NCBI RefSeq assembly: GCF_902705855.1 | Contig: NZ_CACSIJ010000001.1 | Coordinates: 211,044 to 275,043, forward strand | Reading direction: 5' to 3' | DNA length: 64,000 nt | Source of the DNA: Zhongshania aliphaticivorans | GTDB lineage: Bacteria > Pseudomonadota > Gammaproteobacteria > Pseudomonadales > Spongiibacteraceae | Shown here: one piece after another, positions 1 through 64,000 of the stretch | Position numbering within the stretch: position 1 is the stretch's first letter | Layout of the letters: every line of letters begins with the position of its first letter | Translations under genes and position numbers: made by a program | Notes under the pieces: generated by a model | What the model saw: the letters and a program-made list of their open reading frames with translations, nothing else | Told to the model about the DNA's origin: nothing | The model's database searches: none

Positions 1-471
1 GCCGCTATCTGGCCTTTGCACCAAAATATCTTCAACAAGGGCTTGGTAGCTCTGCCAGCTCGCATCATCAATGCCATCACGAACAATCTCTGCCTGCAAT
101 TCACGCAGGGCCAAGTCTTGCCGATAGCCTAAACGGTCATAAATAAGTAGGGCAACAACAGGGATTAACACCAATACAAGTAATAAATAGGTACGCTTGG
201 ATCGGGTTTCTGAGGGTGCGCCCTCACTGGCAGACTCAGTAACCAGCTGCCTATCCAACTCCCGCTCAAGTTCAGCAAATTGAGTTTGGTCAATCAGTCC
301 CGAATCCAAATCACTGCGCAATTCACGCTGACGCTGGCGATAGAACTCCCGTTGCGCACGACGATGTAACTGGACGTCACTTTGGCTTGCCTCCCGGCTG
401 CGTAAAGACAGCAGGACGAGTATAGCCGCCAATAACAGCAAGATGCCGATGCCAATATACAAACTCATCAT
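1..471 (-). CDS. ccmI: CcmI, cytochrome c maturation protein, 3' part cut by window edge
   Basis: This is the N-terminal 157 codons of CcmI; the rest lies outside the window. CcmI is an inner-membrane protein that presents apocytochrome c to the CcmF/CcmH haem ligation complex. The predicted protein begins MMSLYIGIGILLLLAAILVL, a first membrane segment. A basic, Arg/Gln-rich cytoplasmic stretch follows, with the RREFYRQR-type region usual for CcmI, and then a second membrane segment near residues 95-110. The start ATG at 471 overlaps the ccmH stop in an ATGA junction, which indicates translational coupling. A second ATG follows directly, so the protein may start one residue later. Being last in a ccmABCDEFGHI order supports the call. 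Confidence 0.85.
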   Translation of the reverse strand, partial: MMSLYIGIGILLLLAAILVLLSLRSREASQSDVQLHRRAQREFYRQRQRELRSDLDSGLIDQTQFAELERELDRQLVTESASEGAPSETRSKRTYLLLVLVLIPVVALLIYDRLGYRQDLALRELQAEIVRDGIDDASWQSYQALVEDILVQRPDSG

Positions 472-959
472 GAGCGTTCCTCCACTCGCTCGGCATTGTC
501 ATCATCATCTAATAATGCCCGCAGCCGCTCCTGATCACTTTGCGACAAGGCCTCATCGACAGGTAATTGCACTCGCTTGCGGCTGGATGCCATTCGCCAC
601 CAAACCAACGAACCGAGCAGCAACAAGCCAATCGGCATCAACCATAACACCGCGGTTTGGCTACTAAAACGTGGACGATACAGAATAAAATCGCCATAGC
701 GCGCAACCATGTATTGGGTGATTTCGATATCCGATTTGCCGTCCATAATCATACTGTGTAGTTGACGGCGTAAATCTTTAGAGATGGCGGAATCTGAGCC
801 AGATAAGTTTTGATTTTGGCATTTAGGGCAGCGCAGCTCCTCAATAAAGGCATGATAGCGCTGTTGCTGCAGTGGAGTATCAAACTGATAGGTTTCGATA
901 ACCGCCGCTGCGGCAATACTGAATAAAGCTAGAATACAGCTTAATAATAAGGCCTTCAT
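468..959 (-). CDS. ccmH: CcmH, cytochrome c maturation thiol-disulfide protein
   Basis: CcmH is a periplasmic, membrane-anchored thioredoxin-like protein. It reduces the CXXCH cysteines of apocytochrome c before haem attachment. The 163-residue protein has a signal sequence (residues 1-19), the family motif LRCPKCQNQNL with Cys44 and Cys47, and one C-terminal membrane segment (about 104-122). It has the short length of the Pseudomonas-type CcmH rather than the long E. coli form that is fused to a CcmI-like domain; here CcmI is a separate gene. It overlaps ccmG upstream and ccmI downstream by 4 bases each, as in a tightly coupled operon. Confidence 0.93.
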   Translation of the reverse strand: MKALLLSCILALFSIAAAAVIETYQFDTPLQQQRYHAFIEELRCPKCQNQNLSGSDSAISKDLRRQLHSMIMDGKSDIEITQYMVARYGDFILYRPRFSSQTAVLWLMPIGLLLLGSLVWWRMASSRKRVQLPVDEALSQSDQERLRALLDDDDNAERVEERS

Positions 960-1513
960 TGATCCGAATCCTTTGCGTTTAAACCCGCGATTCGTGGTGC
1001 AAACTCTTTATCCCACACCTTTTTCTCTAAGGCACCCTGATAACGAAACCGCACCACCCCTGCGGCATCGACCAAATACGTTTCAGGCGCACCGGTCACA
1101 CCAAGATCTAAGCCCAGAGAACCGTCTTCATCAAACAAAGTAAGGAAATATGGGTCACCTTTTTCAGCTAACCAGCGTTTGGCTGCATCTGCGTCATCTT
1201 TGTAATCAATACTGACAATTTTCACACCTTCCGCCGCCAGCTTCAGCAAAAACGGGTGCTCGAAATGGCAGGTTGGGCACCATGTTGCCCACACATTCAG
1301 CAAGAAGATTTCGCCGACAATCTGCGATTTATTAATGGGCCGACCATCACTTAGGGCTGGCTCCACGAAATCTGGCAATGGCTTATCAATCAGGGCCGAC
1401 GGTAAATCCGTTGGCGCGTAATCGCCGGTTTGTACGCGGCGCTCGACACCAAAAAAAACCGCCGCCAACAGTGCAAAAACCAGTAGCGGTAAAAATAACT
1501 TAAGTCGTTGCAC
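956..1513 (-). CDS. ccmG: CcmG/DsbE, thioredoxin-like protein for cytochrome c maturation
   Basis: CcmG is a membrane-tethered periplasmic thioredoxin that keeps CcmH and apocytochrome c reduced. The 185-residue protein has an N-terminal anchor (residues 6-22) and a TlpA/DsbE thioredoxin fold with the active site WCPTC (Cys79 and Cys82). The GVTGAPETYLVD segment later in the fold is the cis-Pro region typical of DsbE. The start lies inside the 3' end of ccmF (14-base overlap) and the stop overlaps ccmH. The family, the length (about 180 residues) and the position in the operon all agree. Confidence 0.95.
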   Translation of the reverse strand: MQRLKLFLPLLVFALLAAVFFGVERRVQTGDYAPTDLPSALIDKPLPDFVEPALSDGRPINKSQIVGEIFLLNVWATWCPTCHFEHPFLLKLAAEGVKIVSIDYKDDADAAKRWLAEKGDPYFLTLFDEDGSLGLDLGVTGAPETYLVDAAGVVRFRYQGALEKKVWDKEFAPRIAGLNAKDSDQ

Positions 1514-3482
1514 TGTGTTCTCCGTCCGCTTTTATCACCGTTTTTGCACTAGGCCGATAACGCTTGTCACAAATTGCCAATAAGGCGCCGATAGCCATGA
1601 GTATTGCGCCTAGCCATATCCAACGTATAAATGGTTTTACATGAATACGCACCGCCCATGCGTCTTTGCCCACAGGCTCACCCAAGGCGATATACACATC
1701 GCGCATTAAACCCGCATCAATAGCCGCTTCAGTCATCACCTGGCTGCTACGGGCATGGTAGCGACGCTTTTCAGGGTGCAACTCAGCGATGAGTTTATCG
1801 CCCTGCCACAGCGAAAATGTGCCACGCTGACCCTGATAATTTGGCCCAGTAATCGCCTGTATCGCATCAAAACTCACTTCATATGAAAACGCACTTTCGG
1901 TGCGCTCCCCGACCAACATGCGAATGTCCTGCTCGTCGTTAAAGCTGGTCACCATCGCGACGCCAAGCACACTCGCCGCAAAGCCAATGTGCGCAATTAG
2001 CATACCGTAATACGAGGGTGTAAGCCGGCTTAAGCCCTTCACCAAGGTCGGCGCATTACGAACTTTACTGCGCAGATTCACCACACTACTGAGGACAATC
2101 CACGCCGACAGCAGTACGCCAATAGTTGCCCCAATGTGTATACCGTCGCCAAACCATTGAGGAATTACAAAGCCCAATACTACGCTGCTCACGAATGCAG
2201 CCAATAATGGCTTGATCCACGACGAGGGGTTACTTCTCTTCCATTGTGACGACGGCCCGATACCAATCACCAGGGCCATCAAACACATTAGCGGCACAAA
2301 AATAGCGTTGAAATACGGTGGCCCTACCGAATATTTACCTAGTCCGGCAAAGTCCATAATTAGCGGAAATAAAGTGCCGAGTAGCACGGTCATTGCCGCA
2401 ACCAATAACAGTATATTGTTGACGAGCAACAAGGCCTCGCGGGACAACCACGTAAAAGTGGCAGTTTGCTGATTACTCGGTGCACGAAAGGCATAGAGCG
2501 TTAGGGAGCCGCCAACCACAATCACTAAAAACCCGAGAATAAACATACCGCGAGTAGGATCAGCAGCAAACGCGTGTACCGAGGTAAGCACCCCAGAGCG
2601 AACCAAAAAGGTGCCCAATAAACTTAAGGAGAAGGCAAATATTGCTAATAACAGCGTCCAGCTCTTAAACACCCCACGCTTTTCGGTAACCGCTAATGAA
2701 TGTATTAGCGCGGTACCGACCAACCAGGGCATAAACGACGCGTTCTCTACCGGGTCCCAAAACCACCAGCCACCCCACCCCAATTCGTAGTAGGCCCACC
2801 AGCTGCCCAGTGCGATACCAACAGTTAAGAACAGCCACGCGATGTTTGTCCATGGCCGCGACCAACGCGCCCAACTCGCATCCATTCGGCCACTCATTAG
2901 TGCAGCAATTGCAAAGGCAAAGGCGACTGAAAATCCGACATAACCCACATAAAGCATCGGTGGATGAATCACCATACCGGGGTCTTGTAACAGTGGGTTT
3001 AAGTCCTGCCCGTCTGCGGGCACATTCAGTAAGTGACGGGCAAAGGGATTAGACGTAAACAGAGAAAATCCGAAAAAACCAACTGCGATCATCCCCATAA
3101 CCGACAGCACACGAGCAAGAATATCTAGCGGTAATTGCCGCGAGAAAACAGCTACCGCGACCGTCCATAGAGCCAGAATCTGCAACCACAGCAGTAGCGA
3201 ACCTTCATGCCCGCCCCACAGCGCGCTAAATTTATACGCCGCAGGTAATAGCGAGTTTGATTGCGCGGCAACGATATCAACCGAGAAATCGTCAGTTAAA
3301 AACGCATAAAACAGGCTAGCAATGGCAATGGTAGTAAACAGACATTGTGCAAAACTTAAATATCGGCCCGCACGCATTGCCAGATGATCACCGCGGAATA
3401 CCCCCCACAGCGGCAAAATTGCCAGCGCCAAAGCAAAACAAAAACCAAGTATTAATGCGAGGTGACCAAATTCAACTATCAC
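1500..3482 (-). CDS. ccmF: CcmF, haem lyase subunit of cytochrome c maturation
   Basis: CcmF is the large multi-pass inner-membrane subunit that, with CcmH and CcmI, attaches haem covalently to apocytochrome c. The 660-residue protein matches the usual family length of about 650 and is strongly hydrophobic throughout. It carries the tryptophan-rich haem-handling WWD signature at [20 protein letters not shown]. Other conserved blocks are the [17 protein letters not shown] segment with its haem-ligating His and the C-terminal periplasmic loop followed by a last membrane helix. The start overlaps the ccmE stop by 4 bases. No gaps or frameshifts are apparent. Confidence 0.97.
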
Positions 3483-3946
3483 AAGCTGCCCTTCTCTTGC
3501 TGTGCAGCGCGGCTGGCCGCAGATTTCTCTAGGGCGTCACTCACTTCTGGCGGCATATAGGTTTCGTCGTGTTTTGCGAGCACTTCGGTGGCGTAAAAAA
3601 TTCCATCCTCACCTAATTTACCCGAGGCTACTACGCCTTCGCCTTCGGCAAACAAATCCGGAAGAATACCTTCGTACTCTACCGTTACTGTTGCACTAAA
3701 ATCCGTTACGACAAATCGCGTTACCAAACTATCGCTGGCGCGTTGAACACTGCCTTCTTGCACCATACCACCCGCGCGAATAGATTTACCCGTCGGCGCC
3801 TTGCCAGCAGCAATGTCGGCAGGCGGATAAAATAAATTAATATTTTCTTTTAGCGCATAGCCCAGCAATCCCGCCGCCAAGCCGGTTACCACTAAAATGA
3901 ATAAAATAATCAAAAGGCGCTGTTTGCGCTGAGGATGCATAGCCAT
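3479..3946 (-). CDS. ccmE: CcmE, periplasmic haem chaperone
   Basis: CcmE receives haem from CcmC with the help of the CcmAB ATPase, binds it covalently, and hands it to CcmF. The 155-residue protein has one N-terminal membrane anchor (about residues 11-30) and an OB-fold domain. It keeps the haem-binding [10 protein letters not shown] motif, with the covalent attachment residue at His126 and the axial-ligand Tyr at 130. The start at 3946 has a purine-rich AAGAG sequence six bases upstream; an in-frame Met two codons later is an alternative. It lies between ccmD and ccmF as expected. Confidence 0.96.
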
Positions 3947-3955
3947 ACAAATCTC

Positions 3956-4153
3956 TTAATGCTGTGTTGTGCTCGATGACGACGCCTTTTTGCGTCGCAC
4001 TATAGCGCGTATCTGCTGTTCCGCCTGCTTGCGGCGGCTTCGTGCCACGCCCACTAAAATACTGAGTACCAAGGCACTTACGCCGTAGCAGAACCAGACA
4101 TAAGGTCCGTGGCCACCCATACTGAGAAAATCGCCTACAGTGTCAAAATACAT
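3956..4153 (-). CDS. ccmD: CcmD, small haem exporter subunit
   Basis: CcmD is a small single-pass protein that helps release holo-CcmE from the CcmABC complex. The chosen start, ATG at 4153, overlaps the ccmC stop in a TAATG junction and gives 65 residues. A longer reading from 4171 would add six residues not usual for the family. The N-terminal sequence MYFDTVGDFLSMGGHGPYVW contains the FLxMGGHGxYVW signature of CcmD. A membrane helix follows, then a basic tail rich in Arg and Lys (RSRRKQAEQQI, VRRKK). Confidence 0.93.
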   Translation of the reverse strand: MYFDTVGDFLSMGGHGPYVWFCYGVSALVLSILVGVARSRRKQAEQQIRAIVRRKKASSSSTTQH

Positions 4154-4902
4154 TAGCGCGATTCTCCACAAATCTGGTCTTGTACCCAGCGTGTGTTTCT
4201 TTCTCGATCCAAAATTTCAACACGAACAAACAACAGCAATACCCAAGTAAAAAACAAATACATGCCACTTAAGGTCGCCATCAGTGGCCGCAGCATGGTG
4301 GGATGAATTGTAGACTGGCCCGTAAAGCTGATACTTGCCGGCTGGTGTAGGCTGTACCACCACTCTACCGACCAATAAATAATTGGAATATTCACCGCGC
4401 CAACTATGGCCAATACCGCGCAGGCCTTGGCCGCCGCGTCGCGATTTTCAAAGGCTTGATGCAAGGCAATAATGCCCAAATACAAAAAGAACAAAATCAG
4501 AACTGAGGTAATACGTGCATCCCACACCCACCACGTACCCCAAGTTGGTTTACCCCATACAGCACCGGTAAGCAGAGCGAGAAAAGTGAGTGAAGCGCCA
4601 ATCGGTGCAATGGCCTTCATTACCATCGCCGCCAACTTCATTCGCCAAATCAAATGAATGGCGCCAGCAATCGCCATCGTCATATACGCGCCCATCGCCA
4701 CCGCAGAGGCGGGAACGTGAATATAGATAATCCGAAAGCTATTACCCTGCTTGTAATCCGCCGGCACAAACGCCAAGCCCCATATAACGCCACCCACCAA
4801 TAGCAGCAGAGACAGGCCCGCCAGCCACGGTAATAGCTTACCGCTAAACTGATAAAACCAACGGGGTGATCCCCATTTATGGAAGGTTGAGCTAATCGAC
4901 AA
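4153..4902 (-). CDS. ccmC: CcmC, haem transfer protein
   Basis: CcmC is a six-helix membrane protein that delivers haem to CcmE. The protein contains the tryptophan-rich WWD signature WGTWWVWDARITSVLILFFL and conserved periplasmic His residues. No ATG exists near the expected N-terminus. The open frame reaches TTG at 4944, but the TTG at 4902 has an AAGAG ribosome site nine bases upstream. That start gives about 249 residues, beginning just before the FHKWGSPRWFYQ segment that opens most CcmC proteins. I therefore prefer 4902, with 4944 as the alternative. A 176-base gap separates it from ccmB, so it may also have its own promoter. Confidence 0.92.
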   Translation of the reverse strand: MSISSTFHKWGSPRWFYQFSGKLLPWLAGLSLLLLVGGVIWGLAFVPADYKQGNSFRIIYIHVPASAVAMGAYMTMAIAGAIHLIWRMKLAAMVMKAIAPIGASLTFLALLTGAVWGKPTWGTWWVWDARITSVLILFFLYLGIIALHQAFENRDAAAKACAVLAIVGAVNIPIIYWSVEWWYSLHQPASISFTGQSTIHPTMLRPLMATLSGMYLFFTWVLLLFVRVEILDRERNTRWVQDQICGESR

Positions 4903-5078
4903 AGCACTATTCTCTTTTTTAAAATTCAAATCCGACCCAAACAATCGCTAATTGTCGACGTCAGGATCGGTGATTATAAGGGCCGCCATAAAGGTCGGGC
5001 ATTATACCTTAGCCTCGCTATAAAATTGAAAACCGCGCACAACACGCTAACGCCAGTAAACAACGCACCGCCAAGCCA

Positions 5079-5765
5079 TTACTGATCAACACTAATCCGC
5101 AGCGCGCCGCAGATAGCGAGTGGCGATAATGCCAAGGCCACTAGATAAAACACACCCAACATTGCCAACTGTGGAAAATACTCCCCACCCTCGACCGCGG
5201 ACTTCACTGCGCTACTACCAAAAATAAGCACGGGGATATACAAAGGCAATACGATAAGCGACAACAACAAGCCCCCTTTCCGCAGCCCTACCGTTAATGC
5301 TGCTCCTATCGCACCGATAAAACTCAACACCGTCGTGCCCAGCAGCAAACTCACCATCAGCGCCAGCATTCCCTTCGCCGGTAACTGTAAAAGCACCCCC
5401 AAGACCGGCGATAAAATACTAAGGGGTAATCCCGTCATCAGCCAATGTGCTAAGGTCTTAGCGAGTACTTGTGGATAAAGGGGCTGATGGCTCAGCAGCA
5501 TTTGTTCGAGGGTAGCATCATCAAAATCGCCCCTGAACAAGCTATCGGTGGCCAATAGCGACGCCAGTAAGGCAACCACCCATAAAATGCCGGGGGCCAG
5601 CTCTGCTAAGCGGTCTGGCTGCGGGCCGATACCAAGAGGAAACAAGGCACAGACCATCACAAAAAAAACTAAGGGATTTGACCACTCACTGCCCCGTCGC
5701 AGCGACGCCATTACGTCGCGTCGCAATACTGCTACGACTAATTTAGCTAATCCAGAATCAGACAT
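5079..5765 (-). CDS. ccmB: CcmB, membrane subunit of the haem ABC transporter
   Basis: CcmB is the membrane partner of the CcmA ATPase in the CcmABCD complex, which drives release of haem-loaded CcmE. The 228-residue protein has about six hydrophobic segments and the family blocks RRGSEWSNPLVFFVMVCALFPL near the N-terminus and LLATDSLFRGDFDDATLEQMLLS around residues 65-90. Length and topology are those of typical CcmB (about 220). It overlaps the 3' end of ccmA by 8 bases, so the two are probably translated together. Confidence 0.96.
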   Translation of the reverse strand: MSDSGLAKLVVAVLRRDVMASLRRGSEWSNPLVFFVMVCALFPLGIGPQPDRLAELAPGILWVVALLASLLATDSLFRGDFDDATLEQMLLSHQPLYPQVLAKTLAHWLMTGLPLSILSPVLGVLLQLPAKGMLALMVSLLLGTTVLSFIGAIGAALTVGLRKGGLLLSLIVLPLYIPVLIFGSSAVKSAVEGGEYFPQLAMLGVFYLVALALSPLAICGALRISVDQ

Positions 5766-6426
5766 TGGCTGCCTCTCCCAGAGTCACAATCTTAAATTCG
5801 TGGGCGAAGCTAAGGCGATGATGGGTAGTTAGCAATACGGCACCACCCTCGCTGACAAACTCACTTAACCAGCGTTCTATTTCGGTCACACCGCGCTGAT
5901 CTATGGCGGTAAAGGGTTCGTCGAGAACCCAAAGGCTGGCGGGAATACAAAATAATCGGGCCAGATTTACACGGCGTTGTTGACCCGCCGATAAGGAGTG
6001 GCAGGCCTGCTCTTCAAATCCACTTAAGCCAACCTTTTCTAATGCGGATAAAATCTTATCGTCATTATTATTCAATCCTCGCAAGGCGCAGGACCAGCGT
6101 AAATTTTCCAACGGGCTTAGCACCGCCTTAATACCGGCGCCGTGACCAATGTAAAGAAGCTGCTGTAGGTATTCATGACGCTGTTTGAGCAGAGACTTAC
6201 CCTGCCACAGCACCTCGCCCTCATAGCGGCTGGAAAGGCCCGCCAAAATCCGCAGCAAGCTGGTTTTACCGCTGCCATTAGGACCTGCAATTTGCACAAG
6301 CTGTCCGGCATCGAGCTGAAAGCACAAATCTGCAAACAGCACTCGATCATCTCGATCGCTGTATAACCGCTTAACTTCCAGCCCCGTATTTGCCAAAACC
6401 ACTCCCGCTTGTCTACGCACAGACAT
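5758..6426 (-). CDS. ccmA: CcmA, ATP-binding subunit of the haem ABC transporter
   Basis: CcmA hydrolyses ATP in the CcmABCD complex to release holo-CcmE. The 222-residue protein has the Walker A motif GPNGSGKT (residues 48-55), the ABC signature LSAGQQRR (about 145-152) and the Walker B motif LWVLDEP (about 165-171). The switch His is in LLTTHH. It is the first gene of the ccm operon. Its promoter should lie in the 129 bases upstream, between it and the CheA-like gene; I could not pick out a convincing site there. In Pseudomonas the ccm operon also lies beside the flagellar and chemotaxis genes. Confidence 0.96.
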   Translation of the reverse strand: MSVRRQAGVVLANTGLEVKRLYSDRDDRVLFADLCFQLDAGQLVQIAGPNGSGKTSLLRILAGLSSRYEGEVLWQGKSLLKQRHEYLQQLLYIGHGAGIKAVLSPLENLRWSCALRGLNNNDDKILSALEKVGLSGFEEQACHSLSAGQQRRVNLARLFCIPASLWVLDEPFTAIDQRGVTEIERWLSEFVSEGGAVLLTTHHRLSFAHEFKIVTLGEAANV

Positions 6427-6555
6427 GTCGACGACATGCGCAAAATCGCCGCCAAGTATATACGAACAAAAGGGGGTTTAGTGCTGAAAACGAATTACAG
6501 AAGTGTTAGGAGACAAGTTCAGTGGATCACACAACAATGCGGCATCACGCAACAG

Positions 6556-7431
6556 CTAGTTATTCTTGCCGTCTTGCCGGCGCAAACGCTCAAAATCCTG
6601 AGTGACTAAGTCTAAATATACGAGGGCTTTGTCGAGCTCTGCCGAATGGCCTTTGCCACGAAATTTCATCAAGCGCTGCCTGACCCAACTCAACTCGCCC
6701 ACTAGATTATCTAAACCACTAGCCGTATCAGCGACAGAAGTTGGCATTATTTCAGCCTGCGACTGCCTAAGCGGTGCTGAAATAACAGCGTCAAGCGTTT
6801 CAAAATTAGACTTTGAATAGCTCTGAAAGGTATCGCGCCCTGCGTTTTCTAACACCACTCCCCCTGGCGACTCGCTGGACGTTGGGCGCGCCAAGGGGGC
6901 AAAACTCGCGCTTTCGTATTGCAAAACCGACGGCGCCAAATCACTGAGCTGCTTGTCTCTAGGTTGCAAGCGACCATCAAAAAAGACGCTCATAGGATCA
7001 CCAGAAAGCACCGCAGGATTATTGGCCGCCGAGGGGCTGTTATTGCGATCCGCCGCGCGCAGCAAACGCGATTTTAATTCACTATCGATGCCACTAGGCT
7101 CTTGGTGATTAATCCGGCGCGCCAACATCAGCTCAGTCGCACCAAGAGTGGCAACAAACAAAGACACTAAACTCGGCGTCATTGATACGCGACGAGTGCG
7201 AACGCGCTCCATAACCCGCTCAGCCAGTTGCGTGCACTCCGCCAACTCATCCAGCTTTAAGACCGTCGCCCCACCATATAAGGTGTGAAAACCACGGTGA
7301 ATGTCATCCAAGATGCGCTGACCATCATAGCCATAACGTAACTCAGCCAGCTGTTCCGACAGGCGTTGAACAATCTCCTCCGCTTCCGCGAGGAAAATCG
7401 CCAAAATACCTTCGTGTTCAATTTCGTTCAC
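6556..7431 (-). CDS. CheA-like protein with P1 (Hpt) and P3-like parts but no kinase domain
   Basis: Residues 1-110 closely resemble the N-terminal phosphotransfer domain (P1) of Pseudomonas swimming CheA. They include RGFHTLYGGA with the predicted phospho-accepting His49; the usual Lys after HT-L is Tyr here. Residues 115-235 are a low-complexity linker. Residues 239-286 (LDNLVGELSWVRQRL ... ELDKALVYLDLVTQDFERLRR) look like the CheA P3 dimerisation helices. The protein then stops at 291 residues, so the ATP-binding (P4) and CheW-like (P5) domains of a roughly 700-residue CheA are absent. It cannot be a kinase itself; it may relay phosphate or act as a dimeric scaffold. The start is GTG at 7431. 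It lies between a cheY-like gene and ccmA, the place of cheA in Pseudomonas. Confidence 0.75.
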   Translation of the reverse strand: MNEIEHEGILAIFLAEAEEIVQRLSEQLAELRYGYDGQRILDDIHRGFHTLYGGATVLKLDELAECTQLAERVMERVRTRRVSMTPSLVSLFVATLGATELMLARRINHQEPSGIDSELKSRLLRAADRNNSPSAANNPAVLSGDPMSVFFDGRLQPRDKQLSDLAPSVLQYESASFAPLARPTSSESPGGVVLENAGRDTFQSYSKSNFETLDAVISAPLRQSQAEIMPTSVADTASGLDNLVGELSWVRQRLMKFRGKGHSAELDKALVYLDLVTQDFERLRRQDGKNN

Positions 7432-7459
7432 AGCACACCCGAGTTATATCTGTTTTATC

Positions 7460-7491
7460 GCACGGTCTTAGCAATTCTGCTAACACCGTGC
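7460..7491. promoter_or_regulatory. Imperfect palindrome upstream of the CheA-like gene
   Basis: Arms GCACGGT and ACCGTGC (7 bases), a C/C mismatch, then TTAGCA and TGCTAA (6 bases) surround a four-base centre ATTC. The element sits 29 bases before the GTG start of the CheA-like gene. It could be an operator or an mRNA hairpin. There is no T-run on the minus strand after it, so a simple terminator for the cheY-like gene is unlikely. Confidence 0.4.
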
Positions 7492-7648
7492 CTTATCGTC
7501 AGCATCAGCGACAATAAATACGCGCGCGATGACAATCACTATTATCGCTAATCGACGAGTCCTTAGCTGTAAGCTCGATCACATTCCAGCAATATTTTTA
7601 CGATCTCAATCAAGCCAGTAAAACAGTACATAAAGCGATAAATTGTCC

Positions 7649-8119
7649 TCAAGTCCCCCGCTGAATAATCGCTAGAATCTTCCCTTCCAAAGTTGCCGCC
7701 GTAAACGGTTTTACCATATAACCGTTCACACCGGCCTCCGCCGCCGCAACTATCTGCTCTCGCTTTGCGTCAGCCGTAATCATCAACACCGGAATATGCG
7801 CCAAGGTACTGTCTGCCCGTATCGCCCGTAACAGCGCCAGCCCAGACATTCTCGGCATGAGTAAATCGGTAACCACCAGATCGAAGCGTTGATTGTGCAG
7901 CATTGGCAAAGCCGATAAGCCATCTTCGGCCTCGCTGATATAGCGATACCCTAAATCCAAAAGCAGATTGCGAATAATGCGGCGCATGGTAGAAAAACCC
8001 TCCACCACCAAGATCCGCATATCATCGGGCGAGCACGAGGTCGATGCGACGGGGTCGGCCTCGTCGTAGGCTTCGCCAAAAGGATTGGGAGACAGCTCTT
8101 TGCGATCCTCGTCCTTCAT
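7649..8119 (-). CDS. CheY-like response regulator with N-terminal extension and altered acidic pocket
   Basis: Residues 34-156 are a receiver domain very similar to the Pseudomonas flagellar CheY (FSTMRRIIRNLL, EAEDGLSALPML, AGVNGYMVKPFT). The phospho-acceptor Asp85, switch Thr115 and Lys137 are kept. The acidic pair that binds Mg2+ in CheY (DD in VVDDFSTMRR) reads VVEGFSTMRR, with Glu40 and Gly41. The Trp after the phospho-acceptor Asp is Leu. A 33-residue acidic extension precedes the receiver. The ATG at 8119 overlaps the fleN stop as TAATG, which supports the long form. It probably binds the FliM switch, but its phosphorylation may be weakened. Confidence 0.85.
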   Translation of the reverse strand: MKDEDRKELSPNPFGEAYDEADPVASTSCSPDDMRILVVEGFSTMRRIIRNLLLDLGYRYISEAEDGLSALPMLHNQRFDLVVTDLLMPRMSGLALLRAIRADSTLAHIPVLMITADAKREQIVAAAEAGVNGYMVKPFTAATLEGKILAIIQRGT

Positions 8120-8964
8120 TAAAAGCGCACCGCACTATCCGCGCCGTCGGTTCGGTCTTTTACTGTGAGTAACTGCTCTACAAAAAACACCAGATGCCCC
8201 TGCGCCCTCGCAGGCAGAGGCCATTCTTTTACCTGCGCCGCCAAGCCTCGAAGCGCCCTTGCAGACTCGCTGCTAGGTGCTGCCAAAATAACCGGCGTTT
8301 GCTGACGAACAGCGTCGCGCAATTTGGTGTCGAAGGGCACAGTGCCGGCGTAAATCAAACCTACGTCTAAAAACTGACCGCATACCTGGTTTAAACTTTC
8401 AAACAGCTGACGCCCTTCCCGTTCATCCGCCACCATATTCGCGACAATACGAAAGCGGCTACGGCCGAAATCCCGATTCATTAATTTTATTAAGGCGTAG
8501 GCATCAGTAATCGAGCTGGGCTCATTGCACACCACCATAAGCACTTCCTGCGCGGCGCTAAGAAAATTCACCACGGAATCAGATATCCCCGCCGCCGTGT
8601 CTACCACAAGCACATCTAATTGATTAGCGATGTCACTAAAGGCGCGAATTAAACCGGCGTGCTCCATTGAACCGAGCATGCTTAAATGCCGCGTGCCGGA
8701 TGAAGCGGGAATAATCTTAATTCCCGCCGGGCCTGTAAGCATAATGTCTTGCAGCGAACAACTGCCATCCAACACCTGTTCGATGGTATTGCTAGCCTTT
8801 AAACCTAGTAGCACATCCACATTGGCCAAGCCAAAATCCGCATCGAGCAAAACAACCCGAGAACCCGCTTCGGCTAGACCTACACTAATATTAATCGCGA
8901 CATTGGTTTTCCCTACACCGCCCTTACCACCACTTACGGCGATCACTTGGATAGGCCGAGTCAT
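8119..8964 (-). CDS. fleN: FleN/FlhG-type MinD-like ATPase
   Basis: FleN is a ParA/MinD-family ATPase that limits flagellar number and restrains the FleQ activator in Pseudomonas. The 281-residue protein has the deviant Walker A motif KGGVGKT (residues 14-20), switch regions LLDADFGLANVDVLLGL and VVDTAAGISDSVV, and a C-terminus (ARAQGHLVFFVEQLL) like that of Pseudomonas FleN. It overlaps the upstream membrane protein gene by 4 bases (ATGA) and the downstream cheY-like gene (TAATG). In Pseudomonas flhF lies just before it and fliA just after; neither is present here. The FleQ-type boxes upstream of this cluster make a retained FleQ-FleN circuit plausible. Confidence 0.93.
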   Translation of the reverse strand: MTRPIQVIAVSGGKGGVGKTNVAINISVGLAEAGSRVVLLDADFGLANVDVLLGLKASNTIEQVLDGSCSLQDIMLTGPAGIKIIPASSGTRHLSMLGSMEHAGLIRAFSDIANQLDVLVVDTAAGISDSVVNFLSAAQEVLMVVCNEPSSITDAYALIKLMNRDFGRSRFRIVANMVADEREGRQLFESLNQVCGQFLDVGLIYAGTVPFDTKLRDAVRQQTPVILAAPSSESARALRGLAAQVKEWPLPARAQGHLVFFVEQLLTVKDRTDGADSAVRF

Positions 8965-9527
8965 GACAGCGGCACCGCTGACGTTACCGGGCTATAAATA
9001 TTTTCCCGCCAAGGGAAGCCCCACATACGCTGGGTATGTTCACCGATTTGCTCGGCATTACACATCGCCATTATCTTCTTCAATAAACGCTGATCAACCA
9101 TCTGAACATCGACAAGCAAAACAAATGATCCCGCTTCAGCGTGAACGCGGTATTCCTCCAAAGCAGGGTTATGTTGCATCAGACCAAGTAATCCACCCTC
9201 CCATCCGCCGAAGAACACCATGCATAAAGGCAGTGAATAAAAAATAATATTCCGCGCCAGCTCGGAATCAACCGTGAACAGCGACATGCCAAACAACAGT
9301 AGCAACCAACTAAAAAACAAACCCCAAAATCCGCCGCGCCATGCACCGCCAAGCATATTACTAACAAGTAATGGTGACGCTAAGGGCAAATTCAAACGCT
9401 GAACTTCGGCGTCAGCGCTGGTGAATATTTGCCAGCGCCAACCCTGCAAATGCGGCTGCCTTAGCATCTCAGCAATTTCACTTAATGCCTCTTGATGGCG
9501 AGTTAAAAATACCAGCCGACGTTTCAT
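8961..9527 (-). CDS. Unknown inner-membrane protein with a glycine-rich two-helix hairpin
   Basis: I do not recognise this 188-residue protein with confidence. It has a soluble N-terminal part (residues 1-58) and two glycine-rich hydrophobic segments (about 60-84 and 94-117), joined by a short loop and starting with NMLGGAWRGGFWGL and ending GGWEGGLLGLMQ. A soluble C-terminal part contains the strand-like FVLLVDVQMVDQRLLKKIM. The layout resembles the DUF1269-like arrangement of two small alpha/beta halves around a glycine-rich membrane hairpin, but this is a weak impression. It sits between fliN and fleN, where fliOPQR-flhBAF lie in complete flagellar loci. It resembles none of those export proteins. 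Confidence 0.6.
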   Translation of the reverse strand: MKRRLVFLTRHQEALSEIAEMLRQPHLQGWRWQIFTSADAEVQRLNLPLASPLLVSNMLGGAWRGGFWGLFFSWLLLLFGMSLFTVDSELARNIIFYSLPLCMVFFGGWEGGLLGLMQHNPALEEYRVHAEAGSFVLLVDVQMVDQRLLKKIMAMCNAEQIGEHTQRMWGFPWRENIYSPVTSAVPLS

Positions 9528-9567
9528 ATTTTATTTATCTCCGGGCTAGATCACTAGCTGAGCAAAA

Positions 9568-9987
9568 TTAGCGCAGCGATTGTAAACGTTCAGCCTGACT
9601 GACGACTTCGGTCAGCCGGATTCCAAGCTTGTCTTCTATGACAACCACTTCGCCCCGCGCAATCAATGTGCCATTAACCAATACATCCAAAGGTTCACCG
9701 GCTTGGCGATCCAGCTCAACGATTGCACCTTGATGTAATTGTAGCAAGTCGCGAATAGGCATATCGCTACCGCCCACTTCTAGCGTAAGGCGCACCGGAA
9801 TATCCATCACCATTGATAAATCAGGGCCCTCAGGACTGCGATCGCGAAGCCGCGCACCCACGCCATCCGTCGGCTTTGGCTCAGCAAAGCTACCGCCGGA
9901 CATACGTTGGAAGTCGCCTCGATCTGCGGCCTCCATTTCGTCTTTTAATGCCTGACGCTGACGGCGAAGCTCGTCTTGATTATCCAT
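9568..9987 (-). CDS. fliN: FliN, flagellar C-ring switch protein
   Basis: FliN forms the base of the flagellar C-ring and binds FliM and CheY-P. The 139-residue protein has a variable charged N-terminal part (1-57) and a canonical SpoA/FliN domain (about 58-137). The domain carries the conserved run IRDLLQLHQGAIVELDRQAG, then EPLDVLVNGTLIARGEVVVIEDKLGIRLTEVV in the same register as known FliN. It is full length and looks fully functional by sequence. It is 86 bases downstream of fliM and probably shares its sigma-54 promoter. FliN-related SpoA proteins also occur in non-flagellar secretion systems, but the neighbours favour a flagellar origin. Confidence 0.95.
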   Translation of the reverse strand: MDNQDELRRQRQALKDEMEAADRGDFQRMSGGSFAEPKPTDGVGARLRDRSPEGPDLSMVMDIPVRLTLEVGGSDMPIRDLLQLHQGAIVELDRQAGEPLDVLVNGTLIARGEVVVIEDKLGIRLTEVVSQAERLQSLR

Positions 9988-10073
9988 ATTTAATTCTCAT
10001 CGCTTATTTCAAGCTAACGTGTTTATCGTTAGCTCGCACCACAATACATAAATAGCCTATTCCAGCCACCGTG

Positions 10074-11027
10074 TTAATCCACAATTTTCAATGCTAAATA
10101 GCCATTTACCAAACCTAGCTGCGCTCGCGCCAAGGGCACCCCAGACGCTTTTAACACGGAAGGCTCGCGACTATTAAATGGAATAACATCTCCAACCTGC
10201 AAGGCTGCCACCTGCCCCAAGCTCATTACCGGCTCCGCCAAAGTACAACGAGTTGCCACATTCATATCTAACAGTGAATGACTTACCTGACTCTGCCAGT
10301 AGACGTTATTGCTAAGTTGTTCAGCAGATTCGGTTTTACTAAGCAGCGCCATAACTGGCTCCAACATTGCCAACGGTAAAGCAATATGAAACTCACCACC
10401 GCCGCCACTATCCAACTCTATTTGGAAACGGCATACCACTACGCTTTCGGCCTGACCGGCAATCGACGCCATCGCCGGATTCACCTCCATCGCCAATGAC
10501 TCGCAGCGCACATCACTCACTAATCGCCAAGCACGATCATAATCGCTGTGGGCACGATCTATTAAACGACCTATCACACGGCGCTCGACTTTACTAAAGT
10601 CGCGTCCATCTGCATGCCCCTGGGTACCGTTGCCACCAAAGAACATATCTACCAATCGAAACACTAAACGGGCGTCAAACACGACCATCCCAACGCCCTT
10701 AAGTGGGTGTAAACGCATGAGATTTAGTGAGGTGGGAACGTATAGGGAGTGCAGGTATTCACTATAGGGTTGGAACTGTAAATCGATTGCGGCAACGTCA
10801 ACACTTTGGCCTAAAACCTCAGAAATGCTGTCTCTAAAGTATTCTGCAAAACGCTTATTAATTTGTTCCAAACCTGGCAGACGACGCTTCTTTAAACGAC
10901 GGCGGCTTGCCAAATCGAAAGAGCGGGCAGCACTAGCCCCAGCAGAATCTGGCTGCGAGGCCTGCGCCTGCACATTGGCCAGTAATGCGTCTATTTCTGC
11001 TTGGGAGAGTAAATCTTTCGCCGTCAC
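10074..11027 (-). CDS. fliM: FliM, flagellar motor switch protein
   Basis: FliM links FliG to FliN in the C-ring and receives CheY-P. The 317-residue protein is near the normal length. Its N-terminus keeps the CheY-binding peptide LLSQAEIDALL (residues 6-16). The middle CheC-like domain keeps the FliG-contact block FFGGNG (129-134) and the following GRDFSKVERRVI. The C-terminal SpoA domain spans about 245-315. The start is GTG at 11027. A sigma-54 promoter (11064-11080) and a FleQ-type box (11121-11140) lie directly upstream. Retention of the CheY peptide implies that switching input is still used. Confidence 0.95.
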   Translation of the reverse strand: MTAKDLLSQAEIDALLANVQAQASQPDSAGASAARSFDLASRRRLKKRRLPGLEQINKRFAEYFRDSISEVLGQSVDVAAIDLQFQPYSEYLHSLYVPTSLNLMRLHPLKGVGMVVFDARLVFRLVDMFFGGNGTQGHADGRDFSKVERRVIGRLIDRAHSDYDRAWRLVSDVRCESLAMEVNPAMASIAGQAESVVVCRFQIELDSGGGGEFHIALPLAMLEPVMALLSKTESAEQLSNNVYWQSQVSHSLLDMNVATRCTLAEPVMSLGQVAALQVGDVIPFNSREPSVLKASGVPLARAQLGLVNGYLALKIVD

Positions 11028-11063
11028 GCCTGTACCGCTCTAAAGGTGGAATACCAAGATTAG

Positions 11064-11080
11064 AGCAAGACTTGAGCCAA
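11064..11080 (-). promoter_or_regulatory. Sigma-54 (-24/-12) promoter of the fliM operon
   Basis: Read on the minus strand the site is TTGGCTCAAGTCTTGCT. It matches the sigma-54 consensus TTGGCAC-N5-TTGCW with the essential GG and GC separated by exactly ten bases. The predicted transcript start is near 11053, about 26 bases before the fliM GTG. The FleQ-type palindrome is centred about 78 bases upstream of that start, a normal enhancer distance. Confidence 0.7.
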
Positions 11081-11120
11081 CATTATTATTATAAAAATCA
11101 ACAGCTTAAACAATAGACTT

Positions 11121-11140
11121 GTTGTCAAAAAATTGACAAC
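11121..11140. promoter_or_regulatory. FleQ-type operator upstream of fliM
   Basis: The sequence GTTGTCAAAAAATTGACAAC is a perfect palindrome with 8-base arms. Its core GTCAAAAAATTGAC fits the Pseudomonas aeruginosa FleQ consensus as I recall it (GTCaNTAAAtTGAC), with one difference in the central TAAA. The same TGTCA-N6-TGACA architecture occurs twice upstream of the fliF-like gene. It begins 4 bases after the hpt stop codon, but no T-run follows on the minus strand, so an operator is more likely than a terminator. Confidence 0.65.
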
Positions 11141-11143
11141 AGG

Positions 11144-11488
11144 CTATTTTCCTTCGGCCAACCACTTGCGAATCAAACCCATTGCCTCAACAAAGCAGCG
11201 CTGGGTATTACTAAAATCTTGCTGGATATTTTGAAAACTGGCATCGCGACCGCGCAGCTCTAAACCGCGAAAATGCTGGGAGAGATTATCCGCACCTAAT
11301 GAAGCCGCCCCCCCTTTCACGGTGTGAGCAACAGTCCTCAGGGTCTCGGCGTCTTGATTTTCTATTGCCCGCCCTATCGTTGCCAAACGTTCCTGGGTGT
11401 CTACTTCAAATTCATCAATGAGGGTAAAGACATCCTCCTCCATGAATCCACGCAACTCTTCTAATAACACCAAATTCAACGCAGGCAT
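11144..11488 (-). CDS. Histidine phosphotransfer (Hpt) protein
   Basis: This 114-residue protein is a single Hpt domain with the motif AHTVKGGAASLGA. The predicted phospho-accepting residue is His55. Stand-alone Hpt proteins shuttle phosphate from hybrid kinases to response regulators. It lies between fliG and fliM. In Pseudomonas putida-type flagellar loci an HptB gene lies between fliJ and fliK, so this may be the remaining HptB equivalent; that link is inference from position and domain only. Candidate partners inside the cluster are the CheY-like receiver and the P1 domain of the CheA-like protein. The start ATG at 11488 has AAGGA about 13 bases upstream. Confidence 0.88.
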   Translation of the reverse strand: MPALNLVLLEELRGFMEEDVFTLIDEFEVDTQERLATIGRAIENQDAETLRTVAHTVKGGAASLGADNLSQHFRGLELRGRDASFQNIQQDFSNTQRCFVEAMGLIRKWLAEGK

Positions 11489-11609
11489 GTACTTAAACGT
11501 CCTTGTTTAACAAAAGATTCCAGCCCAAAGATAGGCTAATTTTCAGGCATTAATTAAAAAATTACTGCGGAATTTCCTGCAATTTAATCAGTACCGCTTT
11601 CTGAGCCCA

Positions 11610-12605
11610 TTAAAACACATCAATTTTGCGCGCATCGAGAATAATTTCGCCAACCGCCGCCATTTGCTTCGCAATTTTCACAATTTCAACTTGCGCCGCT
11701 ACGGATTCGGCCTGCGTATATCGTCGCGACAACGCTGTCACAGCCTGCTTTTGCTCTGCGCTTAATACATTTAAAAACTTCCGCCGGAGCTGCGCACCGG
11801 ACTCGGCCAGGGCAGGCGCAAGTATCTCTGGCGAGAGCTGTTTAACAAGCAAGGCCGCATCTTGCTCAGCCATATTGCCAATTTGAGCAAAACCAAACAT
11901 CAGCTCTTCAACCCGCGCCGCATGCTCTGGCTGAGTAGCACGCAAGCCATTAAGCAAATTACTTTCTGACCCCACATCCATTTCATTTAGCAGGGCCGCT
12001 GCCAATGAATCGCCGGTCATGGTACGACCAAGTGGCCGTCCAACCTGACTAAAATATTGTTCCAACAACCAGTCCAGCTCCTCAAGCGCCGCTGGAGTAA
12101 GGCTCTTTAAACCCGCCAAACGAGCAAGCAAATCTAATCGCCGCGACCCCTCAAACGCCAGCAAGACCTCGCTGCCTTGACGCGCATCAAGACAGGCAAT
12201 GACTACCGCCTGTATTTGAGGGTGTTCGCGCTGAATAATATCAACAATAGTATTGCTCTCTAACCACTTCAATTTACTGATATGCCGAGACTGACCGTGC
12301 AGCGCAAGCCGGTCACTCAATAAATTAGCACGCTCCGAGCCAAGCGCCTCCTCCAGCAGACTTAATACCGCGTCACCTGCGCTGGGCTTGACCCCCGAGA
12401 AGGTTTTTACATCACTATGGAAACGCGTCAATACCTGATGAAATTCAGCACTACTCGGTGCGTCCATGCCACTCATCACTGCGGCCAGCCGGTGTACGTC
12501 GGCCGGCGGCAAAGCTCGCATTATCGCCGCCGCTTGGGCCTTATCTAATGACATAATTAGGGCCGCCGCCTGCTCCGCGTCTGATAAGTGAATCGCCGTC
12601 GCCAT
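11610..12605 (-). CDS. fliG: FliG, flagellar rotor/switch protein with altered torque helix
   Basis: FliG couples the MS-ring to the C-ring and meets the stator. The ATG at 12605 shares a base with the stop of the fliF-like gene (TGATG) and gives 331 residues, the normal length; a longer in-frame reading to 12629 is less likely. The N-terminal FliF-binding domain, the middle EHPQ motif (residues 127-130) and the C-terminal MF-start domain (from Met236) are all present. The torque helix, usually of the form DDRSIQ-LLR, reads MAEQDAALLVKQ (about 245-256), so the acidic pair and Arg that face the stator are not kept. The VGG hinge before the C-terminal domain reads MTG. It is otherwise recognisable along its whole length. 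Confidence 0.9.
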   Translation of the reverse strand: MATAIHLSDAEQAAALIMSLDKAQAAAIMRALPPADVHRLAAVMSGMDAPSSAEFHQVLTRFHSDVKTFSGVKPSAGDAVLSLLEEALGSERANLLSDRLALHGQSRHISKLKWLESNTIVDIIQREHPQIQAVVIACLDARQGSEVLLAFEGSRRLDLLARLAGLKSLTPAALEELDWLLEQYFSQVGRPLGRTMTGDSLAAALLNEMDVGSESNLLNGLRATQPEHAARVEELMFGFAQIGNMAEQDAALLVKQLSPEILAPALAESGAQLRRKFLNVLSAEQKQAVTALSRRYTQAESVAAQVEIVKIAKQMAAVGEIILDARKIDVF

Positions 12606-13303
12606 CACTTGGGAACCCCGTTTAACCACTCACTCAAGACGCTCGCCACTCGCGTGGGTTCGTCCTGCGCGATATCTTTAAAGCGCCTTAATTGATCACT
12701 GTAATCATCAAGTAATTCCTGCGACTGAACAGAAGATTGGCGGTAGCGATGAAGCGCCCAAATCAAGCCCACAATGCCCACTAACAGTAGAGCTAAACCA
12801 ATATACATTCGCTGGAGCACGGTAAAACCAAGCACAGACCTTGTGCTATCGCTCAAGCTAGGAAAGACAAGAAATTGCATCGTAAAGCTATCGCCCTGCG
12901 CCTCGTCTATCGCCAAACCTGCTTTTAGCAACGTAGAAAGCGTTTGTTCAACACTCGTGTTTTGGCGGCGGTTATTCACAAGTACCAACACCGCTTTACT
13001 CTCAACCGCATCTGAATCAAAGCTACTTCCGCCCGTGCCTACCTGCACGCTCACCTTAATATCCTTCGTATCAAGCACTGACGCCGCCAGATTCTTAACT
13101 TTGCGCTCAAGATATAACTCGCGCTGGCTGCGCTGATCGGTCACGCCCTTGTCCGAAACAGAGAAATCAGCAAAGCGCCATTGCTGCCAAGCCGCTTCGG
13201 TGGTCACGGCTATCGCCGCCAACACCAGAAGCAACAGGATGATTATCGCAATGACGCTGGGCGTAGAATGGGGGCTATTTTCAGTCACTACAGACTTCGT
13301 CAC
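12605..13303 (-). CDS. Miniature FliF-like MS-ring protein (RBM3 part plus FliG-binding tail)
   Basis: Full FliF has about 550 residues; this protein has 232. It has a first membrane helix (about 16-35) and a periplasmic part (40-155) that matches the last ring-building motif (RBM3) of FliF. Examples are RSQRELYLERKVKNLAASVL and VNNRRQNTSVEQTLSTLLKAG followed by the GDS signature (residues 137-139). A second membrane helix spans about 167-184. The C-terminal tail DIAQDEPTRVASVLSEWLN fits the FliG-binding tail of FliF. RBM1, RBM2 and the beta-collar insert are absent. The start is GTG at 13303 with GAGG seven bases upstream, and the stop overlaps the fliG start. It may form a reduced MS-ring that carries FliG. 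Confidence 0.8.
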   Translation of the reverse strand: MTKSVVTENSPHSTPSVIAIIILLLLVLAAIAVTTEAAWQQWRFADFSVSDKGVTDQRSQRELYLERKVKNLAASVLDTKDIKVSVQVGTGGSSFDSDAVESKAVLVLVNNRRQNTSVEQTLSTLLKAGLAIDEAQGDSFTMQFLVFPSLSDSTRSVLGFTVLQRMYIGLALLLVGIVGLIWALHRYRQSSVQSQELLDDYSDQLRRFKDIAQDEPTRVASVLSEWLNGVPK

Positions 13304-13341
13304 GCTATATCCTCAAGAACTAACACCCTATCGATAGGTGC

Positions 13342-13357
13342 TGTCAATAAAATGACA
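13342..13357. promoter_or_regulatory. FleQ-type operator 1 upstream of the fliF-like gene
   Basis: The sequence TGTCAATAAAATGACA contains GTCAATAAAATGAC, which agrees with the FleQ consensus GTCaNTAAAtTGAC at every upper-case position. It lies 38 bases before the GTG start. A further near-palindrome, CCTATCGATAGG (13327-13338), lies between the box and the gene. Confidence 0.7.
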
Positions 13358-13391
13358 ACCCTAAACATCAAAGCTCTAACACCTCAATTAC

Positions 13392-13407
13392 TGTCATTAT
13401 TTTGACA
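13392..13407. promoter_or_regulatory. FleQ-type operator 2 upstream of the fliF-like gene
   Basis: The sequence TGTCATTATTTTGACA has the same TGTCA-N6-TGACA form as operator 1 and lies exactly 50 bases from it, about five helical turns. Each of the two boxes is preceded on its left by the octamer CTAACACC (13320-13327 and 13376-13383), so the region may hold a partial duplication. Confidence 0.6.
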
Positions 13408-13473
13408 AAACACTGGAAAATACGCATAAACAAACGCCACTTCCGCTACGAACTAATTAATATTCCTAGCTAT

Positions 13474-13490
13474 AGCAGAAATCAGGCCAG
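13474..13490 (-). promoter_or_regulatory. Possible sigma-54 promoter upstream of the fliF-like gene
   Basis: On the minus strand the site reads CTGGCCTGATTTCTGCT, with GG and GC ten bases apart as in sigma-54 promoters but with several weaker positions. A transcript from here would start near 13464, so the two FleQ-type boxes would lie downstream of the start. FleQ is known to act from downstream sites at some Pseudomonas flagellar promoters. Confidence 0.3.
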
Positions 13491-13583
13491 CATTCGTGAA
13501 TGCCATTTAAGGAGGAAATATTTATCTAGAGAGAAGAAAAGCTGCCGGAGTCACTTGGGCCTAGACAGCTTTGAGACAAGATA

Positions 13584-14486
13584 TTAAAGATGAACCAACT
13601 CAATCACGTCACTGCGTGAGGATAAGGGCGAAGGCACCCCACCCGCATCAATCGTTTGGCTAGAATCACCAAATTCGTACTCTTTGCGCTCACCGCTGCG
13701 GTCGATAGTCAGCGAAGCAAAATCAAACAAATTTGTGTCGGCCATTTGCGAGGGCGTGATATTTTGCATAGACGAGAAAATTTTCTCGATGCGGCTACCG
13801 TCGGCTTTTTCCCAATCCATTAGCATCTTACGAATATTCTGGCGCTGTAAGTTTTCCTGCGAACCGCAAAGATTACAGGGAATAATCGGAAACGCCTTAT
13901 GCGCGGCAAAAGCCTCAATATCGCTTTCACGGCAATACGCCAAAGGTCGAATAATAATATTGCGTTTATCGTCAGATAGCAGCTTTGGCGGCATCCCAGA
14001 AATCCGCGAGCCGTAAAACATATTCAAAAACAGGGTTTGTACGATGTCGTCTTTATGGTGGCCAAGGGCAATTTTAGTCGCGCCAATTTCTTCCGCAAAT
14101 GCGTACAGGGTACCGCGACGCAGGCGCGAACATAGACCGCAGGTCGTTTTACCTTCGGGAATTTTTTGCTTAACAATCGAATAAGTGTCTTTATTAACGA
14201 TGTAATATTCGATACCCAAAACATCTAAATATTCTGGCAGTACATGTTCTGGGTAGCCCGGTTGCTTTTGGTCCATATTAACCGCGACCAACTCAAACTT
14301 AACCGGTGCACTCTTTTGCAGGTTCATGAGTATGTCGAGCATGGTGTAACTGTCTTTTCCTCCAGACAGACAAACCATCACCCGATCGCCCTCTTCGATC
14401 ATCTTATAATCTTCAATCGCCTGCCCGGTGTGGCGACGCAAACGCTTTTGAAGCTTGTTGAATTCGAGTTTCGGCAAACTAGACAT
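13584..14486 (-). CDS. ttcA: TtcA, tRNA 2-thiocytidine(32) synthetase
   Basis: TtcA adds sulfur to cytidine 32 of certain tRNAs using ATP and a [4Fe-4S] cluster. From the ATG giving [13 protein letters not shown] the protein has 300 residues. The PP-loop is SGGKDS (residues 41-46). The cluster-type cysteines are Cys116 and Cys119 in TTCGLC, with Cys204 and Cys207 in IPCNLC. The open frame extends 22 codons further upstream, but only from a TTG without family support, so the internal ATG is preferred. The gene stands alone, downstream of and on the same strand as mdh's divergent region, and is separated from the rotor locus by a 280-base control region. Confidence 0.95.
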
Positions 14487-14692
14487 GGTACGCAAATCAA
14501 ATGGAGGACTGGGGCGCGCATTATATAGAAACGTCGCCGCAGCGGCCACCAATCAGCCCATCCGGGTGGCATCAAGCCTCGTATTTACCCTTAACGCGCC
14601 CTAGCGCTGGCAATCCTTGGCGGAGATGACTATCATTAGCCCGCCAAAATCTGCTGGCATGAGGTGTCTCGTACACGGCCAGACCCCGGCAC

Positions 14693-14733
14693 GGGTGCAT
14701 GTCGGATCGTGTAATCCACGTCCGATCGCACCC
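14693..14733 (+). promoter_or_regulatory. Stable hairpin in the mdh 5' leader
   Basis: Arms GGGTGC (14693-14698) and GCACCC (14728-14733) enclose inner pairs TCGGA/TCCGA and CGTG/CACG around a TAATC loop, with a small internal loop and a one-base bulge. It lies 39 bases upstream of the mdh ATG. There is no T-run after it, so it is not an ordinary terminator. It could be a leader structure or an operator. Confidence 0.45.
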
Positions 14734-14772
14734 GCTCAAAAATCACACCACCACCAGAAAGGGAATCGCCCA

Positions 14773-15753
14773 ATGAAACAACCAGTTCGCGTCACCGTTA
14801 CCGGTGCAGCCGGCCAAATTGGCTACGCACTTCTTTTCCGTATCGCTTCCGGCGCTATGCTGGGCGACGATCAGCCCGTTATTCTGCACTTACTCGACAT
14901 CACTCCAGCGATGGACGCCCTACAAGGCGTGCGTATGGAGCTAGAAGACTGTGCATTCCCATTGCTAGCCGGTGTTGTTTGCACCGACGATCCAAATGTT
15001 GGCTTTAAAGATGCTGACTACGCACTACTTGTTGGCGCACGCCCACGTGGTCCTGGCATGGAGCGTAAAGACCTGCTCGAAGCTAACGCTGCTATTTTCT
15101 CTGTTCAAGGTAAAGCTATTGATCAGAATGCCAGCAAAAACATCAAGGTATTGGTTGTTGGCAACCCAGCAAACACCAACGCACTGATCACTCAGCGTAA
15201 TGCGCCGTCCATTCCAGCACGCAACTTTACTGCGATGACCCGCTTGGATCACAACCGCGCCATGACTCAAATTGCTATCAAAACTGGCAAAACAGTTAAT
15301 GACGTGACCAATATGACGATCTGGGGCAACCACTCAGCAACTCAGTACCCAGACCTGTTCAATGCAAAAGTTTCTGGCCAAACCGCCAGCGACCTCGTTG
15401 ACCAAGCATGGCTTGAAGGCGACTTCATCCCAACTGTACAGCAACGCGGCGCAGCCATTATTAAAGCGCGTGGCGCATCTTCTGCCGCCTCTGCAGCAAA
15501 CGCCGCTAGCGGTCATATGCGCAGCTGGGCACTAGGCACAACTGGTGACGATTGGGTTTCTATGGGTGTTTACAGCGACGGTAGCTATGGCATCCAAGAA
15601 GGCCTGATCTACTCTTTCCCTTGCCGCTGCAAAAATGGCGAGTGGGAAATTGTTCAAGGCCTTGAAATCAATGATTTCAGCCGTGGCAAAATGCAAGCCA
15701 CTGAGCAAGAACTTGCCGAAGAGCGTGACGGTGTAAAACACCTTCTGCCATAA
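14773..15753 (+). CDS. mdh: Malate dehydrogenase (type 2, NAD-dependent)
   Basis: The enzyme interconverts malate and oxaloacetate in the citric acid cycle. The ATG at 14773 follows a GGGA ribosome site and gives 326 residues. A longer in-frame reading from 14617 has no family support. The Rossmann motif is [17 protein letters not shown] (residues 11-27). The substrate and catalytic blocks are [19 protein letters not shown] with Asp159, and [11 protein letters not shown] with catalytic His187. The 326-residue form with these blocks belongs to the type 2 family found in Pseudomonas-like bacteria rather than the 312-residue E. coli type. A strong terminator follows. Confidence 0.96.
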
Positions 15754-15771
15754 TCGCAAGATTGTTCTTAG

Positions 15772-15795
15772 AAAGGCGGCTTCGGCCGCCTTTTT
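15772..15795 (+). terminator. Rho-independent terminator of mdh
   Basis: The stem AAAGGCGGC / GCCGCCTTT closes on a TTCG tetraloop and is followed by TTTTT. It lies 18 bases after the mdh stop codon. Confidence 0.92.
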
Positions 15796-15914
15796 ATTGG
15801 GCAACATAAATAATACGCACGCGAATCACTATTAAAGACTGCTAACGCCAATGACTATTCAAGAAAAATCATTTACCGTTTAGCACTTTATAAAATGATC
15901 TGGAAAATAGCCTC

Positions 15915-16580
15915 ATGAATGTCTCCGATGCCGTAAAAGTCCGTCGCTCTATTCGCGGATACAAAACCGACCCGGTCGCCCCAGAATTACTGGAACAGAT
16001 TTTTGATAAAGCCCGCTTTGCGCCCTCCAACTGCAATACCCAACCTTGGCATACCGTGGTCGTATCTGGGCAAGCTCGCAAAGATTTACAAGCAGCCATA
16101 TTTGAAGAAATTATGTCTGGCAAAGCCCCTAGCCCCGTATTCACCCCCGGCGACGCAGGCCTCACCGGCGTGTACAAAGACCGCCAATACCAATGTGCCT
16201 TCACCTATTACGGCATTATGGAAATCGAGCGCCACGAAAAAGAAAAGCGCCAACAACTCGCCATGAAAAACTGGGAGTTTTTCGATGCTCCCCACGTTGC
16301 CTTTATTTCAATGCCCGCTAGCATGGGCGCAGTAAATGCAGTTGATATTGGCATTTATCTACAAACCCTCATGCTGTTACTGGTCGAAAATGGCTTGGCA
16401 AGCTGCCCGCAGGGTGCCCTAGCCCTCTACCCCGACCCGGTCTTTAAAATTGCCAATATTCCCGACGGCAACGCCATCATCTGCGGACTGTCTTTCGGGT
16501 ATGAAGATGTTGGTGCGCGCATTAATGACGTGATTATGGATCGTGATCCACTGGCGGATTTGGTGCAGTTTATTAGCTAA
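15915..16580 (+). CDS. Nitroreductase-family FMN oxidoreductase
   Basis: This 221-residue protein belongs to the nitroreductase fold of FMN-dependent NAD(P)H oxidoreductases. The N-terminal FMN-phosphate block is RRSIRGY. The family block ARFAPSNCNTQPWHTVVVSG (about residues 33-52) and the late GLASCPQGAL block are clear. Natural substrates of such enzymes are rarely known from sequence. It has its own promoter region after the mdh terminator and no operon partner. A paralogue with the same APSNCNTQPW block lies at 47294-47968, inside the acyl-CoA cluster. Confidence 0.85.
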   Translation: MNVSDAVKVRRSIRGYKTDPVAPELLEQIFDKARFAPSNCNTQPWHTVVVSGQARKDLQAAIFEEIMSGKAPSPVFTPGDAGLTGVYKDRQYQCAFTYYGIMEIERHEKEKRQQLAMKNWEFFDAPHVAFISMPASMGAVNAVDIGIYLQTLMLLLVENGLASCPQGALALYPDPVFKIANIPDGNAIICGLSFGYEDVGARINDVIMDRDPLADLVQFIS

Positions 16581-16806
16581 GGACAGTCGATTTACCGATA
16601 TGAGATTGCTGTGGCCGGCTTGTGGTAGAAACCTACGCTGGCCACTTTATGATATAGCGGCGCTGAGGTTGTGGATTAGATCACTGCAATTGCATAAAAG
16701 TAGACTTTTAGGCTCCTTATATAAAACTCTTGGGTTTGGGTCTTAGCAAGCCCATTCCATCCCTTGATCATCTTGCGCTTGTAATAAAATGCGATGAGCT
16801 AATACG

Positions 16807-18123
16807 CTATCGCTCATTATTCACATCAGCCCCCTCTTCCTCTTGCAGTCTAGGCTCATTCTCAGCGCTGGCACTTGGCTCCAAGTCTGGTGCAATTTCA
16901 GTCTCTTCGGTACGGGGATCTAGTTCAAAAATTACTGGCGAGGTTACCGACACCGGCACAAATGGCTCGGTTTCGTCGACGACAGGCAGTACATGAGATT
17001 TACGTCGAATCGAAATGCCGAGTGTAAAACCGAGCAAACACACCGCCGAAAAGACAAATAGTCCCGATGGACCAAGTAACAGCATGAACAGTGACGCAAG
17101 TGGCGCACCCAGCGCGGAGCTACAGCCAAATAAAAACAAGATGCCGCTGCCAACCAATACAAAATCGGCAGCCTCGGCATTGTCGGAGGTGTGGGCTAGG
17201 CAAATGGAGTACATGGTCATAACCGCCCCACCCCACAATACCGCCAGCAACAATAGTAAGTTACCTGCCGCTGGCACAAAGACCAGAAGCAAGGAGACAC
17301 CCGCCCCCGCAAGACTCGAAAAATACAAGACCAAGCGCCGGTCGTAGCGATCGGACAAGCGTCCCAGCGGCAGTTGAAATAGCGCACCGCCCAGCACCGC
17401 GCCACTCATAAACAATGTGAGCTGCGAGGTATCTAAGCCTAAGCCACGGGCATAGACCGGTCCCAGCGCCCAAAATGCGCCGGTGACTAAACCGCTGGTA
17501 ATTGCCCCTTCCATCCCCACATGAGACATGCGCCACAAGCGCCGGAAGTCGAGTTTTACCGCCTGCATAGGTGCTGGTGCGACTGTGGCCGTGAGTGAAA
17601 CTGGTACAATCGCGAGTGACAACAAAATCGCCGCTAGGCCAAATAGCACGGGGCCCGAGGGATCAGCAAAATTCAACATCTGCTGACCGACAATAATCAT
17701 ACTTAGATTTATTACGGTGTAGAGCGACAGTATTGTGCCCCGTGTTTCTCTGGTCGCACGGTCGTTTAACCAGCTCTCTATCACCATGTACAAACCGGAA
17801 ATACAAAAGCCGACAATAAATCTCAGTACCAACCATGCGACGAAAATAGGCAGAGCATGAAAGACCAAGACTACCGAGGAAAAAATACTTCCTAGTACGG
17901 CAAAAGTTCGAATATGCCCAACGCGACGCACTATATGCGGTGTAACAAGGCAACTTAGTACAAAGCCGACAAAATAGGTCGACGCCGTCAAACCGGTCTC
18001 AGTCGCGGAAAATTGCTCAATCTCCGCCCGCAGTGGCAAGAGGGTCAGCATCAAGCCATGACCAACTAGCAAAAGCGCGTCCGACAGCAAGAGAGCCGCT
18101 AGGGGTAATAGCAAACGCCTCAT
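16807..18123 (-). CDS. MFS transporter, YcaD-like
   Basis: This 438-residue protein has about twelve hydrophobic segments and the GxLSDRYDRR motif (GRLSDRYDRRLVL) between helices 8 and 9, which marks the major facilitator superfamily. The first half contains VIESWLNDRATRETRG, a block typical of YcaD-like putative transporters. The last 60 residues form an acidic cytoplasmic tail (many Glu and Pro) that is longer than usual. Substrate unknown. It is divergent from tamA, with 212 bases between their starts. Confidence 0.85.
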   Translation of the reverse strand: MRRLLLPLAALLLSDALLLVGHGLMLTLLPLRAEIEQFSATETGLTASTYFVGFVLSCLVTPHIVRRVGHIRTFAVLGSIFSSVVLVFHALPIFVAWLVLRFIVGFCISGLYMVIESWLNDRATRETRGTILSLYTVINLSMIIVGQQMLNFADPSGPVLFGLAAILLSLAIVPVSLTATVAPAPMQAVKLDFRRLWRMSHVGMEGAITSGLVTGAFWALGPVYARGLGLDTSQLTLFMSGAVLGGALFQLPLGRLSDRYDRRLVLYFSSLAGAGVSLLLVFVPAAGNLLLLLAVLWGGAVMTMYSICLAHTSDNAEAADFVLVGSGILFLFGCSSALGAPLASLFMLLLGPSGLFVFSAVCLLGFTLGISIRRKSHVLPVVDETEPFVPVSVTSPVIFELDPRTEETEIAPDLEPSASAENEPRLQEEEGADVNNER

Positions 18124-18335
18124 AAATTTTTATGCCCTGTGAAATCGGTGACTCTGTTCATTACGTAAGCTCTCACCGCAATGCCGCAAACTAAACATTC
18201 TAACAGCAGTCCAAACGTAGACGCGGGACGAAATTCGCCACGGGTAAATATTCTCAGCTTAAAGTAGCTAGCAAAATTCTGCCAAGGCATAATCTGTCCC
18301 TCACTCACTATCACCACCATGCACACTCAGGATTT

Positions 18336-20138
18336 ATGCTAAAACGGGCCATCCCGCTAATTGTCGTGCTTTTGTATTGCGCTTGCGCCCAAGCCGCAGA
18401 CAATGAATTCGCTACGCTATCGATAAAGGGCACAAACTCCAAACTGGAAGAAAATATACGTGCCCATCTGGCGCTAAACGACGTCAACTGCGCCTTATCA
18501 GAAACCAAGCTCCGCCGCCGTCTGCGTGGCAGTGATGAGAAAATCTCAATTGCATTGCGCGCTCTAGGGTACTACCAAGGCAAATGGACCTTGACGACAA
18601 ATATAGGGCAGCGCCAAAGCAAGGGTGAAAAAGGCTCGCTACTAGATACCGCCAATCCTTTAAAACTGCTCAAAAAAGACAGCGAAGATAGCTGCTGGCA
18701 ACTCGATCTTGACCTCACGGTCGGCCCAGTTACCCGCATTACAAAGCTAGACGTTCGCGTTGAGGGAGAAGGCGAACACGACGAGGTATTCACAAAATAT
18801 CTGTCGGCGCTCCCCATTGAAGTGGGCGACAAATTACGGCACAGCGATTACGAAGATATTAAAAAGCAGATCAGCCAACGCGCCCGCAATGCCGGTTATT
18901 TTGAAGGCAAATTCACTCAACATAACCTAGAAATCAATACTGACTCGAACACTGCGGCTATGCTAATTAGCTATGAAAGTGGGCCTCGCTACCGCTTTGG
19001 CGCGATAGAGTTCGGCCCGTCTTTGCTAAATGACGCCCTACTGAAACGCTATTTACCCTTCACAAGCGGCGCCCCCTTTGAGGCCGATCAGCTGATTACA
19101 TTGCAAAATAATTTGGTGAGCAGCAATTACTTTGCTTCGGTAAGTGTTGATCAAGACAACCCCGATGGTGACAGCAAAACCGTGGCGACCCGCATCAGCA
19201 CCGCGCCTAAAAAACAGTATGAAACCACCGCAGGTATCGGCGCCTCAACGGATACTGGCCCCCGGGTGAGTTACGGCCTGCACAATCGACGAGTCAACGA
19301 TGACGGCGACACCTATCAGCTTTCCAGCCAATACTCGCCGGTACTATCTAACCTCGGCTTGCAATATTCGCAACCCGGCGACAACCCCCTGAGCGATAAA
19401 ACGGTATGGTCAACCGGCGTGCAAAAAAAGGACACCGACACCTCAGAAAGCACCAGCTACCGTGCCGAAGTTGCCCTTATTTCTCTGCGCAGTGGCGGCT
19501 GGGTTCAGACCCTGAGTTTAAAATTTCTGCATGAGAATTTTGACATTGCCGACGTAGACAACACCTCAACACTACTCATGCCCGGCATTGCCTTTGCACA
19601 CAGCAAAGCCAATGATCGCCGCTACCCAACACAGGGCTGGCGCATCACCACTGCCGCGCGGGGCGCCCTAGATGGCGTAGTGTCTGATGTTAGCTTGGCC
19701 CAGCTTGAACTGGACGGAAAGATGATATTCCCACTGCTCGGCGGCCGCCTCATCGGCCGCGGCGGTATCGGCTTTACCGCGCTAGATGACTTTTCAGAAT
19801 TACCCGCGTCGCTGCGCTTCTTTGCCGGTGGCGACAATAGTGTGCGCGGTTTTGCCTACGAGTCACTGGGACCAGAAAATAGCGACGGCGACGTGGTCGG
19901 CGGCAAACATAGACTCACCGGCAGCGTGGAATACGACCACCGCGTGCGGGGCGATTTTGCGCTGGCCACCTTCTATGACGCCGGCAATGCCTTCGACACT
20001 AGCGACTTTACTTTTTATAGCAGCGCAGGTATCGGCCTGCGCTGGTTTTCACCTATCGGGCCTATTCGCGTCGACTTTGGCTTTCCCTTAAAAGATGGCG
20101 GCTTCCGCTTCCATCTCTCAATGGGACCAGATTTATGA
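18336..20138 (+). CDS. tamA: TamA, Omp85-family outer-membrane assembly protein
   Basis: TamA is the outer-membrane part of the translocation and assembly module. It has a signal peptide (residues 1-20, ending AQAAD), three POTRA-type repeats (about 21-270) and a 16-strand barrel. The Omp85 signature RFFAGGDNSVRGF lies in the C-terminal half, and the C-terminus is of the FGFPL...FHLSMGPDL barrel type. At 600 residues it has the usual length. TamB begins within the tamA stop (ATGA), so the two are cotranslated. They act together across the periplasm in outer-membrane protein and lipid homeostasis. Confidence 0.95.
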   Translation: MLKRAIPLIVVLLYCACAQAADNEFATLSIKGTNSKLEENIRAHLALNDVNCALSETKLRRRLRGSDEKISIALRALGYYQGKWTLTTNIGQRQSKGEKGSLLDTANPLKLLKKDSEDSCWQLDLDLTVGPVTRITKLDVRVEGEGEHDEVFTKYLSALPIEVGDKLRHSDYEDIKKQISQRARNAGYFEGKFTQHNLEINTDSNTAAMLISYESGPRYRFGAIEFGPSLLNDALLKRYLPFTSGAPFEADQLITLQNNLVSSNYFASVSVDQDNPDGDSKTVATRISTAPKKQYETTAGIGASTDTGPRVSYGLHNRRVNDDGDTYQLSSQYSPVLSNLGLQYSQPGDNPLSDKTVWSTGVQKKDTDTSESTSYRAEVALISLRSGGWVQTLSLKFLHENFDIADVDNTSTLLMPGIAFAHSKANDRRYPTQGWRITTAARGALDGVVSDVSLAQLELDGKMIFPLLGGRLIGRGGIGFTALDDFSELPASLRFFAGGDNSVRGFAYESLGPENSDGDVVGGKHRLTGSVEYDHRVRGDFALATFYDAGNAFDTSDFTFYSSAGIGLRWFSPIGPIRVDFGFPLKDGGFRFHLSMGPDL

Positions 20139-23100
20139 CGCAGTATCACCCAAACACAGCCAAAAGCTGGCCTGCTGAAATTGGCAAATGGATATTGCGC
20201 GGCGTGCTGGTTTGCACTCTGATCGTCGTCACTTGTCTTGCGGCCTTGTATTCAATTTTAGATACCCAACGGGGTAGCGATTGGCTGCTTGTCAAGAGTC
20301 TGTCGTTTATCTCACCAGAAGCGAGCTTCACCTCATATAGCGGTACGCTGGCAAGTGGGATTCAACTTCAAGATTTACACCTCCCCCTTCCTAGCGCAGA
20401 TATCCGCATTGCCGACATCGACAGCAGTTGGAATTTATGGGGAATTTTAAGTGGTGAACTGCCGATACATAAGCTGCATATCACGCAACTAGACATCAAA
20501 ATTCTTAACACAGAAAAAGCGGAAGCGGAAACGACATCACCGCCGCCCTGGCCAAATTTAACGCTGCCGTTTCCCGTCGCATTAAAGGACGTGCGCGCTC
20601 AAGCCATAAACATTCAACAAGGTGACACACAGCAATACATCGATGAAGTGTCCCTGCAAGCACACAGCGGGCTTATTAGTAGCAATATTTCTAAACTACA
20701 TATTGAAAGCAAGGAATATAGCGCCAATCTTAGCGGCGCAGTGAATAATCGCCCGCCCTATAAAATGCGCTTAAATCTCGACTGGCGATTACGGCTCGCG
20801 GAACAAGGCCAGTACAGCGGCAAGGGTAGCTTGTCTGGTAACTTAGAAAATCTGCGCCTTAGTCATCAACTCAGCGAACCAGCAATCATACGCAGCGAGT
20901 TAATGCTTAGCGAATGGTATGAGCCCTCGCAGGCGTTGATCGATATTAAAAAAATGCAGCTTGAGGCCAACCTAAACTGGGTGACACTTGCGCTGCCACC
21001 ACACCAAGACAATGGGCAAAGCGCTGAGCCATTAGTTAGCAGCACCAATGGGCAGCTTTTCATTAAGGGTGGCTGGGAGGGCTATAGCCTCACATTTCAA
21101 AGTCAGCTTGAAGCCAAAACGAGTATCGACGCTCAAGCTGCCAACTCAAGCCAAGCAACTCTTATTGATGAGCTGCTCGTAAAACCCGCAAATATAACAC
21201 TCGACATCAGCGGCAAAAAACTCGCCTTGCTAGTAAACACGCTTTCGCTAAAAACCAGCGCTGGCGCGTTGGCCGTTCAAGGCAACGTCGACGTAAATCA
21301 AACCAAAACCAGCCCCAGTATTAAGTGGCAGCTAAAGCTGATTGCAGATGATATTGACACCCAAAACCTCCTCCCCCAATGGCCATTCAAGTTAGCCGCT
21401 GATATTGATAGCAGCGGCTCATGGCAGGATGAGTTTTACCAAACAGCGCTGACCATAAACTCCCTTGATGGCGAATTAGCAGGAAAAGCCATTGCCGGCA
21501 ATGGCAGTTTCGATATTAGTAACACAGGACAGACTTTCAAGAAGCTAGCACTGCAACTAGGTGACAATCGCCTTAAAGCAAATGGCAAATTGGCCGATAA
21601 AAGCGAATTATATTGGGAGCTTTCCGCCACCGATTTAAGTCAAATTTTACCTGATCTAAGCGGCGCGATCAGTTCAACTGGCAGCCTGCACGGCGGTGCC
21701 ATCACACAACTTTTTGACAAAGGAAAGTCGCCGAAAATTAGCGCCACGCTAAATGCAAAAGCCCTTCGTTATCAGCAATACAGTGTCGCCAATGCCACGC
21801 TAAACCTAAACACCCAGAGCAATGCGGCAATCGACTTACGTTTACACGGCGAGGGAATTTCGGCCTCGGTTTTAAACAATGCCGCACTTGATCTCAATGG
21901 CAGCGGCACCCTTCCCCAACACCAATTCGACCTGCAATTACGTGATGGCGACAAACATATTGATCTCGACCTACGCGGCGCACTGCAGCAAATTAAATCG
22001 CAATACCAGTGGCAAACTAACATTCAGCGTTTGTCGCTTAATAGCCGCGCTAGCGGGCCGTGGCAGTTAATTGGCAACAGTGACTTGGCGCTAGCGGCCA
22101 ATGCCGTGTCGCTATCTCGTCTATGTTTAGGCCAGGACAGCACGCGAGTGTGCAGCGAGCTAGTATTAAAAGATGGCGCCATTAAAGCGAGTGGGCTCAT
22201 TGACGCCCTGCCGCTAGAACGCTTCGCTGCGGGCCTGCCCTCCGGCTCCGCCATAACAGGGCAAATAAACAGCCAATTTTCTGTTGCGGGTAAAAGCGAC
22301 GACCTCAGCGGCAATATCACAATCAATAGCGAAGATATTCTGATTCGCTACCAAAGCTCTGCAGATCAAAGCGCCGCCGAATACCGCGCAAGCTTCACGA
22401 CCAAGGCCGAGCTTGAGCACAACCGTCTGCGCGGCAATGCCCTATTTAGCATCGACGATATTGGCAGTATCGCCGCAAATATCGCGACTCAAGAGCTATC
22501 GGCGAGCAGTGACATTCAGGGAAGCATTGAAGGCGGATTCAACAACCTCCGGTGGCTGGGAGGCCTATTCCCCCAACTCGAAAAGCTCGATGGCGTGCTG
22601 ACAAGCAATATCTCCGCTAGCGGCCAACTCGCAACACCAGTGGCCGACGGAGTAATAAGCCTAAGCAAAGTCAAAATGGACTTACCAGAGCTTGGACTTA
22701 GCTTGCGCGATGCAGACGCCAAACTCACGTTTGATAGTCGTGGCCCTTGGCAATTGGACAGCACTATTCCCTCTGGTGACGGATCACTTAATATTAGCGG
22801 CCAAGGTAAACTCGGCGAGCTTGGCGGGCCGACTGGGCAAATTCAAATTAGCGGCGAAAATATCACCGCCCTAGACCGCAGCGAAGGAATGTTGGTGATT
22901 TCACCAAACATCAGCACCAGTATCACGCCGGAGCTTATTAAAATACGCGGTAGCCTCGACATACCAAAAGGCAACTACACGCTAAAGGCCCTGCCCGACC
23001 AAGCTGCTGGGGTCTCAGTTGATGAACGCATCGTCAATTCGCAAAGCGATAAGAGCAAAACACAAGCGCGCGCCATAGACAGCCGAATTGATATCACCTT

Positions 23101-23782
23101 GAACGACAGCTTTGAATTTAAGGGCTACGGACTCAGTACTCGGCTAGACGGGAAATTAAAAGTAAGCCAAAAACCAGAGGGTTTATTGCAAGCCTTTGGC
23201 TCCCTGTCACTTTACGACGGTATCTACCAAGCCTACGGCCAAAAATTAAATGTTGAGCGCGGGCTGCTTATTTTTCAGGGGCCGCTGGACAACCCCGGCC
23301 TAAACATTACCGCTGTTAGAGAAACCAAAACCGTCACCGTCGGCGTGAATATCGGCGGTTTCGCGCAGGACATTCGCAGCGAACTCTTCTCTGAACCGGC
23401 ACTGCCACCCACAGATGTAATGGCGATTTTAATTACCGGCAAAGCACCCTCAGACCTGAATAAATCAGACGCTAACCAGGTGATGAACGCCGCCACTGCA
23501 CTCGGTATATCGCAAAGCCGAGGCATTACCAATACCCTGCAAAATACCTTTGGTGTGGATGTGATTAGCCTACAGGGCGGCGACAGCTACGAAGACAGTG
23601 CCTTGGTGGTGGGGAAATACCTGACACCGGATTTATTTATCAGCTATGTGCAGAATCTTTTTACACCCACCGGCAGTGTTCAGTTGGATTACAGCCTAAG
23701 CAAAAACTTAGGCCTAAAAGCCCAGTCCGGCAAAGCCCAGAGCATTGACTTACTTTATAAGATTGAGCACGGCGAACACTGA
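20135..23782 (+). CDS. tamB: TamB, inner-membrane-anchored AsmA-like bridge protein
   Basis: TamB spans the periplasm from the inner membrane to TamA and is thought to move phospholipids or assist barrel assembly. The 1215-residue protein has one N-terminal anchor (about residues 17-40) and a very long repetitive beta-rich periplasmic part. The C-terminal DUF490/TamB domain carries the conserved blocks GSLSLYDGIYQAYGQKLNVERG, then FQGPLDNPGLNITAVRE, then LPPTDVMAILITGKAP and the TamA-contacting end VQLDYSLSKNLGLKAQSG. It overlaps tamA by 4 bases. No frameshift is seen over the full length. Confidence 0.95.
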   Translation: MTQYHPNTAKSWPAEIGKWILRGVLVCTLIVVTCLAALYSILDTQRGSDWLLVKSLSFISPEASFTSYSGTLASGIQLQDLHLPLPSADIRIADIDSSWNLWGILSGELPIHKLHITQLDIKILNTEKAEAETTSPPPWPNLTLPFPVALKDVRAQAINIQQGDTQQYIDEVSLQAHSGLISSNISKLHIESKEYSANLSGAVNNRPPYKMRLNLDWRLRLAEQGQYSGKGSLSGNLENLRLSHQLSEPAIIRSELMLSEWYEPSQALIDIKKMQLEANLNWVTLALPPHQDNGQSAEPLVSSTNGQLFIKGGWEGYSLTFQSQLEAKTSIDAQAANSSQATLIDELLVKPANITLDISGKKLALLVNTLSLKTSAGALAVQGNVDVNQTKTSPSIKWQLKLIADDIDTQNLLPQWPFKLAADIDSSGSWQDEFYQTALTINSLDGELAGKAIAGNGSFDISNTGQTFKKLALQLGDNRLKANGKLADKSELYWELSATDLSQILPDLSGAISSTGSLHGGAITQLFDKGKSPKISATLNAKALRYQQYSVANATLNLNTQSNAAIDLRLHGEGISASVLNNAALDLNGSGTLPQHQFDLQLRDGDKHIDLDLRGALQQIKSQYQWQTNIQRLSLNSRASGPWQLIGNSDLALAANAVSLSRLCLGQDSTRVCSELVLKDGAIKASGLIDALPLERFAAGLPSGSAITGQINSQFSVAGKSDDLSGNITINSEDILIRYQSSADQSAAEYRASFTTKAELEHNRLRGNALFSIDDIGSIAANIATQELSASSDIQGSIEGGFNNLRWLGGLFPQLEKLDGVLTSNISASGQLATPVADGVISLSKVKMDLPELGLSLRDADAKLTFDSRGPWQLDSTIPSGDGSLNISGQGKLGELGGPTGQIQISGENITALDRSEGMLVISPNISTSITPELIKIRGSLDIPKGNYTLKALPDQAAGVSVDERIVNSQSDKSKTQARAIDSRIDITLNDSFEFKGYGLSTRLDGKLKVSQKPEGLLQAFGSLSLYDGIYQAYGQKLNVERGLLIFQGPLDNPGLNITAVRETKTVTVGVNIGGFAQDIRSELFSEPALPPTDVMAILITGKAPSDLNKSDANQVMNAATALGISQSRGITNTLQNTFGVDVISLQGGDSYEDSALVVGKYLTPDLFISYVQNLFTPTGSVQLDYSLSKNLGLKAQSGKAQSIDLLYKIEHGEH

Positions 23783-23817
23783 TCTCCTTCGCCGTTCAAC
23801 TCTGGACAGAAGATGAT

Positions 23818-24609
23818 TTACCAGACCGTTTTCATCGTACCGCCGTCAACGACGAGGGTCGCGCCGGTAATATAGCTAGCGGCATCAGACAGTAAAAATG
23901 CCCCCGCCTTACCAAACTCCGCCGGATCACCGTAGCGGCCAAGGGGAATCAGCGCCTGACTGGCAGCGCGCTGCTCGTCAAAACTTATGCCCTTGGCATT
24001 TGCCTGTGCAGTGTCTAAATTCACCATGCGATCAGTGCCGATTAAGCCCGGCACCAAATTGTTTACACGGATATTCTCGCTTGCTAATTGCTTGGACAAA
24101 CTCTTTGCCAAACTAGTCACCCCAGAGCGCATGACATTAGACAGCAATAGAAAATCGATGGGTTCTTTTACTGATGAAGACGTCAGCGTCAAAATTGCAC
24201 CGCCACCTGCAGCTCGCAGATGTGGCAGAGCTTCGCGAACCATACGCACTGCACTCATAAGCGTGAGCTGAAACGCCGCCTGCCAGTCGTCGTCACTAAA
24301 CACATCAAACTGTCCTGGTGGCGGCCCACCCGCATTCACAACCAAGCCATCTATACGGCCGAAGTCCTTACTCGCTTGGCCTACCCAATTGATGATGCTA
24401 TCGGCATTGCTGGCGTCCATAGCGTAGCCGCGCACACTCGCTCCAGTGCCCAACACCAAAGCGTTCGCAGCAGACTCAATGGCTGCCTGATTACGACTAG
24501 CAATTGCCACCGCCGCGCCGTTTATTGCCAATTGTTCCGCAATGGCATAGCCGAGGCCTTTGCTCGCGCCGGCAACAAGAAACACCTTATCTTTTACATT
24601 CAGTTCCAT
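23818..24609 (-). CDS. Short-chain dehydrogenase/reductase with atypical active site
   Basis: This 263-residue SDR has the cofactor motif AGASKGLG (residues 14-21) and the structural block VVNAGGPPPGQF (NAGG). The usual catalytic YxxxK is missing. The segment reads SSSVKEPIDFLLLSNVMRSGVTSLAK, with a Leu-Ser-Asn run where Tyr should be and a downstream Arg. This pattern is shared by an atypical SDR subgroup that I recall with PIxxLxLSNxxR, so it is probably a family trait rather than a mutation. The C-terminal ITGATLVVDGG block is standard. It is divergent from the TetR gene at 24905 and may be its target. Confidence 0.82.
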   Translation of the reverse strand: MELNVKDKVFLVAGASKGLGYAIAEQLAINGAAVAIASRNQAAIESAANALVLGTGASVRGYAMDASNADSIINWVGQASKDFGRIDGLVVNAGGPPPGQFDVFSDDDWQAAFQLTLMSAVRMVREALPHLRAAGGGAILTLTSSSVKEPIDFLLLSNVMRSGVTSLAKSLSKQLASENIRVNNLVPGLIGTDRMVNLDTAQANAKGISFDEQRAASQALIPLGRYGDPAEFGKAGAFLLSDAASYITGATLVVDGGTMKTVW

Positions 24610-24838
24610 TCAAACTCCTAAGATTTAGGTTAATACTGACATTCACAGCTAGCGCGATCAGCAAAACCGCTATTATCGCAGAGAATAGCCAAGGAACCTT
24701 ACTACAAGTCGCCGGCCCTAGGTCGTCGCCAAGTACATTGTTTGTGAATCTCCTCATACTGAGCGGCGATCAATAGGGCGACGCGCAGGTATAAATTCGC
24801 TAGAATGACGCAGCTTCGCAGAACATAGCGGCATAAAC

Positions 24839-24867
24839 CTGAAAAAACACATGACATTGGATATAAT
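24839..24867 (+). promoter_or_regulatory. Probable sigma-70 promoter of the TetR gene
   Basis: A perfect -10 box TATAAT (24862-24867) has a CTGAAA hexamer 17 bases upstream (24839-24844). The -10 box lies between the first two half-sites of the operator array, as expected for autorepression. Confidence 0.55.
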
Positions 24868-24894
24868 CGCTGTCAACATTGCCTCAGGATGACA
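24852..24894. promoter_or_regulatory. Array of three alternating TGACA/TGTCA half-sites, candidate TetR operator
   Basis: TGACA (24852-24856), TGTCA (24871-24875) and TGACA (24890-24894) alternate in direction at an exact 19-base period. The array covers the -10 box of the adjacent TetR gene and lies in the 295-base divergent region shared with the SDR gene. The rest of the region (24610-24838) shows nothing clear. Confidence 0.5.
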
Positions 24895-24904
24895 GGCAGA
24901 AAAC

Positions 24905-25576
24905 ATGACTATGAATACCACCAACACTAGCTACCACCACGGCAATTTACGTCAAGAATTGATGAATTTGGCCGAACAACATTTAATCAATGAAGGCATA
25001 GGCGAATTAAGCCTGCGCGCGCTGGCGAGAGAAATAGGCGTGTCGCAAACCGCTCCCTACCGCCACTTCAAAGACAAAAACGCATTGCTGGCGGCACTGG
25101 CGACCGAAGGATTTCGTCGGTTTTTTGAATTTTGCATACCGAGTGAAAATGAGCTCCGCGCAGACCTTAGCCTGCTATATTTCGGGCTTGGCTATGTGCA
25201 ATTCGCTAAAACCCATACTGAAATGTTTCATTTGATGTTTGGCCCAGTGTTGCAGCCACGTAACGACTACCCCGAACTGTTCGCAGCGGGACGTGAGGCA
25301 ATCTACAAAGTAAGAGCGGGTGTGGAGCGCGGTTATAAAACCGGTGTCTTGCGCGAACTCGACGATGTCGCCTCAATGGCCCACACCGTTTGGGCGGCGG
25401 TTCACGGCGTCGCCACCCTGATGCTCGATCACGGCGACACCTATGGCTATCACCGCGACCTAGATTTACAGGCAGAAAAATCGCTACGCATGATGATTGC
25501 AGGACTGTGCACAGATCCCAGCGATATCTCGCGACTGCCAAACGTGCTCACCCCCTATCCGCCGGAAAGCAACTAA
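24905..25576 (+). CDS. TetR-family transcriptional regulator with WHG-type C-terminal domain
   Basis: The N-terminal helix-turn-helix (about residues 11-60) contains YHHGNLRQELMNLAEQ and GIGELSLRALAREIGVSQTAPYRHFKDKNALLAAL, a standard TetR DNA-binding domain of the YHHGNLR group. The C-terminal ligand domain has AHTVWAAVHGVATLMLDHGD, typical of the TetR_C_33/WHG type. It is divergent from the atypical SDR and convergent with ybbP, overlapping the ybbP stop by 4 bases. Its own promoter region carries a regular half-site array, so autoregulation and control of the SDR are likely. Confidence 0.9.
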   Translation: MTMNTTNTSYHHGNLRQELMNLAEQHLINEGIGELSLRALAREIGVSQTAPYRHFKDKNALLAALATEGFRRFFEFCIPSENELRADLSLLYFGLGYVQFAKTHTEMFHLMFGPVLQPRNDYPELFAAGREAIYKVRAGVERGYKTGVLRELDDVASMAHTVWAAVHGVATLMLDHGDTYGYHRDLDLQAEKSLRMMIAGLCTDPSDISRLPNVLTPYPPESN

Positions 25577-28068
25577 AAGGCTTGGCGTAACACCACCAGA
25601 GGCGGCTGAGTAACAAGCTGGCGGCAGGAAAGCGCCGCCAGGATACACATGGTCAGCACCCCGACTAGCGGCGCAATAACAAATACCGTGCCGTGCCAAA
25701 CCACCTCCATTTCTAGTACCCAATACTGCACTCCCATTAGCGCAATATTACTCCCCACCGCTGCCAATAAGCCCGACAACAAGCCAATCGCCGCAAACTC
25801 AATTAGTAATCCGCGAATAATTAATTTTTTACTGGCCCCCAGCGTTCGCAAGATCGCATTTTCATGCAAGCGACTATCAAGACTGGCCTGCACATTGGCG
25901 ACGGCTACTAATAACGCGCAGGCAACCACCAGTATCAGCACCAAACCAATGGCAGTACTAACCTGCCCAACTATTACTTCCATTTGCTGAATAAGCGTGT
26001 CGACTTCAATTAAGGTTAAAGTTGGAAACTGTCGCAACAAATCTGCAAGGAGGCGCTTTTGTTCCGTCGGCAAATAAAAGCTGGTGATATAGCTACCCGC
26101 ATAATTTTCTAAGCTATTGGGCGGAAACATAAAATAGAAATTGGGTCGCATACTGGTCCAATCTAAACTACGGGTACTGCTCACCCGCGCATTAAGCAGC
26201 TGCCCGCCAATATTAAAACGGAGTTCACTGCCAACTTTAAGCTGCAGACTTTCCGCCAATTCAGCTTCTACCGAAACCGGAATAACATCGCCAACTTCTG
26301 TATTTGCATCCAACCACCAACGGCCACTCTGCAGGCGATTATCTTCAGGTAAGTCCGCCGCCCAACTTAAATTTATCTCTCTATTAATACTGCCATCTTG
26401 GGCATCGATACCTTCTATATCTGAGATCTTCTGCTGATCAATATGGCTCAAGCGGCCTCGGACCATGGGAAATAGTCCAGCATCTTTTAATTGATGCTGC
26501 TCGAAGAAGCTATTCAACGCTGTAATTTCTGAGGCTTGAATATTAATTAAAAAATGATTGGGTGCGTCGGCGGGCAACTGCAACCGCCAGTCATCTAATA
26601 AACTCGTTCGCAGCACGCCAAGGCTAGCGAGTACCATCAGCGATAAGGCGAAGCTGGCAACTTGAAATGCATTGCTTACACGCCGTCTATAGATTGCCGC
26701 CAGCGCGATGCGCAGTGCGCCACTGGCACCGCGGATAAGTGCACGGCGGGCCGCCGAAATTAACAACAAGACCAATGCGCTAGCCAATCCCCCAGTCACC
26801 AATGCGGCGATTAACACAGCTGCGGTGAGCAATGCATCGCCGCTATACCACCACATCAGTACGCCAATGCCGCTAATTCCGATTAATGCACTTATTAGCA
26901 AGGCAGCACCTGCTTCATCATTCCCACGCCGCAACACCCGCATCGGCGATACTTTACTTAAAGCCCATACCGGCGGCATGGCAAACACCGCCGTGCAACC
27001 CAATGCGGTCACCGCACCCACCGCCAATGGGCGCCAGCTCGCGGGGGGGATATCTACTGAAATAAGCGCCCCCAGACTAGCAAACAATACCCACTGCAAA
27101 CCGTGACCGCCAAGGCCACCAAGTATTATTGCCGCCGCGCTTAGTAAACAAAGCTGGCCGCCATAGTGCACAAGCACCTGCCGTCGACTCGCCCCCAGCG
27201 CCTTCATAATGGCGACACTGTCGGTATTGCGCTCGCCGTATCGACGTGCAGCCAAAGCAATGGCAGCGCCAGCAAGCGCCACACCCAAACTCGCAGCCAA
27301 TAGCAAATACCCTTCTGCCCGCTGCAGTGTTGCCGCCATCGCCGGTTGCCCGTCGCGCACATCCTGCCAACGCTGCCCGTCATCCAGCTTAGGGCTTAAC
27401 CACTGTTCGTAAGCGGCGAGCTGCTCGGCGCTACCAGCAAATAGATAGCGGTAGCGGACAAGACTACCCGGCTGCACCACGCCGGTTGCGGCTAAGTCCG
27501 CAAAATTAATCATGCCTCGCGGCGCTAACATTTCATTCATGCCGCCCTGATCCGGCTCGCTAATTAAGGCTTGGTTGGCCGTAAAATCACTTTCACCGAC
27601 ACTCGCTTCACCGCCAACCTCTATATTCAACAGGGCAAACAGTCGAGAATCCATCCATATTTCACCGCGTTTTGGCCCAGCGCTCCGCATCATCGGCGGC
27701 CCAAACAAGGTCTCACTGATGCCCAATTCGCCGATCAAAGGGTAGCTGTCTGACACAGCTCTAATGGATGCCAGTTGCATGCCGTCGCCGGCGTAGATCA
27801 TCGACCTAAAGCTCGCGATCGTCGCCGTGTGCAAACCCAGCGCAGTAGCCTCGTCGAGCCACCCGTCGGGGATTGTCCGAGCCGTTTTTAAAACCCGATC
27901 CGCCGCTAAAAAATGGTGGCTTTGCTGTTCCATGCTGCGGCTTAAGCGATCTGAAAAGCCCGCTATACCACTGACAATGGCCACCGCCAAAGCTAGGGAA
28001 AAGCCCAATAGTTTTAACTCACCGCCCCGCCAAGCGCGGACTAAATAACGGAGCCCCCGCGTAATCAT
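25573..28068 (-). CDS. ybbP: YbbP, FtsX-like ABC transporter permease
   Basis: This 831-residue permease has the duplicated FtsX layout of the YbbP family. There is one N-terminal helix, a large periplasmic domain, three helices, a second periplasmic domain and three C-terminal helices (about ten segments in all). The block AIMKALGASRRQVLVHYGGQLC and its repeat ILRTLGASKKLIIRGLLIEFA are the coupling helices of FtsX-type permeases. It overlaps ybbA by 4 bases. YbbA-YbbP transporters occur next to tesA in many gammaproteobacteria; their substrate is still uncertain, and lipid-related roles have been proposed. Confidence 0.92.
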   Translation of the reverse strand: MITRGLRYLVRAWRGGELKLLGFSLALAVAIVSGIAGFSDRLSRSMEQQSHHFLAADRVLKTARTIPDGWLDEATALGLHTATIASFRSMIYAGDGMQLASIRAVSDSYPLIGELGISETLFGPPMMRSAGPKRGEIWMDSRLFALLNIEVGGEASVGESDFTANQALISEPDQGGMNEMLAPRGMINFADLAATGVVQPGSLVRYRYLFAGSAEQLAAYEQWLSPKLDDGQRWQDVRDGQPAMAATLQRAEGYLLLAASLGVALAGAAIALAARRYGERNTDSVAIMKALGASRRQVLVHYGGQLCLLSAAAIILGGLGGHGLQWVLFASLGALISVDIPPASWRPLAVGAVTALGCTAVFAMPPVWALSKVSPMRVLRRGNDEAGAALLISALIGISGIGVLMWWYSGDALLTAAVLIAALVTGGLASALVLLLISAARRALIRGASGALRIALAAIYRRRVSNAFQVASFALSLMVLASLGVLRTSLLDDWRLQLPADAPNHFLINIQASEITALNSFFEQHQLKDAGLFPMVRGRLSHIDQQKISDIEGIDAQDGSINREINLSWAADLPEDNRLQSGRWWLDANTEVGDVIPVSVEAELAESLQLKVGSELRFNIGGQLLNARVSSTRSLDWTSMRPNFYFMFPPNSLENYAGSYITSFYLPTEQKRLLADLLRQFPTLTLIEVDTLIQQMEVIVGQVSTAIGLVLILVVACALLVAVANVQASLDSRLHENAILRTLGASKKLIIRGLLIEFAAIGLLSGLLAAVGSNIALMGVQYWVLEMEVVWHGTVFVIAPLVGVLTMCILAALSCRQLVTQPPLVVLRQAF

Positions 28069-28751
28069 AGTGCCGCGCTCTCAACGCTGCTGTGTTCATG
28101 TAATTGACCGTCATGGATGGTCAACACCCGCTCGCAGCAGGCGGCTAGGCTCGCCTCGTGGGTGACCAGTACCAATGTCGTTTGGCTCTGACTATTTAAT
28201 TCAAATAGTAAATCGACTATGCGCTGACCAGTGTGTTCATCTAAATTTCCCGTCGGCTCGTCAGCAAATAAAATATTGGGGTTAACAGCGAAGGCTCTGG
28301 CCAATGCTACCCGCTGCTGCTCGCCGCCAGACAGCACCCGTGGATAATGCCCACCGCGATCACTGAGCCCAACCTTGTCTAAGTATGTTTGCGCCGCAGC
28401 CGCTGGTGAGCGATGACCCGCCAACTCTAGGGGTAACATAACGTTTTCGAGCGCGGTCATACCCGGCAGTAATTGAAACGATTGAAATACAAAGCCAACG
28501 TAGCGGGCACGCACTGCTGCGCGCTCATCTTCATTCATTCGGCTAATATTTTGTTCGTGTAAAAATATGTCACCACTGCTGGCATTATCCAATCCCGCCA
28601 GCAAACCTAGCAGTGTTGATTTACCCGCACCGGAGGCGCCTACGATAGCGACACTCTCTCCCGCCTTGATTTCAAAACTAATCCCTCGCAGTATGTCTAA
28701 TTGCTGGCCACCAGTAACAACTGTTTTACAGAGATTATTTACACGAATCAT
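28065..28751 (-). CDS. ybbA: YbbA, ABC transporter ATP-binding protein
   Basis: This 228-residue ATPase of the LolD/MacB group partners YbbP. It has Walker A GASGAGKS (about residues 38-45), the signature [15 protein letters not shown], Walker [13 protein letters not shown] and the switch His in LVTHEAS. Its ATG (28751-28749) overlaps the tesA ATG (28750-28752) on the other strand, so each gene's ribosome site lies inside the other's coding sequence. The same divergent ybbA/tesA arrangement occurs in E. coli. Confidence 0.94.
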
Positions 28752-29403
28752 GATGAAATTTATTCCCCAATTTCGGCTTAGCGGTTTTAAATCCAGCTAC
28801 CTAGCAATAGTGTTTAGTGGCCTTATTAGCCTAATTTTTAGCGCTAATCTTGCCAACGCTGCTGGCACCAAAGTTCTAGTTCTTGGCGACAGTATTAGTG
28901 CGGCCTACGGAATAGAGCAGCAACAAGGCTGGGTGTATTTATTGCAAACTGAATTGCGCGATGAGAGCGACTTCATCAATGCCAGCGTCAGTGGTGAAAC
29001 TACGGCCGGAGGACTTCAGCGATTACCTGCGCTACTTAAAGAGCATCATCCCAATATCGTCATCATTGAACTTGGCGGCAATGATGGCCTGCGCGGCTAC
29101 CCGATACTCAGCATACGTAAAAACCTGCAGGAGCTGATCACCCTCAGTATCAATGCCGGCGCCGAAGTACTCTTACTTGGTATGAAAATACCGCCCAACT
29201 ACGGCAAACGCTATACCGACGCCTTCGAGCAAAATTACACCCACCTTGCCAAGCAGAATGCCGTGCCTTTAGTCCCGTTCTTGCTAAGCTCAGTGGCGGG
29301 CGTACCCGCGCTAATGCAAAGCGACGGCATTCACCCCACTGCAGATGCACAACCATTGATAGTACAGAACGTATTACCCGCACTGCGAGAAATGCTGGAT
29401 TAA
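28750..29403 (+). CDS. tesA: TesA, multifunctional periplasmic SGNH esterase (thioesterase I / lysophospholipase L1)
   Basis: TesA cleaves acyl-CoA, aryl and lysophospholipid esters in the periplasm. From the ATG at 28750 the protein has 217 residues. A signal peptide ends near ANAAG (about residue 38) after a rather long N-terminal region. The SGNH blocks are GDSIS (nucleophile Ser48), the oxyanion Gly in SGETTAGGLQRLP, GGNDGLRG and the catalytic SDGIHPT. A second ATG follows directly at 28753. Reading further upstream would run through the ybbA gene and is rejected. Confidence 0.94.
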   Translation: MMKFIPQFRLSGFKSSYLAIVFSGLISLIFSANLANAAGTKVLVLGDSISAAYGIEQQQGWVYLLQTELRDESDFINASVSGETTAGGLQRLPALLKEHHPNIVIIELGGNDGLRGYPILSIRKNLQELITLSINAGAEVLLLGMKIPPNYGKRYTDAFEQNYTHLAKQNAVPLVPFLLSSVAGVPALMQSDGIHPTADAQPLIVQNVLPALREMLD

Positions 29404-29437
29404 GTTTTTGTAAGCTAATTCACAAGCGAGTTATTCA

Positions 29438-29896
29438 ATGCCAGCCCTTGCCCCATCAGCCTTCGTAGAAGCTACAGATAAAGTGATTTTGTTCGACGGC
29501 GTCTGCAAACTCTGCCACGGCTGGAGTCGTTTTATTATTCGTTTTGATAAAGCCAAGCAGTTTAAACTAGCCACGGTGCAGTCTGCGGTGGGTGCGGCCA
29601 TTATGGATCACTACCAATTGCAGGCTAGCGACACAGCAAGAGAGATATTCGACACCATGTATTATATTCAGGACGGCCACGTGTACGAGAAAAGTAGCGC
29701 CTTTCTTCAAATCATGGCCGCTATGCCCTACCCTTGGCGGCTGGCGAGTATATTCAAGATTATTCCCACGCTCATTCGCGACGGTGTTTATGATTTTATC
29801 GCATCTAATCGCTACAAAATTTTCGGCAAGTACCCGCAGTGTGTAATGCCAAACCCCGATCACGAACAGCGCTTTTTATCCTTTGAAAAAGACTAG
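29438..29896 (+). CDS. DUF393 / DCC-family thiol-disulfide protein
   Basis: This 152-residue protein has the DCC-family opening VILFDGVCKLCHGWSRFIIRFD, with DGVCxLC giving a DxxCxxC motif, and the later LRxVP-like IIPTLIRDGVYDFIASNRY block. These small proteins have a predicted thioredoxin-like fold and an undefined role. It follows tesA after 34 bases on the same strand and may be cotranscribed. It is convergent with fumC. Length is typical for the family. Confidence 0.88.
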   Translation: MPALAPSAFVEATDKVILFDGVCKLCHGWSRFIIRFDKAKQFKLATVQSAVGAAIMDHYQLQASDTAREIFDTMYYIQDGHVYEKSSAFLQIMAAMPYPWRLASIFKIIPTLIRDGVYDFIASNRYKIFGKYPQCVMPNPDHEQRFLSFEKD

Positions 29897-29913
29897 CGCT
29901 TAAACATTAGCAT

Positions 29914-31281
29914 TCACACTAATTTTGATGGATCTAACAAAGCACTCAATTCCTCGCGACTTAAGTCCGTCATTTCTTCAGCCACATCAATAACAGCGCG
30001 TTGTTCAAGATAGGCTTTTTTAGCAATCTCTGCCGCCGCCAAATAGCCGATAACGGGGTTTAAGGCCGTGACCAGAATTGGATTTTTGGCAACGCTCGCC
30101 GCCAACACCACCTCATTGACGTCGAAATTAGCGATAGCCTGATCAGCCAAAGCTCGGCAGGCATTGCTCATCAAGCTAATACTCTGCAATAAATTGTAAG
30201 CGATAACCGGCAACATAACGTTGAGCTGAAAATTACCGGACTGCCCCGCCACCGTAATACAGGCGTCGTTGCCAATCACTTGGGCACAGGCCATGGCAAC
30301 CGCCTCAGGAATAACCGGATTCACTTTTCCCGGCATGATACTGCTGCCTGGCTGCAGGGCTTGGAGGCTAATTTCACCCAAGCCTGCCAGTGGTCCACTA
30401 TTCATCCAGCGCAAATCATTGCTGATTTTCATTAAGGCAACAGCAAGCGCCTTTAGCTGTCCCGACACAGCGACCGCCGTATCTTGGGACGACAGCGCTT
30501 CAAATAATGAGTAATTTGGTTTAAAACTCAGGCCGGTGTCGATGCTAATCGCCGCACAAAACTTTTCGGCGAACAGATCCGGCGCATTCACCCCTGTACC
30601 AACTGCGGTTCCACCCTGCGCGAGTTGACATAGGTATTTTTGAGAGTCAATTAATCGCCGGCCCGCTTTGTGCATCTGCTCGGCCCACGCCGACAGCTCC
30701 TGCCCCAGCGTAAGTGGCATGGCGTCCATCAAATGAGTACGACCCGTTTTAATAATACTATCGAGGTTGCGTGCTTTAAGACGAATGGTCGACTCCAAAT
30801 GCGCAATGGCTGGCAGCAAATCCGTATGAATCGCCAATGCCGCACTAATATGTATAGCGGTGGGAATAACGTCGTTGCTGCTCTGACTCATATTAATATG
30901 GTCGTTGGCGCTCACCTCTAAACCGGATTGCTCCGCCGCCAAATGTGCCAACACCTCGTTAACATTCATATTGGTGCTAGTACCAGAGCCGGTTTGAAAA
31001 ACATCGAGGGGAAACTGATCTCGGCATTCCCCTGCCAGCAACTGATCTGCCGCACTGGTGATGGCGTGAAACAGCGGTTCAGATAATAGCTCTTCCTCAC
31101 GATTCACCATTGCCACGCAGCGCTTAATCCTGACGATGGCGTCTATAAACTGCTCGGGAAATCGCAGATCACTAATCGCAAAATTATCTTTTGCGCGCTG
31201 GGTTTGCGCGCCGTATTTGGCCGTCGTGGGCACATGCACCTCGCCCATACTGTCGCGCTCTACTCGGTAGTCAGTCATCAC
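29914..31281 (-). CDS. fumC: FumC, class II fumarate hydratase
   Basis: FumC hydrates fumarate to malate in the citric acid cycle and needs no iron-sulfur cluster. The 455-residue protein matches the family length (about 460). Conserved blocks are the substrate-binding GSGTSTNMNVNEVLA, the SSNDVIPTAIHI block, GRTHLMDAMPLTLGQE and the fumarase/aspartase signature GSSIMPGKVNP with its catalytic Ser. It stands alone, divergent from bioA. Confidence 0.96.
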   Translation of the reverse strand: MMTDYRVERDSMGEVHVPTTAKYGAQTQRAKDNFAISDLRFPEQFIDAIVRIKRCVAMVNREEELLSEPLFHAITSAADQLLAGECRDQFPLDVFQTGSGTSTNMNVNEVLAHLAAEQSGLEVSANDHINMSQSSNDVIPTAIHISAALAIHTDLLPAIAHLESTIRLKARNLDSIIKTGRTHLMDAMPLTLGQELSAWAEQMHKAGRRLIDSQKYLCQLAQGGTAVGTGVNAPDLFAEKFCAAISIDTGLSFKPNYSLFEALSSQDTAVAVSGQLKALAVALMKISNDLRWMNSGPLAGLGEISLQALQPGSSIMPGKVNPVIPEAVAMACAQVIGNDACITVAGQSGNFQLNVMLPVIAYNLLQSISLMSNACRALADQAIANFDVNEVVLAASVAKNPILVTALNPVIGYLAAAEIAKKAYLEQRAVIDVAEEMTDLSREELSALLDPSKLV

Positions 31282-31480
31282 AGTTCCTCCGCTATCACGC
31301 CATGTGGGGTATTTTGCTCTTCAATAGTGACACTTTTCCATGCGCTCTGTTCGCATAACTGGCCCACTTTGTAGTTATCGAATTTGCCATCTCACTCGCT
31401 TGTCTACTACAAGCCTATATGCGCCCTCGTGTTATCGCCCCTAAATGCTTAAAATGGCGCATATTCACAGGGAGATACCA

Positions 31481-32782
31481 ATGACTGACTACCACAATGC
31501 CAGCACCGAACAATGGCTTCAATGGGACAAGGATCATATCTGGCATCCCTACTCATCAATGCTAAAGCCCGCAAAAATGGTACCGGTAGTCTCCGCAAAA
31601 GGTGTCAGACTCACACTGGCAGATGGCAAGGAGCTCATTGACGGGATGTCATCTTGGTGGTCTGCCATCCACGGCTACAACCACCCCAAGCTCAATGCCG
31701 CAGCCAATGCGCAGCTAGGCGACATGTCCCATGTCATGTTTGGCGGCATTACCCACCCCGCCGCCGCCGCACTGGGTAAACGTCTGGTAGACCTTACGCC
31801 TGCGGAATTAACAAAAGTATTTATCTCAGATTCTGGTTCGGTTGCCGTAGAAGTCGCCATAAAGATGGCCCTGCAATATTGGTATTCCATCGGCAATCAA
31901 AACAAAACCCGCCTGCTGGCCCTGCGCAACGGCTATCACGGCGACACCTTTGGTGCGATGGCCACCTGCGACCCCGTCACCGGCATGCATCATTTATTTA
32001 CTAAAGTATTACCCTCGCATTTATTCGCCGACGCCCCTCGCACCGTGTTTGGCGAATCAGCGAGCGATGATGACTTGGCGCAAATCACTCGGCTCCTTGA
32101 ACAGCACCACAGTGAGCTAGCTGCAGTCATCGTCGAACCGATAGTGCAAGGCGCTGGCGGCATGCGCTTTTACAGCGGCGACTACCTTCGCAAACTGCGC
32201 GCGCTCTGCGACAAATTCGATGTATTGTTGATCCACGACGAAATCGCAACCGGCTTTGGTCGCACCGGAAAATTATTCGCCTGCGAACATGCCGATATCA
32301 GCCCCGACATCATGTGTGTTGGCAAAGCCCTCACTGGCGGCTATCTGTCTTTAGCGGCAACCCTGTGCAGTGACCGCATTGCCGATGGCATTTGTAATGG
32401 CGAAGCTGGGGTATTTATGCACGGCCCTACGTTTATGGGAAACCCCCTTGCCTGTAGCATCGCCAATGCCAGCATCGACTTGCTACTAGCAGATGATTGG
32501 CAAAGCAATATTCAAAGAATTGAGCGCATACTGAAGAAGGAACTCGCGGCAGCGACGTCACTACAATCCGTTATTGAGGTTCGCTGCCTTGGCGCAATCG
32601 GGGTAATTGAACTAAAAGATAATGTCGACATGGCCAGTATACAAGCGCGCTTTATTGCCAAGGGCATTTGGATGCGCCCCTTTGGCAAACTGGTTTACAC
32701 CATGCCTCCTTACATTATTAGCGACGACGATCTCGTGTATCTCTGCCAACAGATTGTGGCGGCGGTTGCAGAAGAGGAATAG
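31481..32782 (+). CDS. bioA: BioA, adenosylmethionine-8-amino-7-oxononanoate aminotransferase
   Basis: BioA makes 7,8-diaminopelargonate in biotin synthesis, using S-adenosylmethionine as amino donor and PLP as cofactor. The ATG at 31481 has a GGGAGA ribosome site and gives 433 residues; an upstream in-frame ATG at 31445 lacks one. The N-terminal WHPYSSM block and MSSWWSAIHGYNHP are typical of BioA. LIHDEIATGFGRTG is the PLP-contact region and Lys282 in CVGKALTGG is the Schiff-base lysine. The other biotin genes are not in the window. The channel gene starts only 6 bases downstream. Confidence 0.95.
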   Translation: MTDYHNASTEQWLQWDKDHIWHPYSSMLKPAKMVPVVSAKGVRLTLADGKELIDGMSSWWSAIHGYNHPKLNAAANAQLGDMSHVMFGGITHPAAAALGKRLVDLTPAELTKVFISDSGSVAVEVAIKMALQYWYSIGNQNKTRLLALRNGYHGDTFGAMATCDPVTGMHHLFTKVLPSHLFADAPRTVFGESASDDDLAQITRLLEQHHSELAAVIVEPIVQGAGGMRFYSGDYLRKLRALCDKFDVLLIHDEIATGFGRTGKLFACEHADISPDIMCVGKALTGGYLSLAATLCSDRIADGICNGEAGVFMHGPTFMGNPLACSIANASIDLLLADDWQSNIQRIERILKKELAAATSLQSVIEVRCLGAIGVIELKDNVDMASIQARFIAKGIWMRPFGKLVYTMPPYIISDDDLVYLCQQIVAAVAEEE

Positions 32783-32788
32783 CCTTAC

Positions 32789-33610
32789 ATGGCACAAACA
32801 AGCTTGAAAGCAACGCTCCACAAAATCATATTCGGCACCGAAGCTGGTGCCGGCAGAAATTTTGATATTTTTCTTATCGTCATTATTCTGAGCAGTGTCG
32901 CGGCCCTGTTTATCGATTCAGTCGCCACCGTACACCAGCGATATGGCGACTATCTCTTTGCGGCGGAAGTACTATTTACCGTGTTATTCACGCTGGAGTA
33001 TATCGCCCGGATTTATTGTTCCCCCAATCGCCGCGCCTATATTTTTAGCTTTTATGGACTGGTCGACCTGCTCGCCACCATTCCAACCTATCTGTCTATA
33101 TTTATACCCGGCGCTCAACATCTATTAGTAATACGTATATTTAGGGTACTGCGCGTATTCAGGGTATTTAAATTATTTCATTATATGAGCGAAGCGAATG
33201 TCCTCATTCGCTCATTAGTTTCTTCGCGAAGAAAAATATCCGTATTTTTGGTTTCAGTACTTACTCTGATCGTAGTCTTTGGGGCATTAATGTACCTAAT
33301 TGAAGGCCCTCAAAACGGCTTCACAAGCCTGCCCCGCAGCATGTACTGGGCCATTGTAACGGTCACCACAGTCGGCTATGGCGACATCACCCCACGCACC
33401 CCTCTAGGACAATTTATTGCCGCAATGGCAATGATTACCAGCTACGCCATTATCGCAATACCCACAGGCATACTCAGCGCAGAACTAATTCAAGAGAGCC
33501 AACGTAGCATCAACAACAAACAATGTGACAGCTGCAAAAAATTCGGACATGAAAAAGAATCAAAGTATTGTCGCCACTGCGGAGAAAAGCTTCCGCCGCC
33601 GCTTTTATAG
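32789..33610 (+). CDS. Voltage-gated-type potassium channel with C-terminal zinc ribbon
   Basis: The 273-residue protein has six membrane segments. The S4-like helix is RIFRVLRVFRVFKLFH (about residues 116-131), with regularly spaced arginines. The pore carries the K+ filter TVGYGD (194-199). After S6 (to about 235) comes a short tail with four cysteines in two CxxC pairs (Cys246/249 and Cys261/264), which reads as a small zinc ribbon. No RCK/TrkA-N domain is present. Such tails are seen in other bacterial ion channels, but their role is not known to me. The gene probably shares a transcript with bioA. Confidence 0.9.
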   Translation: MAQTSLKATLHKIIFGTEAGAGRNFDIFLIVIILSSVAALFIDSVATVHQRYGDYLFAAEVLFTVLFTLEYIARIYCSPNRRAYIFSFYGLVDLLATIPTYLSIFIPGAQHLLVIRIFRVLRVFRVFKLFHYMSEANVLIRSLVSSRRKISVFLVSVLTLIVVFGALMYLIEGPQNGFTSLPRSMYWAIVTVTTVGYGDITPRTPLGQFIAAMAMITSYAIIAIPTGILSAELIQESQRSINNKQCDSCKKFGHEKESKYCRHCGEKLPPPLL

Positions 33611-33730
33611 AAACCATAAAAAGGCCAGCCGCGAATATGAGGGGAATGTCACGACTGGCTGAGGGAAACTACAGCTCGCAGCTAATCACCTTAGCGCAAA
33701 GCTTTAAATCTAAAAGTAAACACGAAAAAT

Positions 33731-33763
33731 CTGACTTATTAAGCACCCTGCTTAATAAGTCAG
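33731..33763 (-). terminator. Terminator hairpin for the outer-membrane protein gene
   Basis: A perfect 15-base inverted repeat (33731-33745 with 33749-33763) has a three-base loop. On the minus strand it is followed by ATTTTTC. It lies 10 bases after the stop of the barrel gene at 33773. On the plus strand no T-run follows, so it serves the minus strand mainly. Confidence 0.8.
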
Positions 33764-33772
33764 GCTTGCTCG

Positions 33773-34348
33773 CTAAAACACAAATCTAGCACCTAACTTC
33801 ACGGTATCCATATCGCCTTCCCAATTTGTGGCAGGTGCAGGCAAATTGGAGTCTTCTAGATCCACTTTATAGCGATCATATTCCAGCGCGACAACAAAAT
33901 GCTCGCTTACCTTGATATCGGCACCTACACCAACAAAAGGTTCGTCGCCATCATAACTCCGTTTCAAGCCTGCCACATTCACGTCGGCATCCCAAAATAG
34001 CTGTCCTGCTTTTGCGTATATCCCTAACTGCTCCGTCAAAGGTATACGACCAATCACCGCAAGGCCGTAGCCATCTATGTCAGCTTTTCCGACATCACCG
34101 CCAAACGACCCGAAGTCAATATAGCTCGCCTCAAAACCTAAATACTGATTTACCTGTGCGCCGATTATTGCTTCTTTAAAGTCATCATCTTCATCAAAAT
34201 CACCACCACGATCCTTATAGCCACCGTAGTTCGCACCAATATAGGCATGTGGGCCCTCGGTGGGATTTGCAAATACCGTTGACGCTCCAGTTGCTGTACC
34301 AAACAACACCGCCGCCAGCGCTAAACCTGTTGAGTTAATTCTTCGCAT
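33773..34348 (-). CDS. Small outer-membrane beta-barrel protein
   Basis: The 191-residue protein has a signal peptide (residues 1-28, ending VFAN) and alternating amphipathic strands typical of an eight-strand barrel of the OmpA/OmpW-like group. Examples are HAYIGANYGGYK, GFEASYIDFGSFG, QLGIYAKAGQLFWDADV and HFVVALEYDRYKVDL. It ends in VKLGARFVF with the terminal Phe needed for outer-membrane assembly. An acidic run DFDEDDDF lies in the first loop. It is followed by a strong terminator. Function is unknown; similar proteins act as small porins or adhesins. Confidence 0.82.
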   Translation of the reverse strand: MRRINSTGLALAAVLFGTATGASTVFANPTEGPHAYIGANYGGYKDRGGDFDEDDDFKEAIIGAQVNQYLGFEASYIDFGSFGGDVGKADIDGYGLAVIGRIPLTEQLGIYAKAGQLFWDADVNVAGLKRSYDGDEPFVGVGADIKVSEHFVVALEYDRYKVDLEDSNLPAPATNWEGDMDTVKLGARFVF

Positions 34349-34393
34349 AATAATTTCCTCTATAAATTTTGAGCTAAATAAAATCTAAGATAC

Positions 34394-34410
34394 GCGGGCC
34401 ATAGGCCCGC
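34394..34410 (-). terminator. Probable terminator of the EF-hand gene
   Basis: GCGGGCC and GGCCCGC form a 7-base GC-rich stem around ATA, 12 bases after the stop of the EF-hand gene. A weak T-rich tract follows on the minus strand. Confidence 0.55.
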
Positions 34411-34422
34411 AACACCCAAATA

Positions 34423-34824
34423 CTATTCAGCTTCTTCTTCATGATTTTGAATTGACTGATGACGAACCATATACTCGTCACGGCTAACCGCACCATCGGA
34501 ATTAGCATCTATTGTTGTAAAATATTGACTAAGCGCCTTTTCAGACTTCGCTTCTTTTTCATCTAATGCTCCGTCTCCGTTTTGATCTAGTGCGGTAAAG
34601 ATCGCGCTACTGGCATCATTTGTACCTTGCATGCCGCCTTGGGTTTGAGTGCCTAAGCCGGTACTACCCATACCACTTCCCTGTTGAGTGTCTTGCTGGA
34701 CGTTTGTATTTACGCCCCCTTGTGATGAACCCACGCCAGTGTCCTGAACCGCACCAGACATAGGTGCTGCAAAACAAAATGAACTCAAAGCTACACCTGC
34801 AAAAACTGCTGCTATCTTTTTCAT
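34423..34824 (-). CDS. Secreted EF-hand calcium-binding protein
   Basis: The ATG at 34824 has a strong AAGGAGA ribosome site and gives 133 residues; longer in-frame readings do not. A signal peptide ends at SSFCFAA (about residue 20). A Gly/Gln/Ser-rich low-complexity stretch (about 25-70) follows. Two EF-hand loops come next: DQNGDGALDEKE and DANSDGAVSRDE, both with the acidic residues needed for Ca2+. The C-terminus is acidic (NHEEEAE). It should be periplasmic or surface located. Partners are unknown; the neighbouring barrel protein gene lies 74 bases downstream on the same strand. Confidence 0.85.
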   Translation of the reverse strand: MKKIAAVFAGVALSSFCFAAPMSGAVQDTGVGSSQGGVNTNVQQDTQQGSGMGSTGLGTQTQGGMQGTNDASSAIFTALDQNGDGALDEKEAKSEKALSQYFTTIDANSDGAVSRDEYMVRHQSIQNHEEEAE

Positions 34825-35153
34825 TGTGTTCTCCTTAATTATTGCCAATCCCAAAATAAGAATTGAAATAATTGCTGATTGAATAAACGCTAAATTGACA
34901 CCGCAAATTGCGCGCCTTTCGCACAAGCTCTTTGACGTCGTGTCATCTTAGTACCAGCAACTGCCGTGCCAAAATTATTTACCCTTTAAATACAACAACT
35001 TATGTTATTCACCAGAACTTATTGACTATTACCGAGGTCAAACCGTTGGCATTTGGCAACAGAATCAGAAAAATTAATATTTTAAATAATTATTTCAACA
35101 ACTTAGCTAGTTGTAATTTGGCAACACAGGTACATTAACAATGACAAAACACG
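34825..35153. promoter_or_regulatory. Intergenic control region of the EF-hand gene and glrK
   Basis: This 329-base A/T-rich region separates two divergent genes. It holds an exact direct repeat ATTTGGCAACA at 35051-35061 and 35116-35126 and an inverted pair TTGAC (35022-35026) / GTCAA (35037-35041). A ten-codon reading frame, MTKHGESHPY, starts at ATG 35141 and overlaps the glrK GTG start in another frame. No clear sigma-54 site was found. Confidence 0.4.
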
Positions 35154-36638
35154 GTGAATCCCATCCTTATTAGCAAGAAACTTAGCCTAACTCAGCAATG
35201 GATAGGCACAACACTACTATCTATGCTGCCGCTAATTATCGCGATAACGTATGCCGTGTGGGAGATGAGTTCGCAAGCTCGCGCCCAGCAACGCTTGGTC
35301 ATGGACCAAGCTCAAATTTCACATCTAAGTGTTTCGAGTCAAGAATTAAGCAAGGAAATTGAACGCGCAGCGCGCCAGTACCAGCTCTTAAAAGATCCTA
35401 GCCTGCTAGAAATTTTACAAATAAAACAACATCAGCTCTTAGAAGGTCTCAGTAAAATAAAAACTCGATTGCCCGAGTTTGAGAATGACGAAGTCGTGAG
35501 CACCATAGCGGCCATTAGTAATAGTATTCACGACACATCCCGCGCCAATGAAGCAACACAAGCGCAAGACTTAGAATTGCTTTATACAAAATTAAAAAAG
35601 AACAACAGTGATCTTAGCGCCAAATTAACCGATTCTATTCAGACCTCGCTGGCACATGCTGAACAGGAATTAAATAATGTTTTATGGCGAGTGCTTATCA
35701 CCGGTTTGCTTGCCCTACCAGCAAGCCTATTTCTGCTCGGTGCGAGTTCACTCATTGTTAGCAAGTCTATACGCAGACTATCGCTCGCCATCCACCACCT
35801 TGGAGAACGGCGCTGGGACAAGGAAATAAGCATTGACGGCCCCTCAGATTTAATTGAACTCGGTCATCGGCTTGAGTGGATGCGCCACCAGTTACTCACA
35901 GCCGAGCAGCAAAAATCACAATTTACCCAACACATCACCCATGAACTTAAAAGCCCGCTGGCGGCCATAATGGACGCACAGGCGCTACTTGCCGATCAAA
36001 TCCCCGGCAGTATCAATGATCAGCAAAAAGCGGTACTAAGCATTCTGCGAACACAGGCAGAGAACCTACAAGAATTAATTCAGCAGTTACTCAATTTCAA
36101 CACTATCTCTCACGGTGTAGATGCTCATAAGGATCAAATTGATCTGCACTTTTTATGTCAGAAATTAATTACTCGCTACCGAAGTTTCTTACCCGAAGCC
36201 GCCATTCAAATTAGCTATAAAGACAAGGCCGATACCGTAGTAGGAAACAATCAACTCGTCGAAATGATTTTGAGCAACCTATTGTCAAACGCCATCCACT
36301 TCAGTCACAGCGGAGGCAATGTGAGGGTGCACTGGGGCTATTGCAATATCGACAAGCACGGACGAGCAATCAATATATCTGATGATGTGGCATCAAGCGC
36401 TTGCAGTCATTGGTGGCTACAGGTTGGCGACGATGGCCCAGGAATAGCAGTAGAAGAGCAAGAGGCAATATTCCGCCCCTTCTATCAAGGAAAAAATAAG
36501 CGCCACGGCTCCTTAAAAGGTAGCGGTATAGGGCTTGCTATCGTAAAGGCCTGCGCCAAACAGGCAAAGGCCTCTTTAATCTTAAACTCTAGAGAAGGTG
36601 AAGGCACTGAATTTACTCTGTGCTTTCCAAAACAATGA
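35154..36638 (+). CDS. glrK: GlrK/QseE-type sensor histidine kinase
   Basis: The 494-residue kinase has a first membrane helix (about residues 18-36), a periplasmic helical sensor region (37-175), a second helix (178-200) and a HAMP-like linker. The dimerisation domain has FTQHITHELKSPLAA with phospho-accepting His263. The ATP domain has the N box (NLLSNAIHFSH), G1 (VGDDGPGIA) and G2 (KGSGIGLAIV). The start is GTG at 35154 with a poor ribosome site; the upstream ATG at 35141 is out of frame. It is the first gene of a kinase, lipoprotein, regulator operon like glrK-qseG-glrR in enterobacteria, a system linked to cell-envelope signals. Confidence 0.88.
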   Translation: MNPILISKKLSLTQQWIGTTLLSMLPLIIAITYAVWEMSSQARAQQRLVMDQAQISHLSVSSQELSKEIERAARQYQLLKDPSLLEILQIKQHQLLEGLSKIKTRLPEFENDEVVSTIAAISNSIHDTSRANEATQAQDLELLYTKLKKNNSDLSAKLTDSIQTSLAHAEQELNNVLWRVLITGLLALPASLFLLGASSLIVSKSIRRLSLAIHHLGERRWDKEISIDGPSDLIELGHRLEWMRHQLLTAEQQKSQFTQHITHELKSPLAAIMDAQALLADQIPGSINDQQKAVLSILRTQAENLQELIQQLLNFNTISHGVDAHKDQIDLHFLCQKLITRYRSFLPEAAIQISYKDKADTVVGNNQLVEMILSNLLSNAIHFSHSGGNVRVHWGYCNIDKHGRAINISDDVASSACSHWWLQVGDDGPGIAVEEQEAIFRPFYQGKNKRHGSLKGSGIGLAIVKACAKQAKASLILNSREGEGTEFTLCFPKQ

Positions 36639-37180
36639 TGAGCAATATGAAACTAGCATTCCTACTAATTATTATTCCCGCATTAAGCGCTTGTTCGGCA
36701 ATGAGCAATGTCACAGAAAGCTCACCCCTACAGGGCGTTGAACAAGCATCACTTAACTCAACTAGCGATACGAGTATCAGTAAGCTGATCAGCCCAACAA
36801 GCGATCCAATAATTGCTTTGCTAACTAAACGGCAAGCCTGGTGTCTGTTACCTGAGGCAGAGCGTTTGCAAATCGATGCTGTATTACGCAATCAACTTGG
36901 TAACGCCAGTATTCTCCAACGCTTAATGTTAACGAGCTGTGCACCAGCGCAATATACCAAGCAAAGCCAAAGGCTAATTAAGTCGGTTGACACCTCCCTA
37001 TTAAGCGAAGCTGAGCGATCTTTACTCATGCTTATTGATGCCAATAATCGAGACATACTCCACAGCCAGCAAGAGCGCGACAATATCCACTCAAAACTTC
37101 GCCACACGATAGACGGTATCAGTGATATTGAAACGCAAATTAATGGCGACGCTACACCGCAAACGGAAGGCAAGCAATGA
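36635..37180 (+). CDS. QseG-like lipoprotein of the glrK operon
   Basis: From the ATG at 36635, which overlaps the glrK stop (ATGA), the protein has 181 residues. The signal peptide ends in a lipobox, ALSAC, with the lipidated Cys near residue 19. A Gln/Arg-rich helical region with a predicted coiled coil follows (about 140-175). Little sequence is recognisable beyond this. The position between a GlrK-type kinase and a GlrR-type regulator matches qseG (yfhG), an outer-membrane lipoprotein reported to affect the kinase. The call is mainly from context. Confidence 0.7.
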   Translation: MMSNMKLAFLLIIIPALSACSAMSNVTESSPLQGVEQASLNSTSDTSISKLISPTSDPIIALLTKRQAWCLLPEAERLQIDAVLRNQLGNASILQRLMLTSCAPAQYTKQSQRLIKSVDTSLLSEAERSLLMLIDANNRDILHSQQERDNIHSKLRHTIDGISDIETQINGDATPQTEGKQ

Positions 37181-38547
37181 ATACACCGAGCCGAATTAGA
37201 ATATTACTCGTAGACGACGACCCTGGGGTTTTACAACTACTTTCAATGCGTTTAGAAGCATTAAACTTCGACGTGATATGTGCTGACGGTGGTGAGGCCG
37301 CCCTCACAAAACTACAAACTGAAAGCGCCAATATTGTCATTTCAGATTTACGCATGGACGGTATGGACGGCATTGAACTGTTTGAAAAAATTCAGCATCG
37401 TTATCCTAGTATTCCAGTTATTGTGCTTACTGCGCACGGTTCCATAAAAGAAGCCGTCAGCGCCACCCAGAAAGGTGTGTTTAGCTTTTTAACCAAACCC
37501 GTAGATAAAGATGAATTGCTCAGCAGTATCCAGCAAGCATTAAATCTAAGCTCTCATAGCCTCAAGGACCAGTCTAGTAGCGATAACATCATTACCTGCA
37601 GTGCGAATATGCAACAGCTACTAGAGCAAACCAAACTACTCGCTAAAAGCGATATCAACATCATGATTCGTGGCGAAAGCGGCACCGGTAAGGAACTGCT
37701 AGCAAGTGCGCTACAAAGTTTAAGCACCCGCGCCGAGCAGCCTCATATCGCCATAAATTGCAGCGCCATTCCTGCAGAATTATTAGAGTCTGAATTATTT
37801 GGCCATGTTAAGGGTTCTTTTACAGGGGCGAATCGCGACAAACAAGGCCTATTTTCCAGCGCTGACGGCGGCACTGTTTTTCTTGATGAAATCGGTGATA
37901 TGCCCGCGCCTTTACAGGTCAAATTGCTCCGAGTTTTGCAGGAACAAAAAATACGACCAGTGGGAAGTAACGAGGATATTAATATAAATGTTCGAGTGCT
38001 TTCCGCCACTCATCAGCACTTAGAAGATGCCATTAGCGAAGGACGCTTCCGCGAAGACTTATACTACCGGCTAAACGTTGCCTCATTAAGCCTACCTGCA
38101 CTACGCGAGCGCCGTGCTGACATTCCATTATTAGCCAAGTATTTTTTAGACAATATTGCTCAGCGCAACAACGGCTCAACCAAAAAGTTTTCGCCGGCGG
38201 CGCTACATGCACTCATGTCTTACGACTGGCCCGGCAATATCCGGCAGCTCAGCAACATAGTTGAGCAACTTGCAGCACTAGCTCCGGCAGCGATCATTGG
38301 CGAAGCGCAAGTCATTGCCGCCCTCCCTCAATCAACGCTTCAGACACAGGAAATGCCACCCCTAGCTGAGGCCCGCAAGAATTTTGAACGCGAATATCTA
38401 GAACAAATTTTGCTGCAAACTCAGGGCAACGTAACGGACGCTGCACGACAAGCTGGTAGAAACCGTTCAGACTTTCATAAGCTGATTAAAAAACACCAGC
38501 TCAATCCAGACATACTTCGACATGCTAAAAAGGCCAGCAAGCTATAA
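37177..38547 (+). CDS. glrR: GlrR/QseF-type sigma-54-dependent response regulator
   Basis: The 456-residue protein has a receiver domain (residues 7-120, phospho-acceptor Asp57 in VISDLRMDG), a sigma-54 activator AAA+ domain (about 140-370) and a Fis-type helix-turn-helix (about 410-450). Walker A is GESGTGKE. The loop that contacts sigma-54 reads GSFTGA instead of the common GAFTGA. Walker B is GGTVFLDEIGD. The start overlaps the lipoprotein stop by 4 bases. Phosphorylation by the adjacent GlrK is expected; targets are not visible in this window. Confidence 0.9.
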   Translation: MNTPSRIRILLVDDDPGVLQLLSMRLEALNFDVICADGGEAALTKLQTESANIVISDLRMDGMDGIELFEKIQHRYPSIPVIVLTAHGSIKEAVSATQKGVFSFLTKPVDKDELLSSIQQALNLSSHSLKDQSSSDNIITCSANMQQLLEQTKLLAKSDINIMIRGESGTGKELLASALQSLSTRAEQPHIAINCSAIPAELLESELFGHVKGSFTGANRDKQGLFSSADGGTVFLDEIGDMPAPLQVKLLRVLQEQKIRPVGSNEDININVRVLSATHQHLEDAISEGRFREDLYYRLNVASLSLPALRERRADIPLLAKYFLDNIAQRNNGSTKKFSPAALHALMSYDWPGNIRQLSNIVEQLAALAPAAIIGEAQVIAALPQSTLQTQEMPPLAEARKNFEREYLEQILLQTQGNVTDAARQAGRNRSDFHKLIKKHQLNPDILRHAKKASKL

Positions 38548-38636
38548 AGAACTGCGCGCACTTTTGGGTATCGTAAAAGCAGCAATTACTGCCAACGGAA
38601 ATTATTATGGGTAAGCTATTCGAATGCACTTAACGG

Positions 38637-39431
38637 CTATCGATATTCCATCTTAGCCGCCAACTTGGTATATAAGCTTGGGAAAAAGCGTTTTATTGTC
38701 GGTGCCATGCCGCTAATTCCTTGCCCAATCACGACCTCGTCCTTTCCCTTGCTCATAGCCTTAATGATCTGTCGCACACACTCGTCCACCGACATACCAT
38801 TGATGATAGAATCATCATTTGTTTGCTGTGCCTCTCCCTCAGCATTTAAGGCATTGATGGCGATATTGGTTTGAATTGACCCTGGACACACGGTAAGGCA
38901 AGCAACATCATATTCCGCCAGTTCAGCCCGCAAACAATCCATAAAACCAACCACTGCGTATTTCGAACCAGAATAGCCGGTACGTAATTTTGATCCTATT
39001 TTGCCTGCCACGCTGCTAACACTAACGACAAGACCAGAACGACGAGCCACCATAGCCGGCACCACTGCCTTTGTTAGCGCTACCGTACCCAAATAATTAA
39101 CATCCATTAAACGGCGATATACATCAAAATCTGTATCAAGAAATAAAGATCGCTGGGATATCCCCCCGTTGTTAATAAGCACATCAACTGAGCCAATTTC
39201 TTTCAAATATGCCTCGGCAGCGGGAATGAGTTTATCAATATCAGCCAAGTCCAACGGTGCCACCCAATGCCGAGAGGCACCACCGGGTAATTGGCTAACA
39301 ATCTCGTCCAAGACATCACGTCGCCTTGCAGATAGCACAATACGAGCGCCCAAATCGGCTAGTTGGCGAGTAAGCTCTAAGCCAATCCCCGAACTGGCGC
39401 CGGTAATCCAAATCACTTTATCTTTATACAT
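38637..39431 (-). CDS. Short-chain dehydrogenase/reductase (classical)
   Basis: The 264-residue protein has the NAD(P) motif TGASSGIG (residues 10-17), the NNGG block in LINNGGISQRSL, the catalytic Ser in VSVSSVAG and the catalytic YSGSK (Tyr and Lys). The pattern GSKLRTGYSGSKYAVVGFMDCLRAEL is typical of DHRS7-like SDRs that act on lipid alcohols or ketones. It is 52 bases downstream of an AtuD-like acyl-CoA dehydrogenase on the same strand and may belong to that catabolic cluster. Substrate unknown. Confidence 0.87.
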   Translation of the reverse strand: MYKDKVIWITGASSGIGLELTRQLADLGARIVLSARRRDVLDEIVSQLPGGASRHWVAPLDLADIDKLIPAAEAYLKEIGSVDVLINNGGISQRSLFLDTDFDVYRRLMDVNYLGTVALTKAVVPAMVARRSGLVVSVSSVAGKIGSKLRTGYSGSKYAVVGFMDCLRAELAEYDVACLTVCPGSIQTNIAINALNAEGEAQQTNDDSIINGMSVDECVRQIIKAMSKGKDEVVIGQGISGMAPTIKRFFPSLYTKLAAKMEYR

Positions 39432-39483
39432 GTTTCACCATCCCAGTCATTCGGTTTACAAGGCCATCATCGCATCATGGAAA

Positions 39484-40641
39484 TTACTTTTTGCGGCTCG
39501 GCAACGTACCCATCGTTTTACAAATAATACTGAGCATCACTTCATCGGCACCACCGCCAATCGAGGTTATTCGAGTATCCCGATAGGCTCGGGCGATGGG
39601 GTTATCCCACATATAACCCATACCGCCCCAGTATTGCATACAGCTGTCGGTGACTTCGCGGAGCAAGCGCCCTGCTTTTAGCTTAGCCATCGACGCCTTG
39701 CGAGTAACATCCGTGCCTTTGATATAGCCTTCTACAGCGTCGAAGGTAAGCGCGCGCAAGGCTTCCACTTCGGTTTGCAACTCTGCTAAACGAAAATGCA
39801 CTACTTGATTATCTAATACTGATTGGCCGAATATCTTCCGTTCACGCGTGTAGTCAATGGTCTTGTTAATACAGTCTTCCATCGCCTTTAAGCTACCCGC
39901 CGCCGCGAATAAGCGCTCTTCTTGAAACTGCAGCATTTGATAGATAAAGCCATGACCTTCTTCGCCGATGAGGTTGCGCTGAGGTACGCGAACATTGTCG
40001 AAAAATACCTGCGCGGTGTCTGATGATCGCATCCCTAATTTATCTAGCTTCTCTGAGAAGGAAATACCGGGGGTATTGGTTGGGACAACAATCAGGGATT
40101 TATTCAGGTGTGGCTTGTCATCACTGGTATTCGCCAGCAGGCATAAATAATCTGCCTGGGTAGAGTTGGTGATCCACATTTTAGAACCGTTGATCACATA
40201 GTCGTCACCATCTTTTTTGGCTGTTGTTTTGATTGCGGCCACATCTGAACCCGCATGCGGTTCGCTTACCGCGATAGAAAATACCGCTTCGCCGGTAATT
40301 GCCGGCACCAAAAATTCCTTGCGTAATTCGTCACTGCCAAAACGCGCCAAGGCCGGCGTGGCCATATCGGTTTGTACACCAATGCCCATTGATACACCGC
40401 CTGTTGCGATGCGGCCCAGCTCCTCAGAAAACACAATCTGGTAGCTGTAATCTAAACCCATGCCACCATATTCAATCGGTTTACAGATACCGAGCAGGCC
40501 GAGGTCGCCCATTTTTTTAAACAGCTCATGGGCGGGAAAAATGCCGTCCGCCTCCCACTTGTCTGCGTAGGGGTTAATTTCGCTATCAATGAATTTTGCA
40601 GTGGTTAGCCGAATGGCCTCGTGTTCTTCCGTAAGAATCAT
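39484..40641 (-). CDS. Acyl-CoA dehydrogenase, AtuD (citronellyl-CoA dehydrogenase)-like
   Basis: This 385-residue FAD enzyme introduces a double bond between C2 and C3 of an acyl-CoA. The N-terminal, middle and C-terminal ACAD domains are complete, with IAVSEPHAGSDVAAIKTTA, MWITNSTQADYLCLLANTSDD and YRDTRITSIGGGADEVM, in which the Glu is the probable base or its neighbour. The sequence strongly recalls AtuD of Pseudomonas aeruginosa, which oxidises citronellyl-CoA, in the blocks KKMGDLGLLGI, GIGVQTDMATPALARFGSDELR and LDKLGMRSSDTAQ. That resemblance is from memory and suggests a branched substrate. A GST gene and a second ACAD lie just upstream. Confidence 0.88.
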   Translation of the reverse strand: MILTEEHEAIRLTTAKFIDSEINPYADKWEADGIFPAHELFKKMGDLGLLGICKPIEYGGMGLDYSYQIVFSEELGRIATGGVSMGIGVQTDMATPALARFGSDELRKEFLVPAITGEAVFSIAVSEPHAGSDVAAIKTTAKKDGDDYVINGSKMWITNSTQADYLCLLANTSDDKPHLNKSLIVVPTNTPGISFSEKLDKLGMRSSDTAQVFFDNVRVPQRNLIGEEGHGFIYQMLQFQEERLFAAAGSLKAMEDCINKTIDYTRERKIFGQSVLDNQVVHFRLAELQTEVEALRALTFDAVEGYIKGTDVTRKASMAKLKAGRLLREVTDSCMQYWGGMGYMWDNPIARAYRDTRITSIGGGADEVMLSIICKTMGTLPSRKK

Positions 40642-40677
40642 GTATTACTCCGTAAAGTGTATTTATTATGTAAGACC

Positions 40678-41358
40678 TTATGCGAATAGATCTGGAATAT
40701 TTTCGAAAGGATAAGGTGTTGGCGAAAACAAGGAATTTTCTTTACCTATTGGCTCTACTTTTTGAAAGGCAGCCCGCGCCGTCATACGCTTAAAGTAATC
40801 CAGCACCTGCGGCTCATAAAACTGAGACAGACCTAAGCCATCACCAAGATACAACGCGTAGGCAATGGCAATATCTGCAACCGTAAAGCGGTCATCACAT
40901 AAGAACTCTCGATCTGCTATGTGCGCATTCAAACGTTTTAGACGCGCCAAGAACCATTTGTAGTAGTCTTCAACGACCTGTGGTTGACGACGCTCCATTG
41001 GCTCTAATTGGGAGTAGCGCAGGACCAGTGTTTGCGGAAACGTCAGCGTGGCATCGCTATGGAATAGCCAATTCAGATAGTCACCGTATTCTGGATGATC
41101 CGCCTTTAAACCAAAGTCATAGCGCTGGTAGCGTTCAACCAAATACAAACCGATGGCCGAAGACTCTGTCATGTGAGTGTCGCCATCAACAAAGTATGGC
41201 ACGGTGCCGAGCGGGTTTACGTCTAAAAATTCACGTTGAAACATGCGAGGCGGAAATGCCAGCACTTCAAGCTCATAATCTACGCCCATTTCTTCAAGTG
41301 CCCACAGAGCACGGAGGGAACGCGCGGTATAGCAATGCCAAAGTTTAGGCGAAGTCAT
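40678..41358 (-). CDS. Glutathione S-transferase
   Basis: The 226-residue protein has a thioredoxin-like N-terminal domain (about 1-78) with the glutathione-contact block GTVPYFVDGDTHMTESSAIGLYL. The all-helical C-terminal domain contains FTVADIAIAYAL, the N-capping box region of GSTs. The early AFPPRMFQREFLDVNPLG is typical of bacterial beta/theta-like forms. It lies between two acyl-CoA dehydrogenase genes with short gaps, so cotranscription is likely. Its role may be detoxification or an isomerase step; the sequence does not say which. Confidence 0.88.
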   Translation of the reverse strand: MTSPKLWHCYTARSLRALWALEEMGVDYELEVLAFPPRMFQREFLDVNPLGTVPYFVDGDTHMTESSAIGLYLVERYQRYDFGLKADHPEYGDYLNWLFHSDATLTFPQTLVLRYSQLEPMERRQPQVVEDYYKWFLARLKRLNAHIADREFLCDDRFTVADIAIAYALYLGDGLGLSQFYEPQVLDYFKRMTARAAFQKVEPIGKENSLFSPTPYPFENIPDLFA

Positions 41359-41369
41359 ATTAAGTCCTA

Positions 41370-42545
41370 TTACAACTGATATTGGCGCGCGGCAAGATCG
41401 CGCATGATTTCTTCTGAGCCACCACCGATGGCATTAACCCGAACTTCACGATAAAAACGCTCAACTCGATTGCCTCGCAGATAGCTCGCGCCACCTAAAA
41501 TTTGGCTGGCCTCGCGGGCGCAATATTCCATGGTTTCGCTGGCCTGTACTTTCGCCATAGCTAAATCACCGGGGTCGCAGCGGCCGTCGATATAGGCCTG
41601 CGTTAAATACTGAAGATAGGTTTGGGTCGCGTTTATTTTCTGTTTCATGGTGGCAATTTTATGGCGAATGACTTGGTGATCGGCCAAGCGTTTACCAAAG
41701 GTTTTACGTTGCTGTGCCCACTCAACAGCGTCTTCTAAACAGGCTCGCGCTGCGGCTTCCATTGTTACCGCCAAGCTTAGACGTTCTGGGTTAAAGTTAG
41801 TCATAATCACCCAAAAACCTTGCCCTTCTTCACCAAGTAAATTCTCGGCTGGCACCCGCACATTATCAAAGTAAATGGTGCCGGTATCCGCACACCACCA
41901 ACCCTGTTTACGGTCTAGCGGCGTTCTGGCAACGCCGGCTAAATCAGTCGGAATCAATAGCATCGACACACCACGGCCACCCTCTCCGCCGGTACGCACG
42001 GCGGTAGACACCCAATCAGCGTTCATCACCCCAGAGATAAAGGTTTTGCTCCCGCTCACAATATAGTAGTCGCCGTCGCGCACAGCGGTGGTTGTAATAT
42101 TAGCCACATCTGAACCACCAGAAGGCTCTGTAATACCCAGCGATATACGTTTCTCGCCGGCCAATACCGACGGCGCCACCATTTGCTTTAATGCCTCGCT
42201 GCCATAGTTGATCACTGGCGGCAGACCAATCCCGTGTATGAGTAAATTGCTTATTAAGCCCCCCGCCGAACCAGCGCGGGTGAACTCCTCATTGGTGATA
42301 TTGATATGCCACTGATCAATGCCCTCTGATATACCGCCATAGGCCTCTGGATAGCCCATTTGCATCACGCCGATATCCGCGGCTTTACGCCACAATTCCT
42401 CGGGTATTTTGCCTGCCTCTTCCCAATCATCCAGAAATGGCACCACTTCTTTCTCTAGCCATTTGCGAAGCTGCGTCCGCCATTCTTCATGCTCTGGCCG
42501 CAAGTGGGGATTGAACAGACGCGCACTATCGAAGTTAAGAGACAT
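41370..42545 (-). CDS. Acyl-CoA dehydrogenase
   Basis: The 391-residue enzyme is a full-length ACAD, divergent from its neighbour at 39484. Clear blocks are LGITEPSGGSDVANITTTA (FAD and substrate contacts), FISGVMNADWVSTAVRTG, QQRKTFGKRLADHQVIRHKIA and the C-terminal YREVRVNAIGGGSEEIM, with the Glu at the usual catalytic region. The proximity of two distinct ACADs fits successive rounds of beta-oxidation or a heteromeric enzyme; the sequence cannot decide. It heads the minus-strand run that ends with the SDR at 38637. Confidence 0.9.
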   Translation of the reverse strand: MSLNFDSARLFNPHLRPEHEEWRTQLRKWLEKEVVPFLDDWEEAGKIPEELWRKAADIGVMQMGYPEAYGGISEGIDQWHINITNEEFTRAGSAGGLISNLLIHGIGLPPVINYGSEALKQMVAPSVLAGEKRISLGITEPSGGSDVANITTTAVRDGDYYIVSGSKTFISGVMNADWVSTAVRTGGEGGRGVSMLLIPTDLAGVARTPLDRKQGWWCADTGTIYFDNVRVPAENLLGEEGQGFWVIMTNFNPERLSLAVTMEAAARACLEDAVEWAQQRKTFGKRLADHQVIRHKIATMKQKINATQTYLQYLTQAYIDGRCDPGDLAMAKVQASETMEYCAREASQILGGASYLRGNRVERFYREVRVNAIGGGSEEIMRDLAARQYQL

Positions 42546-42653
42546 TGCCGATACCTACTTTCAAGTAATTACTATCAGCTTAGTCTAAAGCTACAAATAA
42601 TTATGGCTTGGGCATTGGTGCCAGCAATTAGGGAATTGGTGCCAAGGGAGGAA

Positions 42654-43706
42654 TTACTTTTTACGAAAATCTCGAGGTGACAAGCCATACCAGCCACGAA
42701 ATGCGGCGGAAAACGAGCTTTGATCCATATACCCCAATAAAAACGCAATGTCAGTGATACTCAAACGCTCGTCACCCAAGTATTGCTGGGCAAGCTCGGC
42801 GCGCAGCTCTTGAAGCACCTGCAAGAATTGCGTGCCCTGCTCAGACAAGCGGCGCTGCAAGGTACGACGGGAAATATTTAAAGCGGCAGCGGCTTTATCT
42901 ACGCCCATTTCGCCGCTAGGTAGCAAGCGTAATAGCGTTTTGCGCAGGGCCATAATGAATTCGCTACTGTCACTATTTTCTACAAATAAATGACGAATGG
43001 GCTGCGCCAATACCTGCCCCCAATCAGCGTCTAAACCGATGAGTAAATAATCCAGACAGGCAAGATCAAAATACAAGCTACTCACCGGCTGATCGAACAA
43101 CAAATTTTCGCCAAACTGCTGGGTTAGCAGGCTTATATCCTGCGGCTTTGCGTAAGTAAAATGTGCTGCTCGCACGGGTATTGGCCTTACACAAACTGAA
43201 TTCACAATGGCTGCCGCGACACCGAGGGACGAGTCCGACAAATAGCGCTGCGCTGCGCTTTCCGGTGCCAAGGGCTGCCAGTCCAGACACAAAAACTGCG
43301 CCTCACGACGCACTTTCACTTCGCCAATATCGCCCACAATCCTAAGTACACTTGGCATCACATTAAGATATTCTCGGAAGGTACGACACGCCGAACAGGC
43401 GTAAAGCTGTAGATTCAGGCGACTGATATAGTCTATGCGCCCAACATACAGGCCAATATCGGGTGTTTTAGTGTACTGCGCCACACGCTCATAAAGATCC
43501 AACAACGTCGCGACGGGATAGCGCCTGTCGCCGTCAATGACGTCTGCGGGCTCAACCCCCATATCACACATCAGACGCGAAATATCGGCACCCAAGGTTT
43601 CTGCAGCCTGTAATAACGTACTCATCGCCGAGCTATTTACAGAGCGCAATGCCAGCTCGGCAGTCCCTGCAGACATTGGCTTATGTGATGACTTATCTAA
43701 CAACAT
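42654..43706 (-). CDS. AraC-family transcriptional regulator (OruR/ArgR-like N-terminal domain)
   Basis: The 350-residue protein has an N-terminal arabinose-binding-like domain of the OruR type (about residues 25-210). The C-terminal double helix-turn-helix holds AAAALNISRRTLQRRLSEQGTQFL and LSITDIAFLLGYMDQSSFSAAFRGWYGLSPRDFR. It lies between the acyl-CoA dehydrogenase genes and the divergent alcohol dehydrogenase gene, with 190 bases to the latter. It is therefore a likely activator of one or both sides, responding to an intermediate. Confidence 0.9.
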   Translation of the reverse strand: MLLDKSSHKPMSAGTAELALRSVNSSAMSTLLQAAETLGADISRLMCDMGVEPADVIDGDRRYPVATLLDLYERVAQYTKTPDIGLYVGRIDYISRLNLQLYACSACRTFREYLNVMPSVLRIVGDIGEVKVRREAQFLCLDWQPLAPESAAQRYLSDSSLGVAAAIVNSVCVRPIPVRAAHFTYAKPQDISLLTQQFGENLLFDQPVSSLYFDLACLDYLLIGLDADWGQVLAQPIRHLFVENSDSSEFIMALRKTLLRLLPSGEMGVDKAAAALNISRRTLQRRLSEQGTQFLQVLQELRAELAQQYLGDERLSITDIAFLLGYMDQSSFSAAFRGWYGLSPRDFRKK

Positions 43707-43896
43707 TATTTTTATTAATCACCGTCTACACGTTAAAGGTGGGGCTAAATACGCCACTGCGCTCATCTATCAAATTCATAGGAATCAAGCCTTGCGCGCC
43801 ACTGTAATGTTAAGCATGCTAACATCGCAGACGCTTGCCGCGCTCGCTATTGCGCAGCATTAGACTCGTAAAATAACAAGACTAGGGCATAAATGC

Positions 43897-45048
43897 ATGA
43901 AAGCCTTTGAGTTCCATACTACGAAATCCATTACCGTTGAACGTGGCGCCGCCGCTCATTTGGCTGAGCGCCTTAGCGGTTTGGACTACAAATCAGTCAT
44001 GATTGTTACCGATTCCGGCGTACTTGAAACAGGTCTATTACAGCCGACCTTAAGCAACTTTGCTGAACTCGGCATTGCCGTATCGGTCTTTTCCGATGTC
44101 GTCGCAGACCCGCCAGAGGTGGTAATCCAACAGGGTATTTACGCAGCACAGCAGCAACAAGTTGATTGTATTATTGGCTTTGGAGGCGGTAGCTCAATGG
44201 ATGCCGCCAAGCTAATCGCTCTATTGTGCCGCAGCGAGCAAAAGCTCAGCAATGTCTACGGTGTCAATGCGGCAACGGGACAGCGCCTCCCCTTGGTACT
44301 TATTCCCACTACGGCGGGAACCGGCTCAGAAGTTACCGCTATCGCCATTGTCACCACCGGCGAAAATGAGAAAAAAGGCGTGGTATCGCCGCTGCTACTC
44401 CCCGACCTAGCTCTGCTTGATGCAGAGCTAACTTTGGGCCTACCAAGTCATGTCACCGCAGCAACCGGTATAGACGCGATGGTGCACGCTATTGAAGCCT
44501 TCACCAGTAAGCGCTTAAAAAACCCAATATCCGACAGCCTTGCCAAAGATGCCCTGCGCTTACTGGCGGCCAATATTCATACCGCCTGCCAGCATGGCGA
44601 AAACATTCAGGCTAGAGAGAACATGCTACTCGGCTCCTGTCTAGCGGGTATGGCCTTCGCCAACGCGCCTGTTGGCGGTGTTCATGCACTGGCCTACCCT
44701 GTTGGTGCACGCTTTCACGTCCCCCACGGCTTATCAAACTCCTTGATGTTAGATGCCGTACTGCGTTTTAACCTGCGCGACGCTGAGCATCTTTATGCAG
44801 AATTAGCCGACGTGGTATTCCCCGCCGCCGTAGGTACACCGCAAACCCGCGCCGCCTCGCTACTCAACTATCTAAAAGATTTACCCAAAGAATTGGGTAT
44901 TGCCGAATCACTGCGTGAAGTCGGCATTAGCGAGCATGACATTCCATTGCTTGCCGAAGACGCTATGAAGCAGACCCGCCTGCTCATAAATAATCCAAGA
45001 GAAATTCACTTAAGCGATGCCATTGCACTCTATAAGGAGGCTCTGTGA
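43897..45048 (+). CDS. Iron-type (group III) alcohol dehydrogenase
   Basis: The 383-residue enzyme oxidises a primary alcohol or reduces an aldehyde with NAD(P). The nucleotide-binding block is IIGFGGGSSMDAAK, followed by IPTTAGTGSEVT. The metal-binding block is MVHAIEAF, then GGVHALAYPVGARFHVPHGLSNSLM with conserved His ligands. Length is normal for the family. It is divergent from the AraC regulator and overlaps the downstream thioesterase gene by 4 bases. Confidence 0.92.
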   Translation: MKAFEFHTTKSITVERGAAAHLAERLSGLDYKSVMIVTDSGVLETGLLQPTLSNFAELGIAVSVFSDVVADPPEVVIQQGIYAAQQQQVDCIIGFGGGSSMDAAKLIALLCRSEQKLSNVYGVNAATGQRLPLVLIPTTAGTGSEVTAIAIVTTGENEKKGVVSPLLLPDLALLDAELTLGLPSHVTAATGIDAMVHAIEAFTSKRLKNPISDSLAKDALRLLAANIHTACQHGENIQARENMLLGSCLAGMAFANAPVGGVHALAYPVGARFHVPHGLSNSLMLDAVLRFNLRDAEHLYAELADVVFPAAVGTPQTRAASLLNYLKDLPKELGIAESLREVGISEHDIPLLAEDAMKQTRLLINNPREIHLSDAIALYKEAL

Positions 45049-45488
45049 GCGAAAACACACCGATTCCTACTCGGGCAGAATTCAAGCACTTTTCAAATAT
45101 TCAAACCCGCTGGCACGACAACGACGTGTATCAACACGTAAACAACGTGGTGTATTATTCCTTCTTTGATACCGCAGTAAACCAGCATTTGATTAACAGC
45201 GGCGTACTCGATATTGCCAACAGCCCTGCCATCGGTTTAGTAATAGAAACCCAGTGCCGCTATTTTTCCGCCGTCAGTTTTCCCGACCTAGTCACCGTCG
45301 GTATTAGAGTAGAGCATCTCGGTAATAGTAGTGTTCGCTACCAGACCGCGCTGTTTCGTAACGATGAGCAAACAGCATCAGCGGTGGGCAATTTTGTGCA
45401 TGTATACGTCGATCGCAAAACCAACCGGCCAGTCAGCATTCCTGACAATGTAAGAGCCGTATTAAGTCCGCTTATGTCTCAAGAGTAA
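45045..45488 (+). CDS. Hotdog-fold acyl-CoA thioesterase (4HBT/YbgC-like)
   Basis: The 147-residue protein has the hotdog motif TRWHDNDVYQHVNNVVYYSFFDTA. In the 4HBT/YbgC families the Asp of the DNDxxxHVNN block is catalytic. The remaining strands VTVGIRVEHLGNSSVRYQTALF and ASAVGNFVHVYVDRKTNRPV are usual. The GTG start overlaps the alcohol dehydrogenase stop, so the two are translated together. It probably frees CoA from a medium or branched acyl-CoA. Confidence 0.88.
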   Translation: MSENTPIPTRAEFKHFSNIQTRWHDNDVYQHVNNVVYYSFFDTAVNQHLINSGVLDIANSPAIGLVIETQCRYFSAVSFPDLVTVGIRVEHLGNSSVRYQTALFRNDEQTASAVGNFVHVYVDRKTNRPVSIPDNVRAVLSPLMSQE

Positions 45489-45516
45489 CCGTGACTAAAG
45501 CTAAATAGGAGTAACT

Positions 45517-46383
45517 ATGTCAGACGGATTAAAGAGCTTAATTGAACTCCTCACCCTCGAAAAAATTGATGAAAACATATATCGCGGCCAATCCGAAGCA
45601 ACCGATTGGGGCCGAGTTTACGGCGGCCAAGTGATCGCTCAAGCATTATCTGCGGCGGCGCAACAGGTCGATCCCGAACGCCATATCCACTCATTTCACA
45701 GCTATTTTTTAAGACCAGGCAACCCGGATTACCCTATTATTTTTGAGGTAGAAAGTAATCTCGACGCCGGTACTATTTCAAATCGCCGAGTGAAAGCCGT
45801 GCAGCGCGGGCAAACCATTTTCTTCATGACCAGTTCATTCCAACTGAATATCGACAGCTACGACCACCAGAGCGCAATGCCTGTGGTACCGCCGCCAGAT
45901 GATCTACCCCAAGAATTGGAATTACGCGAAGAGGATCTACGTTTTGCACCAGAAGAATGGCTGCCAAAGTTTAACGCCGTGCGCGCCATTGATTTTCGTG
46001 CGGTAAATTACTACGACCTAAAAAAACCCTACAAAGGCCCGGCCACCAAACAAATTTGGATGCGGCCCTTTGGTGGCTTGCCAGACAATCCCTGCATTCA
46101 TAACTACATGCTCGCCTACGCCTCAGACTTTTTCTTTTTAGCGACTGCTAGCCAGCCTCATGAGGTCTCGTTTTTAACCGAAGACATGCGCATGGCCACC
46201 ATTGACCACAGCATGTGGTTCCATCGCCCCTTCGACTTCAATGACTGGCTGCTCTACGACATGGACAGCCCGAGCGCCTCCAATGGCCGTGGTTTTGTAC
46301 GCGGAAAAATATACGACCGCGCTGGCCGACTGGTAGCCAGCAGCGCCCAAGAAGGCATTATGAGGAAAAAACGAGGAAGCTAG
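45517..46383 (+). CDS. tesB: TesB, acyl-CoA thioesterase II
   Basis: This 288-residue protein has two fused hotdog domains, as in E. coli TesB. The conserved opening ENIYRGQSEATDWGRVYGGQVIAQALSAA and FHSYFLRPGNPDYPI block is clear, as is the second-half RPFGGLPDNPCIHNYMLAYASDFFFL with its catalytic Asp region and TIDHSMWFHRPFDFNDWLLYDMDSPSA. It follows the small thioesterase after 28 bases and ends the plus-strand operon at a hairpin. Two thioesterases in one operon suggest tight control of free CoA. Confidence 0.93.
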   Translation: MSDGLKSLIELLTLEKIDENIYRGQSEATDWGRVYGGQVIAQALSAAAQQVDPERHIHSFHSYFLRPGNPDYPIIFEVESNLDAGTISNRRVKAVQRGQTIFFMTSSFQLNIDSYDHQSAMPVVPPPDDLPQELELREEDLRFAPEEWLPKFNAVRAIDFRAVNYYDLKKPYKGPATKQIWMRPFGGLPDNPCIHNYMLAYASDFFFLATASQPHEVSFLTEDMRMATIDHSMWFHRPFDFNDWLLYDMDSPSASNGRGFVRGKIYDRAGRLVASSAQEGIMRKKRGS

Positions 46384-46410
46384 CTTCGCGAAGTTAGCGG
46401 CTAGGTTAGA

Positions 46411-46444
46411 CTGCCATTCTCATATAGATAATGGCAGGCCTTTT
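46411..46444 (+). terminator. Probable terminator of the alcohol dehydrogenase-thioesterase operon
   Basis: CTGCCATT and AATGGCAG form an 8-base stem with an 11-base loop, followed by GCCTTTT. It lies 28 bases after the tesB stop and before the convergent crotonase gene. Confidence 0.6.
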
Positions 46445-46470
46445 GACCGCCTTCGTACTTAACAATATCA

Positions 46471-47238
46471 CTAACCTCTAAACTGCTTAAAATCAGGCTT
46501 ACGTTTTTCCATAATCGCAACCACGGCTTCAATATTTTCTGGCGTTCCCGCTAGGCGAGACATGCCTTCGGTTTCGCCGCCCATTGCAGAGTGAATTGCC
46601 GCGCGATGGACATTACGCATTAATTTTTTAGTTTCGACCAAGGAAGGAATTGGCCATTGGGCAATCTCCCGCGCCTTTTCCATTGCCTTATCTAAAAGCA
46701 CATCATCGTCAAAACTGGCAGTCGCAATCCCTAGTTCAACAGCCTTATCTGCATTGATCCATTCCGAGGTATACATCAGCTCTGCGGCTTTACGTGCACC
46801 GATGATTACTTGTAACTGGTAGCTACTGCCCCACTCCGGCACCAAACCCAGTGCAGTAAAAGGAAAGCGTAAACGCAGGCTATCGCCAACGTAAACAACA
46901 TCTGTATGAAGCAATAAGGTCGCACCACCGCCAACGGCGACACCCCGTGCTGCACTAACCACCGGCTTATCAAAATCTACCAAGGCCTTGGCCGACACAG
47001 CAAAGGGATGCTCACCTTCGGTCTCAGAGAAGTCGTTAAGATCAACGCCGGATGAAAAATCGAAACCCGCACCGGTAATGACCACGCAGGCAACCAGTGG
47101 ATTATCACTTGCGGCAACAAGGGCATCTTTAAACGCCAACCATTGTTCATTACTAAAGGCATTTTTTTTATGCGGCCTATTTAGCGTTAGCAATAATACG
47201 CCGTCATCATCAAGTTGCTGTAATACCGTGTCGCTCAT
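46471..47238 (-). CDS. Enoyl-CoA hydratase/isomerase (crotonase family)
   Basis: The 255-residue crotonase-fold protein has the N-terminal LNRPHKKNAFSNEQW block, the oxyanion-hole segment VITGAGFDFSSGVDLNDF and VVSAARGVAVGGGATLLLHTD. In the active-site region LGLVPEWGSSYQL, a Glu occupies a position close to that of the usual hydratase Glu. Hydratase and isomerase activity cannot be separated by eye. It is the last gene of the long minus-strand run from 55085 and lies 55 bases after the nitroreductase. Confidence 0.88.
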   Translation of the reverse strand: MSDTVLQQLDDDGVLLLTLNRPHKKNAFSNEQWLAFKDALVAASDNPLVACVVITGAGFDFSSGVDLNDFSETEGEHPFAVSAKALVDFDKPVVSAARGVAVGGGATLLLHTDVVYVGDSLRLRFPFTALGLVPEWGSSYQLQVIIGARKAAELMYTSEWINADKAVELGIATASFDDDVLLDKAMEKAREIAQWPIPSLVETKKLMRNVHRAAIHSAMGGETEGMSRLAGTPENIEAVVAIMEKRKPDFKQFRG

Positions 47239-47293
47239 ATTCTTCTCATTTTTTATTCATTTTATGGGGAGCAGGCCTGCCCTAATAAATTCT

Positions 47294-47968
47294 TTAACTA
47301 TAAAACCTGACTGTGTCTGCAAGGTCCGCGCGATCGGTACGGCAAGTATTCACCGCGCTTGAGGTATCTTCCCGACCGAAGGAAATGCCAAATAATAATT
47401 TATTCGCCGGATTAATATTTAGCTCCTGTCTGACCAAATCACAATTGAAGCCAAGTGCCGTTTGCGGGCAACTCGCCAGGCCATGTGCGCTAATACTCAG
47501 CATCAATGTTTGCGCGTACATACCAAGATCAGCCGCTTCACGAAGCCCAAAGGGTTCTGGTAAGAATAAAAACGCCACATGGGGTGCACCGAAAAATTCG
47601 TAGTTCTTCATGAATTGTTCGTTGCGGGCGGCTTTATTGTCGCGGGTAATACCCATGGCATCGTATAAATCGGCAGCGGCCTTGTATTGACGCTCTTTAT
47701 ACACACCGGCATATTTTCCGTCGTAAGGAAAATCCATTGTCCATTCACCGGCACTAAATGCAGGTGGAATTTTACTGCGAAGATTTTCAATACTTGCGCC
47801 GCTCGCCACCGCCACTTGCCAAGGCTGGGTATTGCAGTTTGAGGGCGCGCGTTGCGCAAGTGCAAAAATAGACTCTAATTCAGCCTGAGCAACAGGCTCG
47901 GCCAGAAATGCACGGACTGAACGTCGCGTGTTCACAATGTCACTAAATACCTTTAAAGATTCACTCAT
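47294..47968 (-). CDS. Nitroreductase-family oxidoreductase, paralogue of the protein at 15915
   Basis: From the ATG at 47968, inside the racemase 3' end, the protein has 224 residues. It carries NTRRSVRAFL for FMN phosphate, LAQRAPSNCNTQPWQVAVASG, and the later GLASCPQTALGF block. These are shared with the nitroreductase at 15915-16580, including FFGAPHVAFLFLP versus FFDAPHVAFISMP, so the two are paralogues. The alternative start at 47992 gives eight extra residues. Its position inside an acyl-CoA operon suggests a redox step on an intermediate or on a ring, but the substrate is unknown. Confidence 0.85.
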   Translation of the reverse strand: MSESLKVFSDIVNTRRSVRAFLAEPVAQAELESIFALAQRAPSNCNTQPWQVAVASGASIENLRSKIPPAFSAGEWTMDFPYDGKYAGVYKERQYKAAADLYDAMGITRDNKAARNEQFMKNYEFFGAPHVAFLFLPEPFGLREAADLGMYAQTLMLSISAHGLASCPQTALGFNCDLVRQELNINPANKLLFGISFGREDTSSAVNTCRTDRADLADTVRFYS

Positions 47969-49124
47969 TAACGCCATCCACTTGTTTAACAACGCCGGCG
48001 CTTAACAGCCGGTCTATATGATCAGCACCTAAGCCTAACTGGTTCAGTATAGCTATTGTATTTGCACCTTCGGCTACCGGGGAGTGCTGAATCTCACCGG
48101 GCGTGCGTGAGAAACGCGGCGCAGGTGCAGATTGTAAAACATTATCGCGGCGAACAAGGTTTTTCCTAAAGGCGTTATGCGGATAATCGGCAGCCTCCTC
48201 CATATCCAGCACCGGAGCTGCGCAGGCATCACTACCCTCAAACAACACAGCCCATTCGTCCCGGCTTTTTTCTAAAAACCGCGCCGCCATTTGTGCACGA
48301 CGTGAAGGCCATTGAGCCTTATCCATCTGCGAGAAATAATCGCTGCCGCCAAGGTCTATTTCTAAAATTGCGAGTAGTTGCGCATAAAACTGGGGTTCTA
48401 TTGCGCCAACCGACATTGAACGACCATCTTTGCATAAATAGCTTCTATAAAATGGCGCACCGCCATCTAGCATATTTTGCTCGCGTTCAAGGTCCCAGAA
48501 TTGGATGCCCCTCAGGCCGTGAATGGTACTGAGTAGTGAGGTAGTGCCATCGCAAATCGCGGCATCGACTACCTGCCCAACACCCGAATGTTTGCGCTCT
48601 AACAACGCCGCCAAGACCCCCAACAATAAAAACATGGAACCGCCGCCCAAATCGCCAATTACATTCAAGGGCGTTGGCGGTGCTTCGCCTGCAGTGCCAA
48701 AGCTGCCTAATAAGCCGGTAATAGCAATGTAATTAAGATCGTGCCCTGCACGCTTGGCCATCGGGCCATCTTGTCCCCAGCCCGTCATTCGCCCGTAAAC
48801 CAATGCCGGATTACGCTTAGCGCAGTCGTCTGGCCCCAAGCCTAACTTTTCCATTACACCGGGGCGAAAGCATTCAATCAATACGTCAGCGGATTCCAAT
48901 AACTGTAAAACAAGCTTAACGCCGTCGGGCTGTTTTAAGTCGACAGCAATGGATTTGCGACCACGGGCGGTAATGTCACCGGGGTGCCCGCCTAAGCCGC
49001 CGCCAGAGGTGCGATCAATGCGAATAACTTCTGCGCCAAGGTCTGACAGCAGCATACAGGCATACGGCGCGGGGCCAATGCCCGCCATTTCTATAATACG
49101 CAAACCAGTTAATGGGCCAGACAT
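47961..49124 (-). CDS. Alpha-methylacyl-CoA racemase-like CaiB family protein
   Basis: The 387-residue protein is a CaiB/BaiF family member that looks most like alpha-methylacyl-CoA racemase. Its blocks are LSDLGAEVIRIDR, RGRKSIAVDLKQP, GRMTGWGQDGPMAKRAGHDLNYIAITG with the His of AGHD, and NVIGDLGGGSM with the Asp of GDLGGG. His and Asp are the proton-transfer pair in the racemase. The enzyme would interconvert 2R and 2S methyl-branched acyl-CoAs, needed for methyl-branched and sterol side chains. A CoA-transferase function is the alternative, but the GDLGGG block favours the racemase. It overlaps the nitroreductase gene by 8 bases. Confidence 0.85.
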   Translation of the reverse strand: MSGPLTGLRIIEMAGIGPAPYACMLLSDLGAEVIRIDRTSGGGLGGHPGDITARGRKSIAVDLKQPDGVKLVLQLLESADVLIECFRPGVMEKLGLGPDDCAKRNPALVYGRMTGWGQDGPMAKRAGHDLNYIAITGLLGSFGTAGEAPPTPLNVIGDLGGGSMFLLLGVLAALLERKHSGVGQVVDAAICDGTTSLLSTIHGLRGIQFWDLEREQNMLDGGAPFYRSYLCKDGRSMSVGAIEPQFYAQLLAILEIDLGGSDYFSQMDKAQWPSRRAQMAARFLEKSRDEWAVLFEGSDACAAPVLDMEEAADYPHNAFRKNLVRRDNVLQSAPAPRFSRTPGEIQHSPVAEGANTIAILNQLGLGADHIDRLLSAGVVKQVDGVNE

Positions 49125-49217
49125 TGATGTTCTCGCTTTATAGACGGAGATTTGCAGGAAGATATGCGACGCAGCAGTGACTCAATATTTTGAGCCACCG
49201 CTATATGGGGGAATAAG

Positions 49218-50039
49218 CTATTCGCCGGTAAATACCGCAGGACGTTTTTCTTTAAAGGCACGCATGCCTTCTTTGGCATCTTTAGAGCCAAACACTGGGC
49301 CAGCTAATTCATCTGACTTTTGCATTGCCTCATCTTCGGCCAAATGCTCGGTATGCTCACGTAGCGAACGCACCACGGCTTTAATCGCAATCGGGCCATT
49401 GGCACAAATTTTCTCGGCCAATTTCTTAGCTTCGTTTAAGGTTTCACCTTTTGGCACAACTCGGTTAATAAGACCAAATTCCAATGCCTGCTGGGCAGAC
49501 ACATGCTCACCCAACAATAAAATCTCGGCAGCCAAGCAGTAAGGAATTTGCTTACGTAAACGAATAGTAGAACCCGACATGGGATACAAACCACGCGCCA
49601 CTTCGGTTACACCAAAGATGGCGTCTTCTGCGGCAACACGAATATCCGTGCCCTGTAGAATTTCAGTACCACCTGCTAGCGCGTAACCTTCAACAGCAAG
49701 CAGCAAAGGCTTGCAGGGACGATTTTCACGTAGCAAGGCCTGCCAGTGAATATTGGGAACCGTACCCATTAAATCCATAAATTCTTGGGTGGTACCTTGG
49801 TCCCCATCGGGGCCGACTTTTAAATCCATACCGGCGCAAAAGGTATCGCCATTGGCGGTGAGAATCGCACAATAAAGATTGTCGTCTTCATCCAATAAAC
49901 GCCATGCTTTATACAAGCCCAACAACATTTCGGGATTAAACGCGTTCTTAGCTTCAGGCCTATTAAGGGTGACGATCAATACATGACCTTCCTGCTCAAC
50001 GATGCAGGTTTTGGTACTGATGGCTAACTCGGTTGCCAT
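49218..50039 (-). CDS. Enoyl-CoA hydratase (crotonase family)
   Basis: The 273-residue crotonase protein has LNRPEAKNAFNPEMLLG, ILTANGDTFCAGMDLKVG for the oxyanion hole, AVEGYALAGGTEILQGTDIRVA and FGVTEVARGLYPMSGSTIRLRKQIPY. It belongs to the EchA-like subgroup common in actinobacterial and proteobacterial lipid or steroid clusters. It lies 24 bases downstream of the acyl-CoA synthetase and before the racemase. It is probably the hydration step for the same substrate, distinct from the crotonase at 46471. Confidence 0.9.
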   Translation of the reverse strand: MATELAISTKTCIVEQEGHVLIVTLNRPEAKNAFNPEMLLGLYKAWRLLDEDDNLYCAILTANGDTFCAGMDLKVGPDGDQGTTQEFMDLMGTVPNIHWQALLRENRPCKPLLLAVEGYALAGGTEILQGTDIRVAAEDAIFGVTEVARGLYPMSGSTIRLRKQIPYCLAAEILLLGEHVSAQQALEFGLINRVVPKGETLNEAKKLAEKICANGPIAIKAVVRSLREHTEHLAEDEAMQKSDELAGPVFGSKDAKEGMRAFKEKRPAVFTGE

Positions 50040-50063
50040 GATATTAACTCCATTAATTTATTA

Positions 50064-51695
50064 TTAAGCGACTGCGCCCTTGCCACTCTCTGCAAACGCT
50101 TTAGCGGTTTTGTAGTCTGGTTTGCCGCTTGGGGCGCGAGGCAGCTCGTCTATTAAATGAATTTCCCGTGGCACTTTGTAGCCGGCAATATGCTTTCGGC
50201 AATGCTCTTGAATATTCTCTAAACTTAATTGAATACCTTTGCGGGCTTGGATAATTGCACTGACACGACTACCCCAGCGCTCATCTGCAACACCAACCAC
50301 CAGCGCATCAAATATACCGTCGTGGGCTTTAAGAGCATCTTCCACTTCTTCTGGGAAGATTTTTTCGCCGCCACTGTTTATACAATTTGAGCCGCGCCCA
50401 AATACCGTGATCGACCCGTCATCTTCAATTTTGGCCGCGTCGCCGGTAAGCAACCACGTTTTACCATCGACTTTAATAAAGGTTTTATCAGTTTTCACCG
50501 GATCGTTGTAGTAACCATTGGGGATATAACCGGCACGAGCAAAAATACCCGTTTCGCCAAGCTCAGCATGACGACGTGGCTCGCCCTCAACGTCGATAAT
50601 CACGTCCATATAATCTGTGCGACTCACATTACCAAGGCCAGACGCCGTTTTTTTACTGCCGTTATCCATCCCCATTTGGCCGCCTTCCGACGAGCCAAAG
50701 CTATTGGTGATAAACACATTGGGGAAGTGCTTTTTAAAGGCTTCTTGTTTTGCGTCTGAGAAAATAGCGCCGCCGGAACCGACGTTAAAAACGGGCGTTA
50801 AATCCCAGCGATCAGGGTTTTCTGCCAAGGCATCTAGCAAAGGAATCGCCATGGCGTCGCCAACAATCTGTACCGCATTCACTTTCTCATCGGCAACAAT
50901 CTGCCAAACGGCTTCGCCATCGAAAGAACGTTTGTGATTTAGGATTAAGGCATTGCCCGCCAACAATTGAATACAGGCATACCACCACGACGCACCGTGC
51001 ATCAGCGGCGCCAGCGCAATACCGCGCAAAGGATGTTCAGTTACTCGGCTTGCCATGTCTTCTGGCTTTTCGCAGGCGCCAAGGGGCGAGAAATGCCCGC
51101 CGCCGCCCATTGCGGCAAAAAACACATTTTTATGCGGCCACATCACGCCTTTGGGCATACCTGTGGTGCCGCCAGTGTAAAGAATGAAGTAATCGTCCCC
51201 TGAGCGCTCGCCAAAATCGCGGGCTTTATTCTGGGTTTGCTGCACGGTGTGATAGTCCACCGCGTCGATTGTAGACAAGGCGTAATCACTGTCGTCAGCA
51301 ACTGAAACACACAGTTTCAGGGTTTTAGCGGCACTGCGAACCTCGGCAATCGCGGGTATAAATTCGCGATGATGAATACAGGCAACCATATCCGCATTAT
51401 CAAAAATATAGAGCAACTCATCTTTCACATAGCGGTAGTTAACATTGATGGGCACCGCGCGAATTTTGAAGCACGCGAGCATCGCTTCCAGATATTCGTT
51501 GCAGTTATACATATACAGGCCGACGTGATCGCCGGCTTTGACACCATTAGCCGCAAGATAATGTGCCATTTGATTCGCGCCAGCGTCCAACTCAGCATAG
51601 CTACAGCGGCTTGCTCCACAAACCAGTGCCTCGCGCTCCGGCACTTTGTCAGCAACGGCTTCAAACAAATCAGCGAGGTTAAAATGCATAGCCAT
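50064..51695 (-). CDS. Acyl-CoA synthetase (AMP-forming, FadD family)
   Basis: The 543-residue enzyme activates a carboxylic acid to its CoA thioester with ATP. It has the adenylation loop YTGGTTGMPKGVMWPH, the NSFGSSEGGQ block, the Asp/Arg block WLLTGDAAKIEDDGSITVFGRGSNCINSGGEKIFPEEVE and the catalytic Lys in LPRAPSGKPDYK. It resembles the FadD3/FadD19-like synthetases used for sterol side chains or ring fragments more than the long-chain FadD of E. coli; this is a judgement from the active-site blocks. It is followed directly by a crotonase gene, so the pathway probably begins here. Confidence 0.92.
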   Translation of the reverse strand: MAMHFNLADLFEAVADKVPEREALVCGASRCSYAELDAGANQMAHYLAANGVKAGDHVGLYMYNCNEYLEAMLACFKIRAVPINVNYRYVKDELLYIFDNADMVACIHHREFIPAIAEVRSAAKTLKLCVSVADDSDYALSTIDAVDYHTVQQTQNKARDFGERSGDDYFILYTGGTTGMPKGVMWPHKNVFFAAMGGGGHFSPLGACEKPEDMASRVTEHPLRGIALAPLMHGASWWYACIQLLAGNALILNHKRSFDGEAVWQIVADEKVNAVQIVGDAMAIPLLDALAENPDRWDLTPVFNVGSGGAIFSDAKQEAFKKHFPNVFITNSFGSSEGGQMGMDNGSKKTASGLGNVSRTDYMDVIIDVEGEPRRHAELGETGIFARAGYIPNGYYNDPVKTDKTFIKVDGKTWLLTGDAAKIEDDGSITVFGRGSNCINSGGEKIFPEEVEDALKAHDGIFDALVVGVADERWGSRVSAIIQARKGIQLSLENIQEHCRKHIAGYKVPREIHLIDELPRAPSGKPDYKTAKAFAESGKGAVA

Positions 51696-51884
51696 ATTCT
51701 CAATCCCTTATTATTTTCTGTGCGATGTTCGCAAATTATTCTGAGAAACATTCAAGCCTCTCGCCCCAATAGCACCGGCAGCAAGAGTATAAATGACTCA
51801 TAAATATAGCAACCGCCACCGAGCGCCACCATCCTCCCAAAAGACGAGAGCAGCACGGCGGCAACAAGGTAGCGGTTTAGCGAA

Positions 51885-53048
51885 TTACGCTTTCTCTGAA
51901 CTCACTACCCACATCGAGAAGAACTGCGCGCCGCCACCGTAGGCATGGCCTAAGGCCGTTTTAGCCCCATCCACTTGATGTCCGCCCGCTTCACCACGCA
52001 CCTGCTGGGCGGCTTCGGCAAAGCGAATCATGCCGGATGCACCTATCGGGTTAGACGACAATACACCACCGGAGCAATTCCACGGTATATCTCCACCCTC
52101 AATTAATGAGGTAGAGCCGTCCATGGTTAACTCCCAGCCCTTACCTTTTTCGGCAAAGCCAAGATTTTCTAACCACATTGGCTCATACCACGAGAACGGC
52201 ACATAGACTTCGGCACAGTCCAAATCTTTACGCGGATTATGAATACCCGCTTGCGCATACACATCTTTGGCGCAGTCGATACCGGCCTGTGGGCTAACTT
52301 GCTCACGACCCGCGTACATGGTCGGCTCTGAGCGCATGGCAGTACCACGAATCCATGCCGGTTTACGTGGTGACTTTGTTGCCAACTCCTCATTGGCAAT
52401 AATCATCGCACACGCACCATCTGAAGAAGGGCAGGCTTCCAAGAAACGCAGCGGCTCCCACAGCATGGGACTATCTTCCACTTCTTTCATGGTAATTTCT
52501 GGCAGCTGCAAATGCGCTAAGGGATTCTTTGCACCGTGCAAACGATCTTTCACCGCAACTTTAATACCTGCATCGTAAGGCGCATTTGAGCGACGCATAT
52601 ATTCGCGAATAATCGGTGCAAAATAACCACCGGCACCGGCATTCAAATGCGGCGAAAACGGCTGTGGATTAGACAAGGCCCACATTGCGTTAGACTCTGA
52701 CTGCTTCTCATAAGACACCGTCAAAATACGTTTAAACACGCCGCTTTGCACGTAACTTGCCGCCACGATGGCGGTAGAACCACCCACCGATCCCGCCGTG
52801 TGTACACGCAACATTGGCTTGCCATTACAGCCTAAGGCATCAGTCAAATATAGCTCGGGCATAATCACGCCCTCAAACATATCCGGCGCCTTGCCGATAA
52901 TGACCGCGTCTATGTCATTCCACGTTAAGCCTGCATCTTCAAGGGCGTTTACCGCCGCTTCCCGTACCATTCCCGCAATAGAAACGTCTTTGCGCTTGGT
53001 TTTATATTTTGTTTGGCCTACGCCAACAACCGCAGCTAACTGAGCCAT
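51885..53048 (-). CDS. SCP2-thiolase-like protein (thiolase or lyase), no active-site Cys at the usual place
   Basis: From the ATG at 53048, which overlaps the previous stop (TAATG), the protein has 387 residues. It is a thiolase-superfamily member of the SCP-x/lipid-transfer type with VGVGQTKYKTKRKDVSIAGMVREAA, the nucleophile-region block VHTAGSVGGSTAIVAASYV and the late GHAYGGGAQFF. The position of the reactive Cys in true thiolases reads His-Thr-Ala-Gly-Ser, so Cys is lacking. Related proteins that pair with DUF35 partners act as retro-aldolases on sterol side chains. The next two genes, another thiolase-like protein and a DUF35 protein, fit such a complex. Confidence 0.82.
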   Translation of the reverse strand: MAQLAAVVGVGQTKYKTKRKDVSIAGMVREAAVNALEDAGLTWNDIDAVIIGKAPDMFEGVIMPELYLTDALGCNGKPMLRVHTAGSVGGSTAIVAASYVQSGVFKRILTVSYEKQSESNAMWALSNPQPFSPHLNAGAGGYFAPIIREYMRRSNAPYDAGIKVAVKDRLHGAKNPLAHLQLPEITMKEVEDSPMLWEPLRFLEACPSSDGACAMIIANEELATKSPRKPAWIRGTAMRSEPTMYAGREQVSPQAGIDCAKDVYAQAGIHNPRKDLDCAEVYVPFSWYEPMWLENLGFAEKGKGWELTMDGSTSLIEGGDIPWNCSGGVLSSNPIGASGMIRFAEAAQQVRGEAGGHQVDGAKTALGHAYGGGAQFFSMWVVSSEKA

Positions 53049-54106
53049 TATTTCGCCTCCAGTACGGTAACTAGATTTTGTTGCAAGCACGGACCTGATG
53101 TCGCGTGGGCAACCCCGCGTGTTATTTCGCCGCGAATAATTCGCATGGCGACTTCTCCAATACGCGACAAGCCCGATGCCATCATGACGTTACCCGCCAA
53201 CACGCCACCAGAGGGATTAATGACGGTGTCATCGCCCAAACCCAGAGCCTTTTTAAGAATAATTTCTTGATGACTAAAGGGCGCGTACAGCTCAGCAACA
53301 TCAACCTTGCCATTTTTTACGCCAACGGCTTCACCGGCAATTTCAGTCGATACTGAGCGGCTTAAATCACGCGAGCCGATGTGATGGGTTTCGATACGGT
53401 GATCAATGCCTTTAATAATGGCGTAGGGCTTGCCCCACTCCTCTGCTTTTTCAATGGTGCAAATAATCATGGCGCAAGCACCATCTGAAATGGGGCAGCA
53501 GTCATGTAGACGCAAGGGAGAAACATAGGTCGCTTCTTTTAATAAATCAGCGGCGGTCTGATCACCTTTTAACTGCGCATGGGGATTAGCCAACGCATTA
53601 TTTCTTGAGCGCGCCACCACCTCGGCCATATCGGCTTCAGTGATTTCACCTGAATCCAGCATTGTTCTCGCCTGCATCGCCGCAAAAGCGATGGTGTCTA
53701 CCCACAGCGGCGCGAGGTAATACGGATCAAGTTGCTGAGACAGCACTATCGGTAGCTCACCCGGAGAAGATTTGCCGAAACCGTACAACAATGCTGACTC
53801 AGCATGCCCCATTTGGATTTTCAGCCACGCTTCGTAAAGCGCCCACGCTGCATCCATTTCTACATGTGATTCTTTAATCGGCGGCACAGCGCCTAGAGCA
53901 TCCACACCGGCAACAAAAGCAAAGGCCGCACCTTGCTGGTAGTCACAGCTACCAGAACAGGTAAAATCAACGTCCTGCGCGCTTTTGATTCCGGTTTGTT
54001 TAAACACTTCGGTTAACACCGGCATAATCAATTCGACTTCATTTTGCGCACCAGCATCCCGCTGGCAATTCGATTGCGCAAAGGCAACTATCGCAACATC
54101 ACGCAT
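53048..54106 (-). CDS. Second SCP2-thiolase-like protein of the DUF35-linked pair
   Basis: The ATG at 54106 lies one base after the DUF35 stop with GAGGG about nine bases upstream and gives 352 residues; an upstream ATG at 54121 is the alternative. The protein has the thiolase-like AIVAFAQSNCQRDAG opening, the block VDFTCSGSCDYQQGAAFAFVAG with two Cys near the nucleophile position, and HATSGPCLQQNLVTVLEA at the end. It is related to but clearly different from its downstream partner. Such heteromeric thiolase-like pairs beside DUF35 proteins occur in steroid and terpenoid degradation. The substrate is not shown by sequence. Confidence 0.8.
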   Translation of the reverse strand: MRDVAIVAFAQSNCQRDAGAQNEVELIMPVLTEVFKQTGIKSAQDVDFTCSGSCDYQQGAAFAFVAGVDALGAVPPIKESHVEMDAAWALYEAWLKIQMGHAESALLYGFGKSSPGELPIVLSQQLDPYYLAPLWVDTIAFAAMQARTMLDSGEITEADMAEVVARSRNNALANPHAQLKGDQTAADLLKEATYVSPLRLHDCCPISDGACAMIICTIEKAEEWGKPYAIIKGIDHRIETHHIGSRDLSRSVSTEIAGEAVGVKNGKVDVAELYAPFSHQEIILKKALGLGDDTVINPSGGVLAGNVMMASGLSRIGEVAMRIIRGEITRGVAHATSGPCLQQNLVTVLEAK

Positions 54107-54107
54107 T

Positions 54108-55085
54108 TTATCGGCCCTCATCTATTAATTTGCCAATTTGATCCACCGGTACATCCGGCTCATCTATGGGCTTAAAGTACTGAATATTTTCCATGGCGTA
54201 GCCCCACTCTTCTTCGGGCTTCCACAGTGCTTCTACGCGCATACCGATGCGCACATCCTCGTTCTTACATTCGCTGAGCAAATGTAAGAAACTCAGGTTC
54301 GCGCCATCTAATACCAAGTTGGCGATAACGTAAGGCGGCTTAATCGGGTTACCTGGAATGGGGATGTAAACGATAGTGAAAGATTCAACTGTGGCCTTAT
54401 TACCCAAGGTCACTTCTTCTTCGGTTGGCACACCGCAGGCCGCGCAAGAACCGCGTGGTGGAATATAGACATTGCGGCAATTAGGGCAGCGCTGACCAAC
54501 CAACTTGCCTTTTTTCATTGACTGTAAATAGCGCGCTGTCGCTTTACCAGCGGTGAAGTTATAGGTCAGGTAGATTGGCGCTTCCATGCCAGTAATCTGC
54601 TCATCAGACGCCGCAGGCTTTAGCTCGCCCAGCAGCGCGGCAGCCTCTGGCACAAAGCCATTAATGTCGCTCATCAAGCCCTTGGTCTCTTCAGCCCAAC
54701 GCACTTTGACGCGCATGCCTGTACTCATGGCCGCCTCGTCACCCGCGTCGATCCAATGCAGCATGGGAGTGTCTGCGCCGTCGAGTAGTATCATCGCCCA
54801 CGCAAACGGCTTATCGCTTGGATGAGCTTTGCGGGGCTGCTTAACCCAGCACCACGTCTTTACGACGCCGCAGTCGGCTACATCGACAAACTCGCTCAAT
54901 GCCGCAGCACTGACCGGATCGAATTCCACCGGCGGCATCAGCACCTTGCCATCGCTGGCTTTAATGCCAACCATTTTACGTGCCCGCAGCGAGGTCAAAA
55001 ACTGCCCCACAATAGGCCCCGTAGACCGCGTATAGGTATAGCCCAGCGTAAAGGCTTGGCTAAGAATTTCAGCCGATGACGACAT
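54108..55085 (-). CDS. Tandem DUF35 OB-fold protein, partner of thiolase-like enzymes
   Basis: The 325-residue protein holds two DUF35-type units. The first (about residues 25-135) has the OB-fold part but no cysteine ribbon. The second (about 180-315) has the full pattern FxxxxxxGKLVGQRCPNC, a zinc ribbon with Cys200, Cys203, Cys214 and Cys217, and the OB-fold strands ATVESFTIVYIPIPG. DUF35 proteins bind thiolases or acyl-CoA lyases and organise their active sites or channel CoA substrates. It is the first gene of the minus-strand operon that ends at 46471, and it starts near a 411-base gap. Confidence 0.87.
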   Translation of the reverse strand: MSSSAEILSQAFTLGYTYTRSTGPIVGQFLTSLRARKMVGIKASDGKVLMPPVEFDPVSAAALSEFVDVADCGVVKTWCWVKQPRKAHPSDKPFAWAMILLDGADTPMLHWIDAGDEAAMSTGMRVKVRWAEETKGLMSDINGFVPEAAALLGELKPAASDEQITGMEAPIYLTYNFTAGKATARYLQSMKKGKLVGQRCPNCRNVYIPPRGSCAACGVPTEEEVTLGNKATVESFTIVYIPIPGNPIKPPYVIANLVLDGANLSFLHLLSECKNEDVRIGMRVEALWKPEEEWGYAMENIQYFKPIDEPDVPVDQIGKLIDEGR

Positions 55086-55496
55086 CAGGTCTCTCCTTCG
55101 TGTTTAAATTCGGTGGCAATACGCGCAACAAGCCCGCACTACTAACCCGCTTGCCAAGAAGTATCTCTGTGGGCCAGAAATCGAACAATGTCGCTGCTGA
55201 TCAAGTAGATGACAAAAACGATCAGGGATTTTTAAGGAATGGTCGGATGTCGGAAGTCTTGCGTCGGACGATAGGAGCTTAGGTGGTAGGCTGAGAGCTT
55301 CGCGTAGGATGCTTGATGGGAGACGGGAAACGCAAAGCCCCCCTTCGAGCTAGTATTTCGTGCGGAATAACCCCTCGGGGCTTGCGTCAACCGCCTCCCG
55401 TCCAGCGTAAAGCCTTCGACGTCCGCCCAAAAAATCCGCTTCGCCCCTTCGTGCTTATTTGCTAAGGTAAGCGGCAAGCATCAAATTAGAGTAATA
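55086..55496. repeat. Intergenic region with structured, possibly dispersed repeat
   Basis: This 411-base gap contains no convincing gene. From about 55244 it shows three GTCGGA units close together. A long imperfect hairpin follows: GACGGGA, ACGCAA and GCCCC (about 55323-55345) pair with GGGGC, TTGCGT and TCCCGTC on the other side (about 55376-55402). The region also codes an 81-codon minus-strand frame (PRGYSARNTS type) that I recall as a recurrent spurious ORF in repeats. The character is that of a dispersed noncoding repeat; a second copy was not seen in the window. Ahead of it, 55086-55243 shows nothing clear. Confidence 0.45.
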
Positions 55497-55949
55497 ATGA
55501 AAACACCATATCAGCATCCCAACCCCGCCATTCGCTACACCCTGTTTGTTATCGGCTGGATTTCCTTTGTCTTAGGGATGATCGGTTTGTTATTGCCAGT
55601 GGTGCCAACAACCCCATTTTTATTACTCAGCGCAGCCTGCTTTTTACGCAGCTCGCCGCGCTTTTATGTATGGCTGACAGAACACCGCTGGTGGGGGAAG
55701 TACATTCGCTACTATCTGAACGGCCAAGGGATTCCGCGACGGATAAAAATTCTTATTATTGCAATGCTATGGATCACCATTCTGACCAGCTCGCTTCTTA
55801 TCGTAAAAATCCACTGGCTGAGCGTGATGATGATTTCAGTTGCGGCAATAATGAGTTTTTATATTATGCGACAGCCTGAGCCATCTGCCGACGAGCCTAT
55901 AACAACTGACGCAGAGAAGACGACAATAAGCCCTAAAGAAAATCAGTAG
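55497..55949 (+). CDS. ybaN: DUF454 (YbaN-like) inner-membrane protein
   Basis: The 150-residue protein has the DUF454 signature: one helix, IGLLLPVVPTTPFLLLSAACFLRSSPRFYVWL, a short WGKYIRYYLNGQGIPRRIKI block, and two further helices. Function is not known for this family. The C-terminal tail (about 130-150) is polar and acidic. It is the first gene on the plus strand after the structured gap and is convergent with the TetR gene. Confidence 0.9.
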   Translation: MKTPYQHPNPAIRYTLFVIGWISFVLGMIGLLLPVVPTTPFLLLSAACFLRSSPRFYVWLTEHRWWGKYIRYYLNGQGIPRRIKILIIAMLWITILTSSLLIVKIHWLSVMMISVAAIMSFYIMRQPEPSADEPITTDAEKTTISPKENQ

Positions 55950-55989
55950 CATTAAACTTTATTTGCGCACTTGCACATCAACTTAATCG

Positions 55990-56616
55990 CTACGCTCGCA
56001 GGGATAAAAACAGACCCAGTAGGCGGCGGATACGATCTGCGCTGAGCTCATTACGTAATAGAAACATGTAATGAACGCTCATCAACCACTCAAATAAGTC
56101 ATCGTTAGTCAGGGCCGCACTCACCTCTCCCGATGCTCTCCCCATTTCAAATACTGGCTGCCAAATTCGCATGGCAATAGCCTTAAACGGTTTGCTGTCG
56201 TCTAATACCAAATCAGGCATCTGCAATGCCGTATTATTCGCCATAAGATCACTAAGTAATTTCGCCTTGCGCGATCGCTCGATCCCCCTGACGGAGCCCT
56301 CGACAATAGCCTCTGCAAAACTGCTGTAGCTCGCAATATAGGTCGCCTGATCATTAATGATGTCTTCAACCTCTTTGGCGATAAGAATCTCCATTAAGGC
56401 CTGGCGACTACCGTAAATTTTATACAACAATGGCCTGCTTACACCCGCCTCCTTCGCGATGTCTTCTAATCTTGTTCGACGAACGCCAAAGCGCTTAAAA
56501 CACTTTGCCGCAACATTAAGTATCCGTTTTTGCAATTCGAGATCATTCACCGCACTGAGGCGGCTGTCGTTTAGCTGCTTACCTGCACCTGCATTTTTTA
56601 TCTCTTTTGTAGCCAT
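55990..56616 (-). CDS. TetR-family regulator beside the TonB receptor
   Basis: From the ATG at 56616 the protein has 208 residues; a GTG at 56640 is the alternative. It has a standard N-terminal helix-turn-helix, RILNVAAKCFKRFGVRRTRLEDIAKEAGVSRPLLYKIYGSRQALMEIL, and a helical ligand domain without recognisable subfamily. Two palindromes lie in the 267 bases between this gene and the divergent TonB receptor gene, as expected when it controls itself and the receptor. Confidence 0.88.
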   Translation of the reverse strand: MATKEIKNAGAGKQLNDSRLSAVNDLELQKRILNVAAKCFKRFGVRRTRLEDIAKEAGVSRPLLYKIYGSRQALMEILIAKEVEDIINDQATYIASYSSFAEAIVEGSVRGIERSRKAKLLSDLMANNTALQMPDLVLDDSKPFKAIAMRIWQPVFEMGRASGEVSAALTNDDLFEWLMSVHYMFLLRNELSADRIRRLLGLFLSLRA

Positions 56617-56761
56617 CACTTCTCTCAAAACACCCGCCACGAGCGTTACCGCACCGGATACATTTTAAATAAAATCAAACAGTTATAAAAATCCTAGGGT
56701 ATCTACCCTACCGCGCTAACGCTAAGCTCACTCGATATTACTGCACGCCTTGGCTATACCG

Positions 56762-56779
56762 GCTGAACACTTGTTCAGC
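56762..56779. promoter_or_regulatory. 18-base perfect palindrome, candidate TetR operator
   Basis: GCTGAACACTTGTTCAGC has 8-base arms around CT. The TGAAC/GTTCA form is common in TetR operators. It lies between the divergent TetR and TonB receptor genes. Confidence 0.6.
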
Positions 56780-56790
56780 TTTCATGTAAC

Positions 56791-56819
56791 TTGTGACATA
56801 TAGTGAATATACGTCACAA
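56791..56819. promoter_or_regulatory. 29-base inverted repeat upstream of the TonB receptor gene
   Basis: TTGTGAC (56791-56797) and GTCACAA (56813-56819) flank a 15-base spacer that itself contains TATA on both sides. It lies 65 bases before the receptor start. It could be a second site for the adjacent TetR protein or for another regulator. Confidence 0.5.
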
Positions 56820-56883
56820 CTATATATCAATAACGTCGTTAAACTCTATTAATAACATTAGAATAAGCTGCTGAGGCTAATAC

Positions 56884-59256
56884 ATGAAACTTCACTCACG
56901 TCTACGAAACACAACACCACTTGCATTTGTCGCCACTGCCATCCCGCTCTTTCTGCTGTCACCGCTGTCGCACGGTCAGGAGCAAAAGCGTCAAGTTAAA
57001 TCGGTAATCGAGGAGGTAACGGTAACAGCCCAAAAACGGGAAGAGTCGGTAAACGATGTACCCATCGCTATATCTGCCTTTACCGGCGATTCCTTAAAGG
57101 CGCTAGGCGTTGTTGATACCCGCGACCTTGGCAAGCTGGTACCCGGTTTTAACGCCTCTGAAAACGGCTACAACACGCCGGTTTACACTCTTCGCGGAGT
57201 GGGCTTTAACGACACAACCTACACCGCCACCTCTACCGTTGGGGTTTATGTTGATGAGGTGAGCCTGCCCTATTCAATTATGACCAAGGGCGCCAACCTA
57301 GACCTTGAGCGTGTAGAAGTCTTAAAAGGCCCCCAAGGTACTTTGTTTGGTCGGAACACAACCGGCGGCGCCATTAACTATATTGCGAACAAACCGACCC
57401 AAGAGCTATCCGGCTCAGTCAGCGCAAGCTACGGCAAATTCCAACAAAGTGAAGTAGAAGCGGTCATCAGCGGGCCACTGAGCGAAACACTAGCTGCGCG
57501 ATTAGCGATCAAGAACATCCGCGCGAATGAAGGTTGGCAACACAGTATTACGCGGCCAAATGACACCTTAGGCGAAATAGATAAACAATCATTTCGCGGT
57601 ATTGTGGAATGGTCCGTCACCGAAGATCTTGAGCTTAGTGTCAATGCCAGTGGCTGGCGTGACCGCAGCGACGCCCAAGCTGCACAGCCAGTCGCGATCA
57701 AAGCGGGCAATCCCTTTGTAGGTGACCTTGCACTTGCACCACAGGTTCGCAGCCATCCTGTTGTGCCTAACAGCGACGATCCAAGTGAAGCGGATTGGGT
57801 TCCCGGCTACGACTGGAAGGTAAATGACAGCTTCTACAACGCATCGCTGCGCGCTGACTGGTACCTCAACGATACGCTGCGCTTTGTGTCCCTGAGTGCT
57901 TATGGCGAGGTGGAATCGGATGGCTCTCAAATACCGGGTTCGGGCCTGTCAGTTTTAAACTCTGAGCAAATAATAAACGCCAGCGTTACTACCGCATCCC
58001 AGGAATTCCGCCTACATTCAGAAGGCGCTGATGTGAACTGGGTATTAGGTGCCAACTATAGCTACGACGACGGCCAAGAAGATCACTTGACCTATGTCGA
58101 CACCATCAGTCTGCTTTTCCAGGACCCCATTACTGGGCAGGCCACAGTGTCAAACCGCGCAGGCGCTAAGGGCGACACCCAAGCTACTGCGGCTTCGGTA
58201 TTTTTTAGCGCAGACTGGATGTTTAGTGAGGCGTGGTCAGCAACCCTCGGCGCACGCTATTCAGATGAGTCCCGTGACTACAGTGGCTGCTCCTACGAAC
58301 CCGATGAAGCCAGCGGCGTAGGCACCTCTCAGTTATTTACCGCCTTGTCAGCCCAGCGCGCTCTGCTGGCGCTAACTACCCCAGATATCGTTCTAAAAGG
58401 GGAATGCTTTACCTTGGCAGAAGATGGCAGCACCGAGATATTCACCGACACATTGGACGAAGACAATGTTGCCGTACGTGCGGTGCTAACCTGGACGCCT
58501 AGTGATACCGCACTACTTTACGCCTCCTTTGTACAAGGCTACAAATCAGGCGGCTACCCTGTCCTCAACGGCAGTGACCAAAAGCAATTAGTGCCGGTTA
58601 CCCAAGAAAAGCTGCTGGCTTATGAGATTGGTAGCAAGACCGGACTATTTGACGATACATTGCAGTTAAATCTTGCCGCCTTCTACTACGACTACAGCGA
58701 CAAGCAATTACTGACCCGCATTAACGACGCCGTATTTGGTCCGCTGCCCATACTGCAAAATGCGCCAAAATCCAATATCAGCGGGGCTGAAGTTGATTTG
58801 CAATTCCACCCCACCGCAGGTCTTTTCATCTCACTTGCAGCATCGTATATCGACAGTAAAATCGAGGAATTTGAAAGCTTCAACATCAATGGCGAGGCAG
58901 AAAACTTTGCCGGACGACCCTTCAATTTCTCACCCAACTGGCAAGGTACCGCACTTGTTGATTATAGCTTCCCCATAAGCACTAACTGGGATATGGGCCT
59001 AGCCGTCGACTACAGCTATACCAGCGAAACCAACTCGACAATTGAGGAAGATCCAAATTACGCCCACGATGAATTTGGCCTACTTGGTGCGCGGCTACGC
59101 CTTGTTAGTGTTGATGAAACATGGAGTATTGTTGCAGCCGGTCGCAACTTAACAAACGAATACTCAACCATCGGCGTGTTCCAAATTGGCGATTCCGTAG
59201 CCCGCTACACCGGACAGCCACGCAGTTACAATCTTTCGGTAAGCTACGCATTCTAA
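56884..59256 (+). CDS. TonB-dependent outer-membrane receptor
   Basis: The 790-residue protein has a signal peptide (about residues 1-34), the region IEEVTVTAQKREESVNDVPIAISAFTGD that opens the plug domain, plug blocks VYVDEVSLPY and ERVEVLKGPQGTLFGRNTTGGAINYIANKP, and a 22-strand barrel ending in YNLSVSYAF. It is of the VTAQKREE type that is common for non-siderophore substrates in marine and sphingomonad-like bacteria. A divergent TetR gene and the nearby acyl-CoA operon suggest import of a hydrophobic carbon source such as a sterol or terpenoid; that is inference. Confidence 0.93.
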   Translation: MKLHSRLRNTTPLAFVATAIPLFLLSPLSHGQEQKRQVKSVIEEVTVTAQKREESVNDVPIAISAFTGDSLKALGVVDTRDLGKLVPGFNASENGYNTPVYTLRGVGFNDTTYTATSTVGVYVDEVSLPYSIMTKGANLDLERVEVLKGPQGTLFGRNTTGGAINYIANKPTQELSGSVSASYGKFQQSEVEAVISGPLSETLAARLAIKNIRANEGWQHSITRPNDTLGEIDKQSFRGIVEWSVTEDLELSVNASGWRDRSDAQAAQPVAIKAGNPFVGDLALAPQVRSHPVVPNSDDPSEADWVPGYDWKVNDSFYNASLRADWYLNDTLRFVSLSAYGEVESDGSQIPGSGLSVLNSEQIINASVTTASQEFRLHSEGADVNWVLGANYSYDDGQEDHLTYVDTISLLFQDPITGQATVSNRAGAKGDTQATAASVFFSADWMFSEAWSATLGARYSDESRDYSGCSYEPDEASGVGTSQLFTALSAQRALLALTTPDIVLKGECFTLAEDGSTEIFTDTLDEDNVAVRAVLTWTPSDTALLYASFVQGYKSGGYPVLNGSDQKQLVPVTQEKLLAYEIGSKTGLFDDTLQLNLAAFYYDYSDKQLLTRINDAVFGPLPILQNAPKSNISGAEVDLQFHPTAGLFISLAASYIDSKIEEFESFNINGEAENFAGRPFNFSPNWQGTALVDYSFPISTNWDMGLAVDYSYTSETNSTIEEDPNYAHDEFGLLGARLRLVSVDETWSIVAAGRNLTNEYSTIGVFQIGDSVARYTGQPRSYNLSVSYAF

Positions 59257-59267
59257 AATGCAAAATA

Positions 59268-59300
59268 AGTGGCAGCATGTCATTTGCTGCCACTCTTTCT
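59268..59300 (+). terminator. Terminator of the TonB receptor gene
   Basis: AGTGGCAGCA and TGCTGCCACT form a 10-base stem with a 7-base loop, followed by CTTTCT. It starts 12 bases after the stop codon. Confidence 0.82.
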
Positions 59301-59306
59301 CCCAAG

Positions 59307-59765
59307 CTACCCGCCGTCAGGAATTTCTGGCTCTACTAATTTGGCAAGTTGCTCAAGCGATTCCTGCCAACCTAAATAACAATTTTCCGTTGGAATTAGG
59401 GCGGGAATGCCCGACTGAACGATACTTATATCCGTGCCACAGGAAACCTCCTTAAGATCGATCACCACCTGCATTTCACCAGGTAGATTTTCGTCATCAA
59501 AGCGATCGCGATGCACAATCCGTTGATTTAGCTGCAATTCCGTATAAGTAGCGCTAAAAGAATGACTTCCGCCAGTACTGAAATTTTCAAACGACATCCG
59601 ATAGCCGCCGCCAATACAAACATCGATCTCGTGGATAGTGCCAACAAATCCGTATGGCGGTAGCCAGCGCTCAATCGCGCCTTTATTCGTGAAAGCTTTA
59701 TAGACCCGCGCCGGCGGCGCTCGTAGTACCCGATGCAGGCGCACTGTTGATTCTTCATTAGCCAT
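59307..59765 (-). CDS. SRPBCC / AHSA1-family protein
   Basis: The 152-residue protein has the START-like fold blocks VRLHRVLRAPPARVYKAFTNKGAIERWLPPYGF and the later GGGYRMSFENFSTGGSHSFSATYTEL and GWQESLEQLAKLVE. These mark the AHSA1/SRPBCC family of bacterial hydrophobic-ligand-binding proteins, most of unknown ligand. It ends close to the TonB receptor terminator and has no clear operon partner. Confidence 0.85.
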   Translation of the reverse strand: MANEESTVRLHRVLRAPPARVYKAFTNKGAIERWLPPYGFVGTIHEIDVCIGGGYRMSFENFSTGGSHSFSATYTELQLNQRIVHRDRFDDENLPGEMQVVIDLKEVSCGTDISIVQSGIPALIPTENCYLGWQESLEQLAKLVEPEIPDGG

Positions 59766-59947
59766 AGTCTCTCCTCGCCTTAAAGCTGGGCTTGTTAGTC
59801 ATGTGTTTGCTTTGCTAGGAGCGCCGTGCGGTAAACCAAAAATGCAGCCGAATTAAGCTCCTCTCAATATAGTCGAATGGCGGCTTGGAAGATCGACACC
59901 CACGCAAAAAAATTTACAGTCACAACCCAGAGGCATGCATCCTTCAT

Positions 59948-60295
59948 CTAACGCAGAATTTTTTCCATCGACCTGCCCTTGGCAAGTTCATCGATCAATT
60001 TATCTAAAAAACGTATTTTCTGCATGAGCGGATCTTCGACATCCTCCACACGAACACCGCACACCAAGCCTTTAATCTGCGACACATTTGGATGTATAGC
60101 GGGGGCCTGCGCGAAGAAACCATAAAAATCAATTTGCTTCTCAAGCTGAGACTCTAGTTCCACCTTATTATATCCGGTCAACCAAGAAATAATTTCATCC
60201 ACCTCTGCTTTTGTACGACTTTTGCGCTCCGCCTTTTGGACATATAGGGGATACACTTTAGAGAAACTCGTCGTAAAAATTTTATGTCCCGCCAC
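59948..60295 (-). CDS. DUF2200-family protein
   Basis: The 115-residue protein opens [37 protein letters not shown] and continues with [50 protein letters not shown] recognise this as the DUF2200 family (about 115-120 residues), of unknown function. No membrane segment or signal peptide is present. The 182-base gap after the AHSA1-family gene's start shows nothing clear. Confidence 0.85.
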
Positions 60296-60393
60296 GATAA
60301 CTCCTCAGTAAATACTCGTATAAGAAGTACACCTTTCACCACATGCTTAATATCGTATTTACGTAAAATGAAATGACCAAACAGCAAGCAGAA

Positions 60394-60930
60394 TTAGCTC
60401 GCCTCCTTTGGGGCGCGTAAGGCTTTGCTGTAAAATCCAGATTGATCAAAACAGCAAACCCGTCCCTTACCCGAGGAAAGCATATCGCAGGCATTAGCTA
60501 TGCGCTTAGCGCGGGTTTTAGATTGCTTGGCAGATTCAATCCAATGTATCCAATCCAGCCTCGCTATGACTGTCGTCTGCGCCCAAACTGCACCGGCATC
60601 TGGAGCCTTTCCTAAGGCTAATTTAAAATCTGCAGGCACTTCCGGTTCTGGCTCCTGATCTAGCGGCGTGATTGCAATTGAGACAAGATCGCCAAAATTC
60701 ACCTCTGCCGATTTCAATACCTCGGCGCTAATTCGCAGCCAGTGACTCAAGTAACCGTCGGGCTCGAGGGTGACGATGAAGCTACTATCATTAACGCTGG
60801 CCTCTACCGTTATTCGCCCACGACGAGAAAGAGTGCCACTGAGCGCCTTAGGCAAAATAATAAAGGCCCAGGATTCTTCATTATCAGCCAGCACGGGACG
60901 GCGTAATGTTTCTTTAAAATGCTGTTTCAT
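60394..60930 (-). CDS. YdeI/OmpD-associated-type protein with DUF1905 domain
   Basis: From the ATG at 60930 the protein has 178 residues; a GTG at 60954 gives eight more. The first part (ILPKALSGTLSRRGRITVEASVN ... ISAEVLKSAEVNFGDLVSIAI) is a DUF1905-like beta domain, and the second (DWIHWIESAKQSKTRAKRIANACDMLSSGKGRVCCFD) is the helical YdeI/OmdA-type block. Both are conserved in small proteins of unknown function. It is not part of an evident operon. Confidence 0.8.
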   Translation of the reverse strand: MKQHFKETLRRPVLADNEESWAFIILPKALSGTLSRRGRITVEASVNDSSFIVTLEPDGYLSHWLRISAEVLKSAEVNFGDLVSIAITPLDQEPEPEVPADFKLALGKAPDAGAVWAQTTVIARLDWIHWIESAKQSKTRAKRIANACDMLSSGKGRVCCFDQSGFYSKALRAPKEAS

Positions 60931-61121
60931 TTCGCCCCACCCAATGCTTTCCACTTAAAACTTTGCTTGGAAATATATCAAATAGGGAAATAATGGTCAC
61001 CCAGCCTTCAAAGTACGGCAGACAGCTTTGGTTTAGCGATAACAGTGGTATGATGTGGACCATCTGTGCTGCGCATATATACAAATCCGCACCTACGCCA
61101 CCACTCACTCTTGGAGCAGTT

Positions 61122-61253
61122 ATGAACAGAAAAAAGAAAATGAATAAGCTGCTAAATACCAAGATCAAAAAGACGAACGCAAAAGTACAAACAAAGAACA
61201 AGCCCCGCTATATTGCCAAAGCAGATAGACCGACAAACTCAGAAGCTGAATAA
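61122..61253 (+). CDS. DUF2986 small basic protein
   Basis: The ATG at 61122 has GGAG eight bases upstream and gives 43 residues. The sequence starts MNRKKKMNKLLNTKIKKTNAK and continues with NKPRYIAKADR. This matches DUF2986, a very short, strongly basic protein found in marine gammaproteobacteria. A longer in-frame reading from 60963 has no family support and is rejected. Function unknown; a nucleic-acid or ribosome association is possible from charge alone. Confidence 0.85.
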   Translation: MNRKKKMNKLLNTKIKKTNAKVQTKNKPRYIAKADRPTNSEAE

Positions 61254-61356
61254 ACAAAGACTGAACTCTTCCGTGTAGTCCGCTCATTATCCACTATGGA
61301 TACCGTAACAAACGCAAATATACCCTCTATAACAACAGCAGTAATTTGCCATCCGC

Positions 61357-62103
61357 TTACCCATTACCTGCTGGCAACTTACCATTAATTGGCACTGCAC
61401 TGGACGTAAACAAGGTTCTACTTCTCAAGGGTTTATCCCCCAACAACACACTTAACGCTGCGCGGTTCAACTGTTTAGCGGCCCGCAATGCCGTATCTTC
61501 GCCAAAATCATCAGCTGCTAATTGCAATAAATCTGCACCAGAAAACACCATGCCAACGGCGTTCTCCGACGCTGGTCTCAAGCCTTCGCCCACTTCAAAT
61601 TGATAAAACCGATTACTCTCTACGGGCTCTTGGCTTTGTGTGCAATAGGTAAAGTTGATGCCGTAACCGAGTGACTCTAATAAGCCAAATTCGAAACGTC
61701 GCAGTGTTGGCTCTAGATCAGCCCCTATTGCAAGTTGACTAATGCAGTGAGTGTAATTAAGAAACACTTCTGAATGGGGATCGAGGGGGTACAGCAGGCG
61801 TTCTAATAATTCATTAATATAAAAACCGCAAAATAAAGCACGGCCTTTTAGTGAGTAGCTTTGCTGCTGCTGCACATCAAGTAAAGACTTGAGTTCATTC
61901 CTTCCCTGCCAGCTTGCCGATACTAAATTGAACACTTGCAGTGCCGCTCGCCAATGCTGACGAGATCGCCCCGATCCTCGTAGCCCCTTCGCTACGCAGG
62001 TAAATCTGCCATGTTCTAAACTAAATAAATCTACTAAGGCGCTAGTATCGCGATAGGGCCGCAAATGCAAAACAAAACACGGCGCCCCATCTACTCTATT
62101 CAT
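61357..62103 (-). CDS. recO: RecO, DNA repair protein
   Basis: RecO works with RecF and RecR to load RecA at gaps. The 248-residue protein has the N-terminal OB-fold with APCFVLHLRPYRDTSALVDLFSLEHGRFTCVAKGLRG and the helical C-terminal part with LFCGFYINELLERLL and LRRFEFGLLESLGYGINF. It is in the order rnc-era-recO of most gammaproteobacteria, starting 2 bases beyond the era stop. The length is typical. The C-terminal part lacks an evident zinc-binding Cys set, as in other RecO of this class. Confidence 0.95.
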   Translation of the reverse strand: MNRVDGAPCFVLHLRPYRDTSALVDLFSLEHGRFTCVAKGLRGSGRSRQHWRAALQVFNLVSASWQGRNELKSLLDVQQQQSYSLKGRALFCGFYINELLERLLYPLDPHSEVFLNYTHCISQLAIGADLEPTLRRFEFGLLESLGYGINFTYCTQSQEPVESNRFYQFEVGEGLRPASENAVGMVFSGADLLQLAADDFGEDTALRAAKQLNRAALSVLLGDKPLRSRTLFTSSAVPINGKLPAGNG

Positions 62104-62105
62104 TT

Positions 62106-63026
62106 TTACTTAAAGTCGTTGTAACCGAGACTACGCAGCGCTCGTTCGTCGTCGGCCCAGCCAGACTTAACCTTGACCCATAAACGCAGCATGACTTTAT
62201 TATCAAAGGCGATTTCCATATCCTTGCGCGCTTCGGTGCCGATCTGGCGTAAACGACTACCGCCCTCACCAATAATAATTTTCTTTTGCCCGTCGCGTTC
62301 AACCAAAATTAGGGCGCTAATTTCTAATAAACGAGGCGACGCCTTAAATTCTTCAATTTCTACGGTCATTGAATAAGGAATTTCTTCACCTAGCTGACGC
62401 ATGATTTTTTCACGCACCAATTCAGCCGCAAGAAAACGTTCGCTGCGATCGGTAATTTGATCTTCTGGATACATGTGCGCATTTTCAGGCAAAAACCGCG
62501 CAATAACCGCTTCCAACTCTTCCCGATTATGGCCGCGCAATGCTGATATAGGCACAACATGGTCAAAGCTATGCTTTGCTTGCAAGGTTTCAATAAGCGG
62601 CAGAATTTGCCCCTTATCATCCAATCTATCGACTTTATTGATAACCAGAACAACGGGGCAACGCGCATTTTTAATATTGCGTAGCACCAACTCATCATCA
62701 TCGGTCCAGCGATCTCTATCCACCACAAATAAGACTAAATCGACATCTTTCATCGCTGAGCTTGCCGCACGGTTCATATAGCGATTCAAGGCCCTCTCTT
62801 CTTTCACATGTAAACCCGGTGTATCTACATAAATAAACTGATTCTCACCCTCGGTTTTTATACCCAGCACCTGGTGCCGGGTAGTCTGGGGTTTACGCGA
62901 GGTAATACTTATTTTCTGGCCAAGAATATGATTTAGCAAAGTAGATTTTCCCACATTGGGGCGGCCTACAATGGCGACAAAACCACAGCGCTGCTTACTC
63001 ATATCTTTCGACTCGTCATTACTCAT
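62106..63026 (-). CDS. era: Era, GTPase for 30S ribosome assembly
   Basis: Era binds the 3' end of 16S rRNA and helps 30S maturation. The 306-residue protein has G1 GRPNVGKST, the switch regions, G3 DTPG, G4 NKVD and G5 SAL. The C-terminal KH domain has [38 protein letters not shown]. The first start at 63026 gives a short polar leader; a Met at residue 9 is the alternative. It overlaps rnc by 4 bases. Confidence 0.97.
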
Positions 63027-63706
63027 TCAGTATCCTTTAAGGCAGCCAGCACCTTTTCTGCGGCGGCTTGTTCGGCCTTGCGACGGCTGCTACCCGAAGC
63101 CGATATCGCTGACTTTAACAACAATACCGAACAACTCACTATAAATGTTTGTTGATGATCAGCGCCTTCAGTATCTAGCAATTGATAATCAGGTAAAGGC
63201 AACTTACGCGCCTGTAAAAATTCTTGAAGGCGGGTTTTGGCATCTTTATGACTAGATTCGGGGTTAAGTACCGCAAGTCGAGATTCAAACCACGACAAAA
63301 CGCGCTCGCGGCAAATATCAAAACCAGACTCAATATAAATGGCCCCAATCAATGCTTCTACCGCATCAGCAAGGGTAGAGTTACGACGATGACCACCGGT
63401 ATTTTTTTCACCCGCACCCAGTCGTAAAAACCCTCCCAACTCAAACTCTGTTGCTAACTCGGCCAAAGTTTTGCCACTCACCATTAACGCGCGAATACGG
63501 CTTAGCTCACCTTCACGCAAATCAGGAAAGCGCTTATACAATACTTCAGCAATGATCATATTGAGCAGCGAATCGCCTAAAAACTCAATACGCTCATTAT
63601 TGTTTGCACTGAAACTACGGTGGGTAATGGCCATTGCTAACAATGACTCATCCTTAAATTGGTAGCCAATCTTCTGACATAGCTCGTCAGGGGTTCTCAA
63701 TTTCAA
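63023..63706 (-). CDS. rnc: Ribonuclease III
   Basis: RNase III cuts double-stranded RNA, including rRNA precursors. The 227-residue protein has the signature [18 protein letters not shown] and the catalytic [13 protein letters not shown] block, then a double-stranded RNA-binding domain with [20 protein letters not shown] at its start and the [10 protein letters not shown] helix. It overlaps the DUF4845 gene upstream and era downstream by 4 bases each, the standard order. Confidence 0.97.
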
Positions 63707-64000
63707 CTCCGAGGTACCACAAATACAGCTTCGTCAAAGCGAACCACGGCATCAACATTAAACATTATCGGGGTTCTCTTTTCGTAGCGCGCATCAATAA
63801 CGACACCTTTTTTATCATTGCTGATTTTAATATCTCGCAATGAAATCGCTTCAATGCGATTAGTGATAAAGCGATTGGACAAATCACTACGAATACCCGC
63901 TGGCGTTGGCTCATCGCTGCGTTCTTCGTCAACCACGTCAGTTATGATTCGTGTCAGCGTCCAATAATCAACATATATAGGCATTAATTTCACGGCGATG
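63703..64000 (-). CDS. DUF4845 protein, 5' end cut by window edge
   Basis: The reading frame is open to the right edge. The visible part includes KLMPIYVDYWTLTRIITDVVDEE and later YEKRTPIMFNVDAVVRFDEAVFV. These are DUF4845 blocks; such proteins have about 120 residues with an N-terminal membrane helix and lie between lepB and rnc. The helix would be just outside the window. Internal GTG (63993) and ATG (63984) codons are therefore unlikely starts. Function is unknown. It overlaps rnc by 4 bases. Confidence 0.85.
   Translation of the reverse strand, partial: IAVKLMPIYVDYWTLTRIITDVVDEERSDEPTPAGIRSDLSNRFITNRIEAISLRDIKISNDKKGVVIDARYEKRTPIMFNVDAVVRFDEAVFVVPRS

Follow-up and report, generated by a model that had tools for sequence, protein, structure and literature searches.

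A stripped flagellar switch locus conserved beside an apparently complete flagellum in Zhongshania and Spongiibacter has seemingly taken on a new role

Injectisomes have a cytoplasmic C ring (SctQ/SctK) with FliN-type SpoA domains. In Campylobacter jejuni, FliF, FliM, FliN and FlhG restrict division at the poles, with no effect or a much weaker effect on division in a fliG mutant (PMC3228812), and in Pseudomonas aeruginosa chemoreceptor clusters are rarer without FliF or FliG (PMC12410967). FliF-FliG fusions have been studied in Vibrio (PMC11481574), and a survey (PMC12199754) counted, genome by genome, the incomplete sets of rotor genes found in non-motile bacteria.

The locus described here lies at positions 6556-13303 of the window (the whole 64-kb stretch of Zhongshania DNA analysed). 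It consists of nine genes on the minus strand, all with open frames, in the order short FliF, FliG, Hpt, FliM, FliN, membrane protein, FleN, CheY-like protein and truncated CheA; it lies directly upstream of ccmA, with ttcA as the other flank (Table 1). Pfam matches identify FliG (N, M and C domains), Hpt, FliM, FliN, the MinD-like ATPase, the receiver domain and the second Hpt protein. By its motifs and by FliG N-M-C, FliM and FliN, the locus is predicted to encode a flagellar switch complex (C ring). Neither the frames nor the Pfam matches of the window place an export, rod, hook, filament or stator gene in the interval from ttcA to ccmA, in keeping with the earlier note, and the locus does not supply what a functional flagellum has beside the ring (export gate and ATPase, rod, hook, filament).

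Table 1. Positions of genes and candidate control elements in the window
Feature	Position	Strand	Description
sFliF	12605..13303	-	232 aa; membrane helix, RBM3-like periplasmic domain, second membrane helix, FliG-binding tail DEPTRVASVLSEWLNG; without RBM1, RBM2 and beta-collar
sFliG	11610..12629	-	three FliG domains; EHPQ kept, torque-helix charges lost
sHpt	11144..11488	-	single Hpt domain, AHTVKGG intact
sFliM	10074..11027	-	CheY-binding N terminus LLSQAEIDALL and GGNG motif intact
sFliN	9568..9987	-	Pfam and NCBIfam matches
sMem	8961..9527	-	membrane protein; no Pfam match
sFleN	8119..8964	-	FlhG/MinD-like ATPase; P-loop intact
sCheY	7649..8119	-	CheY-like receiver, N-terminal extension of ~30 residues
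sHptA	6556..7431	-	truncated CheA with P1-like Hpt domain
Promoter 1, box 1	13393..13406	.	FleQ-box-like palindrome
Promoter 1, box 2	13343..13356	.	FleQ-box-like palindrome
Promoter 1, -24/-12	13475..13489	-	sigma-54-like element TGGCCTGATTTCTGC (GG-N10-GC)
Promoter 2, box	11124..11137	.	FleQ-box-like palindrome upstream of sFliM
Promoter 2, -24/-12	11065..11079	-	sigma-54-like element TGGCTCAAGTCTTGC, upstream of sFliM

Related parts, the ancestral gene order and the retained FliF tail, EHPQ, GGXG and CheY-binding motifs liken the locus to the MS and C rings of polar flagella; it differs from them in the missing flagellar genes, in the loss of the FliG torque charges and in a FliF reduced to RBM3 or less. 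With C. jejuni it would share a FliF, FliM, FliN and FlhG set that has a function besides swimming (PMC3228812), but the C. jejuni ring belongs to a working flagellum, whereas the present locus is a separate set beside one. As in the Vibrio fusions, FliF and FliG can be fused, here naturally, in 8/20 genomes and with most of FliF deleted; unlike the partial sets of the survey, this one stands beside another flagellar gene set and was traced in place. A literature search by title and start of abstract, with subscription papers mostly outside its scope, returned no description of the locus.

Beyond what the earlier note saw, the cell does have a flagellum, to judge by a further set of flagellar genes that lies elsewhere in the genome and appears to be complete. 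The export, rod, hook and filament genes absent from our locus sit in that separate cluster, together with ring genes of its own, namely fliG, fliM and fliN by Pfam and fliF by position and alignment. The window locus is therefore a second, stripped set, and the possibility that a single flagellar set was split, with this locus as its ordinary C-ring part, which the earlier note had named as fatal to its reading, is rejected. An injectisome, with which the locus shares FliN-type SpoA domains, was also considered and rejected: the locus has no type III secretion genes (SctV/FlhA, SctRSTU, or an ATPase such as SctN), and its FliM and FliN score above the NCBIfam flagellar cut-offs and below that of SctQ. 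The single FlhA/SctV-family match of the genome lies in the other flagellar cluster. FlhA is present in 21/21 family genomes, and two FliMs occur in each of the 20 genomes with any FliM.

The ancestry of the locus can be read from gene order and trees. A genome of the same order, G348, has a full flagellar-chemotaxis cluster with matching gene order that ends in ccm, which bears out both the Pseudomonas-type order described in the earlier note and the derivation of the locus from such a cluster by deletion. sHpt has a counterpart too: the order's full flagellar clusters carry an Hpt gene in the corresponding position, ahead of fliK. In trees, sFliM and sFleN each group with their counterparts from the order (the FleN tree was built without one s-row, G016, whose frame has a wrong N terminus), whereas FliM, FleN and FliG of the other flagellum do not group with those of the order and appear to belong to another lineage. 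In the FliG tree the long-branched s-copies are split between two positions, and this tree is not decisive for their placement.

The locus occurs at the same place in 20/21 family genomes (Zhongshania/Spongiibacter), and an assembly artefact or an oddity of one species is thereby rejected. Among the best 80 loci with sFliM relatives, 14 neighbourhoods were read, of which 12 had ordinary fli neighbours and two, in Zhongshania sp. BJYM1 and Spongiibacter marinus, were this locus. A limited search outside the family found no stripped locus, and no viral contig carrying it was confirmed. Two FliM matches each were found in ten genomes of the order that do not belong to the family (G028, G084, G089, G109, G179, G204, G283, G301, G328 and G340).

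The first protein, sFliF, has no FliF match in Pfam or NCBIfam. It was recognised as FliF by a profile-profile match to C-terminal FliF (97.3% probability, FliF profile columns 364-564), by Foldseek, and by the fusion to FliG in relatives. The 15 best PDB matches in Foldseek were all FliF S-ring/MS-ring structures, three with E<0.001, at query TM-scores of ~0.33 and a mean model pLDDT of 72. The window copy keeps an RBM3-like domain, helices and tail, while five other species have only a helix or hairpin, or no helix. Across the family FliF shrinks stepwise, from one periplasmic domain through a bare membrane hairpin fused to FliG to an anchor with no membrane segment. This last state, without a detectable membrane segment, is that of G010, which also lacks sMem and retains the FliG, FliM, FliN, FleN, CheY-like and CheA-fragment genes; a membrane anchor is kept in the other 19/20. 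For genomes not in the family, drawn from 390 of the order and 274 of the class, the FliF matches listed fell almost all in frames of ~490-650 aa, as expected of full FliF, and none of those examined was a stripped form. Three shorter frames were examined and rejected (G360, split in two; G042, interrupted by N; G432, broken), all among ordinary fli genes; other short or contig-edge frames, such as G350, G454 and G481, were left out. The search listed the full FliF of G010 and missed its fused copy, so strongly stripped forms elsewhere would escape it, and as evidence of absence outside the family it is weak.

The NCBIfam score of sFliG (135.6 bits against a cut-off of 226.7) marks it as a divergent FliG. 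The FliM-contact motif EHPQ is kept in 20/20 family copies. The charged torque residues of FliG_C, which we take to be K264, R281, D288, D289 and R297, fare differently: in an alignment that contains gaps, R281, D288 and D289 are lost in 20/20 copies and R297 in 19/20, and K264 is not Lys in 20/20, while 6/6 FliG proteins of ordinary or c type, set against that of Escherichia, have these positions kept or conservatively replaced. Judged by these residues, sFliG would not be part of a torque-generating rotor. The rotor function suggested in the earlier note, taken here as a MotAB-driven ring without a filament, could appeal to the presence of FliF, FliG, FliM and FliN as rotor and switch parts, to the Pfam match of FliG_C, and to scattered charges (Arg, also positive, at K264 in G001, G002 and G011, and Arg aligned to R297 in G004). 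We consider it highly improbable in view of the lost residues, the lack of a stator gene in the locus, the absence of RBM1, RBM2 and collar from FliF, and the want of a detectable membrane anchor in G010; the locus is probably not a rotor.

The CheY-binding motif of sFliM, SQ.E[IV]DALL, is kept in 20/20 copies. In the window's genus, the N terminus of FliM from the second flagellum (cFliM) reads L[DE]PEE[LI]EA[LF]M instead of LSQ.EIDALL (8 rows, in a 12-row alignment with the N terminus visible in 10). This pattern raises the alternative that sFliM and sFliN enter the second flagellum's motor, or cap it, as a hybrid C ring or CheY adaptor, restoring a CheY response that the FliM of that flagellum seems to have lost; the co-occurrence of both systems and a G010 set that needs no membrane anchor fit as well. 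Yet cFliM of G018 and G019 is near standard (L[DE]QEEIDALM) and the locus is present there nonetheless, sFliM and cFliM are separated by a branch of 2.5 changes per column, and the set keeps its own FliG, devoid of the known torque charges, and in nearly all genomes its own anchor. The altered acid pocket of the CheY-like protein (18/20) also speaks against a hybrid ring, and we regard this alternative as unlikely, though not negligible. The membrane protein sMem, modelled with ferredoxin-like strands around two membrane helices, was dropped as a marker gene because its family is wider (173/390 genomes of the order) and a second copy lies on contig C11 of the genome.

The signalling proteins of the locus are conserved unevenly. 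The phospho-His and Lys of sHpt are kept in 18/18 copies, and the CheA-fragment His in 19/20; the Lys adjoining the latter is replaced in 18/20, by Tyr in the window copy. According to Pfam, sHptA has no kinase or CheW-like domain and carries Hpt (P1) alone, so it is not a full CheA; a P3-like stretch is our reading, with no tool match. At D12, D13, D57, T87 and K109 the sCheY of the window reads E-G-D-T-K, which would not qualify it as a phosphorylatable CheY, and all five residues are intact only in G018 and G019, both of which lack sFleN and sHpt. D57 is kept in 18/20 receivers; D13 is lost in 10/20, the window copy included, making phosphorylation control doubtful in those. Such a set could form a chemotaxis-linked phosphorelay that feeds Pil-Chp or c-di-GMP signalling, with the ring acting only as scaffold for sHpt, the CheA fragment and the CheY-like protein. 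A CheW-domain frame of Pil-Chp size (1759-2014 aa, which we read as ChpA) is present in 20/21 genomes, a ~690-aa CheA was not found in 9/21, and the tandem FleQ-like boxes of the locus resemble biofilm promoters (PMC10723142). The phosphorylatable residues favour this idea, but the replaced Lys and D13 weigh against it, and we think it improbable.

The palindrome GTCA-W6-TGAC occurs exactly three times in the 64 kb, always within the locus, where 0.02 would be expected; 0/100 shuffles reached three. Together with the -24/-12 elements, these FleQ-box-like operators make the locus a candidate for FleQ/sigma-54 control. The FleQ box consensus, GTCaNTAAAtTGAC, is that of PMC6120874, which found the motif unreliable genome-wide in P. 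fluorescens. The other flagellar cluster encodes a 365-aa AAA+/HTH protein that is 52-55% identical to two FleQ-like proteins and lacks their N-terminal part.

The operators are conserved among relatives at two promoters, and open frames were found in 20/20 genomes for FliG, FliM, FliN, the CheY-like protein and the CheA fragment. All nine genes appear to be under purifying selection, with dN/dS of 0.013-0.20 in one close pair (G000 and G017; other pairs are mostly saturated); FliG, Hpt, FliM, FliN, FleN and the CheY-like protein have 0.013-0.06, similar to the neighbouring ccm genes. The claim of the earlier note that intact frames and operators are kept for a function thus stands, and the decay through stop codons that it had named as a contrary sign is absent from relatives. 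A non-functional leftover, still decaying slowly, would explain why some species have lost FliF domains, sMem, sHpt and sFleN stepwise, why sFliF is the least constrained gene (0.20), and why G004 has neither the histidine of the CheA fragment nor the aspartate of the receiver; set against the ccm-like constraint on six genes, the open frames and the operators, it is a poor prospect.

The origin and anatomy of the locus are well supported, and its function we infer. We give a probability of about 0.5 to the reading that it is the remnant of an ancestral polar flagellar-chemotaxis cluster and now a non-turning switch ring for signalling or positioning. The gutted cluster would have kept its place between ttcA and ccmA as swimming passed to a flagellum that appears to come from another lineage. 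By sequence, its remaining proteins retain the motifs of a closed contact chain, from the FliF tail to FliG, through EHPQ of FliG to FliM, from FliM to FliN and from the FliM N terminus to the CheY-like protein, and the locus adds FleN as well as two proteins of Hpt type. The products may assemble a ring that does not turn and to which the CheY-like protein and the FleN ATPase bind; sigma-54 and a FleQ-type regulator would switch it on. Such a ring could serve as a platform, most likely at the cell pole, that controls FleN, FleQ and flagellar placement, or docks chemosensory or division factors. A little more tentatively, the switch complex, freed after flagellar replacement, may have become a self-standing, non-rotating signalling ring that binds CheY and FleN and has, on one branch, left the membrane.

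In favour of the non-turning ring we count the gene order, the sFliM and sFleN trees, the occurrence across the family, dN/dS, the FliG/FliM motif pattern, the stepwise loss of FliF, the FleQ-box-like operators and the precedents in C. jejuni and P. aeruginosa. Against it we count that FliG is always kept here, yet a C. jejuni fliG mutant barely affects division, as well as the D13 losses and the separation of the s-copies in the FliG tree. With sFleN and sHpt missing from G018 and G019, binding of FleN cannot account for all of the function throughout the family.

If the reading is true, the locus would represent a bacterial signalling assembly of a new kind, descended from a motor, in which natural evolution has separated switching and signalling from torque. 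For structural work on how FliG, FliM and FliN assemble, it would provide a minimal C ring that comes with no export machinery. Gene deletion has been achieved in one species of Spongiibacter (PMC8805636), and a non-swimming function of the C ring would become testable in marine bacteria.

The window covers positions 211044-275043 of contig C1 in genome G000. Its ttcA-ccmA interval contains nine open frames on the minus strand, encoding a short FliF, FliG, Hpt, FliM, FliN, a membrane protein (sMem), FleN, a CheY-like receiver (sCheY) and a truncated CheA (sHptA); the prefix s marks products of this locus and c those of a second flagellar set. These are the nine genes that the earlier note had read at the same positions, and all frames are open. 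The short FliF had no match in Pfam or NCBIfam. Its 13-row profile matched FliF columns 364-564 with 97.3% probability, and the 15 best PDB matches of its AlphaFold model (pLDDT 72) were all FliF S-ring or MS-ring structures, at modest scores (E<0.001 for three of the 15; query TM about 0.33). What remains of the protein is an RBM3-like domain between two membrane helices, followed by the FliG-binding tail. sFliG scored above the Pfam threshold and below the NCBIfam cut-off. Pfam gave no match for the window copy of sMem, whose fold weakly resembles alternative complex III subunit D (E 0.05); the sMem family occurs in 173 of 390 order genomes, with a second copy in the window's genome distant from flagellar genes.

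Coordinates of the stripped locus and of related features in the same genome
Feature	Contig	Stretch	Position	Strand
Stripped locus	C1	window	6556-13303	minus
cFliM		L002	775-1719	
Sigma-54 activator	C12	L037	9962-11044	
Sigma-54 activator	C12	L037	11473-12570	
Second sMem-family copy	C11	L153	6254-6808	

The locus occupies the same ttcA-ccmA site in 20 of the 21 family genomes (the window's genome G000 to G019); the remaining one, G020, is 70% complete and gave no FliM match whatsoever. sFliG, sFliM, sFliN, sCheY and the CheA fragment occur in all 20, sHpt and sFleN in 18 (absent from G018 and G019) and sMem in 18 (absent from G010 and G019). No stripped FliF was found outside the family among the matches listed from 390 order and 274 class genomes, in a search insensitive to the most-stripped forms. 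Between G000 and G017, dN/dS by a simple counting method was 0.20 for sFliF, 0.039 for sFliG, 0.013 for sHpt, 0.028 for sFliM, 0.056 for sFliN, 0.121 for sMem, 0.038 for sFleN, 0.018 for sCheY and 0.125 for sHptA, and 0.049, 0.018, 0.060, 0.018 and 0.017 for the neighbours ccmA, ccmB, ccmC, ccmE and ttcA; dS was mostly saturated in three more distant pairs.

The EHPQ motif of FliG is kept in all 20 sFliG proteins. We take K264, R281, D288, D289 and R297 (E. coli numbering) to be the charged torque positions of FliG. In sFliG, R281, D288 and D289 are lost in 20/20 and R297 in 19/20, while K264 is never Lys and is Arg in three (G001, G002, G011), in an alignment gapped at these positions; relative to the Escherichia copy, six FliGs of the ordinary or c type keep or conservatively replace them. 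The possible rotor function raised in the earlier note is not borne out by these residues. Judged by sequence, the locus qualifies as a C-ring and fails to qualify as a flagellum, rotor, CheA or type III secretion system, and is therefore placed with the flagellar switch complex.

sHpt keeps its phospho-His and Lys in 18/18, and the CheA fragment keeps its His in 19/20, with the following Lys retained only in G018 and G019. In 16/20 a conserved Tyr replaces this Lys (HT[LI]YGG), a pattern that points to a new role of the helix and not to plain decay. D57 of sCheY is present in 18/20, replaced by Glu in G015; only G018 and G019 have a canonical D12-D13 pair, the others reading E-D in eight, E-G or E-S in eight and D-E or D-H in two. 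Both the His of the CheA fragment and the Asp of the receiver are lost in G004. Phosphorylation is therefore possible in some of the species, but doubtful for that of the window.

The membrane anchor, traced by a simple hydropathy scan, has been lost stepwise. The short FliF is separate in 12 of 20 genomes and fused to FliG in eight, with a periplasmic stretch in G004, G018 and G019 and reduced to one or two membrane helices plus the FliG-binding tail in G001, G007, G013 and G014. In G010 the scan found no membrane segment, only the tail being fused to FliG, and sMem is also missing. The persistence of the cytosolic set despite this loss argues that the function kept is cytosolic and involves neither turning nor export.

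The earlier note had suggested a possible rotor or signalling scaffold without a flagellum; the genome is not without one, a second flagellar set being encoded on contigs C12 (fliEFGHIJK, fliC, flgC, flgD, flgE, flgF/G, flgH, flgI, flgK) and C13 (FlhA, within fliLMNOP-R-flhBAF-fleN-fliA). FlhA, FliG, FliM, FliN, flagellin and the flg genes were identified by Pfam, and the remaining genes by position and our own reading. Because this set has its own FliF, FliG, FliM and FliN, the stripped locus is not the ordinary C-ring locus of a set lacking them. Two sigma-54 activators adjoining the second set are FleR-/FleQ-like, without an N-terminal receiver or FleQ part. Each of the 21 family genomes searched has one FlhA. 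In a CheW-domain search, a CheA of about 690 aa was found in 12 of 21 and not in nine (G001, G002, G003, G011, G012, G016, G018, G019, G020), all with FlhA and three of them <90% complete; a CheW-domain protein of Pil-Chp size is present in all nine except G020. Since eight of the nine keep the stripped locus, it seems independent of that CheA. The CheY-binding motif SQ.E(I/V)DALL is present in sFliM in 20/20. Among 12 cFliM rows (two unreadable), the eight readable rows of the window's genus have a changed CheY-binding N terminus, L(D/E)PEE(L/I)EA(L/F)M, and G018 and G019 a near-standard one, L(D/E)QEEIDALM. The stripped set may alternatively be a CheY adaptor for the second flagellum.

Two adjoining stretches of G348, from the same order, read fleR-fliE-F-G-H-I, response regulator, hpt, fliK-L-M-N-O-P-R, flhB-A-F, fleN, fliA, cheY, cheA, more genes and ccmA-B-C-E-F. 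All stripped genes except sMem fit this order, including the Hpt gene ahead of fliK. G305, G268, G250 and G023 have long portions of it, with ccm absent from the next 12 kb fetched in G305 and G250. In a midpoint-rooted FliM tree (56 rows), the 20 sFliM rows form a single clade (100/99) within ordinary FliMs, and the branch carrying the 12 cFliM rows has a length of 2.5 changes per column, with a program warning that long branches meet. In a FleN tree, the 17 sFleN rows used join the order (fork 94/94), while cFleN groups with Pseudoxanthomonas and Chromatiaceae (85/86). In a FliG tree, cFliG groups with Pseudoxanthomonas (93/92); sFliG copies split on long branches, their placement not settled by the tree. 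One genome of another family (G118) has a cFliM-like FliM, 42% identical. We infer that a flagellum from another lineage took over and the older one was gutted; the second set may instead have strongly diverged, without any transfer.

GTCA-W6-TGAC occurs three times in the window (0.02 expected), always at the stripped locus. A pair of GTCA-N6-TGAC boxes, 39-52 bp apart, precedes the first gene in 15/20 genomes, one box lying just inside the annotated start in G002 and G004; G007 has a single box there and G012, G015, G018 and G019 none. One box precedes sFliM in 14/20. No box was found in 120 kb fetched from C12 and C13 around the second flagellar genes; two further stretches fetched from the genome contain one each. 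The loose patterns GG-N10-GC (sigma-54-like; upstream of the first gene in 18/20) and TGGC-N7-TTGC (upstream of sFliM in 10/20) were counted without a shuffle control. One paper gives the FleQ consensus GTCaNTAAAtTGAC and reports it as unreliable in P. fluorescens (PMC6120874); another describes tandem boxes as typical of P. aeruginosa biofilm genes (PMC10723142).

No description of the locus was found in the literature searched. Two reports offer precedents of non-swimming roles for FliF/FliG/FliM/FliN/FlhG-type parts: C. jejuni fliF, fliM, fliN and flhG mutants produce minicells (PMC3228812), and chemoreceptor clusters are fewer in fliF or fliG mutants of P. aeruginosa (PMC12410967). The data establish the identity of the parts, the gene order, the conservation, the lost torque charges and the kept contact motifs. 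From its sequence, we read the locus as a modified form of the flagellar switch complex, whose products would form a switch ring that does not turn and that would bind the CheY-like protein and FleN.
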